This document shows positions 1 through 53,487 of a stretch of 53,487 nt of DNA, piece by piece. Position 1 is the first letter of the stretch, and each line of letters opens with the position of its first letter. This DNA is from a virus. The position numbers and the translations under genes are program-made. Under the pieces are notes generated by a model that did not search any database, was not told where the DNA came from, and saw only the letters and a program-made list of their open reading frames with translations. Location: positions 1-53,487 of IMG/VR virus record IMGVR_UViG_3300031028_000001, one strand, 5' to 3'.

Positions 1-75
1 AGCGAGGAACGGTGGCAGTACGACAACCGGGAGGAGGGGACGCTGATGAACAGTGTATATTTTGGAGCTATCTAA
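1..75 (+). CDS. 3' end of a CDS cut by the window edge
   Basis: Frame 1 is open from the first base to a TAA at 73-75 and encodes 24 residues that end SVYFGAI. The composition (SEERWQYDNREEG) looks like a genuine soluble protein C-terminus. If this reading is right, the next gene starts at ATG 99 and not at the GTG at 12, because the GTG-initiated reading overlaps this frame. No function can be assigned from 24 residues. Confidence 0.4.
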   Translation, partial: SEERWQYDNREEGTLMNSVYFGAI

Positions 76-98
76 TTACAAACAAAAGCTTTAAGCGG

Positions 99-995
99 AT
101 GAATGGGCCTGAAGAAGTTGACAATAATGGCGCGTGTACAAGCGCCGTTCTCCTTTTCTTCGCCCCTCACGAACTGACTCAAATCCGCCGCTTTGACGCC
201 GAGAGGCAGGCTGCGGCCGAGAAGTTGGCCGAGGAGTTCCCCAAAGTTGCGGACAAGGCGTTTGCCGAAGCTGCGGCGCTGGTCAGGCGTGCCATAGAAC
301 AACAGAAGTATAGCGCAAAGCGTGCTCTCGGGATCAAGCTGAAGCCGAAACAACTGAAGGTGAAGGAGGAGCCTCGGTTCGTCAAGCTATCGCTGCTGGC
401 AGACCTGTTTCCGGAACTGGCCGCGGGTTCTGGAAACGGGCATCCTGGAAACGGATCTGCCGGTCGGTCGGTCCCCCCTGTTGACCTACCTACAGAGTCA
501 TCTAAGGGTTTAATATCTAACACCTTATTAGAGGGCGCGTGTACAGAGGCCATTTTGGGACCTGTACAGGTTCCAGCGGAATCCGTACACGCGCCGGCCG
601 GCCGGGAGTCTGTACACGATCTCTTGGCCCGGCTGCTGGGTCCTAAAATTCACGACGATCCGTCGCCGGCATTGTGCGATCGCATCGTGCGCAACATGCG
701 CGGCGCGCCGTTGGAACATTTGGAAATTCGGATAGGGCTCCGGTACCGGTCGATCAAGAGTATGGGCATGGTCGATGGCCTGGCGCTCGACGTTGGCAAG
801 GCTTGGTCGAAGCTCGAAGCCGCCCGTCAGAAGGGCGAGCAAGTCTACCACGCACGGATGGCGCAGCAGCGCGCCGAGTCCGAGGCCCAAATCCGCAAAC
901 ACTTCGAGACGGCCGATCCCACCGAGCGCGCCTGGATGCTGGAGAACTTCCCTGAACTGCGCGAGTTAGCGAAAGCCGTGGGAGGTGAGTCGTGA
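99..995 (+). CDS. Hypothetical protein, possible replication-region protein with embedded iterons
   Basis: This is a 298-residue protein if it starts at ATG 99; the frame is also open upstream to GTG 12. I do not recognise the family. Residues about 25-100 are Ala/Glu/Lys-rich and probably helical. The middle is Gly/Pro/Ser-rich linker, and the C-terminal third (from about residue 180) is helical and charged. Its DNA contains several TGTACA sites and an AT-rich tract, which gives the protein a short duplicated motif (GACTSA and GACTEA). It is the first full gene of the early plus-strand array, and its stop overlaps the next start as GTGA. A replication initiator carrying its own origin, as lambda O does, is a possibility only. 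Confidence 0.6.
   Translation: MNGPEEVDNNGACTSAVLLFFAPHELTQIRRFDAERQAAAEKLAEEFPKVADKAFAEAAALVRRAIEQQKYSAKRALGIKLKPKQLKVKEEPRFVKLSLLADLFPELAAGSGNGHPGNGSAGRSVPPVDLPTESSKGLISNTLLEGACTEAILGPVQVPAESVHAPAGRESVHDLLARLLGPKIHDDPSPALCDRIVRNMRGAPLEHLEIRIGLRYRSIKSMGMVDGLALDVGKAWSKLEAARQKGEQVYHARMAQQRAESEAQIRKHFETADPTERAWMLENFPELRELAKAVGGES
494..620. promoter_or_regulatory. Candidate replication origin: AT-rich tract plus TGTACA iterons
   Basis: Positions 499-532 are clearly AT-rich in a GC-rich region. They are followed by GGCGCGTGTACA (534-545), the palindrome CCTGTACAGG (561-570), GTACACGCGCC in inverted orientation (585-595) and TGTACACG (611-618). An upstream copy lies in the palindrome GGCGCGTGTACAAGCGCC (129-146). 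All sites lie inside the same reading frame. The layout of iterons next to an AT-rich melting region inside a gene resembles lambdoid origins, but operator function is equally possible. Confidence 0.4.
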
Positions 996-1201
996 GCTGG
1001 AACGGTGTGTCGAGATGGCGTCCCAAGCCCAACCGCATTGCAAAGTGCCGCAACTGCAAACGCTCGTATTGGCTCTACGCCCGCACCGTCGGCCTTGAAG
1101 GATTCTGCAGCGCGGCTTGCAAAGAGGCCATGGCAGTCAAACGCAACTCAGCCATCGCCAGCGCGAAGGCAAAGGAACCTCGGCATGAAGAGTCTGCCTG
1201 A
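992..1201 (+). CDS. Small zinc-ribbon protein
   Basis: This 69-residue basic protein starts with GTG inside the preceding stop (GTGA overlap), so translation is probably coupled. It has CRNC near residue 19 and CSAAC near residue 39, which together make a plausible four-Cys zinc site. The C-terminal third is Ala/Lys/Arg-rich. Small zinc-ribbon proteins like this are common in phage early regions. The molecular role is unknown, and nucleic-acid binding is an inference from the basic charge. Confidence 0.65.
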   Translation: MSWNGVSRWRPKPNRIAKCRNCKRSYWLYARTVGLEGFCSAACKEAMAVKRNSAIASAKAKEPRHEESA

Positions 1202-1490
1202 AGATCCGGATCACCCGGGTCACCACATCGATCCGGAAACCGGGAAAAATACCGAGGATGAAAAAAGGTTCTGGATAGACGATCCGGATCACCCGGGTCA
1301 CCACATCGATCCGGAAACCGGCATCTGGCCGATAGCGGAATGGGGCGCGTCCTGCGGAAGAGGCTTTGTCAGTAGCCAACGATTCGCACGTTCGCCATCG
1401 GAGCAGGTGATTGAGCGGACTAACCGCGAAACCACGCGCAAATGGCGTGCAGTGATCGATCACCCGCAAACCGGAAAGGAGCAACCATGA
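1185..1490 (+). CDS. Small protein with duplicated PDHPGHHIDPETG motif
   Basis: This is a 101-residue protein. The ATG at 1185 was chosen because AAAGGA lies just upstream; the frame is open further back but overlaps the previous gene heavily. A 14-residue unit, DPDHPGHHIDPETG, occurs twice, 26 residues apart, encoded by two identical 41-bp DNA repeats. The His/Asp-rich unit could bind metal. The stop TGA at 1488-1490 overlaps the next ATG. I do not recognise the family. Confidence 0.55.
   Translation: MKSLPEDPDHPGHHIDPETGKNTEDEKRFWIDDPDHPGHHIDPETGIWPIAEWGASCGRGFVSSQRFARSPSEQVIERTNRETTRKWRAVIDHPQTGKEQP
1203..1321 (+). repeat. Two identical 41-bp direct repeats inside a CDS
   Basis: The 41-bp units at 1203-1243 and 1281-1321 are identical and spaced 78 bp start to start, a multiple of three, so the reading frame is kept. 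Perfect identity at all codon positions points to recent duplication or gene conversion, or to selection on the DNA itself. Confidence 0.9.
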
Positions 1491-1723
1491 TCACCCACTC
1501 GCCGGCATGGGCCAAGGGCATGCGCAAGCTCGGGCCGGGAATCTATCTCGATAGCAGCGGTGCCCTGCACTTCTCCATGGGGGAGCTGGCCGAATCATTG
1601 GGCGTGCCAAACACTGAAGAGAACGCCCGCATCATCCAGGAAAGCGCGGAAGCCGCTATCCGCGAGGTCTTCGGCACAGGGTTACCCACAACTATCGTGG
1701 AGAGCCCAGGAGAGACGCGATGA
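1487..1723 (+). CDS. Hypothetical early phage protein
   Basis: This is a 78-residue protein. The ATG at 1487 overlaps the upstream stop (ATGA) and is preceded by GGAAAGGAG, a strong ribosome-binding site, which decides this start over the longer frame. The middle reads SMGELAESLGVPNTEENARII, suggesting a short HTH-like or helical region around residues 28-55. The next gene starts within its stop (1720-1723). Family unknown. Confidence 0.6.
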   Translation: MITHSPAWAKGMRKLGPGIYLDSSGALHFSMGELAESLGVPNTEENARIIQESAEAAIREVFGTGLPTTIVESPGETR

Positions 1724-1947
1724 GCATCCGCCGCTGGAAGCGCGTCGTTCGCCACGCCGTGCGCCTCGGAATGCTCAGTGAGCCTCAAGGCCGCGAGACG
1801 ATACACCACTACCTCTGGCTGCTCCGCGCGATCCGCGAGGACAAGAAACAGCGTGACAGCCGACCCCAACTCAGTCATGCCGTGCCACGAGGGAGTCCCA
1901 ATAAATCGAGGCTCACAAACCAAAAACGAAAGCTGAGGATCGTATGA
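1720..1947 (+). CDS. Small basic protein whose C-terminus is a repeat element
   Basis: This is a 75-residue, Arg/Lys-rich protein that starts in an ATGA overlap. Residues about 1-46 (MSIRRWKRVVRHAVRLG...) look like the original protein. The last 30 residues are encoded by family A repeat copy A1 (1852-1921) and low-complexity sequence after it, so the native C-terminus has probably been replaced. The next ATG overlaps its stop. Function unknown. Confidence 0.5.
   Translation: MSIRRWKRVVRHAVRLGMLSEPQGRETIHHYLWLLRAIREDKKQRDSRPQLSHAVPRGSPNKSRLTNQKRKLRIV
1852..1921 (+). repeat. Dispersed repeat family A, copy A1
   Basis: The copy has CGTGACAGCC, then the core CTCAGTCATGCCGTGC-like segment (1870-1885), then GAGGCTCACAAAC. 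It lies inside the 3' end of the 1720-1947 gene and supplies its last residues. Confidence 0.75.
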
Positions 1948-2231
1948 ACATTCTCGAATTCACCTGCTTACGTGCCGGCTTCACGCCTAAAGAACTGGGA
2001 CTGGACGACTCCGTGCTCGAAGGCGCCGGCAACCAGCCGCTCAGCATCCGGTATGATCTGGGGCACGACGAACGGCTCTATCGAGTGTTCTTCAAATACC
2101 GCCGGCCAGCTATCCCGAAACCGAGGCCTCCGTACATCGTGCCACCGCCGCGCGACTGGTGGACCGCGGAAAGTGAACGGGAAGCGGTTGCTTCGGCCGA
2201 AGCCGCGCGGACCAAAGGAGCCACGGCATGA
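1944..2231 (+). CDS. Hypothetical early phage protein
   Basis: This is a 95-residue protein coupled to both neighbours by ATGA overlaps (1944-1947 and 2228-2231). A short helical N-terminus (LEFTCLRAGFTPKELGLD) precedes a Pro-rich segment (KPRPPYIVPPPRDW, about residues 58-74) and an Ala/Glu-rich tail. No recognised domain is present. Confidence 0.6.
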   Translation: MNILEFTCLRAGFTPKELGLDDSVLEGAGNQPLSIRYDLGHDERLYRVFFKYRRPAIPKPRPPYIVPPPRDWWTAESEREAVASAEAARTKGATA

Positions 2232-2482
2232 GCGCGCGTCCACAGAGGGCCAGAATCACCCATCCAGAGGAACAGCAACTCGATGAGACCTTGCATCTGA
2301 TCGCCATGATGGTGGAGGACTGCGTATCATCCCATCGCTTCGAGGAAGGCCGCCAGAAGCGCATTGCCGAGGGCCAGGAGCATGTCTGCGTGGTCTGCGG
2401 ATGCTCGGAGTCGAGGAGTTGCGAGGAGGGCTGTGTGTGGGCTAATGAGACGCATTGTTCGAGGTGCATATGGACCCCGTGA
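2228..2482 (+). CDS. Cysteine-rich zinc-binding phage protein
   Basis: This is an 84-residue protein. Its C-terminal half is a Cys cluster, CVVCGCSESRSCEEGC followed by CSRC, typical of a small zinc finger found in many phage and prophage early operons. The N-terminal half is acidic and helical. The gene starts in an ATGA overlap, and its last 13 bases overlap the next small gene. Confidence 0.7.
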   Translation: MSARPQRARITHPEEQQLDETLHLIAMMVEDCVSSHRFEEGRQKRIAEGQEHVCVVCGCSESRSCEEGCVWANETHCSRCIWTP

Positions 2483-2583
2483 TGGCGGCTCTCCATCGAC
2501 CGGCCGTAGCCATCGTGCTGCTGGGGATCGTTCTAGTCGTCGCGCTCTGGGTGATTTTCGCACCAAGAAAGGATCGTTCATGA
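2470..2583 (+). CDS. 37-residue single-pass membrane peptide
   Basis: The ATG at 2470 opens a 37-residue frame. After a short N-terminus, about 20 hydrophobic residues (AVAIVLLGIVLVVALWVIFA) are followed by a basic PRKDRS end, a textbook single transmembrane segment with a positive inside end. GAGG lies just upstream of the start. The TGA overlaps the following ATG (2580-2583), as in the rest of the operon, which supports it as a real gene despite its size. Role unknown. Confidence 0.55.
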   Translation: MDPVMAALHRPAVAIVLLGIVLVVALWVIFAPRKDRS

Positions 2584-2942
2584 CAGACACGGAGCTGCGC
2601 AGTAAAATCAGCGCATTCACCAGCCGAAAGCAGCAGTGTGAGGAGAAGATCGTCACCTTGGCGCGCGCTGTAACGCCGGTATTGCACGATCACAACCTAC
2701 ACGCCTGTGCGAAACCCTTGGACGAGGCGCTTTTTGAAATGGACGCCATCGAGCAAGAGATGGTGGAACTCGTGAAAGCGGACCCGCAGCAATTCTTCAA
2801 GGTGTTGATATGTCATGACCCGGGATGCCCGTATAGCATTCAGCGAGGTGGTGCGGTTGATGGCACTTTTGACCGAGGCCAAGACGCCGCACGCCAAGGC
2901 ACTAGCGGTGGTGATCAGCGAGCGCCTGATCAACCTCTCTGA
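2580..2942 (+). CDS. Hypothetical coiled-coil protein, 3' part overlaps next gene
   Basis: The ATG at 2580 overlaps the previous stop. Residues 1-80 are helical and charged (KISAFTSRKQQCEEKIVTLA...) with coiled-coil character. From about residue 79 the frame runs inside the next gene for 128 bp and becomes low-complexity (Gly/Asp/Arg). An overlap this long is unusual here, where neighbours overlap by four bases. The native gene may therefore have ended near 2815 and lost its stop through a frameshift. Function unknown. Confidence 0.45.
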   Translation: MTDTELRSKISAFTSRKQQCEEKIVTLARAVTPVLHDHNLHACAKPLDEALFEMDAIEQEMVELVKADPQQFFKVLICHDPGCPYSIQRGGAVDGTFDRGQDAARQGTSGGDQRAPDQPL

Positions 2943-3132
2943 AACCGATGACAGCGGCGACATCCTGCCCGAGAGCGAGATAGCTGAGTGGATTCGGTTC
3001 GCGCGATTACTCAAGGTCCAGGACCAAGCGGCGGCCGCTAACGCCAGCAAGAAACGGCGTGGCACCAAATCCGGCTCAGTCATACCGTTTGGCGAGGGAG
3101 CGGGAACGCCGCGAGGCTCACAAAAGCCATGA
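2815..3132 (+). CDS. Hypothetical early phage protein with repeat-derived tail
   Basis: This is a 105-residue protein. Residues 1-75 look like a normal mostly helical domain (RIAFSEVVRLMALLTEAKTP...). The last 20 residues are encoded by family A copy A2 (3071-3127). A weak AAGGTG precedes the ATG. Its stop overlaps the next ATG (3129-3132). No domain recognised. Confidence 0.55.
   Translation: MTRDARIAFSEVVRLMALLTEAKTPHAKALAVVISERLINLSETDDSGDILPESEIAEWIRFARLLKVQDQAAAANASKKRRGTKSGSVIPFGEGAGTPRGSQKP
3071..3127 (+). repeat. Dispersed repeat family A, copy A2
   Basis: GGCTCAGTCATACCG at the start and GCGAGGCTCACAAAAG at the end match the family consensus; the centre is diverged. It forms the 3' end of the 2815-3132 gene. 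Confidence 0.7.
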
Positions 3133-3347
3133 GAACGATCTGGCTGCACGCCATCAACCGCAGGGTAACGCTGGCCTCCTACCTGGCTGCCGTGCGTCTG
3201 GCGCAAGCCAATCCTACAGTGACGTTCAAACACGGCTTCACCACCTGGTGGCCGACCACCGGAGAGGAAATCATGCGCCAGTTCCGGGAAGGGGTGACCG
3301 ACCGCATCAACCAGGCCATCCCCTATTGCAAACGAGGAATTCAGTGA
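3129..3347 (+). CDS. Conserved small phage protein (AINRRVTLA / TTWWPTTGEEI type)
   Basis: This is a 72-residue protein. The signature AINRRVTLASYLAAVRLAQA followed by FKHGFTTWWPTTGEEIMRQF is one I know from hypothetical genes in many temperate phage early operons. No function has been established to my knowledge. It starts in an ATGA overlap and ends in TGATGA, where the next start is found. Confidence 0.65.
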   Translation: MRTIWLHAINRRVTLASYLAAVRLAQANPTVTFKHGFTTWWPTTGEEIMRQFREGVTDRINQAIPYCKRGIQ

Positions 3348-3529
3348 TGAAGATTCGTAAGATCCGTTGTGAAGGCTGTGGAGTGGAATTCTACTGGTGG
3401 GAAGGACACTCGTTTGCAGAGTGTTTAAAAGCGAAAGAGTGGAGAGAGCAGCAGGAGTACTTAGATCGATTGGAACTGGATTTTGTGAGCCTCGATGTGC
3501 CACAATCGCGCGTCATACGTCATGACTGA
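3347..3529 (+). CDS. Small zinc-ribbon-like protein with repeat-derived end
   Basis: This is a 60-residue protein from ATG 3347, which shares a base with the upstream TGA; GAGGA lies upstream. CEGCG near residue 8 and a later Cys (ECLKA) suggest a partial metal site. The last 16 or so residues come from repeat copy A8, which runs on the opposite strand. Function unknown. Confidence 0.5.
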   Translation: MKIRKIRCEGCGVEFYWWEGHSFAECLKAKEWREQQEYLDRLELDFVSLDVPQSRVIRHD

Positions 3530-3549
3530 GGCGAGGGTGTCCGGTCGGG
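3481..3549 (-). repeat. Dispersed repeat family A, copy A8 (inverted)
   Basis: On the plus strand this reads TTTTGTGAGCCTCG... CATGACTGAG... GGGTGTCCGG, which is the reverse complement of the family consensus. It overlaps the 3' end of the 3347-3529 gene and the gap behind it. Confidence 0.65.
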
Positions 3550-3576
3550 GGAGTGTTTGCGTAGAGAGGGGGAACG

Positions 3577-4209
3577 ATGAAAGCTGTTCGGATCTATTCG
3601 GATCGAAAGCTCAGCCGACAACAGATCTGGGAAATGAAGCGGCTGTGGCGCGACGTTCCCCACGTGCAATGCAAGGGGCTCTGCCAGGGTGCTTGCACCA
3701 ACGTTCCACTGATGCCGGTCGAAGCGATCTACCTGATCGAAAAGCACGCCGCCAACCCGCTGCCGGCGTGGCACGGCTTCGGCTACAAGGCGACCATGAT
3801 GCCCACTCTCGGCATCAATGGCCCTTGCGAGTTCCTGCGGGAGGGACGCTGTTCGATCTACGACGACCGTCCGGCGGTCTGCCGGGAATACGGCCACAAA
3901 GTGCTCACGCTCGACTGCGGGCACGATTGCCAGCCGTCCAGGCCGTTCACCAACGAAGCGGCCAGCGCGATCATGCTGTTGATGTCCTACGTGCTGGATA
4001 TTCAGGGTGCGATGGCTGTGGTCATTCCCCGCGATAGCGAGCTAGTCTTCCGGCATCTGCAGGAATCCGTCGATAACCTGTGTGTTGATGTCGAGATGGA
4101 AGACGGCGAGGAAATCTCTGCCAGCGGAAACAGCGTGACACCCGAACCCAACTCAGTCATGCCGTGCAACGCGCGAGACGGAACGTTGCGAAGCCACAAA
4201 GGGCTATGA
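3577..4209 (+). CDS. YkgJ-like cysteine-cluster protein
   Basis: This is a 210-residue protein. Residues about 30-115 carry the pattern CKGLCQGAC ... CEFL..GRCSIYDDRPAVCREYG plus a later CGHDC, which matches the zinc- or iron-chelating CxxxCxxxC cluster of the YkgJ family. Family members are thought to bind metal; their reaction is unknown. GAGAGGGGG precedes the ATG. The last 25 residues come from repeat copy A3, so the natural C-terminus was probably about residue 185. The next gene starts in its stop (ATGA). Confidence 0.65.
   Translation: MKAVRIYSDRKLSRQQIWEMKRLWRDVPHVQCKGLCQGACTNVPLMPVEAIYLIEKHAANPLPAWHGFGYKATMMPTLGINGPCEFLREGRCSIYDDRPAVCREYGHKVLTLDCGHDCQPSRPFTNEAASAIMLLMSYVLDIQGAMAVVIPRDSELVFRHLQESVDNLCVDVEMEDGEEISASGNSVTPEPNSVMPCNARDGTLRSHKGL
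4133..4203 (+). repeat. Dispersed repeat family A, copy A3
   Basis: GCGTGACACCC is followed by CAACTCAGTCATGCCGTGC, GGAACG and GAAGCCACAAA. The whole copy is translated as the tail of the YkgJ-like protein (PNSVMPC...). Confidence 0.8.
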
Positions 4210-4433
4210 AGCTCACTGTCGTATTGGCCCGCTATCCTCCCAACACCCCAAAAGCCGGTTACCTGGCAGCCTATGCGGTATCCGAAGATGCCCGCCGCGG
4301 CCGCAATCTCCTGGCAGGGATGCACATCACCGGAGTGCCACATGCCAAGAACATGGTGAAACGCGAGCTGAACTACCTGATGCCAGGAGCGGAAATCACA
4401 TTCGAAGGTCCGGAGGGAGAAGTGGGGAAATGA
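4206..4433 (+). CDS. Hypothetical early phage protein
   Basis: This is a 75-residue protein starting at ATG 4206 in an ATGA overlap; the longer frame upstream is the repeat element. It has a mixed composition with the segment HITGVPHAKNMVKRELNYLMPG in the middle. The stop overlaps the next ATG (4430-4433). I do not recognise it. Confidence 0.55.
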   Translation: MKLTVVLARYPPNTPKAGYLAAYAVSEDARRGRNLLAGMHITGVPHAKNMVKRELNYLMPGAEITFEGPEGEVGK

Positions 4434-4696
4434 TCGACGATCGCGTTCCTGAACAACTCGAGAACCTGGTGCTCTACGCCTGGGTGGGACCGAAGGACGA
4501 CCCGCACGCCCAAGACGACCACTGGGGCATCAAGATAGGCGTGGTGCCGGCGGGCACGATTCCCCTGGTGGCGATTGATCGTACCAAAGTCGAGAAGGTG
4601 TGGCCGCAGATGAAGGGCTTGGCGAGGGGCACCGGGAAGGTGCGGTATCTCGCGCGGTTCGAGTTTGCCGGCGTGGTGCGGGTGGAGAAGCCGTGA
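4430..4696 (+). CDS. Hypothetical early phage protein
   Basis: This is an 88-residue protein, ATGA-coupled to the gene before and TGATG-coupled to the one after. The sequence has beta-rich character (LVLYAWVG..., WGIKIGVVPAG..., VRYLARFEFAGVVRV), suggesting a small beta-barrel-like fold. No family recognised. Confidence 0.55.
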   Translation: MIDDRVPEQLENLVLYAWVGPKDDPHAQDDHWGIKIGVVPAGTIPLVAIDRTKVEKVWPQMKGLARGTGKVRYLARFEFAGVVRVEKP

Positions 4697-5022
4697 TGCC
4701 AGTCGTAATCGTACAAGCGCTTTGCCCGTCACGGCATTGCATCGTGGCGTGCGCGAAAGAGGGAGAAGACCCGAAATTATTGGAATTCTTCCGCCGCATG
4801 ATCGAAGTCGCGGTTTCCCGCCACGCCATCAACCCGCATTGTGGTCTGTGCGGCGCGCCGAAGAGCACCTGGACCTACGAGGTTGGCGTCACGAAGTTTG
4901 CCACGATGGAGGAGGCGCTCCCGGAGATCCAGCGCCTGGAAGCTGAGCAGCTTGAACTGCGCCGGCAGATGTTCACCTCCGGGCGTGCGTTCGATGTGCT
5001 GCATGGGACGGGGAAACTTTGA
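4696..5022 (+). CDS. Hypothetical protein with CGLCGAP knuckle
   Basis: This is a 108-residue protein starting at ATG 4696, whose A is the last base of the preceding TGA. It has CPSRHC and ACAK near residues 10-20 and a CGLCGAPKSTW knuckle near residue 50, so a zinc site is likely. The C-terminal third is a charged helix. The protein is plausibly small and structural or regulatory; no function is recognised. Confidence 0.55.
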   Translation: MPVVIVQALCPSRHCIVACAKEGEDPKLLEFFRRMIEVAVSRHAINPHCGLCGAPKSTWTYEVGVTKFATMEEALPEIQRLEAEQLELRRQMFTSGRAFDVLHGTGKL

Positions 5023-5354
5023 TGGGACGCGCGTCGCGCCGGAAGCCGGCCCACGTCGTCAGTCAGCGGGTGGCCGACAGTCCGTGCCCGAACTGCGGCA
5101 AGCTGCTGAGCGGCGTAACGGCTGCAAGCATTGGCGCGCCCTTCGAGCCTGGGCCGATTCGCTACAAGGGCCATGCGACCCTGTGTGGCTATTGCGGAGC
5201 GCTGCTGATCTTTGCCGACGATGCCGGGCGGGTGCGCGCGATGAGCGAACGCGAACGCAATTCGTTGCAGCTTGCGCCGATCGTGGAGCAGCTCTACGCC
5301 CAGTGGCGGGCGGAGCATCCGGTTGGAGACTTCACCAGGAAGCGGTTCAATTAG
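5022..5354 (+). CDS. Zinc-ribbon phage protein
   Basis: This is a 110-residue protein. A basic N-terminus (MGRASRRK) is followed by CPNCGK (about residue 22) and CGYCGALLIFADD (about residue 55), a four-Cys zinc ribbon seen in widespread small phage proteins of unknown role. The C-terminal part is helical. It is the last gene of the tight plus-strand early array. Repeat copy A4 starts directly after its stop. Confidence 0.65.
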   Translation: MGRASRRKPAHVVSQRVADSPCPNCGKLLSGVTAASIGAPFEPGPIRYKGHATLCGYCGALLIFADDAGRVRAMSERERNSLQLAPIVEQLYAQWRAEHPVGDFTRKRFN

Positions 5355-5444
5355 CCACCACGCCCGCAAGAACCCGCGTGACACCCAGCGGTCCTCAGTC
5401 ATGCCGTGCCCGTGAGCGACAGAACGCATCGCAGCTCACAAAAG
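5355..5444 (+). repeat. Dispersed repeat family A, copy A4 (full length)
   Basis: This is the best full copy: CCACCACGCCCGCAAGAACC, GCGTGACACCC, CTCAGTCATGCCGTGC, then GTGAGC ... GCTCAC (a possible 6-bp stem) and AAAAG. It fills the gap between the early array and the convergent 5448-5825 gene. Confidence 0.85.
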
Positions 5445-5447
5445 GCT

Positions 5448-5825
5448 CTAACCGCTGGCCGCCATACCCTGAGGCTGGAAAGCCTTCAGTGCCGTAGTTA
5501 GCGCCTCAATCCGCGTAGTGACATCCCGGCTCTCCGTTTGCAACGCCTCTATCCGGTTCAGCTCGTGATCGATCTGGGCTTTACGGGTGGTCAATTGATC
5601 GAGGGCGGTTTGCAGGTGCGTTTTGGGATCGGCTGCGGTGATGGTCTGCTTCCCTGGAACTTCCACGACCTTGACTTCCCCGCCACTGATCGTTTCGATC
5701 GTCTGGTGGTGCCGCTGGTGGCTCGCCAGGGCGGTATGGCTCTTGAACGTGCGGCCAGGATGGTCCGGGCAGGTCAACGCCTGCCGGGCCGGGGTCCGGG
5801 CTTTATTCTGCTTGGGCTGCTTCAT
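5448..5825 (-). CDS. C2H2-like zinc finger plus coiled-coil protein
   Basis: This is a 125-residue protein from ATG 5825. Residues about 17-40 read CPDHPGRTFKSHTALASHQR..., a classical C2H2 spacing (Cx2[H]x4Fx5Lx2Hx3H) in which the second Cys is replaced by His. The C-terminal half is a predicted coiled coil (LDQLTTRKAQIDHELNRIEAL). Such fingers in phages are usually DNA-binding, as in the Ros type, so a transcription factor is plausible. It is transcribed divergently from 5872 and convergently with the early array. Confidence 0.6.
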   Translation of the reverse strand: MKQPKQNKARTPARQALTCPDHPGRTFKSHTALASHQRHHQTIETISGGEVKVVEVPGKQTITAADPKTHLQTALDQLTTRKAQIDHELNRIEALQTESRDVTTRIEALTTALKAFQPQGMAASG

Positions 5826-5871
5826 GCAAACATTGTCGCCCTTTTTTGTCGTAAGCGGTAAAATTCCGGGT

Positions 5872-6054
5872 ATGAACCAGAAAGCGAAATTCGTAGCGTT
5901 CTGCGAGAACAAACTGAAGCTCACCGAAGCCCAGGCGCAGATTCTCTACGATGGCATTAACGAGGACCCGTTGGGGTTCAAGGGCCAGATCCATACGGCG
6001 TGGCCGGATGTGTTCGAGGCTCCGGAAAAAGGGACAGAGAGCGCCAGACCCTAG
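5872..6054 (+). CDS. Hypothetical 60-residue protein
   Basis: ATG 5872 is preceded by CGGTAAAATTCCGGGT, which contains a possible -10. The protein is compact and mostly helical (KFVAFCENKLKLTEAQAQIL...). It is divergent from the zinc-finger gene, so the 46-bp gap may hold two promoters. No family recognised. Confidence 0.45.
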   Translation: MNQKAKFVAFCENKLKLTEAQAQILYDGINEDPLGFKGQIHTAWPDVFEAPEKGTESARP

Positions 6055-6167
6055 AAAGGAGGGCGCGGAAGATAGCCAGAGCCATCTGTCGGATGCGGCT
6101 CCATACGGAGCACGTTTATTCCTGGCCGGGGTAACGGAGCGGGGTCGCATCCGATTTCATTTCTTGT

Positions 6168-6244
6168 GGAGCGGTAGCTCAGAGGCAGAGCGGCCGGTGT
6201 GTAGGGCGGCAGGTTCGGGAGGGTTCGATTCCCTCCCCGCTCCA
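6168..6244 (+). tRNA. tRNA-like gene with aberrant anticodon arm
   Basis: The acceptor strands GGAGCGG (6168-6174) and CCGCTCC (6237-6243) pair perfectly. The D stem GCTC/GAGC is intact, and the T arm GAGGG-TTCGATT-CCCTC is perfect. The anticodon arm (6192-6210) does not form a regular 5-bp stem with a 7-base loop: the best pairing is GCCG/CGGC plus a G-G mismatch around an 8-base loop. The anticodon cannot be fixed; GTA, GTG and TGT are all conceivable. No CCA is encoded. It is either a decayed or a highly unusual phage tRNA. Confidence 0.55.
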
Positions 6245-6260
6245 TTCAATACTCAAATAC

Positions 6261-6365
6261 TCATTTGTTGCTTGGGGCTCCGCGCATTCTGGCTCTTACG
6301 TGCGCTTGGTCGCTGAGCCGCGCTGGGTAGCCTGCTTTGATTTCGTCAGGAGTTGGGGCGGTCAT
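6261..6365 (-). CDS. 34-residue peptide coupled to upstream gene
   Basis: ATG at 6365 overlaps the TGA of the upstream gene (6362-6364), the coupling used throughout this phage. The peptide (MTAPTPDEIKAGYPARL...) is hydrophilic and Arg-rich. It ends just downstream of the tRNA-like gene, which is on the other strand. Function unknown; it may not be expressed. Confidence 0.35.
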   Translation of the reverse strand: MTAPTPDEIKAGYPARLSDQAHVRARMRGAPSNK

Positions 6366-6565
6366 GCCTTCGCCAGCTTTGCGCGTTCCGCCCAGAACTT
6401 GTAGCGCGCATGTTCGATGGGCTTCCCGGAATGCAGGATAGCTTCCGCCATTGTCTGATCCAGGCCAGTCGAGCGCTCGATCAAAGCGAAGAACGCCTCC
6501 ATATCCTGGACCTCGACCGTCGCCTGAAGATTTTTCGCGTAATAGGTCCAAGTTGGTTCCGTCAT
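6362..6565 (-). CDS. Hypothetical 67-residue protein
   Basis: ATG at 6565 is preceded by GGGAGAG inside repeat copy C4, so the repeat supplies the ribosome-binding site. The protein (MTEPTWTYYAKNLQATVEV...) begins with a beta-like stretch and continues as amphipathic helices (EHARYKFWAERAKLAKA). No family recognised. Confidence 0.5.
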   Translation of the reverse strand: MTEPTWTYYAKNLQATVEVQDMEAFFALIERSTGLDQTMAEAILHSGKPIEHARYKFWAERAKLAKA

Positions 6566-6567
6566 TC

Positions 6568-6660
6568 GCTCTCCCTCTCTACGTTGGAATCCGCCCGGCA
6601 TTCCACCGCCGCGCAGCCTTCCATCCTACCGCGCGACTGAGGCGCGCGAAGCACCCAAAA
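6568..6660 (-). repeat. Dispersed repeat family C, copy C4
   Basis: Read on the minus strand it begins TTGGGTGCTTCGCGCG, continues with a TCGCGCG block, GGCTGCG and a TGCCGGGCGG block, and ends CGTAGAGAGGGAGAGCG directly before the start codon of the 6362-6565 gene. Confidence 0.7.
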
Positions 6661-6967
6661 ACATCTCACGCAGTTCTCTGATTATCTGTGCTACCTCCAG
6701 ATGGTACAGCCGTGCAAATCTCACAGGCCCCAACTTGTGCAGTGACAGATTCCCTCTTGAGTGATGCCCCCGGCATAGTGGAATAGCCTGTCTGTCATCC
6801 GCCTTCTGCGATAATCCCCGCGGTCCGGTATGCGCCGATTCTATATACCGCCATGAGCCGCAAACGGCGCAAGGCTGCGCCCGGACCCAGGCGAGATACT
6901 TCCGATCCCGCGTCGGGGGTTCTGAGCGCTTCCAGGGGCGAGGAATGAGCATATACGCCTTCATCAT
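6626..6967 (-). CDS. HNH-type nuclease, DUF968/Ref-like
   Basis: This is a 113-residue protein. CAVCGSWRYIESAHTG (about residues 33-48), then a Lys/Asp segment (QKADDRQAIPLCRGHH) and a later His form the treble-clef HNH pattern of the DUF968 group, which includes the RecA-dependent nuclease Ref of phage P1. It probably binds zinc and cuts or processes DNA during recombination or takedown of host DNA. The double ATG start overlaps the stop of the upstream gene. Its 3' end runs into repeat C4. Confidence 0.65.
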   Translation of the reverse strand: MMKAYMLIPRPWKRSEPPTRDRKYLAWVRAQPCAVCGSWRYIESAHTGPRGLSQKADDRQAIPLCRGHHSRGNLSLHKLGPVRFARLYHLEVAQIIRELREMFLGASRASVAR

Positions 6968-7500
6968 CGGCGGCCTCCGGAGATGAGCCGGTTCATTAAC
7001 AGACAGCGCACGTCATCGCGCGAAACGACGTCGCCATGCCGTTCGCTCGCGTACCGGCAGCAGCTCGCGAAGAGATCGATGATCGCTTCGGTTTGCGCCT
7101 GCAAATGCGCTAAGCTTTTGGCGAGTGGCGCAATCACGGGCTGGCTGGGTTTGATACCATTTTCCTGGCCAGTTCCCAGGGCAGCCACCCGCATCGCAAC
7201 CTCCGGATTTGGCGCGGGCTTTGGAGAATCGCTCGCGCCGTTCTTTTCCCGCCAGATATCCCACCGTTTCGCTTCGCCGCGCTCTCCGGACCGCAGGCAG
7301 ATATTGAACAGCTCGTGAGGCCGGATGCCCATCTGCGGGATCGACGCGGCAACCTCGGGATCGAGAAACAACGTGCGCCCGTCCACGCAAGTGAACATCG
7401 CGCGCTGGCCGGACGCGGTACTGAACAGCTTCGGCTGTTGGTATTTCACGGCGAGCTGTACGGGCACGTTGGCGGCGAAGGCTACGATGTTGGCGGCCAT
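6964..7500 (-). CDS. Hypothetical 178-residue protein
   Basis: ATG at 7500 is preceded by AGGAGGTGGCGTA, a strong site. Residues 1-90 contain a compact domain (VKYQQPKLFSTASGQRAMFTCVDGRTLFLDPEVAASI...). The middle is a Pro/Lys linker. The C-terminus is helical and may bind DNA (SRDDVRCLLMNRLISGGRR). The neighbouring HNH gene suggests a DNA-related operon. I do not recognise the family. Confidence 0.55.
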   Translation of the reverse strand: MAANIVAFAANVPVQLAVKYQQPKLFSTASGQRAMFTCVDGRTLFLDPEVAASIPQMGIRPHELFNICLRSGERGEAKRWDIWREKNGASDSPKPAPNPEVAMRVAALGTGQENGIKPSQPVIAPLAKSLAHLQAQTEAIIDLFASCCRYASERHGDVVSRDDVRCLLMNRLISGGRR

Positions 7501-7601
7501 TACGCCACCTCCTGGAGCAGCTCCAAAACGCGCTCGAAGGCAAGCGCCTCTTCGGCCAGTCCGCCGATGAGGATGGCCCAGATCACTATGAGGGCGGTCA
7601 T
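7500..7601 (-). CDS. 33-residue membrane or amphipathic peptide
   Basis: MTALIVIWAILIGGLAEEAL starts at 7601. The stop TAA (7500-7502) overlaps the next ATG as TAATG, and its own ATG overlaps the upstream TGA. A hydrophobic N-terminal segment of about 14 residues is followed by an acidic helix. The coupling on both sides makes it likely to be translated. Confidence 0.45.
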   Translation of the reverse strand: MTALIVIWAILIGGLAEEALAFERVLELLQEVA

Positions 7602-7696
7602 CGTGTGGCCTTCTTGGGGGCTTCAAAGTGGCCGCCGCACTTTACCGCCGCGTTCATCTCGAACAACCGGGTTTCGCTGTTGACGGGTTCGGCCAT
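7598..7696 (-). CDS. 32-residue peptide
   Basis: ATG at 7696 lies in a TAATG overlap with the stop of the zinc-ribbon gene, and its TGA (7598-7600) overlaps the next ATG. The peptide (MAEPVNSETRLFEMNAAVKC...) has one Cys and several Lys. Existence is supported only by the unbroken chain of overlaps. Confidence 0.4.
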   Translation of the reverse strand: MAEPVNSETRLFEMNAAVKCGGHFEAPKKATR

Positions 7697-8070
7697 TACG
7701 CCACCTCCTCGAACAACCCGAGCTGCGCGGCCGCGGCCTTGCGTACAGGCTCCGATTGCAGATCCGCTACCGAGGTAGCCGCCTCCAGCATGGGGAATTC
7801 GAACGGATCGGCTGCGACCAGGTTCCAGCCCTCCGGCGCTTCATTCCACTTCTGGCAGGCCGGGCAGTAGCGCCGCTCCTCGTTGCCGAACGGGTAGTTT
7901 GAACGCGAGGGAGTCTGACCGCGCCATCCGCAGGTGTTGCACTCGTACTCGGTAGGGTCTACGTCAGCGTCGAAGCTCAGCTCGTCGGGCTCTTCGCGGG
8001 GTTCGGAGAGCGGATAATAGCGCGGGTCCGTCAGGGTTTGGAAGATGGCCGTGTTGGAAAAGCTTGTCAT
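7696..8070 (-). CDS. Zinc-ribbon protein, first gene of minus early operon
   Basis: This is a 124-residue protein. CNTCGWRG (about residue 44) and CPACQKW (about residue 69) form a zinc ribbon; the flanks are acidic. It is the first gene behind a consensus promoter at 8089-8117 and heads a coupled chain of at least five genes to 6626. The role is unknown, perhaps as a transcription or replication accessory. Confidence 0.6.
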   Translation of the reverse strand: MTSFSNTAIFQTLTDPRYYPLSEPREEPDELSFDADVDPTEYECNTCGWRGQTPSRSNYPFGNEERRYCPACQKWNEAPEGWNLVAADPFEFPMLEAATSVADLQSEPVRKAAAAQLGLFEEVA

Positions 8071-8088
8071 TGAATTGCCTCTATATTC

Positions 8089-8117
8089 ATCATACGTGCT
8101 TCTAGCACGTAGGTCAA
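8089..8117 (-). promoter_or_regulatory. Sigma70-type promoter with palindromic operator
   Basis: On the minus strand: -35 TTGACC (8112-8117), a 17-bp spacer, -10 TATGAT (8089-8094). The spacer is almost entirely filled by the perfect palindrome ACGTGCT-TCT-AGCACGT (8094-8110). A dimeric repressor bound there would block the polymerase. It drives the 7696-8070 operon. Confidence 0.8.
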
Positions 8118-8126
8118 GGATTATTC

Positions 8127-8155
8127 TTGCAACTAGCTCGAATAAGTTCTATACT
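8127..8155 (+). promoter_or_regulatory. Sigma70-type promoter for a near-leaderless gene
   Basis: -35 TTGCAA (8127-8132), 17-bp spacer, -10 TATACT (8150-8155). The ATG of the next gene is at 8164, only 8 bases after the -10, so transcription should start within about 3 bases of the start codon. There is no palindrome in the spacer. Confidence 0.75.
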
Positions 8156-8163
8156 TCTCAGAG

Positions 8164-8376
8164 ATGGGAAGAAAAATTAAGGTGACCGTGGATGTCGATG
8201 AGCTGAGCGCCGCCGGTGGGCGCGCGCGCGCCGCCAAGCTCTCGGGCAAGCAGCTTTCGGACGCCGCCCGCCATGCCGTCAAGGCTCGATGGAAGAAGTA
8301 TTACGAGGAGCACCCGGAGAAGGTGAAGACGCGGAGATCGGGTGCCAGCCGCAAGAAAAAGCTGCAACCGGCTTGA
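8164..8376 (+). CDS. Small basic protein, probable DNA-binding regulator
   Basis: This is a 70-residue protein with the motif AAGGRARAAKLSGKQLSDAARHAVKARW, a pattern widespread in small bacterial and phage proteins of uncertain role, and a strongly basic tail (RRSGASRKKKL). It lies between two promoters and faces the divergent 7696-8070 operon. It is therefore the best local candidate for the protein that binds the palindromic operator; this is inference from position. Its message would be almost leaderless. The -35 of the next promoter overlaps its stop codon. Confidence 0.6.
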   Translation: MGRKIKVTVDVDELSAAGGRARAAKLSGKQLSDAARHAVKARWKKYYEEHPEKVKTRRSGASRKKKLQPA

Positions 8377-8401
8377 CATACGTGCTGGCAGCGCGTATAA
8401 T
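8373..8401 (+). promoter_or_regulatory. Perfect-consensus promoter with second operator copy
   Basis: -35 TTGACA (8373-8378), 17-bp spacer, -10 TATAAT (8396-8401). The spacer contains ACGTGCT-GGC-AGCGCGT (8380-8396), the same palindrome as at 8094-8110 with one mismatch in the arms and a different centre. It should be a very strong promoter when unrepressed and drives 8432-8647 onward. Confidence 0.85.
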
Positions 8402-8431
8402 AAAGAGGTAGGGAAAAGGAAGTAATCAAAA

Positions 8432-8647
8432 ATGGCAGAAGCTTTGACGACGCGCGTGACGCGCCTGGAAAAGGCGCAGATGAAAACCGAGAGGCTGTTC
8501 CGTGAAACGGATAAGCGTTTCCGTGAGACGGATCGACGCTGGCGCGAGACTGACAAACGCTTCCGCGAAACGGATGAGCGCATCGACAAGCTGGTATCGG
8601 GAATCGGCGAACTGATCCGCATAGCGGGGCTGGATCGGAAACAATGA
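8432..8647 (+). CDS. Coiled-coil protein with four RFRETDK heptads
   Basis: This is a 71-residue protein. Residues about 20-50 are four near-identical seven-residue units of the RFRETDK type, encoded by four 21-bp DNA repeats (about 8497-8580), then IDKLVSGIGELIRIAGL. Such repeats form a parallel coiled coil, so oligomerisation is expected. AGGAAG lies upstream of the ATG. It is the first gene behind the consensus promoter. Function unknown. Confidence 0.6.
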   Translation: MAEALTTRVTRLEKAQMKTERLFRETDKRFRETDRRWRETDKRFRETDERIDKLVSGIGELIRIAGLDRKQ

Positions 8648-8652
8648 TGGGA

Positions 8653-8670
8653 TGGGGGGAAATCCCCCCA
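8653..8670 (+). other. GC-only hairpin after 8432-8647
   Basis: TGGGGGG-AAAT-CCCCCCA can form a 7-bp stem directly after the stop codon. No T-run follows, so an intrinsic terminator is not supported; its right arm overlaps the start of repeat A5. Confidence 0.4.
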
Positions 8671-8757
8671 CCACGCCCGCAAAAACCAGCCTGACACCCC
8701 CGCGTAGCTCAGTCATCCCCCTTGACGAGAGAGAGAAAACGGCGCGAAGCTCACAAA
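8668..8757 (+). repeat. Dispersed repeat family A, copy A5
   Basis: It shares the long 5' part with A4 (CCACCACGCCCGCAA, CTGACACCC), then AGCTCAGTCATC and GCGAAGCTCACAAA. It lies entirely in the gap between the 8432-8647 and 8783-8989 genes. Confidence 0.8.
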
Positions 8758-8782
8758 TACAGGAGGGCTTTTCGCAAGCGCC

Positions 8783-8989
8783 ATGCAACGTACCAGACCA
8801 ATCAGTTTGGAAGAATTAAAGCGACTCGGATGCGAACCGGACTGCCTGGATTGGCTGATCGAGTGGGCTATCAAGGAGCTGGCATCTCGTCGCGACGCCA
8901 TCAGGTCCGCCGAAGCCATTCTCGAGGAACGCATCGAGGAGTGGGCGGACAAGATCGAGGGACAGCCGCAGAGCGACGCGGCGGACTGA
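8783..8989 (+). CDS. Hypothetical acidic helical protein
   Basis: This is a 68-residue, mostly helical protein (CLDWLIEWAIKELASRRDAI...). AGGAGG lies about 16 bases upstream of the ATG, further than ideal. Copy A5 precedes it. No family recognised. Confidence 0.5.
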   Translation: MQRTRPISLEELKRLGCEPDCLDWLIEWAIKELASRRDAIRSAEAILEERIEEWADKIEGQPQSDAAD

Positions 8990-9082
8990 AGCCCAGCCAC
9001 ACGCCGAAAGGGTCCTCATCCTCGTCGTCGAATTCATCCCATTCGGGCAGCGTTTCGATGGTATAGCGGAGTAACATTGGAC

Positions 9083-9343
9083 ATGCCGAAATGGCTGCAA
9101 GACATTCTGACGGCGCTTCAGATTTTCGCTTCACTCCTTCCGATCATCACGGTCGCCGCTGCCGCGTTCGGAGCAAACAGCGCAGAAGCGCAAGAGCTGG
9201 TGACGTCGATCACCTCGGACCCGGACATCCCGCAGAAGGTTCAGGACCGCGTGACGAAGTACGCGCAGATCCACCTGAAATTACTCGCGCGAGTGGCGAA
9301 AACCAATGGAACCGCCGCGCCAGTTGCACAAGTTCCCGCATGA
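9083..9343 (+). CDS. Small protein with hydrophobic N-terminus (possible membrane protein)
   Basis: This is an 86-residue protein from ATG 9083; TTG 9077 is an alternative. GGAGTAAC lies upstream. Residues about 8-30 (LTALQIFASLLPIITVAAAAFGA) form a likely membrane or amphipathic segment; the rest is soluble and basic. A holin-like or membrane-anchoring role is possible but not shown. Its stop overlaps ATG 9340 of the truncated gene that follows. Confidence 0.5.
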   Translation: MPKWLQDILTALQIFASLLPIITVAAAAFGANSAEAQELVTSITSDPDIPQKVQDRVTKYAQIHLKLLARVAKTNGTAAPVAQVPA

Positions 9344-9504
9344 AGCTGATTATCGAAAGCACCACCAAAATCGTGAAGCTGAACGGCTCAGTCATGCCGT
9401 GCGACGTGAGCGGCAGAACGCCACGGAGCCACAAACTAAAGCGGTCCAATCTGCCATACAGGCGCACTAGGACAGCTCGTATAAAACAACTGATCTACTG
9501 CTGA
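9340..9504 (+). pseudogene. Truncated ESTTKIV-type phage gene interrupted by repeat A6
   Basis: ATGA coupling and the first 16 residues (MKLIIESTTKIVKLNG) match the start of a conserved small phage protein, recalled from many temperate phages as ESTTKIV.LNG followed by VPARIWEG-like sequence. Here the match stops exactly where family A copy A6 begins (9385). The rest of the frame is repeat-encoded and then runs into the 3' end of the opposite-strand gene. The missing 3' half is not found nearby. This points to insertion or recombination at the repeat. Confidence 0.6.
9385..9434 (+). repeat. Dispersed repeat family A, copy A6
   Basis: GGCTCAGTCATGCCGTGC, GTGAGC.GCAGAACG and GGAGCCACAAA match the consensus core. 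It replaces the end of the ESTTKIV gene and borders the secreted-protein cassette. Confidence 0.8.
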
Positions 9505-11031
9505 GTAGCCGCCGCCCATACAGCCATTCGACTGTCCTGCCGGCCGCTGCCCGACATCCCACCCTGACGGATCAGATAGCGAGTGCGAGGCGTGATGCCG
9601 CATGTAGAAGTTCCCATAATCGGCGACGAATCCGACGATGGGATCGCTCGGTGTGTGGACGTTCAGCCAGGTGAGCTGGAAACTGCCGGCCGTGACCTGG
9701 TTGGCGAGCGGGCTCGGCGGATGAAACAGGGGAGGATAGGCGAAGCCGGCGGCGGTCCAGGCTGAATTGGTGGTCAGGTTCGTCACGTCGAACATTTCCC
9801 AGGTGGAAGTCGAGGCCGTGATATCGAGCGAAGTGAATCCGGAGGGGCACGCTTGGGTCCCGGCTGCCGGCGAGCTGCAGGTGGCCACCGGGACTCGCAG
9901 CACGGTAGAAAGCAGCACCGTGGTAGCGTGCGACGTCGTGGTGGTGTTCGATCCAAATGGCGTGAAATACAGATACTCGATGGTCCCGGCCGGGTTCCAG
10001 ACAGGCTGTCCGCCGATGTAATCGTTCTGCGTCTGGACCGCGTGCAGGTTGCCTGAGCCAGTGACGGCCGGGTAACCGACGGTGCCCAGATTCGACAGAT
10101 TCAGGACTTTGTAGGGCGTGCCAGAAGCGTTGGTGAAACTCTGCGTGGTGTCATAGACCACCAAATTGCGGCTATCTGCTGGAAGCAGATAGACCTTCTG
10201 GCCATCGAAGGCGCTCGACTCGAAGCCTCCATTCAGCGCGCCTCCAGGAAGTGTGGAGAGATTGAAGTGCGAGAAATTGGCGATCGCGAACGGCTGTGTG
10301 GTGTCGTACCGGATCAGATTCGTATTCGCGTAGCCGCCGGCATCGGTGGGCGTGTAATAGATGTACCTGCCATCGAACACGCCAGTGCACCAGCCATAGG
10401 TAGCGCCCAGGGGCGAGGTCCCCGCGGTTGGAGCCGAAAACGAAGTATAGTTTGCCGCATTCGAAACCGATGTGCCGCCCGATCCGGCGGAACCGAAAGG
10501 ATTGAAGCGGACGAAAACAGGATTCTGATTGGCCGCATCCGGAGTGTAGTAGACGAAGTTGAGATCCGTCGCGACTCCGACGAAGGCTGTAGCGGCATCC
10601 GCGCCAGGGCACGTATAGGTCGCCGGACAATTCAGCGGCAGCGTGGTCATGTCGAACCAGTCCCAGTTGGCCGCGGCGCACGTTGATGTGGTGCAGCCAA
10701 ACGTTCCCGAGGGGCCTCCGGCATAGGCGATCACCGTTCCGTGGCGATAGATGGTCTGGTATTGCCAGGGATCGAAGCCGGCCAGGCCGTTCAGATACCA
10801 GCCGCCCTGATAGCCCACCGCGAGATGCGCGCCGCTGTCCACTGTGGGGAAGCCGGGGAAGATCGTGGTGCTTGGGGAGAACCCGTGCGAGGTGAGCGTT
10901 AGCACGTTGAACGGCGCCGGCGCCTGGGCACCCATCTGCGTGGGGCCTTGGACCGAGACTTTCCCAGCCGTGCTGACTTGCGCGATCGCCGGAAAAAGAA
11001 TAGCAAAACAAAGGAATAAGAATTTCAGCAT
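9436..11031 (-). CDS. Secreted beta-propeller-like protein
   Basis: This is a 531-residue protein. Residues 1-17 (MLKFLFLCFAILFPAIA) are a Sec signal peptide with an AxA site before Gln. The mature protein is Gly/Ser/Thr/Asn-rich with recurring blocks ending in V(F)DG..IYY.P or FDGQKVYLLP, which look like blades of a beta-propeller. Signal peptides are unusual for phage structural proteins, so it is either a virion protein that is first exported or a host-surface (lysogenic conversion) protein. It is the last gene of the late minus-strand array, six bases from the next secreted gene. Confidence 0.6.
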   Translation of the reverse strand: MLKFLFLCFAILFPAIAQVSTAGKVSVQGPTQMGAQAPAPFNVLTLTSHGFSPSTTIFPGFPTVDSGAHLAVGYQGGWYLNGLAGFDPWQYQTIYRHGTVIAYAGGPSGTFGCTTSTCAAANWDWFDMTTLPLNCPATYTCPGADAATAFVGVATDLNFVYYTPDAANQNPVFVRFNPFGSAGSGGTSVSNAANYTSFSAPTAGTSPLGATYGWCTGVFDGRYIYYTPTDAGGYANTNLIRYDTTQPFAIANFSHFNLSTLPGGALNGGFESSAFDGQKVYLLPADSRNLVVYDTTQSFTNASGTPYKVLNLSNLGTVGYPAVTGSGNLHAVQTQNDYIGGQPVWNPAGTIEYLYFTPFGSNTTTTSHATTVLLSTVLRVPVATCSSPAAGTQACPSGFTSLDITASTSTWEMFDVTNLTTNSAWTAAGFAYPPLFHPPSPLANQVTAGSFQLTWLNVHTPSDPIVGFVADYGNFYMRHHASHSLSDPSGWDVGQRPAGQSNGCMGGGYSAVDQLFYTSCPSAPVWQIGPL

Positions 11032-11036
11032 TTGGG

Positions 11037-14000
11037 TTACTCCAGGATTACTGTGAAAAGCTGCATGGCAGTCGCATTGCCCTGCGCGCCGCCGAGCACT
11101 GTAACGATCACCGCCGAGCCAGCCGTACAGGTTGCCGTGCCGCTGCCCTGCGTGGCAGAAGTGGAGACGCCGGTGTAGCCCTGTCCGGTGTTGGTAACGT
11201 AGATCGGTGTGCCGCTGGCGATGGTATTCGTGCCAGTCAGATAGACTGTGGCTGTTGCTCCAGTCCCCACCGTGCCGTTAAACGCCGTCAACAGGCAAGT
11301 CGTGCCGGCCGCTCCGGTGACTGCCGGACCGCTGGTGTATGTGCCCGATACCACGCCGTGCGTGTTGTAATACATCGGCATGTTCAGCGTTTGCGTCGCG
11401 GTCGTGGATACCGGCCGCGACGCGAGGCTGTTGTAAATCGCGGTAGTCCAGCCAGGCATCCCGACAAAGGCGATGTTGCCTCGGGCTTGGCCGCTCGCGC
11501 CTACGACCGGAAAAGTCACATTGAAATTCATCTCGAAGTTAGCCGGATTCAGGCTGGCGGGCACGGTCGGGTTGCCGGCATAACCGATGAGCTGCGTAGA
11601 GCCGTAGAGCAGGTAGGGCGCCGCATGAAAAGTCTCCGCAGTCGAAGAGCTGTACATCGCCATTTCGGCCGCGACCAGGTAGCGGCTGCCAGCGCTGAGC
11701 GTTCCGCCGGTGATGGAGTAAGTCGAATTGAACGCCATGGCACTCGTATCGTCAGCCAGATTGTCGCAACTGGAAAACAGCACCAGAGCGCCGGAGCCTC
11801 CATCCACTGTGCTAATGCCCGTGGGTAGAGGGTTACACGCGCCTTGCGTGACCATGGACAGGGCAGTGATAGCGCCGCCCACCACGGTGATTAAGCCGGA
11901 TGGCTCCGTGGAGCAAGTACCGCCCGTGCCCGTCCAGGTGTCGCCATTGGTATAGCCCGATCCGCCGGGCGCGCCGGCGGGGACGTAGGCGAGCTGCACG
12001 ACGCTGCCGACGATGATAGTGGTATCACCGCCATGGGCGCAAAGACAGTCTCCAGTCGGAATGGTTTCTTTCACCAGACTGAAAGGGCTCGCCGCGACCT
12101 GCGAAATCGCAGTGATGGCTCCCTGCGCATTTACGGTGAGAGAAACGGCTTCCGCAGTGCCACCATACGTACCAGCCGACGCGCCGCTGGCCGGAATAAT
12201 GTTCTCCAGGGTCGCGCCCGGATTGCAGCAGATCTGCGTGCCGGGATTCGTGGTCGCGCTATAAACGATGGGCGTAGTGTATCCGGAGATCGTGTTCCCG
12301 GTGACGACATGGCCGCCCGTGTCTACCCCCGATCCGACGATGTCAATACCAATCGAAGACGCCGTGCCCGCGCCGAGACAGGAGTTGCCGGTAACCGAAG
12401 CGCCATCGGCTGGCGGCGAGTTCAAGGTGATGCAGTAGGCCGCTTCTGTGTTGAAGGGCGTCCAGCTCGTATCGATCTGGTTGCCTGTCACTGTCGAGTG
12501 CTGGATCAGGCTGTTGCCGGGCGTCGAAACGTAGATATTTCCTCGCACGGTGTTGGCTTGCACTTTACTGTCCGGACCGTCAATCTTAAGACAGTTGCCG
12601 ACAAATCCGGTGCAGTCGATGGTGTTATCGACGATGCGCGTCTCGCCGGTCAACGTGGGGAAGTCTCCGGTCGTTATCAGCGGGTAATCCACCATGCCAA
12701 CTGACGGCGTCCCTGTGGGAATCCGAATCGTGTTATGTCTCCACTCCAGGTCGAGACCGCCGCCACCGACGAAGTATCCAGCGGAGTTCGCCGTGGATTT
12801 CAGGTAAATCGAATTGTCGTGGATTCTTGCTCCGATATTGTACTCGCCATAAGCGAACCCGGCCGCTTGCAGGAACGTGCTACTCCGGATCTCGATGTTG
12901 TTCGAGGCGCGCTGCGGAAGCTCCACAAACGTGCCGTTGGCTTGGATGTTGAGATTATCGAACAGCGCGGCCTGCACGTAATTCGCGCTAAAGACGCCGG
13001 AGCTGTTGGAGCCGACCAGAGTAACCGTCCCGCTGAGGTTGCCCAGGGTCAGGTTTTTCACTTGCAGCATCCCAAACAGATAAGTTGCGGTCAGGCTGCC
13101 GCCCTGTATCGACACGCCAGTGACTTGGTAGGCCGACACATCAGCCGCCACCGGAGATGTTCCATAGGACTGCAACAGAGGCCGGTCCAGCGTCACTACG
13201 CCCGTGGTGGCATTACTCGAAACGATCTTGGCCATTTCCGCAGCGCAGGGATAGGTGCCGTTGGCGATCCAAATCATAATATCGTCGCCCGCGACGAAGT
13301 TGGCAGCCTGTGAGGCGGTCGTCGTGGTGATTGTGCTCTGGTTCGCCGTGGTCGGATTTATGGCGTAGTGAGTGGCATTTTCTGCCGATTCCGTCGTCAG
13401 GTCATAGCCAATAGCAATCAGAAACGTGCCGCCGTTGCCACTCGCCAAGGGACCGAGACCGCCCGTCGCCGATTGCACGATGGAAGCGTGCGCGTTCAGT
13501 TGCAACGCGATGTTATTGCAGGTGATCCGCAGATTCGCCCAAGTCCCGAGAACCACGCTGGCGGCTCCGGCCGACTGATAGGAATTCATCAGATACGTGC
13601 CGTCGGGAAAGTACACAGTGCCGCCGCCGTTGGCGCACGCGGCGGTGATGGCAGCCTGGACCGCCGGGCGATCATCCGATGTTCCGTTGCCGGTTGCGCC
13701 GAAGTCCATCACCGAAAGAGTGTCGCCGAGCTTGGAGGGGATCGTGCGCGTTACCGCGCCTGTGCCGGGCGCCGTATACTGCGTCAGATCGGCGGCGGGC
13801 AGCAGCGCGTTGACATCCAGAGGCGCAACGCCATTAGCCGCGCCCACGGTAGCGACGCTCACCCTGCTCGTGTCGGTAGGATGCACATGATCCGCGCGCG
13901 CGTATGCGCTGGATGTCCCAACCGCGGCCGTGCCATCAACCAAAGGCGTGACACTCGAAGCAACTGGAATGGTCGGGAGATTCAAAAGATCGGTATAGCT

Positions 14001-15551
14001 CCCTGACGAATCCACCGCTGGCATGGATGGATCTAAGTCCGAGGTCACGATTAGCGATGGGCTCAGAATGCACGGTGTCGTAGCCGTTGCATGAACAGGT
14101 CCCGCTACCGGGATACCCCACCAGGTGCAATTGAACGAAGTGGGCACCGACGGCGGCGCCTGCAATCCCACGGAATTCGCCGGCGGGGTTTGGGCGGAAC
14201 CAGCCGTCATCTCGAATGCGCCTGCGCCCGTGCCTGAACCGATAAATCCGTTGCCTAATACGTTCGAGCTTCCATCCAGAGCTGCGTAGCCGCTGGGCTG
14301 CCCTTTATTGGCCACGTTCTCAGGGGTGTACGAATACGAGCCGGCCGGTCCGGTCGCTCCTGTCGCGCCGGTGGCTCCCGTTGGGCCGGTGCTTCCTGTC
14401 GCGCCAGTCGGCCCTGTGCTGCCAGTAGGTCCGGCAGGCCCGGTGAGGCCCTGAATCCCTTGCGAGCCGGTAGGTCCTGTCGTTCCCGTGAGCCCTTGAA
14501 TACCTTGAATCCCCTGCGCGCCTGTTGCGCCAGTCGGTCCCGTTAAACCGGTATCTCCCTGCGGCCCCGAGAGCTGCGTCCATTGATCCGAGGCATAGGG
14601 CTCGACGGAGCACGCATCCACGCCGGCGCCCACCCAGATCCAAAGCACCGTACTCGAGTGGGCGCTCGAGAGCCAATCCGATACATACTGCCCCACGGCG
14701 TAGGGGCAATTCCCGGCGGACCAGGATCCTTCATCCGTCAACCCCAGGCCGCTGGCCCCCGGTATGCCTTGCGGGCCTTGCGGGCCGACCGGACCTGTAA
14801 GGCCGACAGAGCCGTTGGTTCCAGCCGTTCCTTGCGGACCCGTGGCGCCCGTGACGCTCGCGCCGGCCGGACCTGTTGGACCCGCAACGCCTTGCGGACC
14901 TGTGACGCTCGCGCCGGCGGGACCCGTGGCACCTGCTGGCCCCGTGGGCCCCGCCGGACCGGTCACGCTCGCGCCGGTTGGACCGGCAGGGCCTTGCGGC
15001 CCGAGTCCGCCCGTCAGTCCGATAATGCCTTGGATACCCTGCGGGCCGGCGGGTCCGGCTGGTCCAGTGGCCCCGAATACGGTCCCAGGAAGCCAGGAGG
15101 ATCCATTCCATATAGCCGATTGCCCCGCCGTCGCGCCGTTCTGGCCCATCTGCGACCAAGGAATGACGAACGACGACGCCGGCGGCGCATTCACGATGAC
15201 CGATCCAACTGTCACGGGAGTCGCGCTGGTTGGAACCACCCAGGTCTCTGTATACTGGCTCGAGTTTCCAGGCGTCTGGCTGGACATCTGCCAGGTGACC
15301 GCATAGCTGGTGCCGAGGGGAATGCAGGTGTCATTCGGGACCAGGTTGACGCTGAAGACTCCTCCTGTGACTGTCACTGGGATGGGCGCCATCGAGACAT
15401 AGTTCGAGCCCGAGATGCAGGGCTGCGAGATCTGGATGGAGCCCCGGCCGTTCGCTCCGCCGAGGTCCGCGCCCATGACGGGCTGGGTCACTGTGGTGGT
15501 TTGCGCCAGCAGGGGTACTATACAAAAGAGCAGTATGAATAGTCGTTTCAT
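11037..15551 (-). CDS. Secreted collagen-like, beta-helix fibre protein
   Basis: This is a 1504-residue protein. Signal peptide residues 1-16 end LLA before Gln. Gly-X-Y collagen-like repeats ([16 protein letters not shown] type) cover about residues 160-270 and 330-410. A pectate-lyase-3-like beta-helix starts near residue 605 ([20 protein letters not shown], then [13 protein letters not shown]). The C-terminal 250 residues are beta-rich and Gly-rich. This matches trimeric spike or adhesin architecture with possible polysaccharide binding or cleavage. Export signals in three consecutive genes suggest surface display on the host or unusual virion assembly. Confidence 0.65.
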
Positions 15552-15561
15552 GAAGGGCCTT

Positions 15562-15643
15562 TTGGGTGCTTCGTGCGCTTCAATCGCGCGTCAATCTCAA
15601 GGCTGTGTTGCGATTCGATGCCGGGTCACTTCCGCTGGTAGAC
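15562..15643 (+). repeat. Dispersed repeat family C, copy C1
   Basis: TTGGGTGCTTCGTGCGC, CAATCGCGCG, GGCTGTG, GATGCCGGGTC and TTCCGCTGGTAGA follow the family order. It fills almost the whole gap between two secreted-protein genes. Confidence 0.75.
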
Positions 15644-15648
15644 TTGCG

Positions 15649-17679
15649 CTACTGCACTCCAGCCACGTTTGCCAGCACTGCCGCCACGTTCGCGCCAAGG
15701 TCCGCGCCGTCCGCGCCGGCCAAGTGATATTTGCTCGTTGACGCGAGAGCGCATCCCGGAAGATCGGAGCCAGCCAAGCACCCTGGAGAGTCAACCATGC
15801 CGACCATCGCCCAGTTGAGCGGCTGACAAGCGGTCTGCAACGGCTGCACGTTACAGGCGTGCGTGCCGCCCGCCGGGTTAGCCGTCGATATCGGCTGGAA
15901 AACATGATCGGCCAGCGGATAAATCGGCGTGCTCGCCCAGGTGTCTCCCACCTGCATGTTATTCAGATAGGTCCCGGTCGCCGGAAGCAGCGCGAGCGAT
16001 GCGCCCTGAGCGTTGCCGTCCACCGCTACACCGCCGTACCCGATATTGTTCGTCACGGTGAGCCCCTGAATCAGCGCGATATTGGCCTCGCCGTTCCAGT
16101 ACGATTCGTTGATGTTCGCCGCGATGGTTCCGTTTAAATTAACGCAGGTATTGTGGTCGAAGGTGATATTTTGCATCCCACCGTTCGACGGCGTGCCACC
16201 AGAAAGGACAAAGCAGTCCGGCGCGCTCGGCAGACTACCTCCCCAGTTGGTGTTCACGTCCAGAAACAGATTGTTGCGAAAGAGAATGCGCGCCGTGTTG
16301 GCAGTGACCGTCTGATTATTCGAGGCGACGTAAGGGCCGCCGGCCGCGTGCTGAAACAGGTTGTTCGAGTAGGTGATGTCGGTATCGTGCCAGCAGGTGG
16401 AAGTCGGACACCCGCTGTTATTGGAGATGAAGTTTCCCTGCCCCTGTGCAACCGAATAATCTGCGATGTTGGAGTCCCATAGCGCGCGGATACAGTCCTT
16501 GCATTCCATGTTGTCTTTGATGTCGAGCGTGAGGCCGGCAAAGAGCTGGCCGTACCAGCTCGGCTGCTTGTGCAGATAGTTCCGGCTGACGATGATATCC
16601 GAAGGAGGCAGCAGGCCCGTGCCGCAGCCGCCAAACATGATGTTTTCCCCGCTCGCTTCCAGGTGATTGTTGTAAATCAGAAACGGCCCGGTCGAGTCAC
16701 ACGCGATTAGCGCCTGCGCATCCTGGGAGGTGTCGATCATCCCGACTACTTGCGAATTGATCAGCGCGAAGTACGCCGAGTCCGCGTAAAAACCGCGCAC
16801 CGTCATCCCGTTGCCCGAAGCAATCACGCGGTCGAACGTGATGTTAGATGGCTCCTGGTTCATGGCCGTAGCGCTCACGGCAAGCATCACGATGCCCCAA
16901 TTCGGCTGGCTGGGAGTGCCGACGTTGCTTGTGGTGAACGAGAGGCCGGCGAAGTACCAGTTACTCGGAACAGATGTACAGGTGCCACCCGGAGGCAGTT
17001 GGCAAAAGCCGAGCGCCTGGTTCTGATTCGGAGATGAGAGCGTCGCTGTGAGTCCGGCTTGTGATAACTGGATCTCCTGCGTAGTGGCCGCGTTGCCGCC
17101 GGGCAATTGAGCCATCGCAGAAGTGTTGACCAGGATCGGGCTACTGGTCGGACACGCCGTGCCTGGCGTGTTGAAGTTCCCGCTCCAGGTGACTCCGGCA
17201 TCGAGCACCAGGTTCTGACCGCATTGCGCCGCATTCAGCGCCGTTTGCAGATTCGCGCCGGCATGTACTGGGACGACCGTCAGGCCGGTCGGATAGTTGA
17301 CGGTGACGAAATTCTTGGGCAACGCGGGCTGCACTACGCTGGCAGGCAACGCGGGTAACCCGGTGGGCGCGGGCGCGGTGGGAATGACTATCGGGGGAGT
17401 GACCGCCGGAGATGTGCCAGCGGGTCCAGCGGGTCCGATAGGTCCGACTGGTCCGACGGGCCCTTGTGGCCCAATTGTGCCAGCGGGTCCAATGGGTCCC
17501 GTGAGTCCAGTCGGTCCAGGAACAGGGGCAGCGGGAGGCTGGCATGTGATCGTGATGGATTGAGGCGTGGTCACAACAGTCACAACCGTGCCCGCCGCGC
17601 ACGTGGTGGTTTGGGCGCTTACGGCAACAACCGCAAGCGCTCCGATGATTACAGAAAGCAAAATGTTTTTCATAAGCAA
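15649..17679 (-). CDS. Secreted collagen-like, right-handed beta-helix protein
   Basis: This is a 676-residue protein. Residues 1-22 (MLMKNILLSVIIGALAVVAVSA) are a signal peptide; an alternative start is Met3. A short collagen-like tract (GPTGLTGPIGPAGTIGPQ...) covers about residues 55-90. The remainder has the periodic Asn/Gly pattern of parallel beta-helices (ITFDRVIASGN, IIVSRNYLHK, ITYSNNLFQH, ITFDHNTCVN). Polysaccharide lyase-like or adhesin folds fit. It shares architecture with the 11037-15551 protein, probably by duplication and divergence. The genes on both sides are separated from it by repeat copies C1 and A7. Confidence 0.65.
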   Translation of the reverse strand: MLMKNILLSVIIGALAVVAVSAQTTTCAAGTVVTVVTTPQSITITCQPPAAPVPGPTGLTGPIGPAGTIGPQGPVGPVGPIGPAGPAGTSPAVTPPIVIPTAPAPTGLPALPASVVQPALPKNFVTVNYPTGLTVVPVHAGANLQTALNAAQCGQNLVLDAGVTWSGNFNTPGTACPTSSPILVNTSAMAQLPGGNAATTQEIQLSQAGLTATLSSPNQNQALGFCQLPPGGTCTSVPSNWYFAGLSFTTSNVGTPSQPNWGIVMLAVSATAMNQEPSNITFDRVIASGNGMTVRGFYADSAYFALINSQVVGMIDTSQDAQALIACDSTGPFLIYNNHLEASGENIMFGGCGTGLLPPSDIIVSRNYLHKQPSWYGQLFAGLTLDIKDNMECKDCIRALWDSNIADYSVAQGQGNFISNNSGCPTSTCWHDTDITYSNNLFQHAAGGPYVASNNQTVTANTARILFRNNLFLDVNTNWGGSLPSAPDCFVLSGGTPSNGGMQNITFDHNTCVNLNGTIAANINESYWNGEANIALIQGLTVTNNIGYGGVAVDGNAQGASLALLPATGTYLNNMQVGDTWASTPIYPLADHVFQPISTANPAGGTHACNVQPLQTACQPLNWAMVGMVDSPGCLAGSDLPGCALASTSKYHLAGADGADLGANVAAVLANVAGVQ

Positions 17680-17712
17680 CCCATCTCTACGAAAAAAGCT
17701 GAATGACCGGAC

Positions 17713-17770
17713 GCTCTGGCTCAGTCATGCCGTGCCCGCGAGAGGCACACAGCCACGAAGCTCAGAAACC
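17713..17770 (+). repeat. Dispersed repeat family A, copy A7
   Basis: CTCTGGCTCAGTCATGCCG, TGCCCGCGAGAGGC and CACGAAGCTCAGAAA match the family. It is intergenic, and together with A6 in the same orientation it brackets the three secreted-protein genes. Confidence 0.8.
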
Positions 17771-17779
17771 AAAATCCCT

Positions 17780-18946
17780 CTACCACGACGTGCTGAATCC
17801 CCCTGGTCCCACCCTTGCCCAGGAGTTCGCCGCATAGCACCAGTAGTAATTCCCAGCGCTGTCAAAGCTGATCTGCCCAGCCACGCCCGTGCTGGTCGAA
17901 TGCGCCGGAGCCGTGGTCGACCAGGTTAGAAGCTGGTTGCCGTTCCCCGTGCGATCGCTAGCCTTGATCTGGTCGTAAGCGATATTGCCGCGCTGTGTGG
18001 GAGCGGGCGGCGCGGAGGGCGCATAGAGAAACAATTCGCCAACGTCCGTGTAAGTCGGGTCGCCATTATTCGCGCTGATATTGAGGCGAAAATAGCGATA
18101 GGCCGTTGTGCCGACGCACGTGTACGTCCTGGTCTGATAGATGCCCCATGCCGTCTGGGCGGTCTCGGTATCGAGCACGGTCCAGGTCGAGCCGTCGTTC
18201 GAGCCCTCCCAGGTCCAGGCGCTGGGCATCCTGAGCAGCTCGTTGGTCGCCTGAATGGCGTAGGAGCCGACCAGCACGGCGCTGCCCATGTCGATCTGCA
18301 GCCAATCCACTCCGCCGCCGGTTCCAATCCACCAGCCTCCCGGGAGTCCGCCGCTATAGAACCCATTGTCGAAAGCGTAATAAGGCTGAGACGTGGAGCC
18401 GTAATAGCTGGAGGCCGATGCGACGAATGGCGACTGAGTGTTGTCCCCGGTCATGCCGTGCGGGCCAATTCCGGCCGGGATGATCGGAAGCGTCTCGTAC
18501 AGGAACAACTGCGCGATATTGACATAAGTCCCGTCTCCGCCTGCCGTGATATTGACCCGAAAATAGGCGTAAGAAACGGTGATGGCCGCTGGCGTGAAGG
18601 TTCTGGTTTCCGCGTTGGCCCATGCCGCCGCGCCAGTTTGCGTGTCGAGCGTTGTCCAAGTAGAACCATCATTGCTACCTTCCATCGTCCAGGTAGTAGG
18701 GCCTCGGACGCCATCGCCTACCGCAATGGCATAGGAATTGAGAAGAGCTGGTCCGCCCAAGAAGATCTGGAGCCAGTCAACGCCGTGGTTAGTGCCAGTC
18801 CATCCAGCCTCCGATCCCAGCGTCGCTCCATCGAAAGCGTTCCACGCGCCGAAGCCTGAAGTATTGAACTCGGTCGATGCCGAAGCGACAAGCGGGGACG
18901 GAGCATTGTCCGCCGTCATGTTGTTCGGGCTGATTAAAGTAGGCAT
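17780..18946 (-). CDS. Tail fibre protein with two discoidin-like domains
   Basis: This is a 388-residue protein without a signal peptide. Two similar copies of about 140 residues contain MTADNAPSPLVASASTEF...AFDG, then W.G...GVDWLQI.LG...L..YAI, W.WEGSNDGSTWT.LDT.T and YRYFRLNI, the F5/8 type C (discoidin) carbohydrate-binding pattern. The short C-terminal domain (YYWCYAANSWARVG) is typical of fibre ends. It probably recognises host surface glycans. One base separates it from the 18948-19202 gene. Confidence 0.7.
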   Translation of the reverse strand: MPTLISPNNMTADNAPSPLVASASTEFNTSGFGAWNAFDGATLGSEAGWTGTNHGVDWLQIFLGGPALLNSYAIAVGDGVRGPTTWTMEGSNDGSTWTTLDTQTGAAAWANAETRTFTPAAITVSYAYFRVNITAGGDGTYVNIAQLFLYETLPIIPAGIGPHGMTGDNTQSPFVASASSYYGSTSQPYYAFDNGFYSGGLPGGWWIGTGGGVDWLQIDMGSAVLVGSYAIQATNELLRMPSAWTWEGSNDGSTWTVLDTETAQTAWGIYQTRTYTCVGTTAYRYFRLNISANNGDPTYTDVGELFLYAPSAPPAPTQRGNIAYDQIKASDRTGNGNQLLTWSTTAPAHSTSTGVAGQISFDSAGNYYWCYAANSWARVGPGGFSTSW

Positions 18947-18947
18947 G

Positions 18948-19202
18948 TCAGTTGTAAAACGCCATCATCCAGTCACTTACAACTGGTGGAACCGTGAACG
19001 TGACGGTCACTCCGCTCAGGGTGTAATCCACTCCCGGATTCTGCACCACTCCGTTCAGCACCAGCATCAGCAGGTTTGCTGTCGAGCTTAAAGTGAAGAC
19101 CGTATTTATCCCATTGAGCGTTCCAGCAGGAGCGGCGCTAGGAGGAATCACGGCTGGCGCGGCGTTGTTCTGCGCGGTGATGAACCAGTTCGGAAGGGCC
19201 AT
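18948..19202 (-). CDS. Small tail-fibre-associated beta protein
   Basis: This is an 84-residue protein with the pattern GTLNGINTVFTLS.....LMLVLNGVVQNPGVDYTLSGVTVTF, a short beta-sandwich unit that occurs singly or repeated in many phage tail fibres. It lies between the tail-tip genes and the discoidin fibre gene, so a fibre adaptor role is likely. Confidence 0.65.
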   Translation of the reverse strand: MALPNWFITAQNNAAPAVIPPSAAPAGTLNGINTVFTLSSTANLLMLVLNGVVQNPGVDYTLSGVTVTFTVPPVVSDWMMAFYN

Positions 19203-19214
19203 TAGTCTGTTTGC

Positions 19215-22200
19215 CTAGCTGTTGATACGGGCGATCCTGAAGAAAGAATATTGCAGGGGAAGCAGGTAGGAATTCGAGCCTTCGATCATTTCCCCGGTAG
19301 CCGCCAGCACCGTCACTGCATTCGTGTCCACCGAAATCTTCTTGATCATCAGACTCGGCGAGATCATCGCGGCGGCCGCCAAAAGCTGAATGGTCACCGG
19401 ACCAGTAGTCGTATCCACCAGGATGCTCTGATCGCTGGGACTCACCGTATAATTCGCCGTCACCGAGAGCACCTGCTCCGGCTGCCCGAAGACATAGATC
19501 TCGCGGAACGGCATCATCGCCACCGCGCCCGGATTCTCTCCGCCGTCCTCCGACTGCAGTGCCACCAGGATGGTCGACAGGGAAAGGTTTGTAATCGGGA
19601 ACGAGAGGGCCAGAGAAGTGGCGGGGCTCGCATTATTGATGCCGCGCACGGGCGAAGCGAGCGGCTGCCAGTTGGGCTTGACCACGATATACACCGTCGT
19701 CGCGTCCGGAGTCACCGCCCAGGCCTGCCCGAATGTGTGACTGGTGGGGGTCGCCGCCGAGATCGGATTGGTCAAGCCGAGCCCGGTCCCAGCGACGATC
19801 AATCCCCAGTTGCCGACTTCCTGCGCCGGGTTCATGCCGCCCGTGCCGAACGGATTGATCCATTGCGCATCGGTGGCCGTCTGCCCGCCGTCTGTCCAGA
19901 CAGGCTTCGAACGGATCGCGATCACATCGTCCGGGGCCAGGCCATCGAGCATGGGGTCCGGAGTGACGCTGAGGACTCCGGAAGTGGTGTTCCCGGTGAT
20001 CGCGTAGCTCAGGACCGGCAGCGCCGATCCGTCCGCCTTGGCGAGCACGGTGCACGCATAGCCCGCCAGAATATCCGCGGTCCAGGGTGTGCCCGGCGTG
20101 CTGATATTGATCTCTCCGGTCGACACCGCATGCACCTGCACTCCCGCGATCCCCGAATGCAGAATGAACTGGGCCTGCGAAATGATGGCGTCGAGTTCCT
20201 GATCCGGAGCGCCCCAGGACAGCACGTTGTAGCGCGTTAGGGTTACGGTGGGCGCTATCCCCACGGCGTCCGCATCGTTGGTTCCGTCTCCCTGCCAGGA
20301 GAGCCTGGACGGATACATACCCGCGAAGATTGCATAGCCCGCGGTGGCCGGCTTGTCCCACCACAACACCGGAATGCTGATGCTGTTGGTTGTCCCGGAC
20401 GGGATATAAAACGTGCCCACCAGCGACGGAAAAGAATAATTGCCGGCCGAGTCTTTGGAGCAGATGGCCACGTAATAAAGGCCCGGGCCTATCGATCCAC
20501 CGGTGGGCGAGAGGAAGCCCTGCAGCGCCGGTTGTGGAGGCTGCGCCAAGCCTGGATTGTTGACGCCCACGGCGGTCGTGATATTGACCGTGCCGTTCCA
20601 TTTGCCATCCGGACCGAGGGTCCATTCCGGCGCGAGCGCGAAGGTCCCGTCGCTCGGAGCGTAGTATGGATCGCCCGCGCGCGGGAATACGGTATTCGGG
20701 CAGAGGGGATTCGAGGGCCGGATCAGTTGATTGCGCTGCGGATTCGAATAGGGCGGATCAGGCGACTGGTTGGCGTTGTCCACGTACCAGTTGTCGTTGT
20801 GCCAGGCCGCGGTGAGCGTCACCGTGCCATCGTGCGCCGGACCCGCTACAGACATCACGCGGAAGAGCTGGTTCACCAGGTTGAGCTTCACCCAGGACAC
20901 CCAGATGAGATTTCCCATGCCGATCTTCAGCGCCCGGATGGAAGTCTTGATCTGCAGCCACATGGTGCCGCGCGAGTCTCCGGAGGGGTTGCCGTAGAGT
21001 GTTTCTTTGTTGGTAATCAGCGCGAGACGGTTGGCCTGGTCGTTCGTGGGGCAGCCGTCAAAAACGATCGACTTGTTGATCTGCTGGCCGATGCGCGCGC
21101 TGTCAACGGAATCGACAATCGAAACGGAGGTCGCGGCGTAGACGTTTTCCGAATCCTGAAAGGTGAACTGCAGGCAGTTGGCGGTGTCGGTGATCGGGCG
21201 CTCGATGCCCTTGATCGAGAAGGCCGTGTCTTCGTCGAAGGAATACGCCACATATCCGACGGCCGGAGTTCCATCGCGCAGGACGCTGGCCACCGGGAGC
21301 GTGTAGTTGCTGCCATCGGGAAGGCCTGGCTGCTCGACGGCCAGCGGCCCTTTGACCTGGACCGAGATTAAGCCTGCCGAGTTGGGCTGCAGCAGCGCCA
21401 ACATGGTGCGTCGCACGCCCTGCAGGATGTCTCCGGACGGCCGGCGGAAGGGCACGATCAGATTGCACATGTAACGCTGGTGCTTGGCGCTCGAATCGAG
21501 CGTGGCGACGGCCGTAGCTCCGCTGCCGTGCCCGCCAACCGCAACCAGCGTTACTGTCGGCACGCTGGTATATCCCGATCCCGGATTGGTGACCTGGATC
21601 TGGTAGACGTGCCCGCCGCCGCCCTGGTGGTCGATCGGAGTGACCAGAGCGATGGCCGTGGCTCCCGACCCTCCGCCTCCCGAGATGACTACCGTCGGCG
21701 GAACGTCCTCGCCCGGACCCGCCGACGAATCGTAACCGCCGCCCTTGTTCGTGACGGCGATCGAGGAGACTGATTCGGTGAGGCCATAGCCGCTGTACTG
21801 CGACGTGTAGGTGATGGTCTCCGCGCAATCGAGCGCTGCCTGGATGAATGCAGGGATGTCCAGATCGGTGTAATCCCATCCGGAGAGAGTCAGGATGTAC
21901 ATCAGCAGCCACGCCGGATTGCAAGTGAACGAGCCGGAGAGGTTGGCCACCGACATTTGCGACGGCCACTGCTCGGTGTAAGTGACCGGATCTGTATAGA
22001 CGCGTAGCGCGGGCCCGGCGTAAAGCACTGTCACGGTGGGCAGGGATCCGCCCGAGGCGATGCTGTTGGGGACCACTACCTCGATCACCACATCGCTGCC
22101 GTAGGGCGTGATCAGGCCGCTCATTCCCGCGCGGGCGACGGTGGCATTGGGCGGCGTCGCCGATCGCGTGCCGCGGCCGATCCAGTTCCACCAGGCGACG

Positions 22201-23396
22201 GCCGGGTTCTGACCGGTCGAGAGGGTGCCGGTCCCGGTGATCTCGTGCGTCACCGGATCGATGATGTCGTAGCTTCCTGGAAGAATCGCTTCGCCATTGC
22301 AAATCACTTGCATGGCCTTGGTAGCCGCGAGCCCGGTATCGATCTGGTCGATGCACAGCGACACATCCATGCGGGTGTAGTTGCCGTCCTGCCGCATGTT
22401 GAGGATGGGGCAGTTCACCCAGCCGGCGCCGAAGACAATGGGGAAAGGATCGCCGTACTTGAGCGTGGCGCCGATGTTGTAGAGCTGGACCTTGGCGCCG
22501 GAGACAAAGTTTTCGCCCAAGCCGCCGTAGGAATTAGTGACCTGGAAATCGACGCCGGAGAAGTACGGAAGGTGGTTATTGGCGATGCAGCCCAGCCGCG
22601 TGTAGCCGCATGGCCCGGTATAATCGGCCGCGGTGAGCCCGCACCACCAGAACTGGTTATGGTCGATCAGCGCCTGGGCGAACTGCGCCTGTGTCTGCGG
22701 CTGGATCTTCCAGCAATACTGCTGGATCAGCGCGGACGGGAGCTGCTTCTGTTGCAGCAGCGCCTTGTACGTGGTGCGCACGGACAGGTGGGAGTCATCC
22801 ACCAGCGCCGCGGAGTCGCAGATGCCGACATAACGCACCGCGTAGTCAGTCGAGAATTGCTGGCCCAGGACGTCGTAGAAAACCAGTGTGACAGTGACGA
22901 TGCAGCCGCGAAAGCCGCGTCCGGGATACTGCTCGTAATAAGCCAGCAGGTACGAATCGGAATCGGCCAGGCTCAGGCTCAGCCGCGGCGGAATGTCCAC
23001 GCCGGAAGCGTCCAGCATGGCCACGGTGTCGATGTCATCGTTCTCGATGCGGCCCAGATAGGCGGTCGATCCGTATGTGGGATTGCCGGGCCAGGTGACA
23101 TCCAGCCGCGCGAGGTGCAGGAGGGCGCTTACCGGAGGCCCCTGGTTAGTCCATATGACCGTTCCATCCGTGGTGGTCGCTCCCACGGTGGCATTCCAAG
23201 TCGGCGCGGTCGCTCCGGAACTGCCGCCCGTAGTCACGATTTGAACATTGAGACCGTCGAAAACCTGGAGATTGATCGGGTAGGCTGTGCTGGCGGCCCA
23301 CGCGGGTGGGTCATTGGGAGGGAAAACGAAATCGTAGAACAGGACGGGAAGGTAGGACGCGACCAGTTCTTTGGCTTGATCGATGGTGAAGGACAT
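19215..23396 (-). CDS. Tail tip/hub protein, gpL-like N-terminus fused to receptor-binding parts
   Basis: This is a 1393-residue protein. Around residues 240-280 a Cys-containing segment (WWCGLTAADYTGPCGYTRLGC) resembles the cysteine cluster of lambda-type minor tail protein L. A long beta-rich region follows with two Gly-rich turn motifs of the GGGYDSS..., GSGYTSVPTVTL type (residues about 550-640). The central part (YSFDEDTAFSIKG...NQLFRVMSV) looks like a hub domain, and the C-terminus is fibre-like. Position after the tape measure fits a central tail-tip protein. Exact lambda equivalents (L, J) are inference. Confidence 0.6.
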   Translation of the reverse strand: MSFTIDQAKELVASYLPVLFYDFVFPPNDPPAWAASTAYPINLQVFDGLNVQIVTTGGSSGATAPTWNATVGATTTDGTVIWTNQGPPVSALLHLARLDVTWPGNPTYGSTAYLGRIENDDIDTVAMLDASGVDIPPRLSLSLADSDSYLLAYYEQYPGRGFRGCIVTVTLVFYDVLGQQFSTDYAVRYVGICDSAALVDDSHLSVRTTYKALLQQKQLPSALIQQYCWKIQPQTQAQFAQALIDHNQFWWCGLTAADYTGPCGYTRLGCIANNHLPYFSGVDFQVTNSYGGLGENFVSGAKVQLYNIGATLKYGDPFPIVFGAGWVNCPILNMRQDGNYTRMDVSLCIDQIDTGLAATKAMQVICNGEAILPGSYDIIDPVTHEITGTGTLSTGQNPAVAWWNWIGRGTRSATPPNATVARAGMSGLITPYGSDVVIEVVVPNSIASGGSLPTVTVLYAGPALRVYTDPVTYTEQWPSQMSVANLSGSFTCNPAWLLMYILTLSGWDYTDLDIPAFIQAALDCAETITYTSQYSGYGLTESVSSIAVTNKGGGYDSSAGPGEDVPPTVVISGGGGSGATAIALVTPIDHQGGGGHVYQIQVTNPGSGYTSVPTVTLVAVGGHGSGATAVATLDSSAKHQRYMCNLIVPFRRPSGDILQGVRRTMLALLQPNSAGLISVQVKGPLAVEQPGLPDGSNYTLPVASVLRDGTPAVGYVAYSFDEDTAFSIKGIERPITDTANCLQFTFQDSENVYAATSVSIVDSVDSARIGQQINKSIVFDGCPTNDQANRLALITNKETLYGNPSGDSRGTMWLQIKTSIRALKIGMGNLIWVSWVKLNLVNQLFRVMSVAGPAHDGTVTLTAAWHNDNWYVDNANQSPDPPYSNPQRNQLIRPSNPLCPNTVFPRAGDPYYAPSDGTFALAPEWTLGPDGKWNGTVNITTAVGVNNPGLAQPPQPALQGFLSPTGGSIGPGLYYVAICSKDSAGNYSFPSLVGTFYIPSGTTNSISIPVLWWDKPATAGYAIFAGMYPSRLSWQGDGTNDADAVGIAPTVTLTRYNVLSWGAPDQELDAIISQAQFILHSGIAGVQVHAVSTGEINISTPGTPWTADILAGYACTVLAKADGSALPVLSYAITGNTTSGVLSVTPDPMLDGLAPDDVIAIRSKPVWTDGGQTATDAQWINPFGTGGMNPAQEVGNWGLIVAGTGLGLTNPISAATPTSHTFGQAWAVTPDATTVYIVVKPNWQPLASPVRGINNASPATSLALSFPITNLSLSTILVALQSEDGGENPGAVAMMPFREIYVFGQPEQVLSVTANYTVSPSDQSILVDTTTGPVTIQLLAAAAMISPSLMIKKISVDTNAVTVLAATGEMIEGSNSYLLPLQYSFFRIARINS

Positions 23397-23399
23397 CTC

Positions 23400-26024
23400 T
23401 CAAAATCCGAATATGAACCACGAGCCGACGCACACGTAGGTGGAGGAGCCGTTGGAGGCGGTGATGTTGAGGCGGTAATAACGGAACAGGATTGCCGCGG
23501 GGTTATCGACGGCGAAACTCCGGGCTCCGGCGGGTCCGCTCACCCAGCCCGATGCGCCCGTCTGCGTGTCGAGCGTGATCCAGCTCGCGCCGTCTGTCGA
23601 GCCCTGCATTTGCCACGCTTGCGGCGTGATCTCCGCGCCGACCGGATCCGGCATTTGGATGGTATACCCGCCAACTAACTGAAGCGAGCCCAAGTCGATT
23701 TGCAGATACGCGGGTAATCCGTTGTTGCTGATCCACGCGATCGTCGAGTCCGTGGAGAACATGTTGGAGAACGCATTGAATGCGGCCGCCGGCTGATCGC
23801 CCGGATAGCTGTCCGGCATTTCGCTGGAGGCCGTAGCGACGTAGGGCGACGGGGCCGTGTCAGTGGTCATCAGCGTACCGCTCGAACTTTGCGGGCCGAT
23901 GATCAGAGGCGAGCCGATGATCACGATGGCGTCGAAGGCGCTGCAGCTCGGCGAGAAATCGAATATCGCCGTGATGACTCCGCCGGGCATTACCTCGCTG
24001 TACATGCAGGTCGAGAAGTCCGCGTCGGCTTCGCTGTTCAGAAGCGTTCCCCGGTTCACGGTCACGTGCGGACTGAGGCCGTCCGCGCGGCCCGCTCCGA
24101 AGTACAGCGCCAGCGCTCCAGCGGGTACCGCTCCCGATGTGGAGATGGAATCGGTTAGAACAGAGACCTGCTGATCGCCGTCGCACTCGAGAACTGCCGG
24201 CGCGCGGACCAGCGTAATGATCTGAGCGCCTGCCGGGGAGCTGCCCAGGAGATTCACGGTGACGCTGCCAGCGGTGATGTCTCCGGAAGTGAGCGTCTTC
24301 CACGCGACTAAGCCGTTGATGTTTGTCGCGGTGGTCTGTTCATAGAGCGATGTCCAGCCGGTGGGCACCGCGGATGGTCCGTATCCCGCGGCGACGAAGA
24401 GAACAGCCAGGTCGCCGGCGATCGTTCCCGTGGGCCAGGGGATCGTAATACTGGCCGCCGTGGCCGGCGTTTGCGCCGTGGATTCCCGGATAGTTACGAA
24501 TGGGGCCAGCGTCGGCGTAGCAGGCGGCGGAGGCGTGGTGGTTACCGTAAAGGTAACGCTTACGGGAGTGGCCGCCGCATAGGTGCCGGCTCCGGCCTGG
24601 GACGCCTGGATGGTGACGACTCCGCTCCCGGTGATCGTAACGGTGCTGCCGGAGATCGTGGCCGGTCCGGAAGTGACCGAATAGGAAACGGCAAGTCCGG
24701 AGCTGGCGGTAGCCGCGAGCGCGAAGGGCGCATCGGTGGGGAGATGATTCGGTATCCCCGGAAAAGTGATGATCTGTGGCGTGACGCCGGCGATAGAGCT
24801 GAATTCCTCGATCGAACATCTGAGACTGTTGAGGTTCGGGCTGATGCGTGTTAGCTCGATGCCCTGCGCTCCGAAGTAGCAGGAGTCATGCACCGCGAGG
24901 GTGTTGGGATCGGTAAAGGAAAACTGATTCACGGCGCCGCCCTGAGTCAGATAGAAGATGACCAGCTCCTGCACTTCCTCGTCCGTGATGGCCGGATAGC
25001 TCAGCGCCCATTTGTTCAGCGGAACGGGCCATGCCGCCCAGGAGATGCGCTTACCGGAATCCAGATCGTTACGGAAAGTCTTGAACGACGGCGCCGTGCC
25101 GAAAGGGATCTGCACCAGTACGCCGCCATTGATGGCCGGATAGCTCGGACCCACCAGCGTCGATGCGGCGGAATAGAGATAAAGCGCGTCAATTTCGGTG
25201 ACAGAGCCGCCATTGTTCGCAGTGACGTTGAGCCGGAAGTATCGATAAGCGGCGCCTGGCGAGGCGATGGTGTAGGTCTGGAGGAGGGCGCCGCCGCCGG
25301 CGAATCCCCAACCCGTGGTCTGGCCGGTCTGGGAGTCGAGAGTCACCCACGTCGTCCCGTCGTTCGAGCCCTCCATGGTCCAGGCCTGCGGACCGTTCCC
25401 CGCGCCTGCATAGCCGCCGGCGATTGCGTAAGAACCAAGCACAGAGGCGCTGCCCGCTCCGGTATCGAGCTCGATCCAGCAGGGCACGCCCGCGGTCATC
25501 CAGCCGTTGGTTGCGTCGCCATTGAAGGACAGCCACGCGGGGTTGACGGTTGCGGACGAAACCGAGGCGACGAACGGAGGGTTGCTGGTGTCCGAAGTCA
25601 GGGCGTCCGGACCGAATCCCTGAACACTGACCGGGTTGGCGGAGACCGCTTCCGAGACGGTCTGCACAGCATCGAGGCCGAGCGAAAACCACTGCGCCGG
25701 ATTCTCCGTGTAGGTGAAGGCGTCCGAATCGAACGCCATGTTGGCGTAGGACCGGATGAGTTCGGTGGCGGGATCCACAAGTGAGATCGACCAGGTGTAA
25801 TCGAACGCGCCCTTCTGCGCATTGAAGAATGCTTGAACGGTCTGCAGGTCGAAGTAATTGATCCGGCGATAATTCCACTTGAACGAGTTCAGCAGGCCAG
25901 AGATGGCGTAACGCTGGCTGGCACCGCTCCAGAAGCTCATGCAGCAGGAGCGGATCAGGAGGGTATGCTTGTATGGGAAGCGGACCGGATAGGCGCCGCT
26001 GATGCTTGGGAATGCGCCGGCCAC
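23400..26024 (-). CDS. Distal tail protein with discoidin domains
   Basis: This is an 874-residue protein. The N-terminal 100 residues (QRYAISGLLNSFKWNYRRIN...AFFNAQKGAFDYTW) and a segment near residues 320-410 (RISWAAWPVPLNKWALSYPAI...VIFYLTQGG.VNQFSF) both resemble the minor tail protein M/DUF2460 fold, so the fold appears twice. Between them, and at the C-terminus, lie discoidin-like domains (WTMEGSNDGTTWVTLDSQTG; WQMQGSTDGASWITLDTQTG). An Ig-like segment (ISGSTVTITGSGVVTIQA) lies around residues 450-490. The protein is probably a tail-tip protein with glycan-binding decorations. Confidence 0.6.
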   Translation of the reverse strand: MAGAFPSISGAYPVRFPYKHTLLIRSCCMSFWSGASQRYAISGLLNSFKWNYRRINYFDLQTVQAFFNAQKGAFDYTWSISLVDPATELIRSYANMAFDSDAFTYTENPAQWFSLGLDAVQTVSEAVSANPVSVQGFGPDALTSDTSNPPFVASVSSATVNPAWLSFNGDATNGWMTAGVPCWIELDTGAGSASVLGSYAIAGGYAGAGNGPQAWTMEGSNDGTTWVTLDSQTGQTTGWGFAGGGALLQTYTIASPGAAYRYFRLNVTANNGGSVTEIDALYLYSAASTLVGPSYPAINGGVLVQIPFGTAPSFKTFRNDLDSGKRISWAAWPVPLNKWALSYPAITDEEVQELVIFYLTQGGAVNQFSFTDPNTLAVHDSCYFGAQGIELTRISPNLNSLRCSIEEFSSIAGVTPQIITFPGIPNHLPTDAPFALAATASSGLAVSYSVTSGPATISGSTVTITGSGVVTIQASQAGAGTYAAATPVSVTFTVTTTPPPPATPTLAPFVTIRESTAQTPATAASITIPWPTGTIAGDLAVLFVAAGYGPSAVPTGWTSLYEQTTATNINGLVAWKTLTSGDITAGSVTVNLLGSSPAGAQIITLVRAPAVLECDGDQQVSVLTDSISTSGAVPAGALALYFGAGRADGLSPHVTVNRGTLLNSEADADFSTCMYSEVMPGGVITAIFDFSPSCSAFDAIVIIGSPLIIGPQSSSGTLMTTDTAPSPYVATASSEMPDSYPGDQPAAAFNAFSNMFSTDSTIAWISNNGLPAYLQIDLGSLQLVGGYTIQMPDPVGAEITPQAWQMQGSTDGASWITLDTQTGASGWVSGPAGARSFAVDNPAAILFRYYRLNITASNGSSTYVCVGSWFIFGF

Positions 26025-29000
26025 TTAGCCTCCCAGGAGAGCTTGGCGAAGGGCTGGCACGCTTTTCGAGCCGTTCTGCACAACGTTATACATGCCGGCA
26101 TCGAGCTGCGTCGGGTGGTTCTGCAGGAAGGTGTTGAATGAGTCACTATCCATCGCGTGAATTGTGATGGTGGTTTGGTTGCCGACCGCGCGCGAGTTGC
26201 CGAACATGTCCGTGCCCACTGTCCCGCCAGACATGCTGCGGGCATAACTTACTGGATCGGGCCCGGTATAAGCGTCCTGCGCCGCCCAGTTGGTGATCTG
26301 CGTACCGCGCTGCAGCCTGGGATCCCCCAGGATCATCGAGACGAAGGAAGCAGCCATACCCGCGCCTTCCACGAACGGCGCGGCGGGCCCGGTGAGCGGA
26401 GCTATAGCCATCAACGTTGTGCCGACGCCCGCGAGATCGTTGTGCGCGCCTCCCCGGGCCATCTGGGAGATACCGGAGTAAACGCCCATGCCGGCGCCGG
26501 CGATTCCAATTCCAGCGCCTATGCCTTGTGAGGTGGTGAGCGTGCCTTCGTAGCCGCCGTTGGGGCCAGTCGAGCCGAACAGCATCCCGAGCGGATCGGA
26601 CATTCCCTGCCCGACTCCGGTCATGAAGCCGCCGGTCGTGGCGCTTACGCTTCTCAGCTTGGCGGACAGGGCCATCATTCCGCTGAGTTTCGCGGCTACC
26701 GCGGGAGACGCGCCCAACGTGCTCGCCAGCGCCGCGGCCGCCGGCATACTGAAATACGCGCTGCTCGAGAGATCGGGCGCGCCGCTGCTGCCGGCCCAAC
26801 TCGGAGTTAAGCTCGACATACCGAGGGCATCGGCCGAACTGTTGTCGATGGGAACTCCCATGCTGTCGTATCCGCCGCCGCTGGTCATAGCAGCGCCTGG
26901 AACGCCTCCGGGCACAAGGCCGCCGCCCCCTCCCGATCGGGACATCGCCATCGCTCTCACCGCGGCCGTGTTATCGCGCGTGGCCAGGGTATTGTCTAGC
27001 GTGGCATCCTGCAGCAGCTTCGAATCGGAACTCTTCGGAGCGAATGGCGTGCCCTTCAGCAGATCACCTAATGGGCCTTCCGGCATGTGCGGAATCAACG
27101 CGCTGCCCAAGTTCTTAAAGGCAGTCGAGGCCACGTTGCCGATCATCGTGTCTTCCAGGCCGTGCGCCTGGCCGCGGAAGAATTGCGAGATGCCGCGGTG
27201 GCCACCTGTTTCCGCGGCATTCGAGAAATCGACTACCAGCTTGCCGAAGGTGTCTGCGTCCTTCTGCGCCTGCTCCGCCTCCTGCTTGCGCAGCTCCAGG
27301 ATCTTCTCTTCGAAATCGAACCGCGCCGTCTGTGCTCTGTTGTCGTAGTCGTACTGTTCTTTGGCCATGTCGAACAGATCGGAGCGCGCCCTCTTGAGGT
27401 CCAATTCGTTCTTCAGAGCTTTCATCCGGATGTCCAGCTCTTGCTGTGCGAGCGCCACTTCGCCGTCCGGTTCGTGGCCGACCATCGCGAGCGAATGCTG
27501 CGCGCCGGCGAGCTGCACATCCTGCCCGGCGTTCTTTTCTATGCCGCTCACCCGCTTCTCGATTTCCTCGCGGTCGAAAGTGTTTGTATCACCGAAACCG
27601 GCCATGCCTCTATACAACGCCAGATTCCCGGTCGAGCGGCCGGCGGCGATGGTGGTGTTCATGTCGCCGTAAGCCATGTCTGAATAATTCAGGCCGGCCA
27701 TCTCCGGACCGTACAGGCTGGGGATGATCGATCGATGGAAGGCATAGGCCGCGGCGTCGTAATTCGCCGGCAGTTTGAGAACGGCATCCTTGTCAATCTT
27801 GGTGTGTTCCTTGAGCGAGTCCACCTCGTTTTTGTATTGGATTACCGCTTCTTTGGCCTCATCCCACTTGACCCTCAGCGCCGGAAGATCCTTCAGAGCG
27901 CCATCGGTGTAATTGGTGTGGGCTGTCTTGGCATCCTTGGTAGCTTGCGCCAGATTCTCCTGAGCCCCGATGAGCGTGTGTGAGTATGCCTCTTCGTCTT
28001 GGGCGCGCGTGGTATAGGCCGCCGGGATGGGACCGAGCTGAGACATGAAGCCCGCCGCATATCCAGGCTTCACGACGCCGCCCGGCGCGGCCAGATTCAG
28101 GCTGTTGTCGCCCATCAGCGCGTTCCATAAGGACGGCAGGCCATTCGCTGGTGTGGTTGTCCCGTAGAACCCCCCGGCCCCACCCAGAGCGGCGCCCACC
28201 GCGCTGGTTGCTGCGTTTTTGGCGCCGACGTAAATGTCAGCGCCCGGGAGGCTTCCTAAGATGCCGCTCGGCGTTCCCCATCCAGGCACCGCCCAATTCA
28301 TTACCGCGTGCTTGACTTGCTCAACCAGGTTGCCCTTGCCATCGCCTATCACTAGCGAGATGACGGCCGAGATCGGCTCCATCATTTCGCGCTTGAGCTT
28401 GTCCCATTCGGCACTGACCAGCTCTAACTGCTCCTGGTACTTCATGAACTTGGCCTGCTCATCGTCCGTCAGGCCGAAGCCCATCTCGTGAGCTACTTTA
28501 AGCTCTTCGGACAGTTTCATGATGAACGGGATGGCTTCGATGCCGGACTTTTTGAACAATTCCAGCATGATCTGATTGCGCTCCCAAACGTTGGTCATGG
28601 CGCTCAGGTGCTCGGAGAGCGTCTTCAGAGTATCGGAGGTGGACGCCGTGCCATCGCGCAGACCGGCCACGTCCACGCCCATGCCGCGCAGAGTTTCCCG
28701 GGCCTTCGCCGATTTCTCGTCGGTACCTTCGATGGCCATGGTCAGGCCACGCATGAGGCGCTCGACGATAGTAATATCGCTGCCAACGGCTTTGGCGGCA
28801 AAGGCGAACTCCCCGACTTCGCGGGTCAGCAGTCCGGTTTTCAGCGTGACGTTCTGGGTTTGCACTCCCAGACTCGCAAACTTCTCCATGGCCTCGACGG
28901 CCTGTTCGGCACCGACGGTTATGACAGAAAACGCCGCGGCCACGCCGGCGCCCCACGGCCCCATCTTTTGGAGGATGCCCTCCATCGCCTCGCCGGCCGA

Positions 29001-29177
29001 GTGCAAGGGATCTTCGATGAACCCCTTGACGCCTTCCGCGAATTTATCGAAGCCGGGGTGTTCGCCGAGGTGCTGGGCTTTATCTTCGATCGATTGAAGC
29101 GCAGCATTCACCCTGGAGGTTGAGCCGACAATCTGCCCGTCTTCGAGGATCAGTTCGATTACAGTTTGCTTAGGCAC
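26025..29177 (-). CDS. Tape measure protein
   Basis: This is a 1050-residue protein, the longest helical gene in the tail cluster, following the chaperone genes as in lambda H. The N-terminal region is helical with coiled coils. Residues about 120-300 carry the typical tape-measure core (GLLTREVGEFAFAAKAVG...LSEHLSAMTNVWERNQIMLELFKKSGIEAI). The C-terminal part has Gly/Ala-rich hydrophobic stretches (GIGAGIGIAGAGMGVYSGI) that could enter the host membrane. By the usual 0.15 nm per residue rule the tail would be about 150-160 nm long. Its start overlaps the previous gene by 8 bp. Confidence 0.8.
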   Translation of the reverse strand: MPKQTVIELILEDGQIVGSTSRVNAALQSIEDKAQHLGEHPGFDKFAEGVKGFIEDPLHSAGEAMEGILQKMGPWGAGVAAAFSVITVGAEQAVEAMEKFASLGVQTQNVTLKTGLLTREVGEFAFAAKAVGSDITIVERLMRGLTMAIEGTDEKSAKARETLRGMGVDVAGLRDGTASTSDTLKTLSEHLSAMTNVWERNQIMLELFKKSGIEAIPFIMKLSEELKVAHEMGFGLTDDEQAKFMKYQEQLELVSAEWDKLKREMMEPISAVISLVIGDGKGNLVEQVKHAVMNWAVPGWGTPSGILGSLPGADIYVGAKNAATSAVGAALGGAGGFYGTTTPANGLPSLWNALMGDNSLNLAAPGGVVKPGYAAGFMSQLGPIPAAYTTRAQDEEAYSHTLIGAQENLAQATKDAKTAHTNYTDGALKDLPALRVKWDEAKEAVIQYKNEVDSLKEHTKIDKDAVLKLPANYDAAAYAFHRSIIPSLYGPEMAGLNYSDMAYGDMNTTIAAGRSTGNLALYRGMAGFGDTNTFDREEIEKRVSGIEKNAGQDVQLAGAQHSLAMVGHEPDGEVALAQQELDIRMKALKNELDLKRARSDLFDMAKEQYDYDNRAQTARFDFEEKILELRKQEAEQAQKDADTFGKLVVDFSNAAETGGHRGISQFFRGQAHGLEDTMIGNVASTAFKNLGSALIPHMPEGPLGDLLKGTPFAPKSSDSKLLQDATLDNTLATRDNTAAVRAMAMSRSGGGGGLVPGGVPGAAMTSGGGYDSMGVPIDNSSADALGMSSLTPSWAGSSGAPDLSSSAYFSMPAAAALASTLGASPAVAAKLSGMMALSAKLRSVSATTGGFMTGVGQGMSDPLGMLFGSTGPNGGYEGTLTTSQGIGAGIGIAGAGMGVYSGISQMARGGAHNDLAGVGTTLMAIAPLTGPAAPFVEGAGMAASFVSMILGDPRLQRGTQITNWAAQDAYTGPDPVSYARSMSGGTVGTDMFGNSRAVGNQTTITIHAMDSDSFNTFLQNHPTQLDAGMYNVVQNGSKSVPALRQALLGG

Positions 29178-29688
29178 TGGTGTCCATTACGTTGCCGGCG
29201 ATCAGCGCGGCGCCCGCGGCGCGCCACATTTGGGACGCCACGATCATCCGAGTGGCCATGTCCTGGTAGGACTTCGCCACGACCTCATTGACCTTCGCCT
29301 CGTCTTTTGGCGAGAGCGCAAACATCTCGCAGCGCTGTTGATTGCCGGCCAGCTTGCCCTTCTGATCATCGGTCGGACTGATCACAATCCGCTTGGCGGT
29401 GGCCACCGTGACCCGGAGGGACTGCAGCATGGCTCCGGTAAGGGTCCAGTCACGTATAGCCGGCCGGCCGGTCCGCATCTGTTTTTGCACCACGTAGGAC
29501 GCGCCGCCGCGCCGCGGCCGAATGGCACAGAGGGGCTTGGCCGGCTGGTCGTTCGCGTCGGAGGCAGCCTTGATGCGATCGCGCACCACGTTCAGCGCGA
29601 TGTTGCCTACGGCGACACGCTGCGCGCGAGTGAACAGCGGAGCTTGAATGCGGACGGCGCGCTTGATTGTGATTTTGAACCCTGCCAT
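29170..29688 (-). CDS. Virion morphogenesis / tail completion-like protein
   Basis: This is a 172-residue protein. RAQRVAVGNIALNVVRDRI followed by PLCAIRPRRGG, AIRDWTLTGAMLQSLRV and ISPTDDQKGKLAGNQQRCEMFALSP matches the pattern of phage virion-morphogenesis or minor tail proteins that act at tail completion. It lies between the chaperone extension and the tape measure, where siphophages often place such genes. The exact role is inference. Confidence 0.6.
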   Translation of the reverse strand: MAGFKITIKRAVRIQAPLFTRAQRVAVGNIALNVVRDRIKAASDANDQPAKPLCAIRPRRGGASYVVQKQMRTGRPAIRDWTLTGAMLQSLRVTVATAKRIVISPTDDQKGKLAGNQQRCEMFALSPKDEAKVNEVVAKSYQDMATRMIVASQMWRAAGAALIAGNVMDTSA

Positions 29689-29689
29689 T

Positions 29690-30133
29690 TCAGTCTCTCG
29701 AGTTGATCGCTTTCATGCCGGCGTAGTGTTCCGCTTTGCGCGCCAGCTCAATTACTTCAACCGCATCCGCATACCAGCACGGCCACTTCGAAGAGTCGGC
29801 GCCATACAGCACGCCTCCGCCGCCTTCGCGCACTACCCGCGCGGAGTCCACGGTCTGCATGAGTTGCAGAGTGTCGATGGAAATTAAGCCGACCGGGCAT
29901 TCATTGGTTTCCACGTCGACGTAATATTCGATCTGGTTCTTGCCGCTTCCGGCCGTATAGCGCGCTTCCCAGCAGCGGCCGCGATCGGGATCCATGTCCG
30001 CGGCGTGAAACTTGCGGCAGTTGCGCGTCAGGTCGTCGCCGCGCTCGCGACAGTCTCCGCAATCATAGGTGAGGCCGCCGGCTCCGGACTCGCTGGACCA
30101 CCCGCCGGAGGCTCTGAAGTGCCAGCTAACGTT
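29690..30133 (-). CDS. Tail assembly chaperone frameshift extension (T-like)
   Basis: Read in the -1 frame from the slippery site, this segment is open from 30133 to the stop at 29690 and adds 147 residues to residue 176 of the upstream chaperone (fusion about 323 residues). The part before the only upstream-facing ATG (29995) encodes CGDCRERGDDLTRNC, a Cys motif that looks functional and would be lost if translation began at 29995. The gene order (G, GT, tape measure) follows the lambda model. An independent start at 29995 (101 residues) is the alternative. Confidence 0.7.
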   Translation of the reverse strand, partial: NVSWHFRASGGWSSESGAGGLTYDCGDCRERGDDLTRNCRKFHAADMDPDRGRCWEARYTAGSGKNQIEYYVDVETNECPVGLISIDTLQLMQTVDSARVVREGGGGVLYGADSSKWPCWYADAVEVIELARKAEHYAGMKAINSRD

Positions 30134-30660
30134 AAATTTTCCTTCTCCGTGTTCGTCAGGCCGAGCTGGCCGGTGATGGCTTGCGCCATCTCCTGGTAGA
30201 GATCGTCGGGCCCGGCGTCGATCAGTGACTCGGCGGTGGCCGGTACTCCATCAATATCCAGGCCCGTGATCTCCTGCAGGAAGAACTTCACCATATCCGG
30301 GGTGCATTCCCGCGCATCGTATTCTTGCGCTTCCTGGGTGATGGTCATGATCTGTTCGAGCTTGTCTTCCGGGAATTCGATTTTGATCTTGGACTTTTTG
30401 GTGGCCTCTTCGCGGGTGAGGCTTTCGGATTCCATCAGCGCTTCGATTTCCGGCCGCGCTTTCTCCCGAGCAGCTTTAACGGCGGCCTGGTATTCGCCAT
30501 CGAGCGGAAGGCGGCGCTTGTAGATCTCGCGCAGCGCTTCGAACTTTTTCGCCATCTGCAAATTGAACGCAAGCCGGCGCTTGACGTTGATCTTCAGCAG
30601 GACGAAGACCACTCCCGGCATGGAGGTCGATTTAAAGGTTCTCCGCGATTCGTAGTTCAT
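30028..30660 (-). CDS. Tail assembly chaperone (G-like)
   Basis: This is a 210-residue, helical, acidic protein. The region MVKFFLQEITGLDIDGVPATAESLIDAGPDDLYQEMAQAI (about residues 123-162) is typical of tail assembly chaperones, which bind the tape measure and recruit tail tube subunits. The last 34 residues after the slippery site are low-complexity (PPAGGPASPEPAASP), as expected for a frame terminated to make the short form. It lies between the tail tube and tape measure genes. Confidence 0.7.
   Translation of the reverse strand: MNYESRRTFKSTSMPGVVFVLLKINVKRRLAFNLQMAKKFEALREIYKRRLPLDGEYQAAVKAAREKARPEIEALMESESLTREEATKKSKIKIEFPEDKLEQIMTITQEAQEYDARECTPDMVKFFLQEITGLDIDGVPATAESLIDAGPDDLYQEMAQAITGQLGLTNTEKENLTLAGTSEPPAGGPASPEPAASPMIAETVASAATT
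30133..30139 (-). other. Programmed -1 frameshift slippery site A AAT TTA
   Basis: On the minus strand the heptamer AAATTTA is in the right phase (A AAT TTA, codons 175-176 of the chaperone), matching the X XXY YYZ rule. Slipping by -1 leads into a frame with no stop for 147 codons. Siphophages conserve such shifts between the two tail chaperone forms. Confidence 0.75.
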
Positions 30661-30667
30661 AACCGGG

Positions 30668-31684
30668 TTAGGTGATCACCAGCACGAAAGCGTCGGCCGA
30701 ACCGATCGTGGTGTCGTGCGCCTTGCCCATGAACTTCACGGTCCGGCGCGCCTGCTGTTTGTCATAGGTCGGCATGGTGACGCGGCAATTCTTCAGCGTG
30801 TAGGTCCAGATGTTGCCGGGGATGGTTCCGATCTGGTAGCTGATGCCGATGACCGGGCCCAGCGGATCGCTCGCCGCTGTTTTGAGAGTGTTTAAAATCG
30901 TCGAGTCATCGTCATAGAGTTCGGCCGAGGAGGCGACGGAATACAATCCGGCGCCGGGCGCCATCGGGTATACCGAAAAGCCGTCTTTCTCCAGCTCGCG
31001 CGCGAGCGTCACGTCGATCGAGCCGGTGCGCACGGTGGTGAAGGCGTTGCCGTCGAGCGTGATCAGCCCGGAGAAGCCTTGCGGCGGCGCGCCGTTGGTT
31101 ACCGGGGCGCTGGGCTGTACCGGGAACGAGGCCAGGCCGCCGGGCGCGATCGTGTCGGTATTCGTGTCCGCCGCCTGGATGGTGTCATAGACCCACATGC
31201 ACTCGCCCGAGAAGCTGAGCATGGGGACGTCGCCGCCGAACGAAGTACTGAACTTACTGCAGAGACAGCCCAGAGCGGCAAATTGAGCGGCCGTACCGGG
31301 GTTGTTGTAATCGAAGACGGTGGCCGTGGGGCAGCCGATCTCGTTCATCGTGTAAGTCACCGAGGTGCTGGCGACGGCGACGGAGGCCTGGCCGAAGAGG
31401 AGCTGCAGGAAGACGTCGCAATCCGGCTTGATGCCTTTAACGCCATTCGCCGCGGCCGAGAGTGTGGCGGACCAGGTGGCCGAACGCCGTCCCATGATGC
31501 CCAGGATTTCGCCGAATGCGCCGGTCTTGTCGGGGCGCACGATTTCGGGGTTTTTCGCGTCGCCGGAAAAGGTGGTGATCAGGCAGCAGTCGCTATCGGA
31601 GGGGGCGCCCGCCGGCGCGATGCCGAAAGTCGTCTCGATCGCGGGATAGACCCGCTGCAGCCTGGTATAAATTTGGTTTGCCAC
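30668..31684 (-). CDS. Major tail tube protein
   Basis: This is a 338-residue, beta-rich protein. The N-terminus (YTRLQRVYPAIETTFGIAPAG) and the segment TWSATLSAAANGVKGIKPDCDVFLQLLFG are typical of long-tail tube subunits. It sits directly upstream of the tail chaperone genes. Tail tube subunits polymerise into the hollow tube around the tape measure. The length is larger than lambda V-like proteins, so an extra Ig-like or decorating domain may be included. Confidence 0.7.
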   Translation of the reverse strand: MANQIYTRLQRVYPAIETTFGIAPAGAPSDSDCCLITTFSGDAKNPEIVRPDKTGAFGEILGIMGRRSATWSATLSAAANGVKGIKPDCDVFLQLLFGQASVAVASTSVTYTMNEIGCPTATVFDYNNPGTAAQFAALGCLCSKFSTSFGGDVPMLSFSGECMWVYDTIQAADTNTDTIAPGGLASFPVQPSAPVTNGAPPQGFSGLITLDGNAFTTVRTGSIDVTLARELEKDGFSVYPMAPGAGLYSVASSAELYDDDSTILNTLKTAASDPLGPVIGISYQIGTIPGNIWTYTLKNCRVTMPTYDKQQARRTVKFMGKAHDTTIGSADAFVLVIT

Positions 31685-32008
31685 TTAGATGGCCTCCTTT
31701 TGCTCAGGAACGTTTTGTTCCGGATCGACAGGCGGGGACGCCTGTCCCACAACTGCGTTGGCCCTCAGCTCGTGCAGCACGGTGAGGGCGCGCTTCTTTT
31801 GCTCGGCGAAGTCTTTCGCTTTGGAATCCACTTTCCCCTCGGGAAAGATTTCACAGAACGCCGCGTCCGGAATCGCGGTGATGCCGCGCTCATGCAGGAC
31901 GTTCGGGAGCTGCGCTTCCGTCAGTTCGAACTGTTGACCGAACTTGGTGAGCCTCTGTGGGTTGGGGCCGAGAATCAATGTCTGCGTCCCCAGAAAACGA
32001 TAGGTCAT
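31685..32008 (-). CDS. Hypothetical protein in connector region
   Basis: This is a 107-residue protein, ATGA-coupled to the upstream gene and abutting the tail tube gene. Beta-like N-terminus (YRFLGTQTLILGPNPQRLTKFGQQFELTEAQL), helical middle and a Pro-rich acidic tail. Its position between connector and tail tube genes suggests a minor virion or assembly factor. Family not recognised. Confidence 0.5.
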   Translation of the reverse strand: MTYRFLGTQTLILGPNPQRLTKFGQQFELTEAQLPNVLHERGITAIPDAAFCEIFPEGKVDSKAKDFAEQKKRALTVLHELRANAVVGQASPPVDPEQNVPEQKEAI

Positions 32009-32541
32009 GACGTAGTTACCTCGAATAAAAGTTGAAAATGCACGGTAGCGATCGCGCCATCCTTAAACCAGGCCCACTCCGTGTTCTCGATGCGCAGGGC
32101 GTGGTTATACCAAACGTCTCCGCCGTTGATTTCGGAGTCGCGGCCGTTGAACGTCTCGACCAGCGCGGTTTTGATGGCGTCCAGGTAGTCTTCGCCGTTC
32201 GCCAGATCGGCGAGCTGCGAGACGGCGACCCAGCGGTGAACTTCCCCGGCGACTGTCACCGAACCGGAGAAGGTGTTGGGATGCTGCCAGTTCTGGTCTT
32301 CCAGTTCATCCGACCAGATGGCCATGCAGCTCGTGGCCGGCTTCAGCAGCTTGAAGAGGTCTTCGCGGGCGAGCTTGGCCTGTACGAAGGTGATCCCCGC
32401 GTCCGATTCGCCGGCGAAGTCGATGGTGAAACTCGGAACGTCGAAATCGGTGGAGGCCTGGTTCAAGTTCGCCTGGAAGGTAGCGGTGAGGCCCGTTGTG
32501 ACAGCCTGCCGCGCGGCTCTCGATATTTGGAGACTGATCAT
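32005..32541 (-). CDS. Probable tail terminator / head-tail completion protein
   Basis: This is a 178-residue protein just before the tail tube gene, the place of tail terminator (gpU-like) proteins. The C-terminal part (WAWFKDGAIATVHFQLLFEVTTS) is a beta-strand pattern that fits that fold. The N-terminal half is mixed alpha/beta. The assignment rests mostly on position. Confidence 0.45.
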   Translation of the reverse strand: MISLQISRAARQAVTTGLTATFQANLNQASTDFDVPSFTIDFAGESDAGITFVQAKLAREDLFKLLKPATSCMAIWSDELEDQNWQHPNTFSGSVTVAGEVHRWVAVSQLADLANGEDYLDAIKTALVETFNGRDSEINGGDVWYNHALRIENTEWAWFKDGAIATVHFQLLFEVTTS

Positions 32542-32546
32542 GGGGC

Positions 32547-33071
32547 CTAATGCGACACGGCGGCTGCCCGCAGCGGCTCCGCGTAGAAGATCTCTTCCTG
32601 TTCGAGCTTGAGCCCGTAGACTTTCATCTCTTCGGCCGGTAGATCCGTCTTAATGAGCTGCTTGTTCGGCTCCGGAGGCGGGATGCGCTCGAACTTGTCG
32701 CCAAAGACGGTATGCAGCGCCGCGAGCACTGAATGCCAGGTCCACTTTTTGTTGAGCAGTTTCAGCGACGGCGGAGTGAGACGCATGCCCATGACTCCGC
32801 TGGCGAGCTTCAGGATTTTCGCGCCATCCTTCTCGATCTCCGCGGCGTGCGTCAGGTAGTACTGCCGCAACTGCAATTCGAGTGACTGCTGATGACTGGT
32901 AATCAGCTCGATCGACGGCTGATACATCCGGTTTGTGTCGCCCATCAGCCTGTCTCGCTCGGCTTCCAGTTCCTCGCGCCTGGTCGAGTGCCGTAGCAGG
33001 CAGCTCATGGCCTCTTCGCATTCGGCGAGAGTTTTCAATTCTTCAAGCTGTGGTTGAGATTTTGGTTTCAT
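32547..33071 (-). CDS. gam: Mu Gam-like DNA end-binding protein
   Basis: This is a 174-residue protein with a long N-terminal helix, then YYLTHAAEIEKDGAKILKLA, MRLTPPSLKLL, KWTWHSVLAAL and a C-terminal YGLKLEQEEIFYAEPL, which match the Mu Gam family (Ku-like protection of DNA double-strand ends from exonucleases). ATGA coupling to the upstream FII-like gene puts it inside the late connector cluster, an unusual place, since Gam genes normally lie in early operons. It might protect packaged or linear DNA ends late in infection. Confidence 0.75.
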   Translation of the reverse strand: MKPKSQPQLEELKTLAECEEAMSCLLRHSTRREELEAERDRLMGDTNRMYQPSIELITSHQQSLELQLRQYYLTHAAEIEKDGAKILKLASGVMGMRLTPPSLKLLNKKWTWHSVLAALHTVFGDKFERIPPPEPNKQLIKTDLPAEEMKVYGLKLEQEEIFYAEPLRAAAVSH

Positions 33072-33391
33072 GGAAAATTCTTGTTGAGGATGAGGCGGTA
33101 ACCGTTCCCCACTTTGTCCGCGGTGACATCGTTGACGTAGTAGGCCACGCCGTTCAAGATCACCGTCACGTAGCGGACCGGCGCGAACGGAAGCTCTCCC
33201 GGATTCGCGCCCACGGAGACGAAGAAATCACAGAAGTAGCCGGGCGCCTTGGATTCCGGCATCCCGGACGCGAGGATGATTCCCTGGATCTGCAGCGCGG
33301 GACCTGTCGGCGGCTGGTACGTCGCCGCGGTCCCGAACACACCTATGGCGCCCGCGTTCAGGGTTGCCAGGAGACTGGCGAAGTTGCCCAC
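33068..33391 (-). CDS. Head-tail attachment protein (FII-like)
   Basis: The start is uncertain: GTG 33391 lies 8 bases after the capsid stop (107 residues), while ATG 33463 would overlap the capsid gene by 64 bp. The pattern AIGVFGTAATYQPPTGPALQI..ILASG, then VGANPGELPFAPVRYVTVILNGVAYYV, matches the small beta-barrel head-tail attachment proteins of the lambda FII type, which close the connector and bind the tail. Neighbouring capsid and connector genes support this. Confidence 0.6.
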   Translation of the reverse strand: MGNFASLLATLNAGAIGVFGTAATYQPPTGPALQIQGIILASGMPESKAPGYFCDFFVSVGANPGELPFAPVRYVTVILNGVAYYVNDVTADKVGNGYRLILNKNFP

Positions 33392-33399
33392 GGGGAGGC

Positions 33400-34461
33400 T
33401 CAGATGGTCAGCTTCTGAATGACCAGAGGCTTGAGACAAATCGGCAGCGGATTGGACTGACACTCCATCTCGATGCCCTTGTCATAGTTCAACGGTCTCT
33501 GTTTCGAATAGAAGGGCAGGCCTTCCGTGTTGACCGTCTCCATGTAGTCGGCAGGCGCGTAAAAGGTCTTGAAGACCGAGGTCCCGAGCGGGAAGAGATA
33601 GGAGGAGCCGGCATCGATCAGCGGCTGGCTGGCGCCGGTCGAATCGGTTACGGCGCCGGTATAATCCACCCAGGTGACTCCGCCGAACACAAAGCCGCGC
33701 ACGCCCTGATTGGTCATGCCCGCGGCGTTGGGCTGCTCGTTAGTGCCCGAATAATCGCCGGCCAGGTTCTGCCCGTTGTTCTGGTAATAAGTGAAGGCCA
33801 CCTTCACGTTGGGATGCGAGACCAGCGCATCGTAGAAGGTATCCGAGCACAAGCCGATAAACTGGGTCATCAGCTCGCCGCGCAGGTTGAGCAGCGTCAC
33901 GCGCTTCTGTTTCGCGATCGCGCCCATGACGTCGGTCGTCGAGGTAGCGAGGGCCAGCGAAGTGACCGCTTGAGTGAGCCCGAAATCGGAATAGATGTTC
34001 AGGATGGTATTGCCCAAGCCGTCTGCCACGATGCCGCCCTTGAGCACGCCCAGGCGCATCCACTCGAGAGTTTGTTCGAGCTTGAGGCGCATTTCCTTCA
34101 TCTTCTTGCCCAGGAGCCATTGCGCGTCCTGGACTTCGTCGGAGCCAGGCCGGCGGCGCCCCTGCAGATCCCCAGCGAGAATCTGATCGTTGATGGGGAA
34201 GTGCGGCAGGTTATAGCTGCGCGTGCGCGCGACGTTGGTCTTGTTGGCCACGCCCGGTCCGCCCCAGCGGGATTGCGGGAGCAGTTGGTTGGTGATGGGG
34301 TCGAAGTCCACCGCGACCATGCGCTGATTGACCCCTTCGTCTTTGAAGAGGCCCATGGCGCCGAGGCGCCCGTATTGCGGCGTTATGTCGTTGATTGCTT
34401 CAGTCAGGGCGACCACGCCGAAAGCGTCCTGAGTGAATACGTTGAGAATGTCTACAGCCAT
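33400..34461 (-). CDS. Major capsid protein, lambda gpE family
   Basis: This is a 353-residue protein. The N-terminus (VFTQDAFGVVALTEAIND), the segment RTRSYNLPHFPINDQILAGDLQGRR and the pair of helices around QLLGKKMKEMRLKLEQTLEW are typical of the gpE branch of HK97-fold capsids. It follows the decoration protein gene as in lambda (D then E). No large N-terminal delta domain is fused, consistent with a separate scaffold from the protease gene. Confidence 0.85.
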   Translation of the reverse strand: MAVDILNVFTQDAFGVVALTEAINDITPQYGRLGAMGLFKDEGVNQRMVAVDFDPITNQLLPQSRWGGPGVANKTNVARTRSYNLPHFPINDQILAGDLQGRRRPGSDEVQDAQWLLGKKMKEMRLKLEQTLEWMRLGVLKGGIVADGLGNTILNIYSDFGLTQAVTSLALATSTTDVMGAIAKQKRVTLLNLRGELMTQFIGLCSDTFYDALVSHPNVKVAFTYYQNNGQNLAGDYSGTNEQPNAAGMTNQGVRGFVFGGVTWVDYTGAVTDSTGASQPLIDAGSSYLFPLGTSVFKTFYAPADYMETVNTEGLPFYSKQRPLNYDKGIEMECQSNPLPICLKPLVIQKLTI

Positions 34462-34502
34462 TTGGATTGTCCTTAAGCGAAGAGTTTTGAGGCGTCGGTT
34501 AC

Positions 34503-34910
34503 TTACACGCCGAATGCGGTTTCGATCTTGATGCCGAGTGCGAGAAGCTGCGTCGCAACGGTGGCGATCTGTCCGGAGGTCATGCCCGCGGTATAGACCA
34601 GGCCGGTCGATTTCACGACGGCCGGGCCGCGGGTGAGCACGTTGTACTGGTTGGTCGACAACGGCGAGACACTGCCCAGCGGGAGGGTGATCGGTTCGAG
34701 TAGAATGCCGGCGACGTTTTGCGTGCCGTCCGAAGCGGCCGGCGTCAGTTGCGTGTATTGCCCCGAGGAGGTCTGCATTCCCAGGACCTGGCCGATAACG
34801 CAGGCGGGAATACCGGCCTCGACAGTGACAGTCGAGACGACGTAGTTGACCTCTTCACCGGTCTGCCATAGCAGGACATCGCCGATGCGGGGATCTTCGT
34901 AAATAAGCAT
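34503..34910 (-). CDS. Capsid decoration protein, lambda gpD-like
   Basis: This is a 135-residue protein from ATG 34910, preceded by AAAGGAGAAAC; the longer frame overlaps the protease gene. It contains DVLLWQTGEEVNYVV, AGILLEPITLPLG and RGPAVVKSTGLVYTAGMTSGQIATVATQLLALGI, the beta-tulip-like head decoration (HDPD) pattern. It trimerises on expanded capsids to stabilise them against internal DNA pressure. Gene order with E supports it. Confidence 0.75.
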   Translation of the reverse strand: MLIYEDPRIGDVLLWQTGEEVNYVVSTVTVEAGIPACVIGQVLGMQTSSGQYTQLTPAASDGTQNVAGILLEPITLPLGSVSPLSTNQYNVLTRGPAVVKSTGLVYTAGMTSGQIATVATQLLALGIKIETAFGV

Positions 34911-34911
34911 G

Positions 34912-35628
34912 TTAGTTTTGTTTCTCCTTTCGCCCGCAAAGCGCGGCGATGACTTCCTTCCAGGGCTGTGCCTTGCCCGTGGGTTTCGTGCCTTTGCCGG
35001 GCTTGAGTGCATCGGCCCCCGGCATTACAGAACTGTTCAGCTCCGGCCCGTTTTCCGCTACCTTGGCGGCCAGCAGTTGCTTCCGCACGTCTTCGGCGGA
35101 GGTGTTCGAGCTGATGAATTTGGCAACCAGCTCCGGCTTGCCGGCGATGGCGCACATATCGACGATGGCGCCGATCTCGGCACGGGCTTGCTCGCGCGCG
35201 GCGGCGCGGACTTCATCCGGAATGGCGGTCTCTGCAGCTTGGAGCGGCAGCGCGGCGGCCGCGGCGGATGCGTCCAGGTCCATCAGTTCCGGGACTTCCT
35301 TGCCGGCGTCTTTCAGGTGCGCGGCCAGGTGGTCATGCACGCCCTGTCGATCGGCAGCGGGCATGGCCTTCCCTTCGGGGCCGTTCAGCGCATCGATGCC
35401 GGCCTTGGCCCCGGCCAGATTGGCGGCGCCTACTTTGCCGTCGTCGCTGACATTGTGATGCGGGAACTTGTAACTCGCCTTGCTGTCCGGATTCCCGGCG
35501 GGGTCTTCCCAGGCGTGCGCTCCTTGGAGCGGTTTCTGCTCGCTCGGAAGCCGTTTCACGTTCTCGGCGGCGTCCCAAGGGGCGTCCGAGGTTGCGGTAT
35601 GGTGTTTCGCGATTGCTGACATATTCAT
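34912..35628 (-). CDS. Probable separately translated scaffold (Nu3-like internal start)
   Basis: In frame inside the protease gene, ATG 35628 (Met294; a second Met at 35622) is preceded by AGAGGAACGA, a good ribosome-binding site. Initiation there would yield a 238-residue scaffold lacking the peptidase, exactly the arrangement of lambda Nu3 within C. The internal start is seen in the sequence; its use is inferred. Confidence 0.6.
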   Translation of the reverse strand: MNMSAIAKHHTATSDAPWDAAENVKRLPSEQKPLQGAHAWEDPAGNPDSKASYKFPHHNVSDDGKVGAANLAGAKAGIDALNGPEGKAMPAADRQGVHDHLAAHLKDAGKEVPELMDLDASAAAAALPLQAAETAIPDEVRAAAREQARAEIGAIVDMCAIAGKPELVAKFISSNTSAEDVRKQLLAAKVAENGPELNSSVMPGADALKPGKGTKPTGKAQPWKEVIAALCGRKEKQN

Positions 35629-36507
35629 TCGTTCCTCTTGTGCGGCCTTGGCCGCGGATAGTGTCTTCTTGTTGGTCTGTACGGCGCGAGTGACAAGGGC
35701 CAGAGCGTCGGCTGGGGTGCCCACCGCATCGGCGAAACCTACGGCCACGCCGGCTTGTCCCGTGTAGGTGAGTGCCTGGGTCTTCTTTACGGCATCCGCG
35801 GTCATGCCGCGGCCGCGGGACACCGACGCGACGAAAAGGCCGTAGACCGCATCGACTCTTTCCTGCATGCGCGCGCGGGCGGAGTCAGTCAGCGGCTCAT
35901 GCGGGGTGCCGTCGTTCTTGTGATCGCCGGCGAAGATCGCTGTGTACTTGAGGCCGGCTTTCTGGTCGGCGCCCGACTCATCCAAATGCAGCAGCATGAC
36001 TCCCACGCTGCCCACGCCGGCGTCGCGCGGCACGATGATCTGATCGGCGGTCGACGCCAGAAGGTACGCCGCGGAATAGGCCGATCCGGCGAACGCGCAG
36101 ATGGGCTTGCTGCCACGCGCGGCGAGCATGGCGTCGGCCAGGTCGAACATGCCCTGAACTTCCCCGCCAGGCGAATCGATATTCAGCAGGATGCCGCGCA
36201 CCGAAGAGTTATCGACGGCGCCGAAGAAGTCGCGCGCGATCTGCGAGTAGCTGGTCAAGCCGGAGGCGGCATCCATGCCGGTCGACTTACTCACCAGCGT
36301 GCCCTGAATGTCGATGGTGGCTACGCCGTCCTGGTTGATATTGGAGGCTTTGGCCCTCGGCGGGGGATCGTCGTCGCCGTCCCACATGGCGAGATCTCCA
36401 CCCAGCAGGCGCGGGGCGACCGCGGCCACGATCACATCGAGCTTGCCGCGCTCGATGGCGAGGGGAACGCCGAAGATGCGGCCGGCTAATCTGGGGAGTG
36501 CGATCAT
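34912..36507 (-). CDS. S49-family prohead protease fused to scaffold (C/Nu3-like)
   Basis: This is a 531-residue protein. Residues about 60-285 are an S49/ClpP-fold peptidase with INIDSPGGEV-like LLNIDSPGGEVQG (108-119), the nucleophile region GSAYSAAYLLA (Ser145) and the base Lys197 in IFAGDHKNDG. Residues about 294-531 are Ala-rich, charged and helical, as expected for a scaffold. The architecture matches lambda C with embedded Nu3. The enzyme matures the prohead and degrades the scaffold. Its start overlaps the portal stop by 4 bp. Confidence 0.8.
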   Translation of the reverse strand: MIALPRLAGRIFGVPLAIERGKLDVIVAAVAPRLLGGDLAMWDGDDDPPPRAKASNINQDGVATIDIQGTLVSKSTGMDAASGLTSYSQIARDFFGAVDNSSVRGILLNIDSPGGEVQGMFDLADAMLAARGSKPICAFAGSAYSAAYLLASTADQIIVPRDAGVGSVGVMLLHLDESGADQKAGLKYTAIFAGDHKNDGTPHEPLTDSARARMQERVDAVYGLFVASVSRGRGMTADAVKKTQALTYTGQAGVAVGFADAVGTPADALALVTRAVQTNKKTLSAAKAAQEERMNMSAIAKHHTATSDAPWDAAENVKRLPSEQKPLQGAHAWEDPAGNPDSKASYKFPHHNVSDDGKVGAANLAGAKAGIDALNGPEGKAMPAADRQGVHDHLAAHLKDAGKEVPELMDLDASAAAAALPLQAAETAIPDEVRAAAREQARAEIGAIVDMCAIAGKPELVAKFISSNTSAEDVRKQLLAAKVAENGPELNSSVMPGADALKPGKGTKPTGKAQPWKEVIAALCGRKEKQN

Positions 36508-38150
36508 GGTTTTGGTTTGCCTTTCCCGGGCGCGGGGCTCGGAGGAGCGCCGGGCGAGTCGGGCGGGGCCGGCTCAGTTCCAGCCAGGTCCTCGTTCTGT
36601 CCGGGAGGAACAGTCTCAGTAACGCGGGAATTGCCATACACCGGCACAATGCCCAGCAACTTTTCGCGGTCGTGATCGCGCTTGATGGCCGCGTCGACCT
36701 CTTCGGGCACGTCGCCTCTTGCCGCTATCTTTGCCTCGCGGGAATCCAGGCAGGATTCGATTTCCATCCTGACGGTGGTCACGTCTTTGACTGGATCCAC
36801 ATACTCCCACGGCTGCGCCAGCCATTCGACATTCAGATACTCTTCGGGATGCTTGCGGTAATCCTTGGCGTCGATGACACCAGCCAGGGCCGCGGCATCC
36901 AGCCAGGCGCGCCATATCGGGCGGCAGACCTGCTGCTTCATGACGGCGTGCTGGTACTGTTTCCAGATGCGGCGCAATCCCATCAGGCGGATGCGCGCGC
37001 TCGAATAGTTGACCTGGTTCATGTCGCCGGTCAACTGGTCGTAAGAGACGCGCAGCGCGGTGGCGATGGTCTGCTGCTGCACGCGCATGAACGCCTCGTA
37101 GGTGTTCGTGACTCCGGGGTGGGAATAGAAATCGAACTCTTCGCCGGCGTTGGCATCGAGCATGGTCATGGTGCCCGGCTGCGCTTCGACATAAGCCACG
37201 CCGGCGGGAGCTTGGTCGTTGGCTACCGTGGTCAACTGGGCGAGCTGCGGATCGTCCGGAGTGAGTGACTTCTTCCAACCGAACATGTAGGCGCCCAGCT
37301 TCTGACGGAGACGCTCGGCATCGTCGTAATCGTCCATGTCGGCGAGCTGGATCAGGATAGGCGCAAGCGAGGTAATGCCGCGGATCTGATTGCCGCGCAG
37401 AAACTCCATCACGTGCAGCACGCTCGGCGAGGGGATGCGCACGACTTCGAAGGCATTCGGCCAGATGGTCGAATCGCCCGGATGGTCGCGATAGAAGTGA
37501 TAGGCGACGCGCCGGTGGATCTGATCGAACTCGATGCCGGCGCGGACCAGGTTGGTGGGCGACGACATTTGCCCCGACATCTTCCAGAAGGGCAGTTGTT
37601 CGGGCTCGATCAGCTCGAGCTGCAGGGGCACGCGGAGGCCGATGGGCGACAAATCCGCCGCCATCCTGGGGCGCAGGCGGACGAAGGCCTCGCCGGCCTC
37701 CACCACGTTGCGGCAGACGAGCGATTGCAGCAGGTAGAAATCCTGCAGGCTGTCGGAATTGCCGTCCGCCCCGATACGGCGCGTGGCGGAGGCCTGCGGG
37801 ACCCAGAGGCCGAACTCCTTCTCGAGCAGTTGCCGGGTATCGGTATCGGAGTGCCGCGAGTGCGGACGGAGGCCCGTGCCGATGACTTCGGCGATAAACG
37901 CCGTGACTCCGCTGGCGGCCAGGGGATTGTCCATCACCGCCTTGCGCGCGCGGGCGGTGAGGAGGGGGCCGTCCGAAAGCGCGAGCGAGCTTACGCCGCG
38001 GGTCGAGCTGCCGATGGTAACCGTGCGGCGGCCCATGGCGGCGCTGTTGTAGCCGGACGTGCCGGCGGGATAGATGTAGGTGCTGGGGCTGTTGGCGGTC
38101 AGCCGGCCGGTGAGGGCGCGCCCGAGAGTTTTGAGGTACTCGCTCAACAT
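36504..38150 (-). CDS. Portal protein, lambda gpB family
   Basis: This is a 548-residue protein. It contains DNPLAASGVTAFIAEVIGTGLRPHS, ELIEPEQLP, IHRRVAYHFYRDHPGD, a typical VLHVMEFLRGNQIRGITSLAPIL and MRVQQQTIATALRVSYDQLTGDMNQVNYSSAR, all characteristic of lambda-type portals. It forms the dodecameric ring through which DNA is packaged. ATG overlaps the gpW-like stop (TAATG). Confidence 0.85.
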   Translation of the reverse strand: MLSEYLKTLGRALTGRLTANSPSTYIYPAGTSGYNSAAMGRRTVTIGSSTRGVSSLALSDGPLLTARARKAVMDNPLAASGVTAFIAEVIGTGLRPHSRHSDTDTRQLLEKEFGLWVPQASATRRIGADGNSDSLQDFYLLQSLVCRNVVEAGEAFVRLRPRMAADLSPIGLRVPLQLELIEPEQLPFWKMSGQMSSPTNLVRAGIEFDQIHRRVAYHFYRDHPGDSTIWPNAFEVVRIPSPSVLHVMEFLRGNQIRGITSLAPILIQLADMDDYDDAERLRQKLGAYMFGWKKSLTPDDPQLAQLTTVANDQAPAGVAYVEAQPGTMTMLDANAGEEFDFYSHPGVTNTYEAFMRVQQQTIATALRVSYDQLTGDMNQVNYSSARIRLMGLRRIWKQYQHAVMKQQVCRPIWRAWLDAAALAGVIDAKDYRKHPEEYLNVEWLAQPWEYVDPVKDVTTVRMEIESCLDSREAKIAARGDVPEEVDAAIKRDHDREKLLGIVPVYGNSRVTETVPPGQNEDLAGTEPAPPDSPGAPPSPAPGKGKPKP

Positions 38151-38392
38151 TACCAGCCGATGCCTTTACCGCCGAAGAGATAGAACGTCCTGGTCTTAGG
38201 AACTTGTGGAGGAGCGTCGGTGGCGGTGGGATAGAGCGCGTTGAAATAGCTGATCCGGTTGCGGATCTCTGCGGCAGTCTGAGCCCGATACATCCGACCT
38301 TCGAAGGACACTTCCGCCGCGGTGGCTCCGGCCAGTAGAGCAGCCTCTAGCTGAGCGATCGCTGTGTCGAGTTGCCAAGTTGTATAGGGCAT
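38150..38392 (-). CDS. gpW-like head completion protein
   Basis: This is an 80-residue protein. LDTAIAQLEAALLAGATAAEVSFEGRMYRAQTAAEIRNRISYF has the alpha-beta-beta-alpha pattern of lambda gpW, which plugs the portal after packaging. It lies between the terminase large subunit and portal genes as in lambda. The C-terminal tail (FYLFGGKGIGW) is Gly-rich. Confidence 0.75.
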   Translation of the reverse strand: MPYTTWQLDTAIAQLEAALLAGATAAEVSFEGRMYRAQTAAEIRNRISYFNALYPTATDAPPQVPKTRTFYLFGGKGIGW

Positions 38393-38394
38393 TG

Positions 38395-40314
38395 TTACCT
38401 TAGCCTGATCTGCATACGCTGCTGCGGTCTCTGCACAGGTTGAACTGACTCACCAGGAGTCACTGGCTTGCTGGCTGCGATTCTGCTTTCGAGTGCCGCC
38501 CAGTGTTTTTCCTGAAAGCGGTGCGATCCGAAATCCCACGCCGCCGCCTGCGCGTAGATCCTGCAATCCAGCGCCTCATTCCGAGGCCGGGTCTGCTGAT
38601 ACTCCTGCTGCGCGCGCCCCTTCTTATCTCTGCGAGTGACTAAGTGCTCCGAGCAGATCTGTTTGAAGTGCTCGTCCCCATAGGTCGGATCTTCCGGCAG
38701 GTGACAGAAGCCCGCGGGATATCCGTAGCCCAAGCCCAGCTCGTCGGCGGTCGGCGGCCGCTTGCGGAGATCGGCGAAGAGCTGCCCCTTGAAGAAATCC
38801 GGGTTCAGCGTCTTGAACAGCACGCCGAATTTGAGCTTGCGTCCGCCTACCGTGGCTTCGACAGCGTGCGGAGATCCAACCGGATCGCCCTTCGAATAGC
38901 CCTTGATCGCCCAAGTCTGAGGACGGGGCTGCAAGCGTACCCACTCGTAAACTGCTGGCGTGATCGTTCCATCGCCGGAGTCTACAAACATCCGCTCGAT
39001 CGAGAGTACTCCGCCGCCTTCACGTTCAAACGTCTGGGCCCGGAACGCTTCCAGGTGCCGCCATACATCCGGCTGAGTCGGATCGCCATAGAAGATTCGA
39101 TAATCGACGCTCCAAGATTCGCGATTGCGTCCCCAGGCGACAAGCTCGACTTCGATGCGGCCGCCGTTCTCGCGCTGCACATCCGCGCCGGCCGTCAGGA
39201 ACAATCCGCCCACCGGAACCTGTCCAACCGGGTACGATTCACGCTGCTGGAGGAGGCGTTCCCATTCGAGCGCTTCACCCGGCTCGGCCCAATTCTCGGC
39301 AAGCGACGTGTTGATGAACGTCTTCAGGTCCTCGGTGTTGTCTTTCTTGGTCAGGTAGTCGAGGACGATATCCCAGAGCTGCTTCCACGGGCTGTATAGC
39401 TCGCTGATCCAGAACCCGGCGATCCCGGTGAAGGGCTTCGCCGCGCGCCACTCGCCGCGCTCGACCGCGTTCCATCTCTCGGCATCGTTCCAGGCCGCGT
39501 CGCAATGCTCGCAGTGATAATGCGCCGAGACCGCCTGCTCTTCGCGGGTCGGAAGCGTCGAATCCCAGCGCACTTGCGTGCGAAACTTCAGCATCATCGA
39601 CTGATGCTGGCCGCACTGGGGACACGGAACCCAGAACTGGCGCTGGTCCGAGACTTCGTAGCCGCGATCGATCTCGCTGCCCTCGGAAGTGGGCGAGCAG
39701 GTATCGATTTCCTTGGCGCGGTGCCGGAAGGTGGCCATGCGCTTGCGCGCGAGCGAGACCGGGTTGCCTTCGGCGCCGGCGGAGAGCGCGTATTTGTCCA
39801 CTTCGTCGCAAAACAGGAAGCGGATGGCGCGCCGGGCCAGGTTGCCCGGGGATCCGGCCGAAGTGACCGCCAGAATGCCGCCCGGGAAGCGCTTTTCCTC
39901 GATGGTGTTGCCGGAATCTCGAGATTTCGAGTCGGCCACCTTCAATTTCAGACGCGGCGTGTCCCGAATCATCGGCGCCAGGCGTTCCTTGCTGAAATCT
40001 TTGGCGTCTTTGTCCCGTGGCTGAATGATCAGCATCGGGCCTGGGTCCTGGTCGATGAAATATCCGACCGCGTTTTCGATCGTGACCGTCTTCAGGAGCT
40101 GCGTACAGCTCTTGATCACCACACGGCGCACGCGCGGGTCCGAAACTGCGTCCATGGGCTCGCGCTGGAACGATAGCGTGGTCCATTTGCCGTGCTCGGC
40201 CGCGCTTTCGGGCGACAAACGCCGGTGCTCGTCCGCCCACTGGGAGACGGTAACCTCCGGCGGCGGGGCGAACAGCCGGTAGGCGGCGCGCGATACCTCG
40301 GCAATGACGCTCAC
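38395..40314 (-). CDS. Terminase large subunit, lambda gpA family
   Basis: This is a 639-residue protein. A deviant Walker A region (SCTQLLKT, 69-76), Walker B FLFCDEVDKY (D170-E171), then a four-Cys zinc knuckle (CPQCGQH 231-237; CEHCDAAW 268-275) and the C-terminal RNase H-like nuclease, whose first acid is in LTAGADVQRENGG, give the GpA family. It translocates and cuts DNA at packaging sites (cos) together with the small subunit. Spacing to the gpW gene is 2 bp; ATGA overlap with the small subunit. Confidence 0.85.
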   Translation of the reverse strand: MSVIAEVSRAAYRLFAPPPEVTVSQWADEHRRLSPESAAEHGKWTTLSFQREPMDAVSDPRVRRVVIKSCTQLLKTVTIENAVGYFIDQDPGPMLIIQPRDKDAKDFSKERLAPMIRDTPRLKLKVADSKSRDSGNTIEEKRFPGGILAVTSAGSPGNLARRAIRFLFCDEVDKYALSAGAEGNPVSLARKRMATFRHRAKEIDTCSPTSEGSEIDRGYEVSDQRQFWVPCPQCGQHQSMMLKFRTQVRWDSTLPTREEQAVSAHYHCEHCDAAWNDAERWNAVERGEWRAAKPFTGIAGFWISELYSPWKQLWDIVLDYLTKKDNTEDLKTFINTSLAENWAEPGEALEWERLLQQRESYPVGQVPVGGLFLTAGADVQRENGGRIEVELVAWGRNRESWSVDYRIFYGDPTQPDVWRHLEAFRAQTFEREGGGVLSIERMFVDSGDGTITPAVYEWVRLQPRPQTWAIKGYSKGDPVGSPHAVEATVGGRKLKFGVLFKTLNPDFFKGQLFADLRKRPPTADELGLGYGYPAGFCHLPEDPTYGDEHFKQICSEHLVTRRDKKGRAQQEYQQTRPRNEALDCRIYAQAAAWDFGSHRFQEKHWAALESRIAASKPVTPGESVQPVQRPQQRMQIRLR

Positions 40315-40868
40315 GCGATGTCAGGCGAATGCTCTGACAGGTCGGTGAGGGCTTCGCGGACCGCGCGGTCGATCAAGGCGCGGCATTCGAGCACGTCGGT
40401 GAGCACGGCCGCCTTCGGCGCCACTTTATCCGGGATGAGCAGCATCTGGTTGCGCACGGTGGAGACGAGTTCGCCCCAGGCGGCCTCGACTTTGATGCGG
40501 TCGACCACGTCGCCCTGCTTGCGCTCGAAATTCAAGCGCGCCATTTCGGCCTCCCAGTATTCCCTCGAGGCCCGCGACTTCTGGAAGTCGTTGATGTTGG
40601 CGACGGGCGGGCCATCGTCGGCTTCGGCGGCCGGAGCTTCAACAGTCGGCGCCGGTTTGCTGTCCGGCTGGCTGCCACTTCTGCGGCTCGGATCGGTGCG
40701 GCGCTCCCAGTCTTTGTCGGCTTTGGCGAAATCGATCACGCCGGCGGCGGCGCGGATGCGGCCCGATTGCACCGCCTTGGCCACGGCCTGCTTCGTCGTC
40801 GGCTTGCCGTTTGTCGTCCGGTACTTAGCGTAAGCGGTGAGCCCGCCCGTCAACCTGCCTGGTGTCAC
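40311..40868 (-). CDS. Terminase small subunit (Nu1-like)
   Basis: This is a 185-residue protein starting with GTG 40868. The N-terminal part (GKPTTKQAVAKAVQSGRI) may be a winged-HTH that binds DNA. The C-terminal half (SREYWEAEMARLNFERKQGDVVDRIKVEAAWGELVSTVRNQML) is the helical Nu1-type segment that contacts the large subunit. The GTG is embedded in CCGTCAACC iterons, which may be its own DNA-binding sites. Confidence 0.7.
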   Translation of the reverse strand: MTPGRLTGGLTAYAKYRTTNGKPTTKQAVAKAVQSGRIRAAAGVIDFAKADKDWERRTDPSRRSGSQPDSKPAPTVEAPAAEADDGPPVANINDFQKSRASREYWEAEMARLNFERKQGDVVDRIKVEAAWGELVSTVRNQMLLIPDKVAPKAAVLTDVLECRALIDRAVREALTDLSEHSPDIA

Positions 40869-40888
40869 CCGTCAACCAACCGTCAACC
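40847..40888. repeat. Phased CCGTCAACC iterons at the terminase start
   Basis: CCGTCAACC occurs at 40847-40855, 40869-40877 and 40880-40888, start spacings of 22 and 11 bp, so all sites face the same side of the helix. A partial fourth (CCGTC) follows at 40887. The array spans the terminase small-subunit start. It could be a packaging (cos/pac, R-site like) element or an operator. Confidence 0.6.
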
Positions 40889-40910
40889 GTCGAAAAACGA
40901 TGAAAACTAC

Positions 40911-40945
40911 ACAAAAGGCGCCTCCGCATGACCCGCGCGCGGAGG
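40911..40945 (-). terminator. Intrinsic terminator after the integrase gene
   Basis: On the minus strand CCTCCGC / GCGGAGG (40939-40945 and 40921-40927) form a 7-bp stem, followed after CGCC by TTTTG. It would stop integrase transcription before the terminase genes, so the head genes probably have another promoter. Confidence 0.5.
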
Positions 40946-40992
40946 GCCGGCCGGGAAGGACCCGCGGTGACGGTGGGGTGGGATGGCACGGC

Positions 40993-41964
40993 TTAGAGGC
41001 CGAGGCGCGTGGCCGCATTATCCCGCCAGAGGTCCAGATCCCTCGTGTACCGGCGAACCATGGCCGCGCTCTTGTGGCCGGTCTGGTTCATGATCGAGCG
41101 TTCCGAGGCTCCGCCTATAGTCGCCTGGGTGACGAACCCGCTGCGCAGCGAATGCGCTGAGAATTGCGTGACATCCAAGGCCGCCGTCTTGCAGTATTGC
41201 TGCACAATCCTGCGCACCACCTGGTCTGTAAGGCCATGCTCGGCCACGTGGCCGTGTCGGTTCACACCGCGGAATAGCGGCCCTTCGACGATGCCTGCCG
41301 CCTCCAGCCACCGACGCAGCGAGCGCACCGGGCACAGTTGCGGGCTGCTGCCATACGGAATGCCCACGGCTCGGCCGTGTCCTTCTTGGTCTGTCTTGCT
41401 GCGGCGTAGCGTGACCTTCAGCCCATCGTCCTTAAAGACGATATCGTTAATGGTCAATGCGACCAGTTCCGAGCGACGGAACGCGCCCGCGAACCCGAGC
41501 AGCAGCATGGCTGTATCTCGTTTACCGATAAGCCTGTTAGGCCGGATGACGTCGAGCATCTGGCGCAGATGATCGGTCAATAGCGCTGCTTTGCCCGCCT
41601 GGGCTGTGCCGTGTGTGCGCTTGATGCCGGCCAGCACTTCCCGCACCTCGGCGTGGCGCATGGCACAGGGCGATTCGTGCCCGGCCGCCTGGTGCACCTT
41701 GGAAATGGCCGCGAGTCGCCGGATGATGGTGGCCGGCTTGTTGACGCCACCCAGATCGGCGATAAACAGGGCGATCGTATGCGGCGCCGCCGGCATGGTT
41801 TCGAGTCCCCGCAGGAGGCACCAGGTGTTGAAGTGCTGCCAGTCGCTGCGATACGCGAGCACGGTGTTCGGCGCTTTCGAAGCCGCTGCGTATTCGCGGG
41901 CTTTGTCGAAAACCGGAGCCAGTTCGCCCAGGCTGGCGACGGTGACGGCCGTTGCGTCAACCAT
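40993..41964 (-). CDS. Tyrosine recombinase / integrase 1
   Basis: This is a 323-residue protein from ATG 41964; TTG 41979 is an alternative. The core-binding domain covers about 1-110. The catalytic domain has Arg164 (FRRSEL), Lys near 190 (RRSKTDQEG), His271-xx-Arg274 (AHSLRSGF), His297 (TGHKS) and the nucleophile Tyr306 (RRYTRD), so all residues are present. It should integrate or excise the phage, or resolve multimers. It is placed unusually between a regulator and the terminase genes on the late strand, with its own terminator. Confidence 0.85.
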   Translation of the reverse strand: MVDATAVTVASLGELAPVFDKAREYAAASKAPNTVLAYRSDWQHFNTWCLLRGLETMPAAPHTIALFIADLGGVNKPATIIRRLAAISKVHQAAGHESPCAMRHAEVREVLAGIKRTHGTAQAGKAALLTDHLRQMLDVIRPNRLIGKRDTAMLLLGFAGAFRRSELVALTINDIVFKDDGLKVTLRRSKTDQEGHGRAVGIPYGSSPQLCPVRSLRRWLEAAGIVEGPLFRGVNRHGHVAEHGLTDQVVRRIVQQYCKTAALDVTQFSAHSLRSGFVTQATIGGASERSIMNQTGHKSAAMVRRYTRDLDLWRDNAATRLGL

Positions 41965-41993
41965 CAAGCGTTCCAGCAAACAATAATCATAGG

Positions 41994-42647
41994 TTATGGG
42001 TACGCAGGAAAACCGGCTCTGGCTGGATCATGCCGTGCGGCTTCCGCTGGTAGAGAATCCGTGGGATTGCCAATAAATTCGCCCTTGGCGAGTGACCCCA
42101 AGCGCACCGTTCCGCCGAAATACTCATCGAGCGGAAACAGGCCGTACGGCCGCATCTCGCGAAAGGTCCGGCCAAGCTTCTGCTCAATCTGATAGACCGC
42201 ATGAAAGAACGCATAGCGGTCGATCTTCATCCGGCTGCAGCAAGCGTGGTAGTCAGCGCCTTCGAGGAAGTGGCGCCGGAAAATCTCATACTCGAACTCG
42301 TCCAGTATGCGCCGGCTCACCAGGCAGAAATCCGCGATATACTCCTCGGTCTTGCGGCCGTACATCACACGATTGTCCTTGGTATGGCCGAATTCGAGAG
42401 ACACACTGCTCATGTGTTTTTCCTGTTTCATTAGGTCTCGAAAGCGTCCATAACAGGCTCGGAAGATGGCCCGGAAAACGCATTCACAGGGGCGCTGCCG
42501 ATCGCAACCGCGGGTAGTGCGCATGCCGAAGCCATGGCAGTTTGCGCAGTGCGGTTTGGCCATCGCAATGGTCTGGGATCGATCCCAATTAAACGCGATC
42601 GCAGGTTTCAGTCGAGAATCCATGGATCCACCGGTTTCGATTGGCAT
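41994..42647 (-). CDS. Zinc-finger late regulator candidate
   Basis: This is a 217-residue protein; Met9 (42623) is an alternative start. A Cys cluster (CANCHGFG...CDRQRPCEC) covers about residues 34-58. The second half (EFEYEIFRRHFLEGADYHACCSRMKIDRYAFFHAVYQIEQKLG) looks like a sigma/ArpU-like HTH. Position upstream of terminase matches lambda Q-type or RinA/ArpU-type late activators. The last 16 residues are encoded by repeat copy C3. Function by analogy only. Confidence 0.5.
   Translation of the reverse strand: MPIETGGSMDSRLKPAIAFNWDRSQTIAMAKPHCANCHGFGMRTTRGCDRQRPCECVFRAIFRACYGRFRDLMKQEKHMSSVSLEFGHTKDNRVMYGRKTEEYIADFCLVSRRILDEFEYEIFRRHFLEGADYHACCSRMKIDRYAFFHAVYQIEQKLGRTFREMRPYGLFPLDEYFGGTVRLGSLAKGEFIGNPTDSLPAEAARHDPARAGFPAYP
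42013..42060 (+). repeat. Dispersed repeat copy C3 (A/C hybrid)
   Basis: GGCTCTGGCTGGATCATGCC is like the core of A7, while CGGCTTCCGCTGGTAGAGAATC is the 3' part of family C. It lies in the 3' end of the regulator gene. Confidence 0.65.
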
Positions 42648-42802
42648 AGAAACGGTTTCAATAACACCAGTTCGAGCGCCAGATACCGCACCTGCTCGGT
42701 GGCCGCGTTGTCCATCAGATAATCGAACTGCTCTTCGAGGACCGCGCGCGCATCGGTCCGTTCAGACGTTCGCAGTGGTCGATCGATTGCTGTTGCCGCC
42801 AT
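42608..42802 (-). CDS. Small helical protein
   Basis: This is a 64-residue frame starting inside the end of the LuxR-type gene and ending inside the start of the next gene. It bridges a gap that would otherwise be empty, in a region where genes are tightly packed. The composition (ARAVLEEQFDYLMDNAATEQVRYLALELVLLKPF) is a plausible helical protein. No family recognised. Confidence 0.45.
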   Translation of the reverse strand: MAATAIDRPLRTSERTDARAVLEEQFDYLMDNAATEQVRYLALELVLLKPFLCQSKPVDPWILD

Positions 42803-43079
42803 GTCGTAGCGCCAATTCGGTTCTGTTCGAGACGTTCAGTTTGCGGAAGATGCGGTACAGATATTCCTTGACCGTGCCTTCCGCCAGGTGCAGATCCCAG
42901 GCGATTTGCTTGTTGGATTTCGCCTGCGCTATGTGACTGACGATCTGCTGCTCACGGAATGACAGAGGACCGGTCCATGGCTTGCGGATACCAGCGGGCT
43001 TGCGGCATGCAGGGCAGGTATACTCTTTGGCTTCTGCTTGAAATGAGTTGCCGCAACGGGCACAGGTTCTATCCAACAT
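42762..43079 (-). CDS. LuxR-type HTH protein with N-terminal zinc ribbon
   Basis: This is a 105-residue protein. C6-x2-C9 and C22-x2-C25 form a zinc ribbon. Residues about 38-98 (LSFREQQIVSHIAQAKSNKQIAWDLHLAEGTVKEYLYRIFRKL) are a GerE/LuxR HTH. No receiver or ligand domain is attached. A stand-alone receiver is encoded 0.65 kb upstream on the same strand. It probably regulates phage or host transcription. Confidence 0.8.
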   Translation of the reverse strand: MLDRTCARCGNSFQAEAKEYTCPACRKPAGIRKPWTGPLSFREQQIVSHIAQAKSNKQIAWDLHLAEGTVKEYLYRIFRKLNVSNRTELALRHGGNSNRSTTANV

Positions 43080-43083
43080 CTTT

Positions 43084-43172
43084 TTGGCTTGTGGCTTCGC
43101 GGCTCCGCAATCGCGCGAAAAGTGAGTGACTGTGTTGTGACTCAGTGCCGCGCGGCTTCCGCTGGCAGAGAT
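43084..43172 (+). repeat. Dispersed repeat family C, copy C2
   Basis: GGCTTCGCGGCTCCGCAATCGCGCG, GACTGTGTTGTGACTCAGTGCCG and GGCTTCCGCTGGCAGAGATTC align along the whole length with C1. It fills exactly the gap between the LuxR-type gene and the DUF3309 gene. Confidence 0.75.
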
Positions 43173-43352
43173 TCAATAACCGAGACGCAATGTGTGCTGC
43201 GCACCGAACGCGCCAAACAGCCAGAGGAACAGCAAGACCACAAGCAGCAAGCCAACGATGCCGAGGCCTCCGCCATAGCCGTAGGTTCGGTATCCCCACG
43301 CCCCGCCGCCAAGTCCGAAAATCAACAGCAACACGATGATGATGAACAGCAT
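43173..43352 (-). CDS. DUF3309-like small membrane protein
   Basis: This is a 59-residue protein. MLFIIIVLLLIFGLGGGAWG starts a first transmembrane segment, then a GYGGGLG turn and a second membrane segment (IVGLLLVVLLFLWLFGAFG), the pattern of DUF3309 proteins known in bacteria (family role unknown). In this phage it might belong to a lysis or membrane cassette with the next gene. Too short for a routine 60-residue cut-off. Confidence 0.65.
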   Translation of the reverse strand: MLFIIIVLLLIFGLGGGAWGYRTYGYGGGLGIVGLLLVVLLFLWLFGAFGAQHTLRLGY

Positions 43353-43355
43353 TTT

Positions 43356-43718
43356 TCACCTTCCCTTGTAAGGATCGTCACGCGGCTGCGGACCCACGCC
43401 GCCGATCGCCACATGATTGGTTCGCGAGAAATAAAAACCGACTACCGTGCCAAACGCGACGCTGATGATGGTAGGAATATCTCCCCCCTTCGAGCGAAAC
43501 GCCGCCAAGATCCCTACGAACATGGCCGCGATCACCACCACCAGCGCAATGATCGCCTGGGTGTGCTCCCAGATCAGATTGACTCGGCGCTGGCCCGCGA
43601 AAGTCAAATCCTGCTGCGCCGTCGTCGCCGCCGGGAGAGGTATGGCCGCCTTGTCTCGGTAGAATTCAATATCGCCCGGCAGGTTTATCGGTTCGGGGGA
43701 GGGTGTTTCTTCGGGCAT
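43356..43718 (-). CDS. Two-pass membrane protein, holin candidate
   Basis: This is a 120-residue protein. A 50-residue soluble N-terminus is followed by two hydrophobic segments (AIIALVVVIAAMFVGILAAF and ISVAFGTVVGFYFS) separated by a short loop, then a short polar tail. Two transmembrane segments, size and location near the late regulator fit a class II holin, but no endolysin was recognised nearby, so the call stays tentative. Confidence 0.5.
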   Translation of the reverse strand: MPEETPSPEPINLPGDIEFYRDKAAIPLPAATTAQQDLTFAGQRRVNLIWEHTQAIIALVVVIAAMFVGILAAFRSKGGDIPTIISVAFGTVVGFYFSRTNHVAIGGVGPQPRDDPYKGR

Positions 43719-43731
43719 GAGCGCGTTACTT

Positions 43732-44109
43732 TCAAGCGGCGCCCAGGGCCTCGCGGATGGCTGCCAGAAGTTGACCCACGTCCATAGGTTTTTCGAGAAA
43801 CGCCTTGGCGCCCGCCTGCATAGCGCGCTCTTTGTATTCGTCAGCGTCGTGCGCGGACACTACAATGATCGGGATCGCGGCGAGAGCGGGATGATCCGTC
43901 CTGAGCTTTGCCATCACAGCGAACCCGTCGCCGGCCGGCAGCCCGAGGTCGAGGATCATCAAATCCGGATGATGCTTGCGCGCCTGCGCTATACCCGAGA
44001 CGCCGTCCGCCGCGAAGAAAGTATCGTAGTGGCTGGCCCTGAGGCGCGTTCGGATGGCCTTACGAAAATCCGGGTTGTCGTCCACGATGAGGATTTTCTT
44101 GTTAGCCAA
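43732..44109 (-). CDS. Stand-alone CheY-like response regulator receiver
   Basis: This is a 125-residue protein. All receiver residues are present: Asp10-Asp11, phospho-acceptor Asp54 (LDLGLP), Ser85 (VVSAHD) and Lys107 (EKPMD). There is no output domain. It could take phosphate from a host histidine kinase and signal to a phage regulator, or rewire a host pathway. Such proteins are rare in phage genomes. It shares the strand with a LuxR-type HTH encoded downstream at 42762-43079. Confidence 0.85.
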   Translation of the reverse strand: MANKKILIVDDNPDFRKAIRTRLRASHYDTFFAADGVSGIAQARKHHPDLMILDLGLPAGDGFAVMAKLRTDHPALAAIPIIVVSAHDADEYKERAMQAGAKAFLEKPMDVGQLLAAIREALGAA

Positions 44110-44180
44110 TTGGCACCGATCTTTTCAGGGGCGCGCTTTCCAGTTGGATTGTGCGCCCACTGTTCCGTGAGAGATATGCC

Positions 44181-44212
44181 TACTTTTAGGGATTTATATA
44201 CATGACTCCCGT
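44181..44212 (+). repeat. Left target duplication and terminal inverted repeat
   Basis: TACTTTTA (44181-44188) followed by the left inverted repeat (44189-44212). The inverted repeat covers the stop codon of the first passenger gene (44212-44214). Confidence 0.85.
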
Positions 44213-44340
44213 TAGATTTTCTTGGCATCGCGCAACCTCTTTCGCTTCCGGCGCTTTGCTGCCTTTGTCTTCGGCTTTGGTTTATATGCCAGCACCACGT
44301 CCGTTATCCGGTCGAGTTCGGGCGGAGTTTTCATCTTCAT
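44212..44340 (-). CDS. Passenger: 42-residue basic protein
   Basis: ATG at 44340 overlaps the stop of the DUF551 gene (ATGA). MKMKTPPELDRITDVVLAYK is followed by a Lys/Arg-rich tail (KRRKRKRLRDAKK). I know similar very small genes with TPPELD...VLAY and a basic tail from phage genomes. The stop codon lies in the transposon terminal repeat, so the gene fits the element exactly. Confidence 0.55.
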   Translation of the reverse strand: MKMKTPPELDRITDVVLAYKPKPKTKAAKRRKRKRLRDAKKI

Positions 44341-44747
44341 TTCGGCGGCTCCTGCAAGGGCATCCAGTGGGTTGGGTTAGCGTCTTTCGCAAATGCCATC
44401 CAGGTGTTGCACCAGTGCTTCTTGGTGCTGTGAAACATCGCCGTAGCGTAGGACTTCTGCCCCGGCAGTTCAAACCATCCAATCAACACATAGGTATCCT
44501 TCGGAGCGGTCGCGATTGGACGCCATTGGGTCTGATCCGCAAGCTCCAGGGCTTTATCGCGCCAGCTATCGGATTGCCGCTTGTAGCGGTCGCGCATAGT
44601 GGACTCTTCTTTGAACTGAACAGCCAAATCCTCAAACATGCGCCAGCAGTCGTAAGCCACGGCGTTGCGATTCTTGCCTGTGGGATCGGCCCTATCTTCG
44701 CGGACGCGGGACAGCAGGGCGTCGAGTTCGGTATGAATGACGGTCAT
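44337..44747 (-). CDS. Passenger: DUF551 protein
   Basis: This is a 136-residue protein from ATG 44747, with GGAGTGG upstream. The C-terminal half (QWRPIATAPKDTYVLIGWFE ... PTHWMPLQEPPK) is the DUF551 signature, common in phage accessory genes with unknown function. The N-terminal half is helical and specific to this protein. It is coupled with neighbours on both sides. Confidence 0.7.
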   Translation of the reverse strand: MTVIHTELDALLSRVREDRADPTGKNRNAVAYDCWRMFEDLAVQFKEESTMRDRYKRQSDSWRDKALELADQTQWRPIATAPKDTYVLIGWFELPGQKSYATAMFHSTKKHWCNTWMAFAKDANPTHWMPLQEPPK

Positions 44748-45049
44748 TTCCACTCCGATCTAATCGCTTCATCGACAGCCGCGCGGAGCGAGCGCCCAAA
44801 GAAGCGCTTCTGTTTAACGCGTACCTCGACTTGATACTTATGCCCATCGAAGCCTATCCCGAACTGGCCGTATTTGACCGATTCCAACCAATTGATTCTT
44901 TCGGCGTCTGTAATCAGCCGTTCCGCGTCGATCTTTGCGGAGGCCCGGTCGCGCACGGCTTGCGAGGGAAGCGGCGGCCCATCATCCAAGCCGTCCCGGA
45001 ACGGCGTACCATCCGGCCTCAAATTGCTCCAATCCGATTTAGACGGCAT
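44744..45049 (-). CDS. Passenger: hypothetical protein
   Basis: This is a 101-residue protein, ATGA-coupled to DUF551. Residues 48-100 (DAERINWLESVKYGQFGIGFDG...FFGRSLRAAVDEAI) resemble short phage proteins that often accompany DUF551-type genes. The N-terminus is Asp/Pro-rich. Function unknown. Confidence 0.55.
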   Translation of the reverse strand: MPSKSDWSNLRPDGTPFRDGLDDGPPLPSQAVRDRASAKIDAERLITDAERINWLESVKYGQFGIGFDGHKYQVEVRVKQKRFFGRSLRAAVDEAIRSEWK

Positions 45050-45365
45050 GGGATTTCTCCAGCAGTTTGCAGAGCGCGATCTGGATACGCTTTGGAAATT
45101 TTACGGTTTTCGTGTCGAAAGCCCTGGTTGCCATTCCACCCATGGAATTCAGCGGAATCCATAGGCCGCGCTCCCCGTAGCCGTAGTATGGTCCGTAGTG
45201 CCAACGCGCCAGTTGGCGGCGATCCACGTTCGGCGGAATCTTCCAGCCGGATCGCTTCAGAATGGGATTCACCAGCTTGGCGTCTAGTTGCCAAGTATGC
45301 AGGCGCTTCAGGTGCTTTAGTATTGCCGCGTGGTGCGGGTCACGTGGGTCCAGTGGTACGCTCAT
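45039..45365 (-). CDS. Passenger: hypothetical protein
   Basis: This is a 108-residue protein starting in an ATGA overlap with the transposase stop (45362-45365) and overlapping the next gene by 11 bp. Basic, rich in Trp/Tyr/His (RWHYGPYYGYGERGLW). The sequence does not resemble transposition accessory proteins. Function unknown. Confidence 0.5.
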   Translation of the reverse strand: MSVPLDPRDPHHAAILKHLKRLHTWQLDAKLVNPILKRSGWKIPPNVDRRQLARWHYGPYYGYGERGLWIPLNSMGGMATRAFDTKTVKFPKRIQIALCKLLEKSHAV

Positions 45366-46294
45366 GCGATCAACCTCGCGTAGGTCAGCCGCTTGCCGGA
45401 AACTCCGTCCACGAAGGAATCCAGACGCTCAAGCGTGTGGCGTTCTACGTTCCCTTCGTTCAGCCGGAAAGTGAACTCGTCAACGTACCGGAACAGATGC
45501 TTCTTGCTGGCGTGGTGGTAAACCCCATGCAGCCCGCGCTTGAGCACAGCCCAGACGCTCTCTATGGAGTTGGTGGACGCCGCGCCCCTGGCATACTCAC
45601 CGGCGCTGTGGTTGACCGTCTCGTGGCGGTAGAACAGCCCATCCAGGTCGCTGAATACCATGTGATCGTCGGTGTAGAGTTGCGATCCGGCTTCGACGTT
45701 GGCGTGGATCTGACCGTGGATGCCGTCCAGCGTGCGAATCTCAACTACCTTGGCGAACGTCCGGCCACCCTTGCCGCGCTCCCGCATCCCAAGGACGGCG
45801 GTTTTCCCGACAGGGCCGCGCCCCATGTTCAGCTTCTTGCCCTTGTGCTTGTTCCCTTCCAGGCCGCCGACGAAGCACTCGTCGATCTCCACCACGCCCT
45901 TGAGTTTCTCCGGGTCGGTCGAACCGCCGCACGCTTCCCTGAGGCGTCCCAGGATGAACCACGCGGTTTTCTGCGTAACGCCTATCTCTTTGGCAAGCTG
46001 CATGGAGGAAATCCCTTTGCGGGCCGTGACCAGCAAGTACATGGCGTAAACCCACTTGTTCAATGGCACCTTGGAGCGCTCGAAAATGGTTCCCGTCCTG
46101 ACCGTGAAATCGAAGTCTCCGCAGGCGTTGCACCGATAGAAACCGTCCTTCCGGGTCGTGAGCCGATCCGACGTTTTACACTCCGGGCAAACCGGGCCAT
46201 TGGGCCACAATCGCCCTTCCAGGTAGGTCCGCGCCGTCTCCACGTCCGGGAACATCTCGAAGAGCTTGAATGTGCTGATAGTGGAGCGGGACAT
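45362..46294 (-). CDS. IS1595-family transposase
   Basis: This is a 310-residue protein from ATG 46294. The N-terminal zinc ribbon has C36, C39, C55 and C58. The DDE core has Asp138 (VVEIDECFVGG), Asp209/210 (LYTDDH) and Glu245 (STNSIESVWAVLKRG), so catalysis looks intact. Inverted repeats and an 8-bp duplication surround it. Unusually, it sits in the middle of an operon: a gene ends 2 bp upstream and the next gene overlaps its stop, so it is co-translated with cargo. Confidence 0.9.
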   Translation of the reverse strand: MSRSTISTFKLFEMFPDVETARTYLEGRLWPNGPVCPECKTSDRLTTRKDGFYRCNACGDFDFTVRTGTIFERSKVPLNKWVYAMYLLVTARKGISSMQLAKEIGVTQKTAWFILGRLREACGGSTDPEKLKGVVEIDECFVGGLEGNKHKGKKLNMGRGPVGKTAVLGMRERGKGGRTFAKVVEIRTLDGIHGQIHANVEAGSQLYTDDHMVFSDLDGLFYRHETVNHSAGEYARGAASTNSIESVWAVLKRGLHGVYHHASKKHLFRYVDEFTFRLNEGNVERHTLERLDSFVDGVSGKRLTYARLIA

Positions 46295-46295
46295 T

Positions 46296-46529
46296 TCAGC
46301 AGCCCTCCACTTTGCGGTTCCAGGACCACTGCTCCACCGATCCCAACTGCTCCCAGGTCTTTCGGGCTCCGCCGTCGTGGTAGGTTGGCCGTTTGCGGAC
46401 ATCGGCCTCATAATCGGCCTTGCCACGTGCGGGGAGAGCCGAATTGTAGCGGTCAATCTGCTCCTGAACGGAACCGAGTCCCTTTACTTTCGCTTCCGCC
46501 GTGGTCAGGTACATTTTGTTGTTTTCCAT
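46296..46529 (-). CDS. Passenger: small conserved phage-type protein
   Basis: This is a 77-residue protein. RPTYHDGGARKTWEQLGSVEQWSW is a motif known from small hypothetical genes in phages. It is the first gene of the transposon operon, so it would be transcribed before the transposase. Whether it assists transposition is unknown. Confidence 0.6.
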   Translation of the reverse strand: MENNKMYLTTAEAKVKGLGSVQEQIDRYNSALPARGKADYEADVRKRPTYHDGGARKTWEQLGSVEQWSWNRKVEGC

Positions 46530-46553
46530 GTCCTAATGATACATGGTTCCCGT

Positions 46554-46585
46554 ACGGGAGTCAAGTATATAATTCCCTACTTTTA
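46554..46585 (-). repeat. Right terminal inverted repeat and target duplication
   Basis: The right inverted repeat (46554-46577) is followed by TACTTTTA (46578-46585), identical to the left duplication. The last three bases of the duplication form the stop codon of the 46583-46936 gene. Confidence 0.85.
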
Positions 46586-46936
46586 GGCAGCCGGAGTGTT
46601 AGCTGTGACAGCGGCCGCCAGCGAGGTGGCGGACGTGTTGAGGGAAGCTGCCAGCGCGGCGATAGCGGCCGGATCGTTGGCGTTCGCCACCAGTTGCGCC
46701 GCAAGGCCCTGAATCAGGGTGATGGCGCTCTGTTCGACGGTAGTGTTCTGGGTAACTTGCGCGGTAAGTGCTGCTAGGTCCATGATTTCCTCTTTTTGGT
46801 TGGCTAGAATCTGGTCCAACTTTGAATCCACCGCATCTAGCCGTGCGGCGAGTTGGGCGTACAACTGGAGAGCCCAGTCCATCTTGGGCGGAAAGCCTGG
46901 TGAAGCGGGACTCGGCGGCGTTGGTTCGGTGGACAC
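46583..46936 (-). CDS. Hypothetical phage protein with strong internal start
   Basis: This is a 117-residue protein from GTG 46936, preceded by GGGGATAAAC. Residues 52-117 (MDLAALTAQVTQNTTVEQSAITLIQGLAAQL...) match a known type of Ala/Thr-rich small phage protein that can stand alone. ATG 46783 is preceded by AGAGGAAATC, so a 66-residue form is likely made as well. The N-terminal part is Pro-rich. The transposon target site begins at the stop codon. Confidence 0.6.
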   Translation of the reverse strand: MSTEPTPPSPASPGFPPKMDWALQLYAQLAARLDAVDSKLDQILANQKEEIMDLAALTAQVTQNTTVEQSAITLIQGLAAQLVANANDPAAIAALAASLNTSATSLAAAVTANTPAA

Positions 46937-46965
46937 GTTTATCCCCTTTTGTAGAGGTAATGCGG

Positions 46966-47262
46966 TCACGATGCTTTTCTCAGGCGGCGCAGGGTCCAGC
47001 ACCGCGGCGGATTCTGATCGGTTTCGTGATCGTGCGAATAGGCGCGCGGGTTGCCCTTGCGATCGGGAAGCGCTGAGTCGTCGCCGCACTCCCGAACCTG
47101 CAGCTCGACGATCATCTTGTCCTTACGGCGCCGGATGACTTTGACGTTGGGCGCCTGGATCAAACACAACAGGCGTTCGCGATTGGCCCATTCATAGCAG
47201 CGAGGACCGCGGCCAGACATGACTGGCACCGGGAACGCCTGATTGTTTTGGATTTGCGACAA
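46966..47262 (-). CDS. Hypothetical basic protein
   Basis: This is a 98-residue protein with a TTG start at 47262 (an ATG at residue 15 is an alternative). Arg/Lys-rich with NVKVIRRRKDKMIVELQVRE in the middle and a basic C-terminus. Possibly nucleic-acid binding; family unknown. Confidence 0.5.
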   Translation of the reverse strand: MSQIQNNQAFPVPVMSGRGPRCYEWANRERLLCLIQAPNVKVIRRRKDKMIVELQVRECGDDSALPDRKGNPRAYSHDHETDQNPPRCWTLRRLRKAS

Positions 47263-47341
47263 GGTTCGGTCCTTGCTACAACGAAACCGGGGTAGTTTAC
47301 CGCCCCCTCCGCGAGGCCGAACGCCGTGCCGACGCTGTCGA

Positions 47342-47788
47342 TTACTTGCCGACGGGGTGCTTGGGCGAATACGTCCCTTGCGTGGGGTGGATCACCGGCG
47401 CGGGTTCATCCGCGATGGGTTCCGGATAGATGACGGTCGGATCGTTCTCCAGCACAACTTCCTTTTCGCCTGGCTCGTAGGTGGCCAGCTTATACGTGAA
47501 CGCCACGTTGTGCTTATCGGCGATGGCCTGCAGCAGTTCGCCATCCGGATCGGCGCCGTCGTGGTCGGCCTTGTAGTCGGCTACCGCTCGCACCACTTCG
47601 AAATCCTGTTCCGTCTGGGCGTTGGCTTTTTTCTCCACGCTATTCAGCTTGCGCGCCACCGGGGGAAACGGATGCGGAGGCTGGGTCGGAACAGTTCCAG
47701 CGAATACCGCGTCCAGGTCGAGCGCTGGAATAGAGAAGCGCGCGGGGTTGCCGAGCAACGATCTTGAGTCTGCTACTTTGCCTATCAT
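47342..47788 (-). CDS. Hypothetical protein
   Basis: This is a 148-residue protein. The N-terminus is Pro-rich, the middle acidic (EQDFEVVRAVADYKADHDGADPDGELLQAI), the end again Pro-rich (PTVIYPEPIADEPAPVIHP). It looks soluble and possibly disordered at both ends. Location among small late-strand genes gives no functional hint. Confidence 0.5.
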   Translation of the reverse strand: MIGKVADSRSLLGNPARFSIPALDLDAVFAGTVPTQPPHPFPPVARKLNSVEKKANAQTEQDFEVVRAVADYKADHDGADPDGELLQAIADKHNVAFTYKLATYEPGEKEVVLENDPTVIYPEPIADEPAPVIHPTQGTYSPKHPVGK

Positions 47789-47808
47789 TTTCGATTCATT
47801 CCTTTTTG

Positions 47809-47976
47809 TTATGCCGCCGGCGGCAGCGGGGCGATCTCACGTGGCCGCTTTTTCATCTCGATGACTTTCGGTTTTGGCGGCATGGGAGCCAGTTCGGATC
47901 TGCACGGAAAAGGAGGCAACTCATCGACAATCTCTAGGACCGCGTGAATTCGTGCAATCTGAAGCAGTGCTCCCAT
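47809..47976 (-). CDS. Hypothetical small protein
   Basis: This is a 55-residue protein from ATG 47976 with GGAACAGGC upstream; TTG 48027 would extend it. A helical first half (LLQIARIHAVLEIVDEL) is followed by a Pro/Lys-rich tail. It is divergent from the LuxR-type gene at 48150. Function unknown. Confidence 0.4.
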   Translation of the reverse strand: MGALLQIARIHAVLEIVDELPPFPCRSELAPMPPKPKVIEMKKRPREIAPLPPAA

Positions 47977-48149
47977 GTATGCCTGTTCCCATGGTGCGCA
48001 CTGTATTTCAGACCGCGCTATCCCCAATATGGCTGTATAAAGTACCGTCCAAATGGATGAAAAAGGCCGCTAACTGTCAGGAATGCCACAGTTTTGAAGC
48101 CGGATTCATCGGAGCGATATCATCCAAAAGGAGCACTTCGATTTAGAGA

Positions 48150-48479
48150 GTGCGCTGCTTCGACTTTGAGAACCATGATGGCGAGCTTGTTCCGCACGTT
48201 GCGTTGTCACTGCGCGAGCGCCAGATTTTGAGCCTGCTGGTTCGCTGTCATCCGATCCGAGACATCGCCGATATTCTGGGGATTTCCCCGCATACGGTCA
48301 AGTCCTGCCTGCGCAAACTCAGCGTGGCATTAGAGTGCCATGGGCGGGCCGAGCTGGTCAGGTGGAGTCTGTGTTATCCGCAGGCGTTGGGAGGAGGCGC
48401 GGCGCCGCAGGTGGTCCATGCGGAAGGGTGTCTGTGTGGAGCGGCGTATTGTCAGATTGGTATTCACCGGGTCGGGTGA
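48150..48479 (+). CDS. Second small LuxR-type HTH protein
   Basis: This is a 109-residue protein with GTG start. Residues about 19-72 (LSLRERQILSLLVRCHPIRDIADILGISPHTVKSCLRKL) form a GerE/LuxR HTH. The C-terminal part carries two Cys (GCLCGAAYC) that might bind metal. Like the 42762 protein it lacks a sensory domain. It is the first plus-strand gene of the right accessory region and could control the neighbouring operons. Confidence 0.75.
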   Translation: MRCFDFENHDGELVPHVALSLRERQILSLLVRCHPIRDIADILGISPHTVKSCLRKLSVALECHGRAELVRWSLCYPQALGGGAAPQVVHAEGCLCGAAYCQIGIHRVG

Positions 48480-48581
48480 GAATTCTGAAGTGCTGGTTTA
48501 GAATTCTCATGGCTTGGGCGACTCTCGCTCGGTTCGCGGCGCTTCGAACATTGGAACATTCCCATTGGGGCTTCGCGACGT

Positions 48582-48800
48582 TCAGCCGCTTACGTCGTCT
48601 TGATGGCTCTTCAGCGCCTCGGTGTCAGGGCTGCTTTTTGCGGGCGTTGTCGGGTCATTGATCCGTAACGCAGCCTCCGCTATCAACCTAGCCTCGTCTC
48701 CATCGTGCGCAAGCCCTGGCAGCGCGATGATCTCCCGGAAAGCGCTCTCGTAACGCTCGATCTTGGCCAGCAGGTACCCGACGCTACGTTTAGTTAACAC
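48582..48800 (-). CDS. Hypothetical protein behind repeat C5
   Basis: This is a 72-residue protein from GTG 48800; GGGAGAGAG inside copy C5 serves as ribosome-binding site, the same arrangement as at 6565. Mostly helical (VGYLLAKIERYESAFREII...). Not similar to the 6362 protein, so it is the leader and not the gene that is repeated. Confidence 0.45.
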   Translation of the reverse strand: MLTKRSVGYLLAKIERYESAFREIIALPGLAHDGDEARLIAEAALRINDPTTPAKSSPDTEALKSHQDDVSG

Positions 48801-48802
48801 GG

Positions 48803-48896
48803 CGCTCTCTCCCTCTCTACGCAAAGCCTTGCACGGCAGACCACCGCTCAACAGCCATCCATCATAGCGCGCGATTGAAAGGCATCGAAGCACCCA
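48803..48896 (-). repeat. Dispersed repeat family C, copy C5
   Basis: On the minus strand: TTGGGTGCTTCGATGCC, CAATCGCGCG, GATGGATGGCTG, TGCCGTGCAAGG and GCGTAGAGAGGGAGAG. It parallels C4 over its whole length and lies directly upstream of a start codon. Confidence 0.75.
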
Positions 48897-48910
48897 AGAG
48901 AAAAGACCGT

Positions 48911-48950
48911 CATGATACGGTGATGATAAATTATCAAGACCACATCATGA
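48911..48950. promoter_or_regulatory. Nested palindromes in a divergent gap (operator candidate)
   Basis: TGATAA-A-TTATCA (48924-48936) is a perfect 13-bp palindrome; around it TGATG (48921) pairs with CATCA (48943) and CATGAT (48911) with ATCATG (48944-48949). The region is AT-rich and lies between the divergent 48582 and 48987 genes, an ideal spot for a dimeric regulator. Confidence 0.5.
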
Positions 48951-48986
48951 TCCCCTCTGGCCCACCGCGTGCCTTCCTCACTGGTG

Positions 48987-49370
48987 ATGCCCTCGTTTCT
49001 GTTTCGAATCGGTACACTCGCGTTGCTTTTTGGGACGCTGGCGCCTGGCTGTGTTCCAGAATGGAACGCCCGCGGCGAAGTGCGGGACCAGGGGCGGCCG
49101 CCGGCAGTCAGCAGGCCGAGCATACGGCACCGCGCGAATTACTGCGTCACGTGCGAGCGAACGCCAGCCGGCCGGATTCGTCGCAGCTCAACCGCGCGGC
49201 GCACGTTTGAACGTTTGCAGCCTTGCCCGTCGACGGGAGCGGAAACGGGATCCTGCCCTGGCTACGTGATCGACCACATCGTGCCGTTGAAGCGCGGCGG
49301 CGCCGATTCACCGGACAACATGCAGTGGCAGAGCATCGAAGAATCGAAGGCCAAGGACCGATTGGAATAA
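48987..49370 (+). CDS. HNH endonuclease with N-terminal export signal
   Basis: This is a 127-residue protein from ATG 48987 (GTG 48969 possible). A hydrophobic N-terminus (FLFRIGTLALLFGTLAPGC) looks like a signal peptide or lipobox. The C-terminal part PCPSTGAETGSCPGYVIDHIVPLKRGGADSPDNMQWQ is a known small HNH nuclease type. HNH proteins of this type with export signals occur in bacteria. Possible roles include degrading foreign DNA or nutrient DNA outside the cytoplasm, or excluding other phages. Confidence 0.7.
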   Translation: MPSFLFRIGTLALLFGTLAPGCVPEWNARGEVRDQGRPPAVSRPSIRHRANYCVTCERTPAGRIRRSSTARRTFERLQPCPSTGAETGSCPGYVIDHIVPLKRGGADSPDNMQWQSIEESKAKDRLE

Positions 49371-49537
49371 TTCACCCAAGCACCGATTGGCGCGGGTTTG
49401 GCGAGGCTTGGCGCGGCATTCCACTACGTCTCGACGTCACTGCACAGATGCGCAATATGGTATTCCCAATCAGGACGAATAAGGTCGTTATCCTGCATTC
49501 AACCTTCAAGTGATGGTTTAGCTGCTCAAGCGATGCT

Positions 49538-49813
49538 TTAACTCTTGGCGCCGGACGCCGGCTCTTCCACGATGACGCGGAATCTGAATTTCTGAGCCTC
49601 GTGGGTGAGAGTGCGGTATGCCTGCATGAAATGCTTGATGGGTTCCCTGACCGAGATTTCCTCGAAGCTCACTCCGCAACCGCCGCACGATGCTGGGGCC
49701 TGAGTGTTCGCGCCGGCGTCAATCGTAAGCCTAGCCTTGCAGTTGGAGCACGTGATCTCCAGATACCGGAGATCGGTGAAATCGAGGGCGGTCAGTTTGG
49801 TCATGGAGAGCAT
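49538..49813 (-). CDS. Zinc-ribbon protein, third gene of HEPN operon
   Basis: This is a 91-residue protein. CSNCKARL (about residue 23) and CGGCGVSFEE (about residue 44) form a zinc ribbon; the rest is helical (HFMQAYRTLTHEAQKF). Its ATG is 1 bp from the stop of the previous gene. It may be a partner of the HEPN-like protein encoded first in the operon. Confidence 0.6.
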   Translation of the reverse strand: MLSMTKLTALDFTDLRYLEITCSNCKARLTIDAGANTQAPASCGGCGVSFEEISVREPIKHFMQAYRTLTHEAQKFRFRVIVEEPASGAKS

Positions 49814-49814
49814 G

Positions 49815-50036
49815 TTAACTCTTCGGCAGTGAGATCTTGCCCCTGCCTCCGAGCGAGATGCCCTGCGCGTCGAGGGTTGGCACCGGGCGCGCGTGGGTTG
49901 CGATCGGCGTGCGCTGCTTGCGTTGCCATTGCAGTTCTTCGAGAATGGCTGCGAGATACAGTTCGATCCCATAGCTCTCGGTCGTGGGTGATGGGGTGGG
50001 CAACCGCTTGCCGCTCAAGCTTTCCATAGGATTCAC
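49815..50036 (-). CDS. Small protein, second gene of HEPN operon
   Basis: This is a 73-residue protein with GTG start overlapping the stop of the HEPN-like gene (GTGA). One helix (IELYLAAILEELQWQRKQRT) and a basic tail. Tight coupling suggests a stoichiometric partner, as antitoxins often are, but there is no recognisable antitoxin fold. Confidence 0.5.
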   Translation of the reverse strand: MNPMESLSGKRLPTPSPTTESYGIELYLAAILEELQWQRKQRTPIATHARPVPTLDAQGISLGGRGKISLPKS

Positions 50037-50914
50037 TCTTTTATCCCGCCTTCAGCCAGCGCTTGCATGAAATCCTTTACGTGTCCGAGCACGCTCAACG
50101 CTCTGCCTTGGTCGTAGGGCACATCCGAAACATGCATGACGTGGTTCCGCCACGCATCCTTCAAAAACATGAAATGGGTTGCCGCTTGCGAGCAGAATTT
50201 CTGTTGCTCCTTCCAGTCGGGACCGAGGCTGGAATTCATTTTTCTGATTTCTTTCTCCACCGCTTCGATGACGTTGTGCCAGTTGGTATGACTGAAATCC
50301 ACACCGAACTTTACTGCCAGGGTGCGGAGCCCCCGCTCAAGAACTCTCATCAAATGGTATACAGCCGCCTCTCCTTGCTCAAGCGCGTAGCAGTTGCCGG
50401 CATCTCGAATTTCGGTGATGCACGACGGGAATGCTGTGTTAACCGCTATTCCGAACAGATCGTCTTTCTGGAAGTACTTCTCGTTTTCCTCCCGGATTCT
50501 GAGAAAGACCCGCTTCCGGAGTTCCGCAGAAAACGAAAACCTCAAAGTATCCAGATCGCTCAACATCTCGTGGTATGTATATGCCTCGCCTTTTCGAAGT
50601 ATCTGGGCCTCGTGGTGTGAGATCAGGCCTGAAGTGTGCTCCAAGGCTAGAGCATCGCATTCCTTTCGCATCTCGGAAAGAGATTTTGATAGCGCTTGAC
50701 GCAGTGAGGCGTCAACCGTCGTCGGGCGAGAACTGGAAGACATAATCTTGGCGTGTTGGTATTGGTTTTCAAGGTGGCAAACAACCTCGTAGAAACCGAA
50801 GGCGTACCTCTCCAGCATGTCCCATAGGCTCACCAGCCTGTTGGAATTCTCGCCGTCGAGGCAGGCTGGTAGCGCGTCCTTACGGGAAGAAACCGCTTCG
50901 TCAATTGCCAACAT
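50033..50914 (-). CDS. HEPN-like helical protein
   Basis: This is a 293-residue, all-helical protein. Near the C-terminus RNHVMH (about residues 256-261) fits the R-x4-H motif of HEPN ribonuclease folds, preceded by QGEAAVYHLMRVLERGLRTLA, a segment I have seen in uncharacterised bacterial proteins next to such motifs. HEPN proteins are often RNases in toxin-antitoxin or abortive infection systems. Here a defence or superinfection-exclusion role is plausible but not shown. Confidence 0.55.
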   Translation of the reverse strand: MLAIDEAVSSRKDALPACLDGENSNRLVSLWDMLERYAFGFYEVVCHLENQYQHAKIMSSSSRPTTVDASLRQALSKSLSEMRKECDALALEHTSGLISHHEAQILRKGEAYTYHEMLSDLDTLRFSFSAELRKRVFLRIREENEKYFQKDDLFGIAVNTAFPSCITEIRDAGNCYALEQGEAAVYHLMRVLERGLRTLAVKFGVDFSHTNWHNVIEAVEKEIRKMNSSLGPDWKEQQKFCSQAATHFMFLKDAWRNHVMHVSDVPYDQGRALSVLGHVKDFMQALAEGGIKE

Positions 50915-51124
50915 CACAGCACCCGCGTAAGATGAAAAGTGCTGCGAACCCGCGTCAACGGGTTGGCGGTTTTTTCCAGTAAGAGTTTTTTGGGGGCCAC
51001 TTTCCGTGGCCCTTCGCTTTCCTTAGCCTAGCAACGCTGTCCTCTGAACGCGACACTTGTGTGCTGTCCTGACAACAGACGATGGGCTATTTTTCTTCGG
51101 GCAGTGGCCGTTTCAGCATGGGCC
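50915..51124. other. Non-coding gap with two hairpins
   Basis: AACCCG-CGTCAA-CGGGTT (50947-50964) is followed by GGCGG and six T (50970-50975), a possible plus-strand terminator, although no plus-strand gene ends just before it. GGGCCAC-TTTCC-GTGGCCC (50994-51012) forms a second hairpin. Repeat A9 follows. Confidence 0.45.
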
Positions 51125-51213
51125 TTTTGTGGGCCTCGATGCGTTCAGGCGCTCGCGTTCACCGCATGACTGAGCAATGTCACCCAGTCGTGCGAGTTCT
51201 TGCTGGCGTGGTG
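51125..51213 (-). repeat. Dispersed repeat family A, copy A9 (inverted, full length)
   Basis: On the plus strand: TTTTGTGGGCCTCGATGCG, CGCATGACTGAG, TGTCACCC and GAGTTCTTGCTGGCGTGGTG, the reverse complement of A4 over about 89 bp. It ends 36 bp before the start of the 51250 gene. Confidence 0.8.
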
Positions 51214-51249
51214 TGGCATTGGCCATGCGAGTGCAGTTGTCGTTTGGAT

Positions 51250-51858
51250 ATGAAAAAACTGATGGCAGGCTTGGCATTATTCGCGGGCGCGGCTTTCGGA
51301 CAGGTGAATGCCGCAAGCCTTACAGCATCACAGGTTCAATCTGCGATTCAGAAAGGCCAGGAGTATAAATCTCCAGACAAGTTCCTCAGTAAAGGACTCC
51401 TGGGAAGGCGTGTGGAAATTGGCAGGTATACCACGGTCACTTTCTTTAACGACTGGCAGGACATTGCCCTTGCTTCCGCAGAGGCTCGGTTCGAGATGCG
51501 CGAATTGAAGGTTGTCGATACCCACCCTGTTGGACTGCTGCACGCGTATGTTGAAGTTCAGTTGAATACCAACGGCTTTACGGCATGGAACTTGAGAGAT
51601 GCTGAAAACGCCGACGCACATTCCCATCGTTCCAATCTCGTTATTACGATCAGCGGCAATGCAATTCAGCCAGTTGCACGTCGGGTTGTGGCGAACAAGG
51701 GCCACACGGTTGTGATGGCCTTCGATTTCGCCGTTTCGCCTGAAGATCTTTTGAACCCCGTGACGGTTACCACGATCGACGGGGACGACGGACGCCGGCA
51801 TCATAAGACGGCCGATCTGGCGGGAATCCTATCGCCTGAGTGGGATTCCAGGCATTAA
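51250..51858 (+). CDS. Secreted hypothetical protein
   Basis: This is a 202-residue protein from ATG 51250. Residues 1-21 (MKKLMAGLALFAGAAFGQVNA) are a signal peptide. The mature part has an N-terminal helical stretch (ASQVQSAIQKGQEYKSPDKFL) and a beta-rich C-terminal half. Similar proteins exist in Acidobacteriota as far as I recall, function unknown. The longer frame upstream is repeat A9, so Met at 51250 was chosen. Probably a lysogenic or host-derived accessory gene. Confidence 0.6.
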   Translation: MKKLMAGLALFAGAAFGQVNAASLTASQVQSAIQKGQEYKSPDKFLSKGLLGRRVEIGRYTTVTFFNDWQDIALASAEARFEMRELKVVDTHPVGLLHAYVEVQLNTNGFTAWNLRDAENADAHSHRSNLVITISGNAIQPVARRVVANKGHTVVMAFDFAVSPEDLLNPVTVTTIDGDDGRRHHKTADLAGILSPEWDSRH

Positions 51859-52174
51859 ACCTGCTTCCCGAATCGTCCTTCGCCCTTCATTCGCTGAAAT
51901 CTTTCGTCCGGCCGTGTCAGCCCCATCACGGTACTGTTACACTGACGGTTTCGTTCTGGGATGGCTATGAGTTCCTCAGCTAAAAATCGGTACCCAGAAC
52001 AGTACTTACAATCGCGCTGTCGTGCGCAAAAATGAAATGTCGGGCGGGCCGGCCAGCCTTCCCGATTAGCAATAAGGATTGAGGACGGCGCAGGCCGGCG
52101 GCTCCCTCAGCCAATGGGTGTCTCCTGCGCCGCTTCCTCAGCCCTAAGACACGGGGCGAGCGATGGAAGCCCAC
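51859..52174. other. Gap of 316 bp without genes
   Basis: No convincing ORF. It holds the inverted repeat at 52086-52132 and two short GGTAC/GTACC-containing segments (about 51934 and 51990). It lies downstream of both flanking genes. Confidence 0.6.
52086..52132 (-). other. Inverted repeat downstream of integrase 2
   Basis: CGGCGCAGG (52086-52094) and CCTGCGCCG (52124-52132) are perfect 9-bp arms with a 29-base loop. It lies 43 bp downstream of the integrase stop. It may be a terminator (no T-run) or a recombination-site arm. Confidence 0.4.
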
Positions 52175-53110
52175 TCAGAGACCACGCATCGACGACGCGT
52201 TAGCCCGAAAGGGATCCCCCTCACGAAAGTATCTTCGCAGCGTGACCAGCGATCGATGGCCCGTCTGGCGCGCAATCGTAAATTCATTGACGCCGGCCGC
52301 GACGGCCGTTGTGACAAAACCGGAACGCAGCGAGTGCGCCGCATAGTCCCTGGGATTCAGATCGATACTGCGGATGGCGGCTTTCAGGATGTTCGCCACT
52401 GCGACAGGCTGCAATCGCTGGAAGGGCCACCGCAGACGGCGGAACAGCGGTCCACTGTCAGAGCCTCGGATCTCGAGATACGCGCGGAGGGCGCCTACGG
52501 CATCCGTTTCCGGTTGCTGCCCGGGTTCCACGCCGATCAATCGCCCTACGCCAGCCTGATCCTGTTTCTCGCGGTCCAGGACGACGACTATGCCCTTTGG
52601 GACCCATCGGATGTCATCCAGGTCCAGCGCCACGATATCCGATCTCCTCAGAGCCGTGGCGAAGGTCAGAGTGAGCACCGCCCGATTTCGGATGTCGCCT
52701 GGTCGTGTGCTTCCCAGCATTGCAGCGCAGATCCGGCGGAGGTCCTCGATCCGCAGCGGCGTCTTCTGGTCGGGCTTCTCGCAACGAAGTCTTTGCGCGG
52801 ATATCAGAAACTGCCGGATGGCGAGAGGTTCCGGAATTGGAATCCTAGCAGACCGATGCGCATCGTTCACGGCGTTCATGTAAACCCGCGCGCTTTCGAT
52901 CTTGCCTCCGGAAAGAAGCGAATCGGTGAGATACAGAATCACTGTTTCGGCCGACGCTGGAAATGGGCAGCGATTGGCGCGACCGCACCAAAGAGTGAAT
53001 CGCCTCCAGCTCTCTCGGTAGCAATCGCGAGTGCGCGGGGCCTGCACCGATTCGTCGATGCGCGCGCGGTAGTCGAACAGTTTTTTGAAGTCGGGGGAGC
53101 CTTCAAGCAT
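52175..53110 (-). CDS. Tyrosine recombinase / integrase 2
   Basis: This is a 311-residue protein. Arg155 (LRRSD), Lys182 (DREKQDQ), His259-xx-Arg262 (AHSLRSGF), His285 (TGHRS) and Tyr294 (RRYFREGD) are all present. It shares AHSLRSGFVT and overall layout with integrase 1 but little else, so it is a diverged relative, not a recent duplicate. As the last gene before the right edge, it is a candidate for the prophage integrase, or marks another integrated element. Confidence 0.85.
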   Translation of the reverse strand: MLEGSPDFKKLFDYRARIDESVQAPRTRDCYRESWRRFTLWCGRANRCPFPASAETVILYLTDSLLSGGKIESARVYMNAVNDAHRSARIPIPEPLAIRQFLISAQRLRCEKPDQKTPLRIEDLRRICAAMLGSTRPGDIRNRAVLTLTFATALRRSDIVALDLDDIRWVPKGIVVVLDREKQDQAGVGRLIGVEPGQQPETDAVGALRAYLEIRGSDSGPLFRRLRWPFQRLQPVAVANILKAAIRSIDLNPRDYAAHSLRSGFVTTAVAAGVNEFTIARQTGHRSLVTLRRYFREGDPFRANASSMRGL

Positions 53111-53487
53111 CTGCCCACTGTGGTTACTTTACGGCGCGGAATTCAATCCGTACCCGGCCTGAAAAGTACCGGGACGCGCATAAGCCCAGTTATAGTGACT
53201 CAGTCATCGGGCAGTATTCAAAACAAAGAAGTTCTGAGGCTGGGGGGCCTATGGATATAGTATCCGAAGTGCCCGGGGTCCTCGCAGCACGCGCCGCGCG
53301 TAGTCCACCTTCCGTAACACTTTGACGCTCTGAACTGCACCCAGTCACTGCCAAGAAACGAAGTGCTGTTCCGAGCTGAACGCGTCCCGGAAGGCTATTC
53401 ATATTTCTACCACGGTTCTGTGGTCGATTGAAACCCTCTCTGGGCGCATTTCCTTGCGGCCCACCGGCGCGCCTCACCGCCGGCAAC
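53111..53487. other. Right-end gap without a supported gene
   Basis: I see no convincing gene. A minus-strand frame covering most of it (from 53486) has no start context and a biased composition. The region upstream of integrase 2 could hold its promoter and attachment site, but I could not define one. Confidence 0.5.

Follow-up and report, generated by a model that had tools for sequence, protein, structure and literature searches.

The locus studied here raises the question of whether a transposon can act as a vehicle for small accessory genes among phages. Such genes, including anti-restriction genes, jump between unrelated phages, and these jumps are mostly ascribed to illegitimate or homologous recombination. 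The window (the whole stretch analysed, 53,487 bp) is a complete IMG/VR virus record with the terminase, portal, protease and capsid genes of a tailed phage, and the original prediction placed in it a complete IS1595 transposon with an operon of phage accessory genes. Transposable elements are regarded as scarce in phages (Leclercq and Cordaux 2011, as cited in PMC8136500 and PMC9600943).

The element in the window and its class

The element belongs to the IS1595 family, spans 2389 bp (44189-46577) and is present in a single copy in the contig. Its features are as follows.

44181-44188, no strand: target duplication, left copy, 8 bp, TACTTTTA
44189-44212, plus strand: left (transposase-distal) terminal inverted repeat, GGGATTTATATACATGACTCCCGT
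44212-44340, minus strand: 42-aa basic protein (PELDRITDVVLAYKPKPKTKAAKRRKRKRLR) without a match in Pfam or NCBIfam; a conserved companion of this transposase clade
44337-44753, minus strand: passenger, 138 aa, C-terminal DUF551 (PF04448); N-terminal part with a 70 % identical counterpart in an unrelated phage
44744-45049, minus strand: passenger, 101 aa; a weak PHROG match alone (phrog_11293, 5e-4)
45039-45365, minus strand: passenger, 108 aa; 65 % identical element-free homolog in an unrelated phage (L509)
45362-46294, minus strand: IS1595-family DDE transposase with N-terminal zinc ribbon; profile matches, conserved D138, D209, E245 and K252
46296-46529, minus strand: passenger, RPTYHDG protein of 77 aa, encoded at the head of the operon; over 30 aa it matches contig L255 at 93 %
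46536-46541, minus strand: -10 box TATCAT, 17 bp from the -35 box
46554-46577, minus strand: right (transposase-proximal) terminal inverted repeat, GGGAATTATATACTTGACTCCCGT, including the -35 box
46559-46564: -35 box TTGACT, inside the transposase-proximal terminal inverted repeat
46578-46585, no strand: target duplication, right copy, TACTTTTA, overlapping the TAA stop of the upstream gene 46583-47089

The predicted 24-bp inverted ends are present and identical at 22 of 24 positions, and the 8-bp target duplication is perfect. The insertion is intergenic, with the stop of gene 46583-47089 on one side and a response-regulator gene on the other. The latter encodes a stand-alone receiver protein (43732-44109, PF00072, 3e-29), and a LuxR-type helix-turn-helix protein was recognised by eye beside the insertion, at 42762-43079. 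The six minus-strand ORFs abut or overlap by 4-11 bp, in the order RPTYHDG protein, transposase, two proteins without assignment, DUF551 protein and 42-aa basic protein, so the coupled operon with an intact transposase was read correctly. The DUF551 passenger was also recovered by profile search (PF04448, 2e-6), while the remaining passengers received no confident family assignment in the profile searches. Long ORFs starting from an ATG inside the transposase-distal end (e.g. 44202-44834, plus strand) were rejected as genes because they run antisense to the conserved basic protein gene.

The transposase matched PF12762 (DDE_Tnp_IS1595, E 1.7e-40) and the NCBIfam IS1595 model NF033547 (4.6e-55), and its N-terminal zinc ribbon matched PF12760 (7e-10). 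The four catalytic residues are conserved across 22 aligned relatives (alignment A1). Among the matches listed, no named plasmid IS1595 transposase exceeds 45 % identity to it, and the best identity in the phage record collection was 39 %. In the cultured phages searched we found no close transposase, and of four passengers tested just the DUF551 protein gave distant matches.

In the IS1595 family an N-terminal zinc ribbon is present in all groups but IS1016, and members usually consist of a single transposase gene and generate an 8-bp target duplication (PMC8101967). The named subgroups of the family are ISPna2, ISSod11, ISNwi1, ISH4, IS1016, IS1595 and ISNha5. The element in the window has the catalytic domain, the zinc ribbon and the duplication of this family. 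It holds five further genes between its ends and is therefore filed not under plain insertion sequences but under tIS, the IS1595 members that carry passenger genes (PMC5704250). It combines transposase and passengers between one pair of ends with a target duplication; transposition as a unit is seen in the comparison of relatives, at unrelated sites and at empty sites, and not for the window copy. We regard the element, with a probability of roughly 0.8, as an IS1595-family 'transporter' transposon (tIS) in a tailed phage, a unit that would shuttle small phage genes.

A family of elements in phage and bacterial contigs

Relatives of the transposase were found in 37 IMG/VR contigs, with best segments 54-81 % identical. 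A search for the end motif returned at least 119 phage-contig stretches, and sub-patterns added more. Among the loci then collected, a perfect 8-bp duplication flanked 182 of 311 end pairs and appeared in 0 of 622 offset control comparisons, and the structure of the elements is therefore not due to chance. We thus obtained 160 distinct elements with perfect 8-bp duplications, which shows that the same end, proposed as a search query in the original prediction, is widespread in uncultivated phage contigs. The transposase-bearing elements (n = 117, median 1822 bp) come from phage contigs (65) and genome contigs (52). The 43 transposase-less elements (median 516 bp, range 171-1301) are all in phage contigs; their absence from genome loci is partly by construction, as those loci were fetched by transposase. 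The end consensus of about 22 bp is GGGAATTATATA(C/G)(T/A)TGACTCCC and the duplicated target is 82 % A+T. Using a simple gene caller, 36 % of the insertion sites were intergenic, compared with 11.5 % of random and 19 % of AT-matched positions.

Two relatives have a particular structure. In L013 (1727-6070) a complete element (2624-4784, with its own duplication ATCGAAAG) is nested within another complete element. The stretch 243-1113 of L255 is a decayed relative of the window element; its transposase is cut short, and 30 aa encoded there are 93 % identical to the RPTYHDG protein.

The transposase-proximal ends share TTGACT at end positions 14-19, followed by a -10-like box at exactly 17 bp. 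In 79 proximal ends the mean -10 match was 3.46 of 6 at this spacing and at most 2.35 at others, and the signal is absent from distal ends and from cassettes, as we call the transposase-less elements (see below). In the window, the first start codon of the operon lies 6 nt beyond the -10 box. With the -35 box within the end and the -10 box and start codon beyond it, expression would therefore begin inside the end itself. A wider operator model with an inverted third half-site by the promoter (22 of 117 proximal ends, 2.3 expected) was considered but not pressed.

The 42-aa basic protein (the TPPELD...VLAY protein) had been counted among the passengers, but it turned out to be a conserved partner gene of the transposase clade and part of the transposon core. 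Proteins of this kind (40-55 aa, motif LDxIxDxVLxYRPKPK) are encoded in 77 of the 117 elements with a transposase, in every case downstream of it and on its strand, and in 0 of 160 control flanks. The family has no match in Pfam or NCBIfam, and we infer that it is a transposition accessory. In L175 and L196 the basic protein is fused to methylases.

Regarding mobility, whole elements 94-99.9 % identical to each other lie in unrelated surroundings and have duplications of different sequence (L018/L019/L020/L036, L026/L027 and L043/L301). Two clean empty sites were recovered: the flanks of the L136 element align with L249 straight through a single ATTTAATA, and the target of the L258 element is in single copy in L118. 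Where the flanks of L316 appeared joined in other loci, the match proved to be a TnpB gene fragment beside the L316 element and not an empty site. For the window insertion itself, the empty site expected beside gene 46583-47089 was not found in the search with the exact 21-base junction pattern (TGCCTAAAAGTAGGCA). There were 76 contigs with relatives of the flanking gene and no element, but their wider neighbourhood differs, and the terminase relatives (80 loci) comprised fragments of the same virus and remote relatives; neither set gave an informative empty site. One fragment of the window virus, L421, terminates 2 bp inside the element, which is compatible with an assembly break at a mobile unit, although this is suggestive and a hint only.

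The clade is not confined to phages. In bacterial genomes, 522 stretches encode transposase relatives of 51-72 % identity (one partial match reached 75 %); some copies are clearly chromosomal, and the flanks of genome copies are mostly without phage families. In the transposase tree, phage and genome copies are intermingled; their labels change 19 times, and 12 of these changes are forced by supported branches. Some of these changes arise because phage contigs have been binned into MAGs. The GTDB MAG contig QZKR01000020.1 (L178) and the IMG/VR contig L018 are both 50118 bp long and hold the same element; they are apparently a single phage contig that was assigned to a bacterial bin, which calls for caution in host inference. 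From the bacterial relatives and the mixed tree we conclude that the elements pass between phages and chromosomes.

The same observations, namely the bacterial copies with their chromosomal neighbourhoods and the 19 label changes, would be expected of an ordinary bacterial IS1595 transposon that lands in phages occasionally, the cargo being incidental and the phage a passive stop-over. Of 385 genomes of one class, however, just one contained the exact end motif, and of 396 genomes of a phylum none did, against the at least 119 phage-contig stretches, and the cargo is of phage type. The transposase-less elements were likewise seen in phage contigs only; genome loci had been selected by their transposase, but in eight host genomes searched by the end pattern the matching ones hold a single element and no extra one. 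We consider this explanation unlikely, and phages appear to be the main carriers of the family. The proposed role as a vehicle for small modules between phages is thus supported at the level of the family by near-identical elements at unrelated sites, clean empty sites, exchange of cargo and single-gene cassettes in phage contigs, whereas exclusivity to phages did not hold and no empty site was found for the window copy.

Passengers and transposase-less cassettes

The passengers of the window element were expected to be phage accessory genes, and this is now substantiated for two of them. Two neighbouring genes of contig IMGVR_3300020045_006659 (L509), in the order seen in the window, code for proteins related to the 108-aa passenger (65 % over 86 aa) and to the N-terminal portion of the DUF551 protein (70 % over 66 aa). 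The record has portal and capsid genes and no match to the window terminase; no element end was seen in the 6.2 kb read around the two genes and no transposase in the record. These homologs are free of the element; the passengers therefore occur in another phage lineage as resident genes. The arrangement that the original prediction named as refuting it, the same passengers at the same locus without the element, was not encountered, since none of the genes adjoining the element in the window turned up next to the homologs. The window passengers are not among the known anti-restriction genes.

In several pairs (L003/L009, L018/L171, L207/L313) the transposase end and the distal end are common and the middle is different, so cargo has been exchanged on a fixed core. 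The cargo of the autonomous elements includes methylases, PAPS reductases, HNH nucleases and some restriction genes. The transposase-less elements hold one to three small genes, and their subterminal sequences are unrelated to those of the autonomous ones; they are therefore cassettes and not deletion derivatives. Pfam searches on 45 of their ORFs identified seven N6/N4 methylases, two Mom proteins, Dam, MT-A70 and one C5 methylase. DNA-modification genes occur in about 12 of the 43 cassettes and in roughly 4 of 110 large flank ORFs among the matches listed (p about 5e-5, sizes not matched). Among the large ORFs on either side of the cassettes, terminase, portal, capsid and replication helicase families are abundant.

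The short elements might instead be dead, MITE-like remnants with chance ORFs. The shortest (171-344 bp) have tiny ORFs alone, some overlapping on both strands, as such remnants would. On the other hand, many short elements contain full-length domains that nearly fill them (N6_N4_Mtase 2.8e-41, Mom 2.3e-18, Dam 1.9e-17), and the unrelated subterminal sequences do not fit simple internal deletions, which makes this explanation very improbable. A second alternative sees the cargo as selfish, with methylases and restriction genes acting as addiction or self-protection modules that serve the transposon and not the phage. Some autonomous elements do have restriction genes beside methylases (SfiI, GmrSD and EcoRI methylase families), but most methylase cassettes are solitary, 0.5-1.3 kb long and without room for a nuclease, and Mom and Dam are typical phage anti-restriction genes. 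We find it somewhat less likely even than the occasional bacterial transposon.

In several cassettes the start codon of the cargo gene is an ATG inside the end, as for the methylase in L083, the C5 methylase in L074 and Mom in L053. In the group formed by these three and L274, L283, L286, L338 and L328, some cargo ORFs begin in this way (with GTG in L286) and others stop at the TAA in the opposite repeat. TnpB genes, starting just inside one end, were also found alone between IS1595-type ends in L292 (3094-4284; the same in L267, L290, L310, L317 and L337), L318/L333 and L269. The L292 copy of this RNA-guided endonuclease matched NF040570 (E 2e-69). These loci are without perfect target duplications, and it is possible that TnpB was captured as cargo by the family.

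A proposed mechanism and known systems

Judged from sequence, the transposase, the 22-bp recognition ends and the 8-bp AT-rich target duplication define a mobile unit, the promoter (-35 inside the proximal end, -10 17 bp on) is placed to read the whole operon, and the element otherwise consists, apart from the basic protein gene, of exchangeable cargo of small phage-type genes. The transposase would recognise the ends, and the unit would be inserted, preferentially between genes, into another replicon in that cell, for instance a co-infecting phage or a prophage. Cassettes with the same ends may be mobilised in trans as well; in L321 autonomous and transposase-less elements are together in one contig, a co-occurrence that makes this possible, no more. 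Small accessory and anti-restriction genes could thus be passed among phage genomes. For the more specific proposal of a phage-centred cassette exchange we see about an even chance. The transposase, perhaps with the basic micro-protein, would come from autonomous IS1595-type elements and act in trans on a floating pool of cassettes, each with a single gene and the same 22-bp ends. These would move accessory and anti-restriction genes among unrelated phages, as a transposon counterpart to integron cassettes.

Phage morons are small accessory genes inserted between phage genes. The present family differs from them in having terminal repeats, a target duplication and a transposase that would account for the arrival of such genes. 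Phage-resident transposons and single-gene cassettes would therefore offer a concrete, testable mechanism for moron exchange. The 22-bp ends would be recognisable tags by which recent acquisitions could be found, among them genes of unknown function that are candidates for counter-defence, and DNA-modification cargo can hide viral DNA from bacterial defences.

Our full-text literature search (preprints and subscription papers were outside its scope) gave nothing on a phage transposon with anti-restriction cargo, nor on an IS1595 clade that resides in phages and combines exchangeable phage cargo with single-gene cassettes and a conserved basic partner protein. IS1595 elements with passengers (tIS) and transposase-less cassettes (mobile insertion cassettes, MICs) are already known in bacteria (PMC5704250, PMC5444012); new here is a phage-resident IS1595 set carrying phage and anti-restriction genes. 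With the IS1595 insertion sequences the window element shares the DDE_Tnp_IS1595 domain, the N-terminal zinc ribbon and the 8-bp target duplication (PMC8101967), but it has passengers, an additional conserved basic protein gene and a phage residence. With tISCpe8 and MTnSag1/tISSag10 it shares an IS1595 transposase and passengers between ends of about 25 bp; however, the known tIS are mobilised by conjugation, tISCpe8 with lincomycin resistance (PMC5704250), whereas the present family is phage-resident with phage-type and DNA-modification cargo. The MICs, such as the qnrS2 cassette, are transposase-less units with IS-like ends, a target duplication and a gene inside, a description that fits 43 members of the family and not the window element. 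They are known with plasmid or chromosomal resistance cargo (PMC5444012), while here dozens of cassettes with single phage genes reside in phage genomes and have their ends in common with autonomous relatives.
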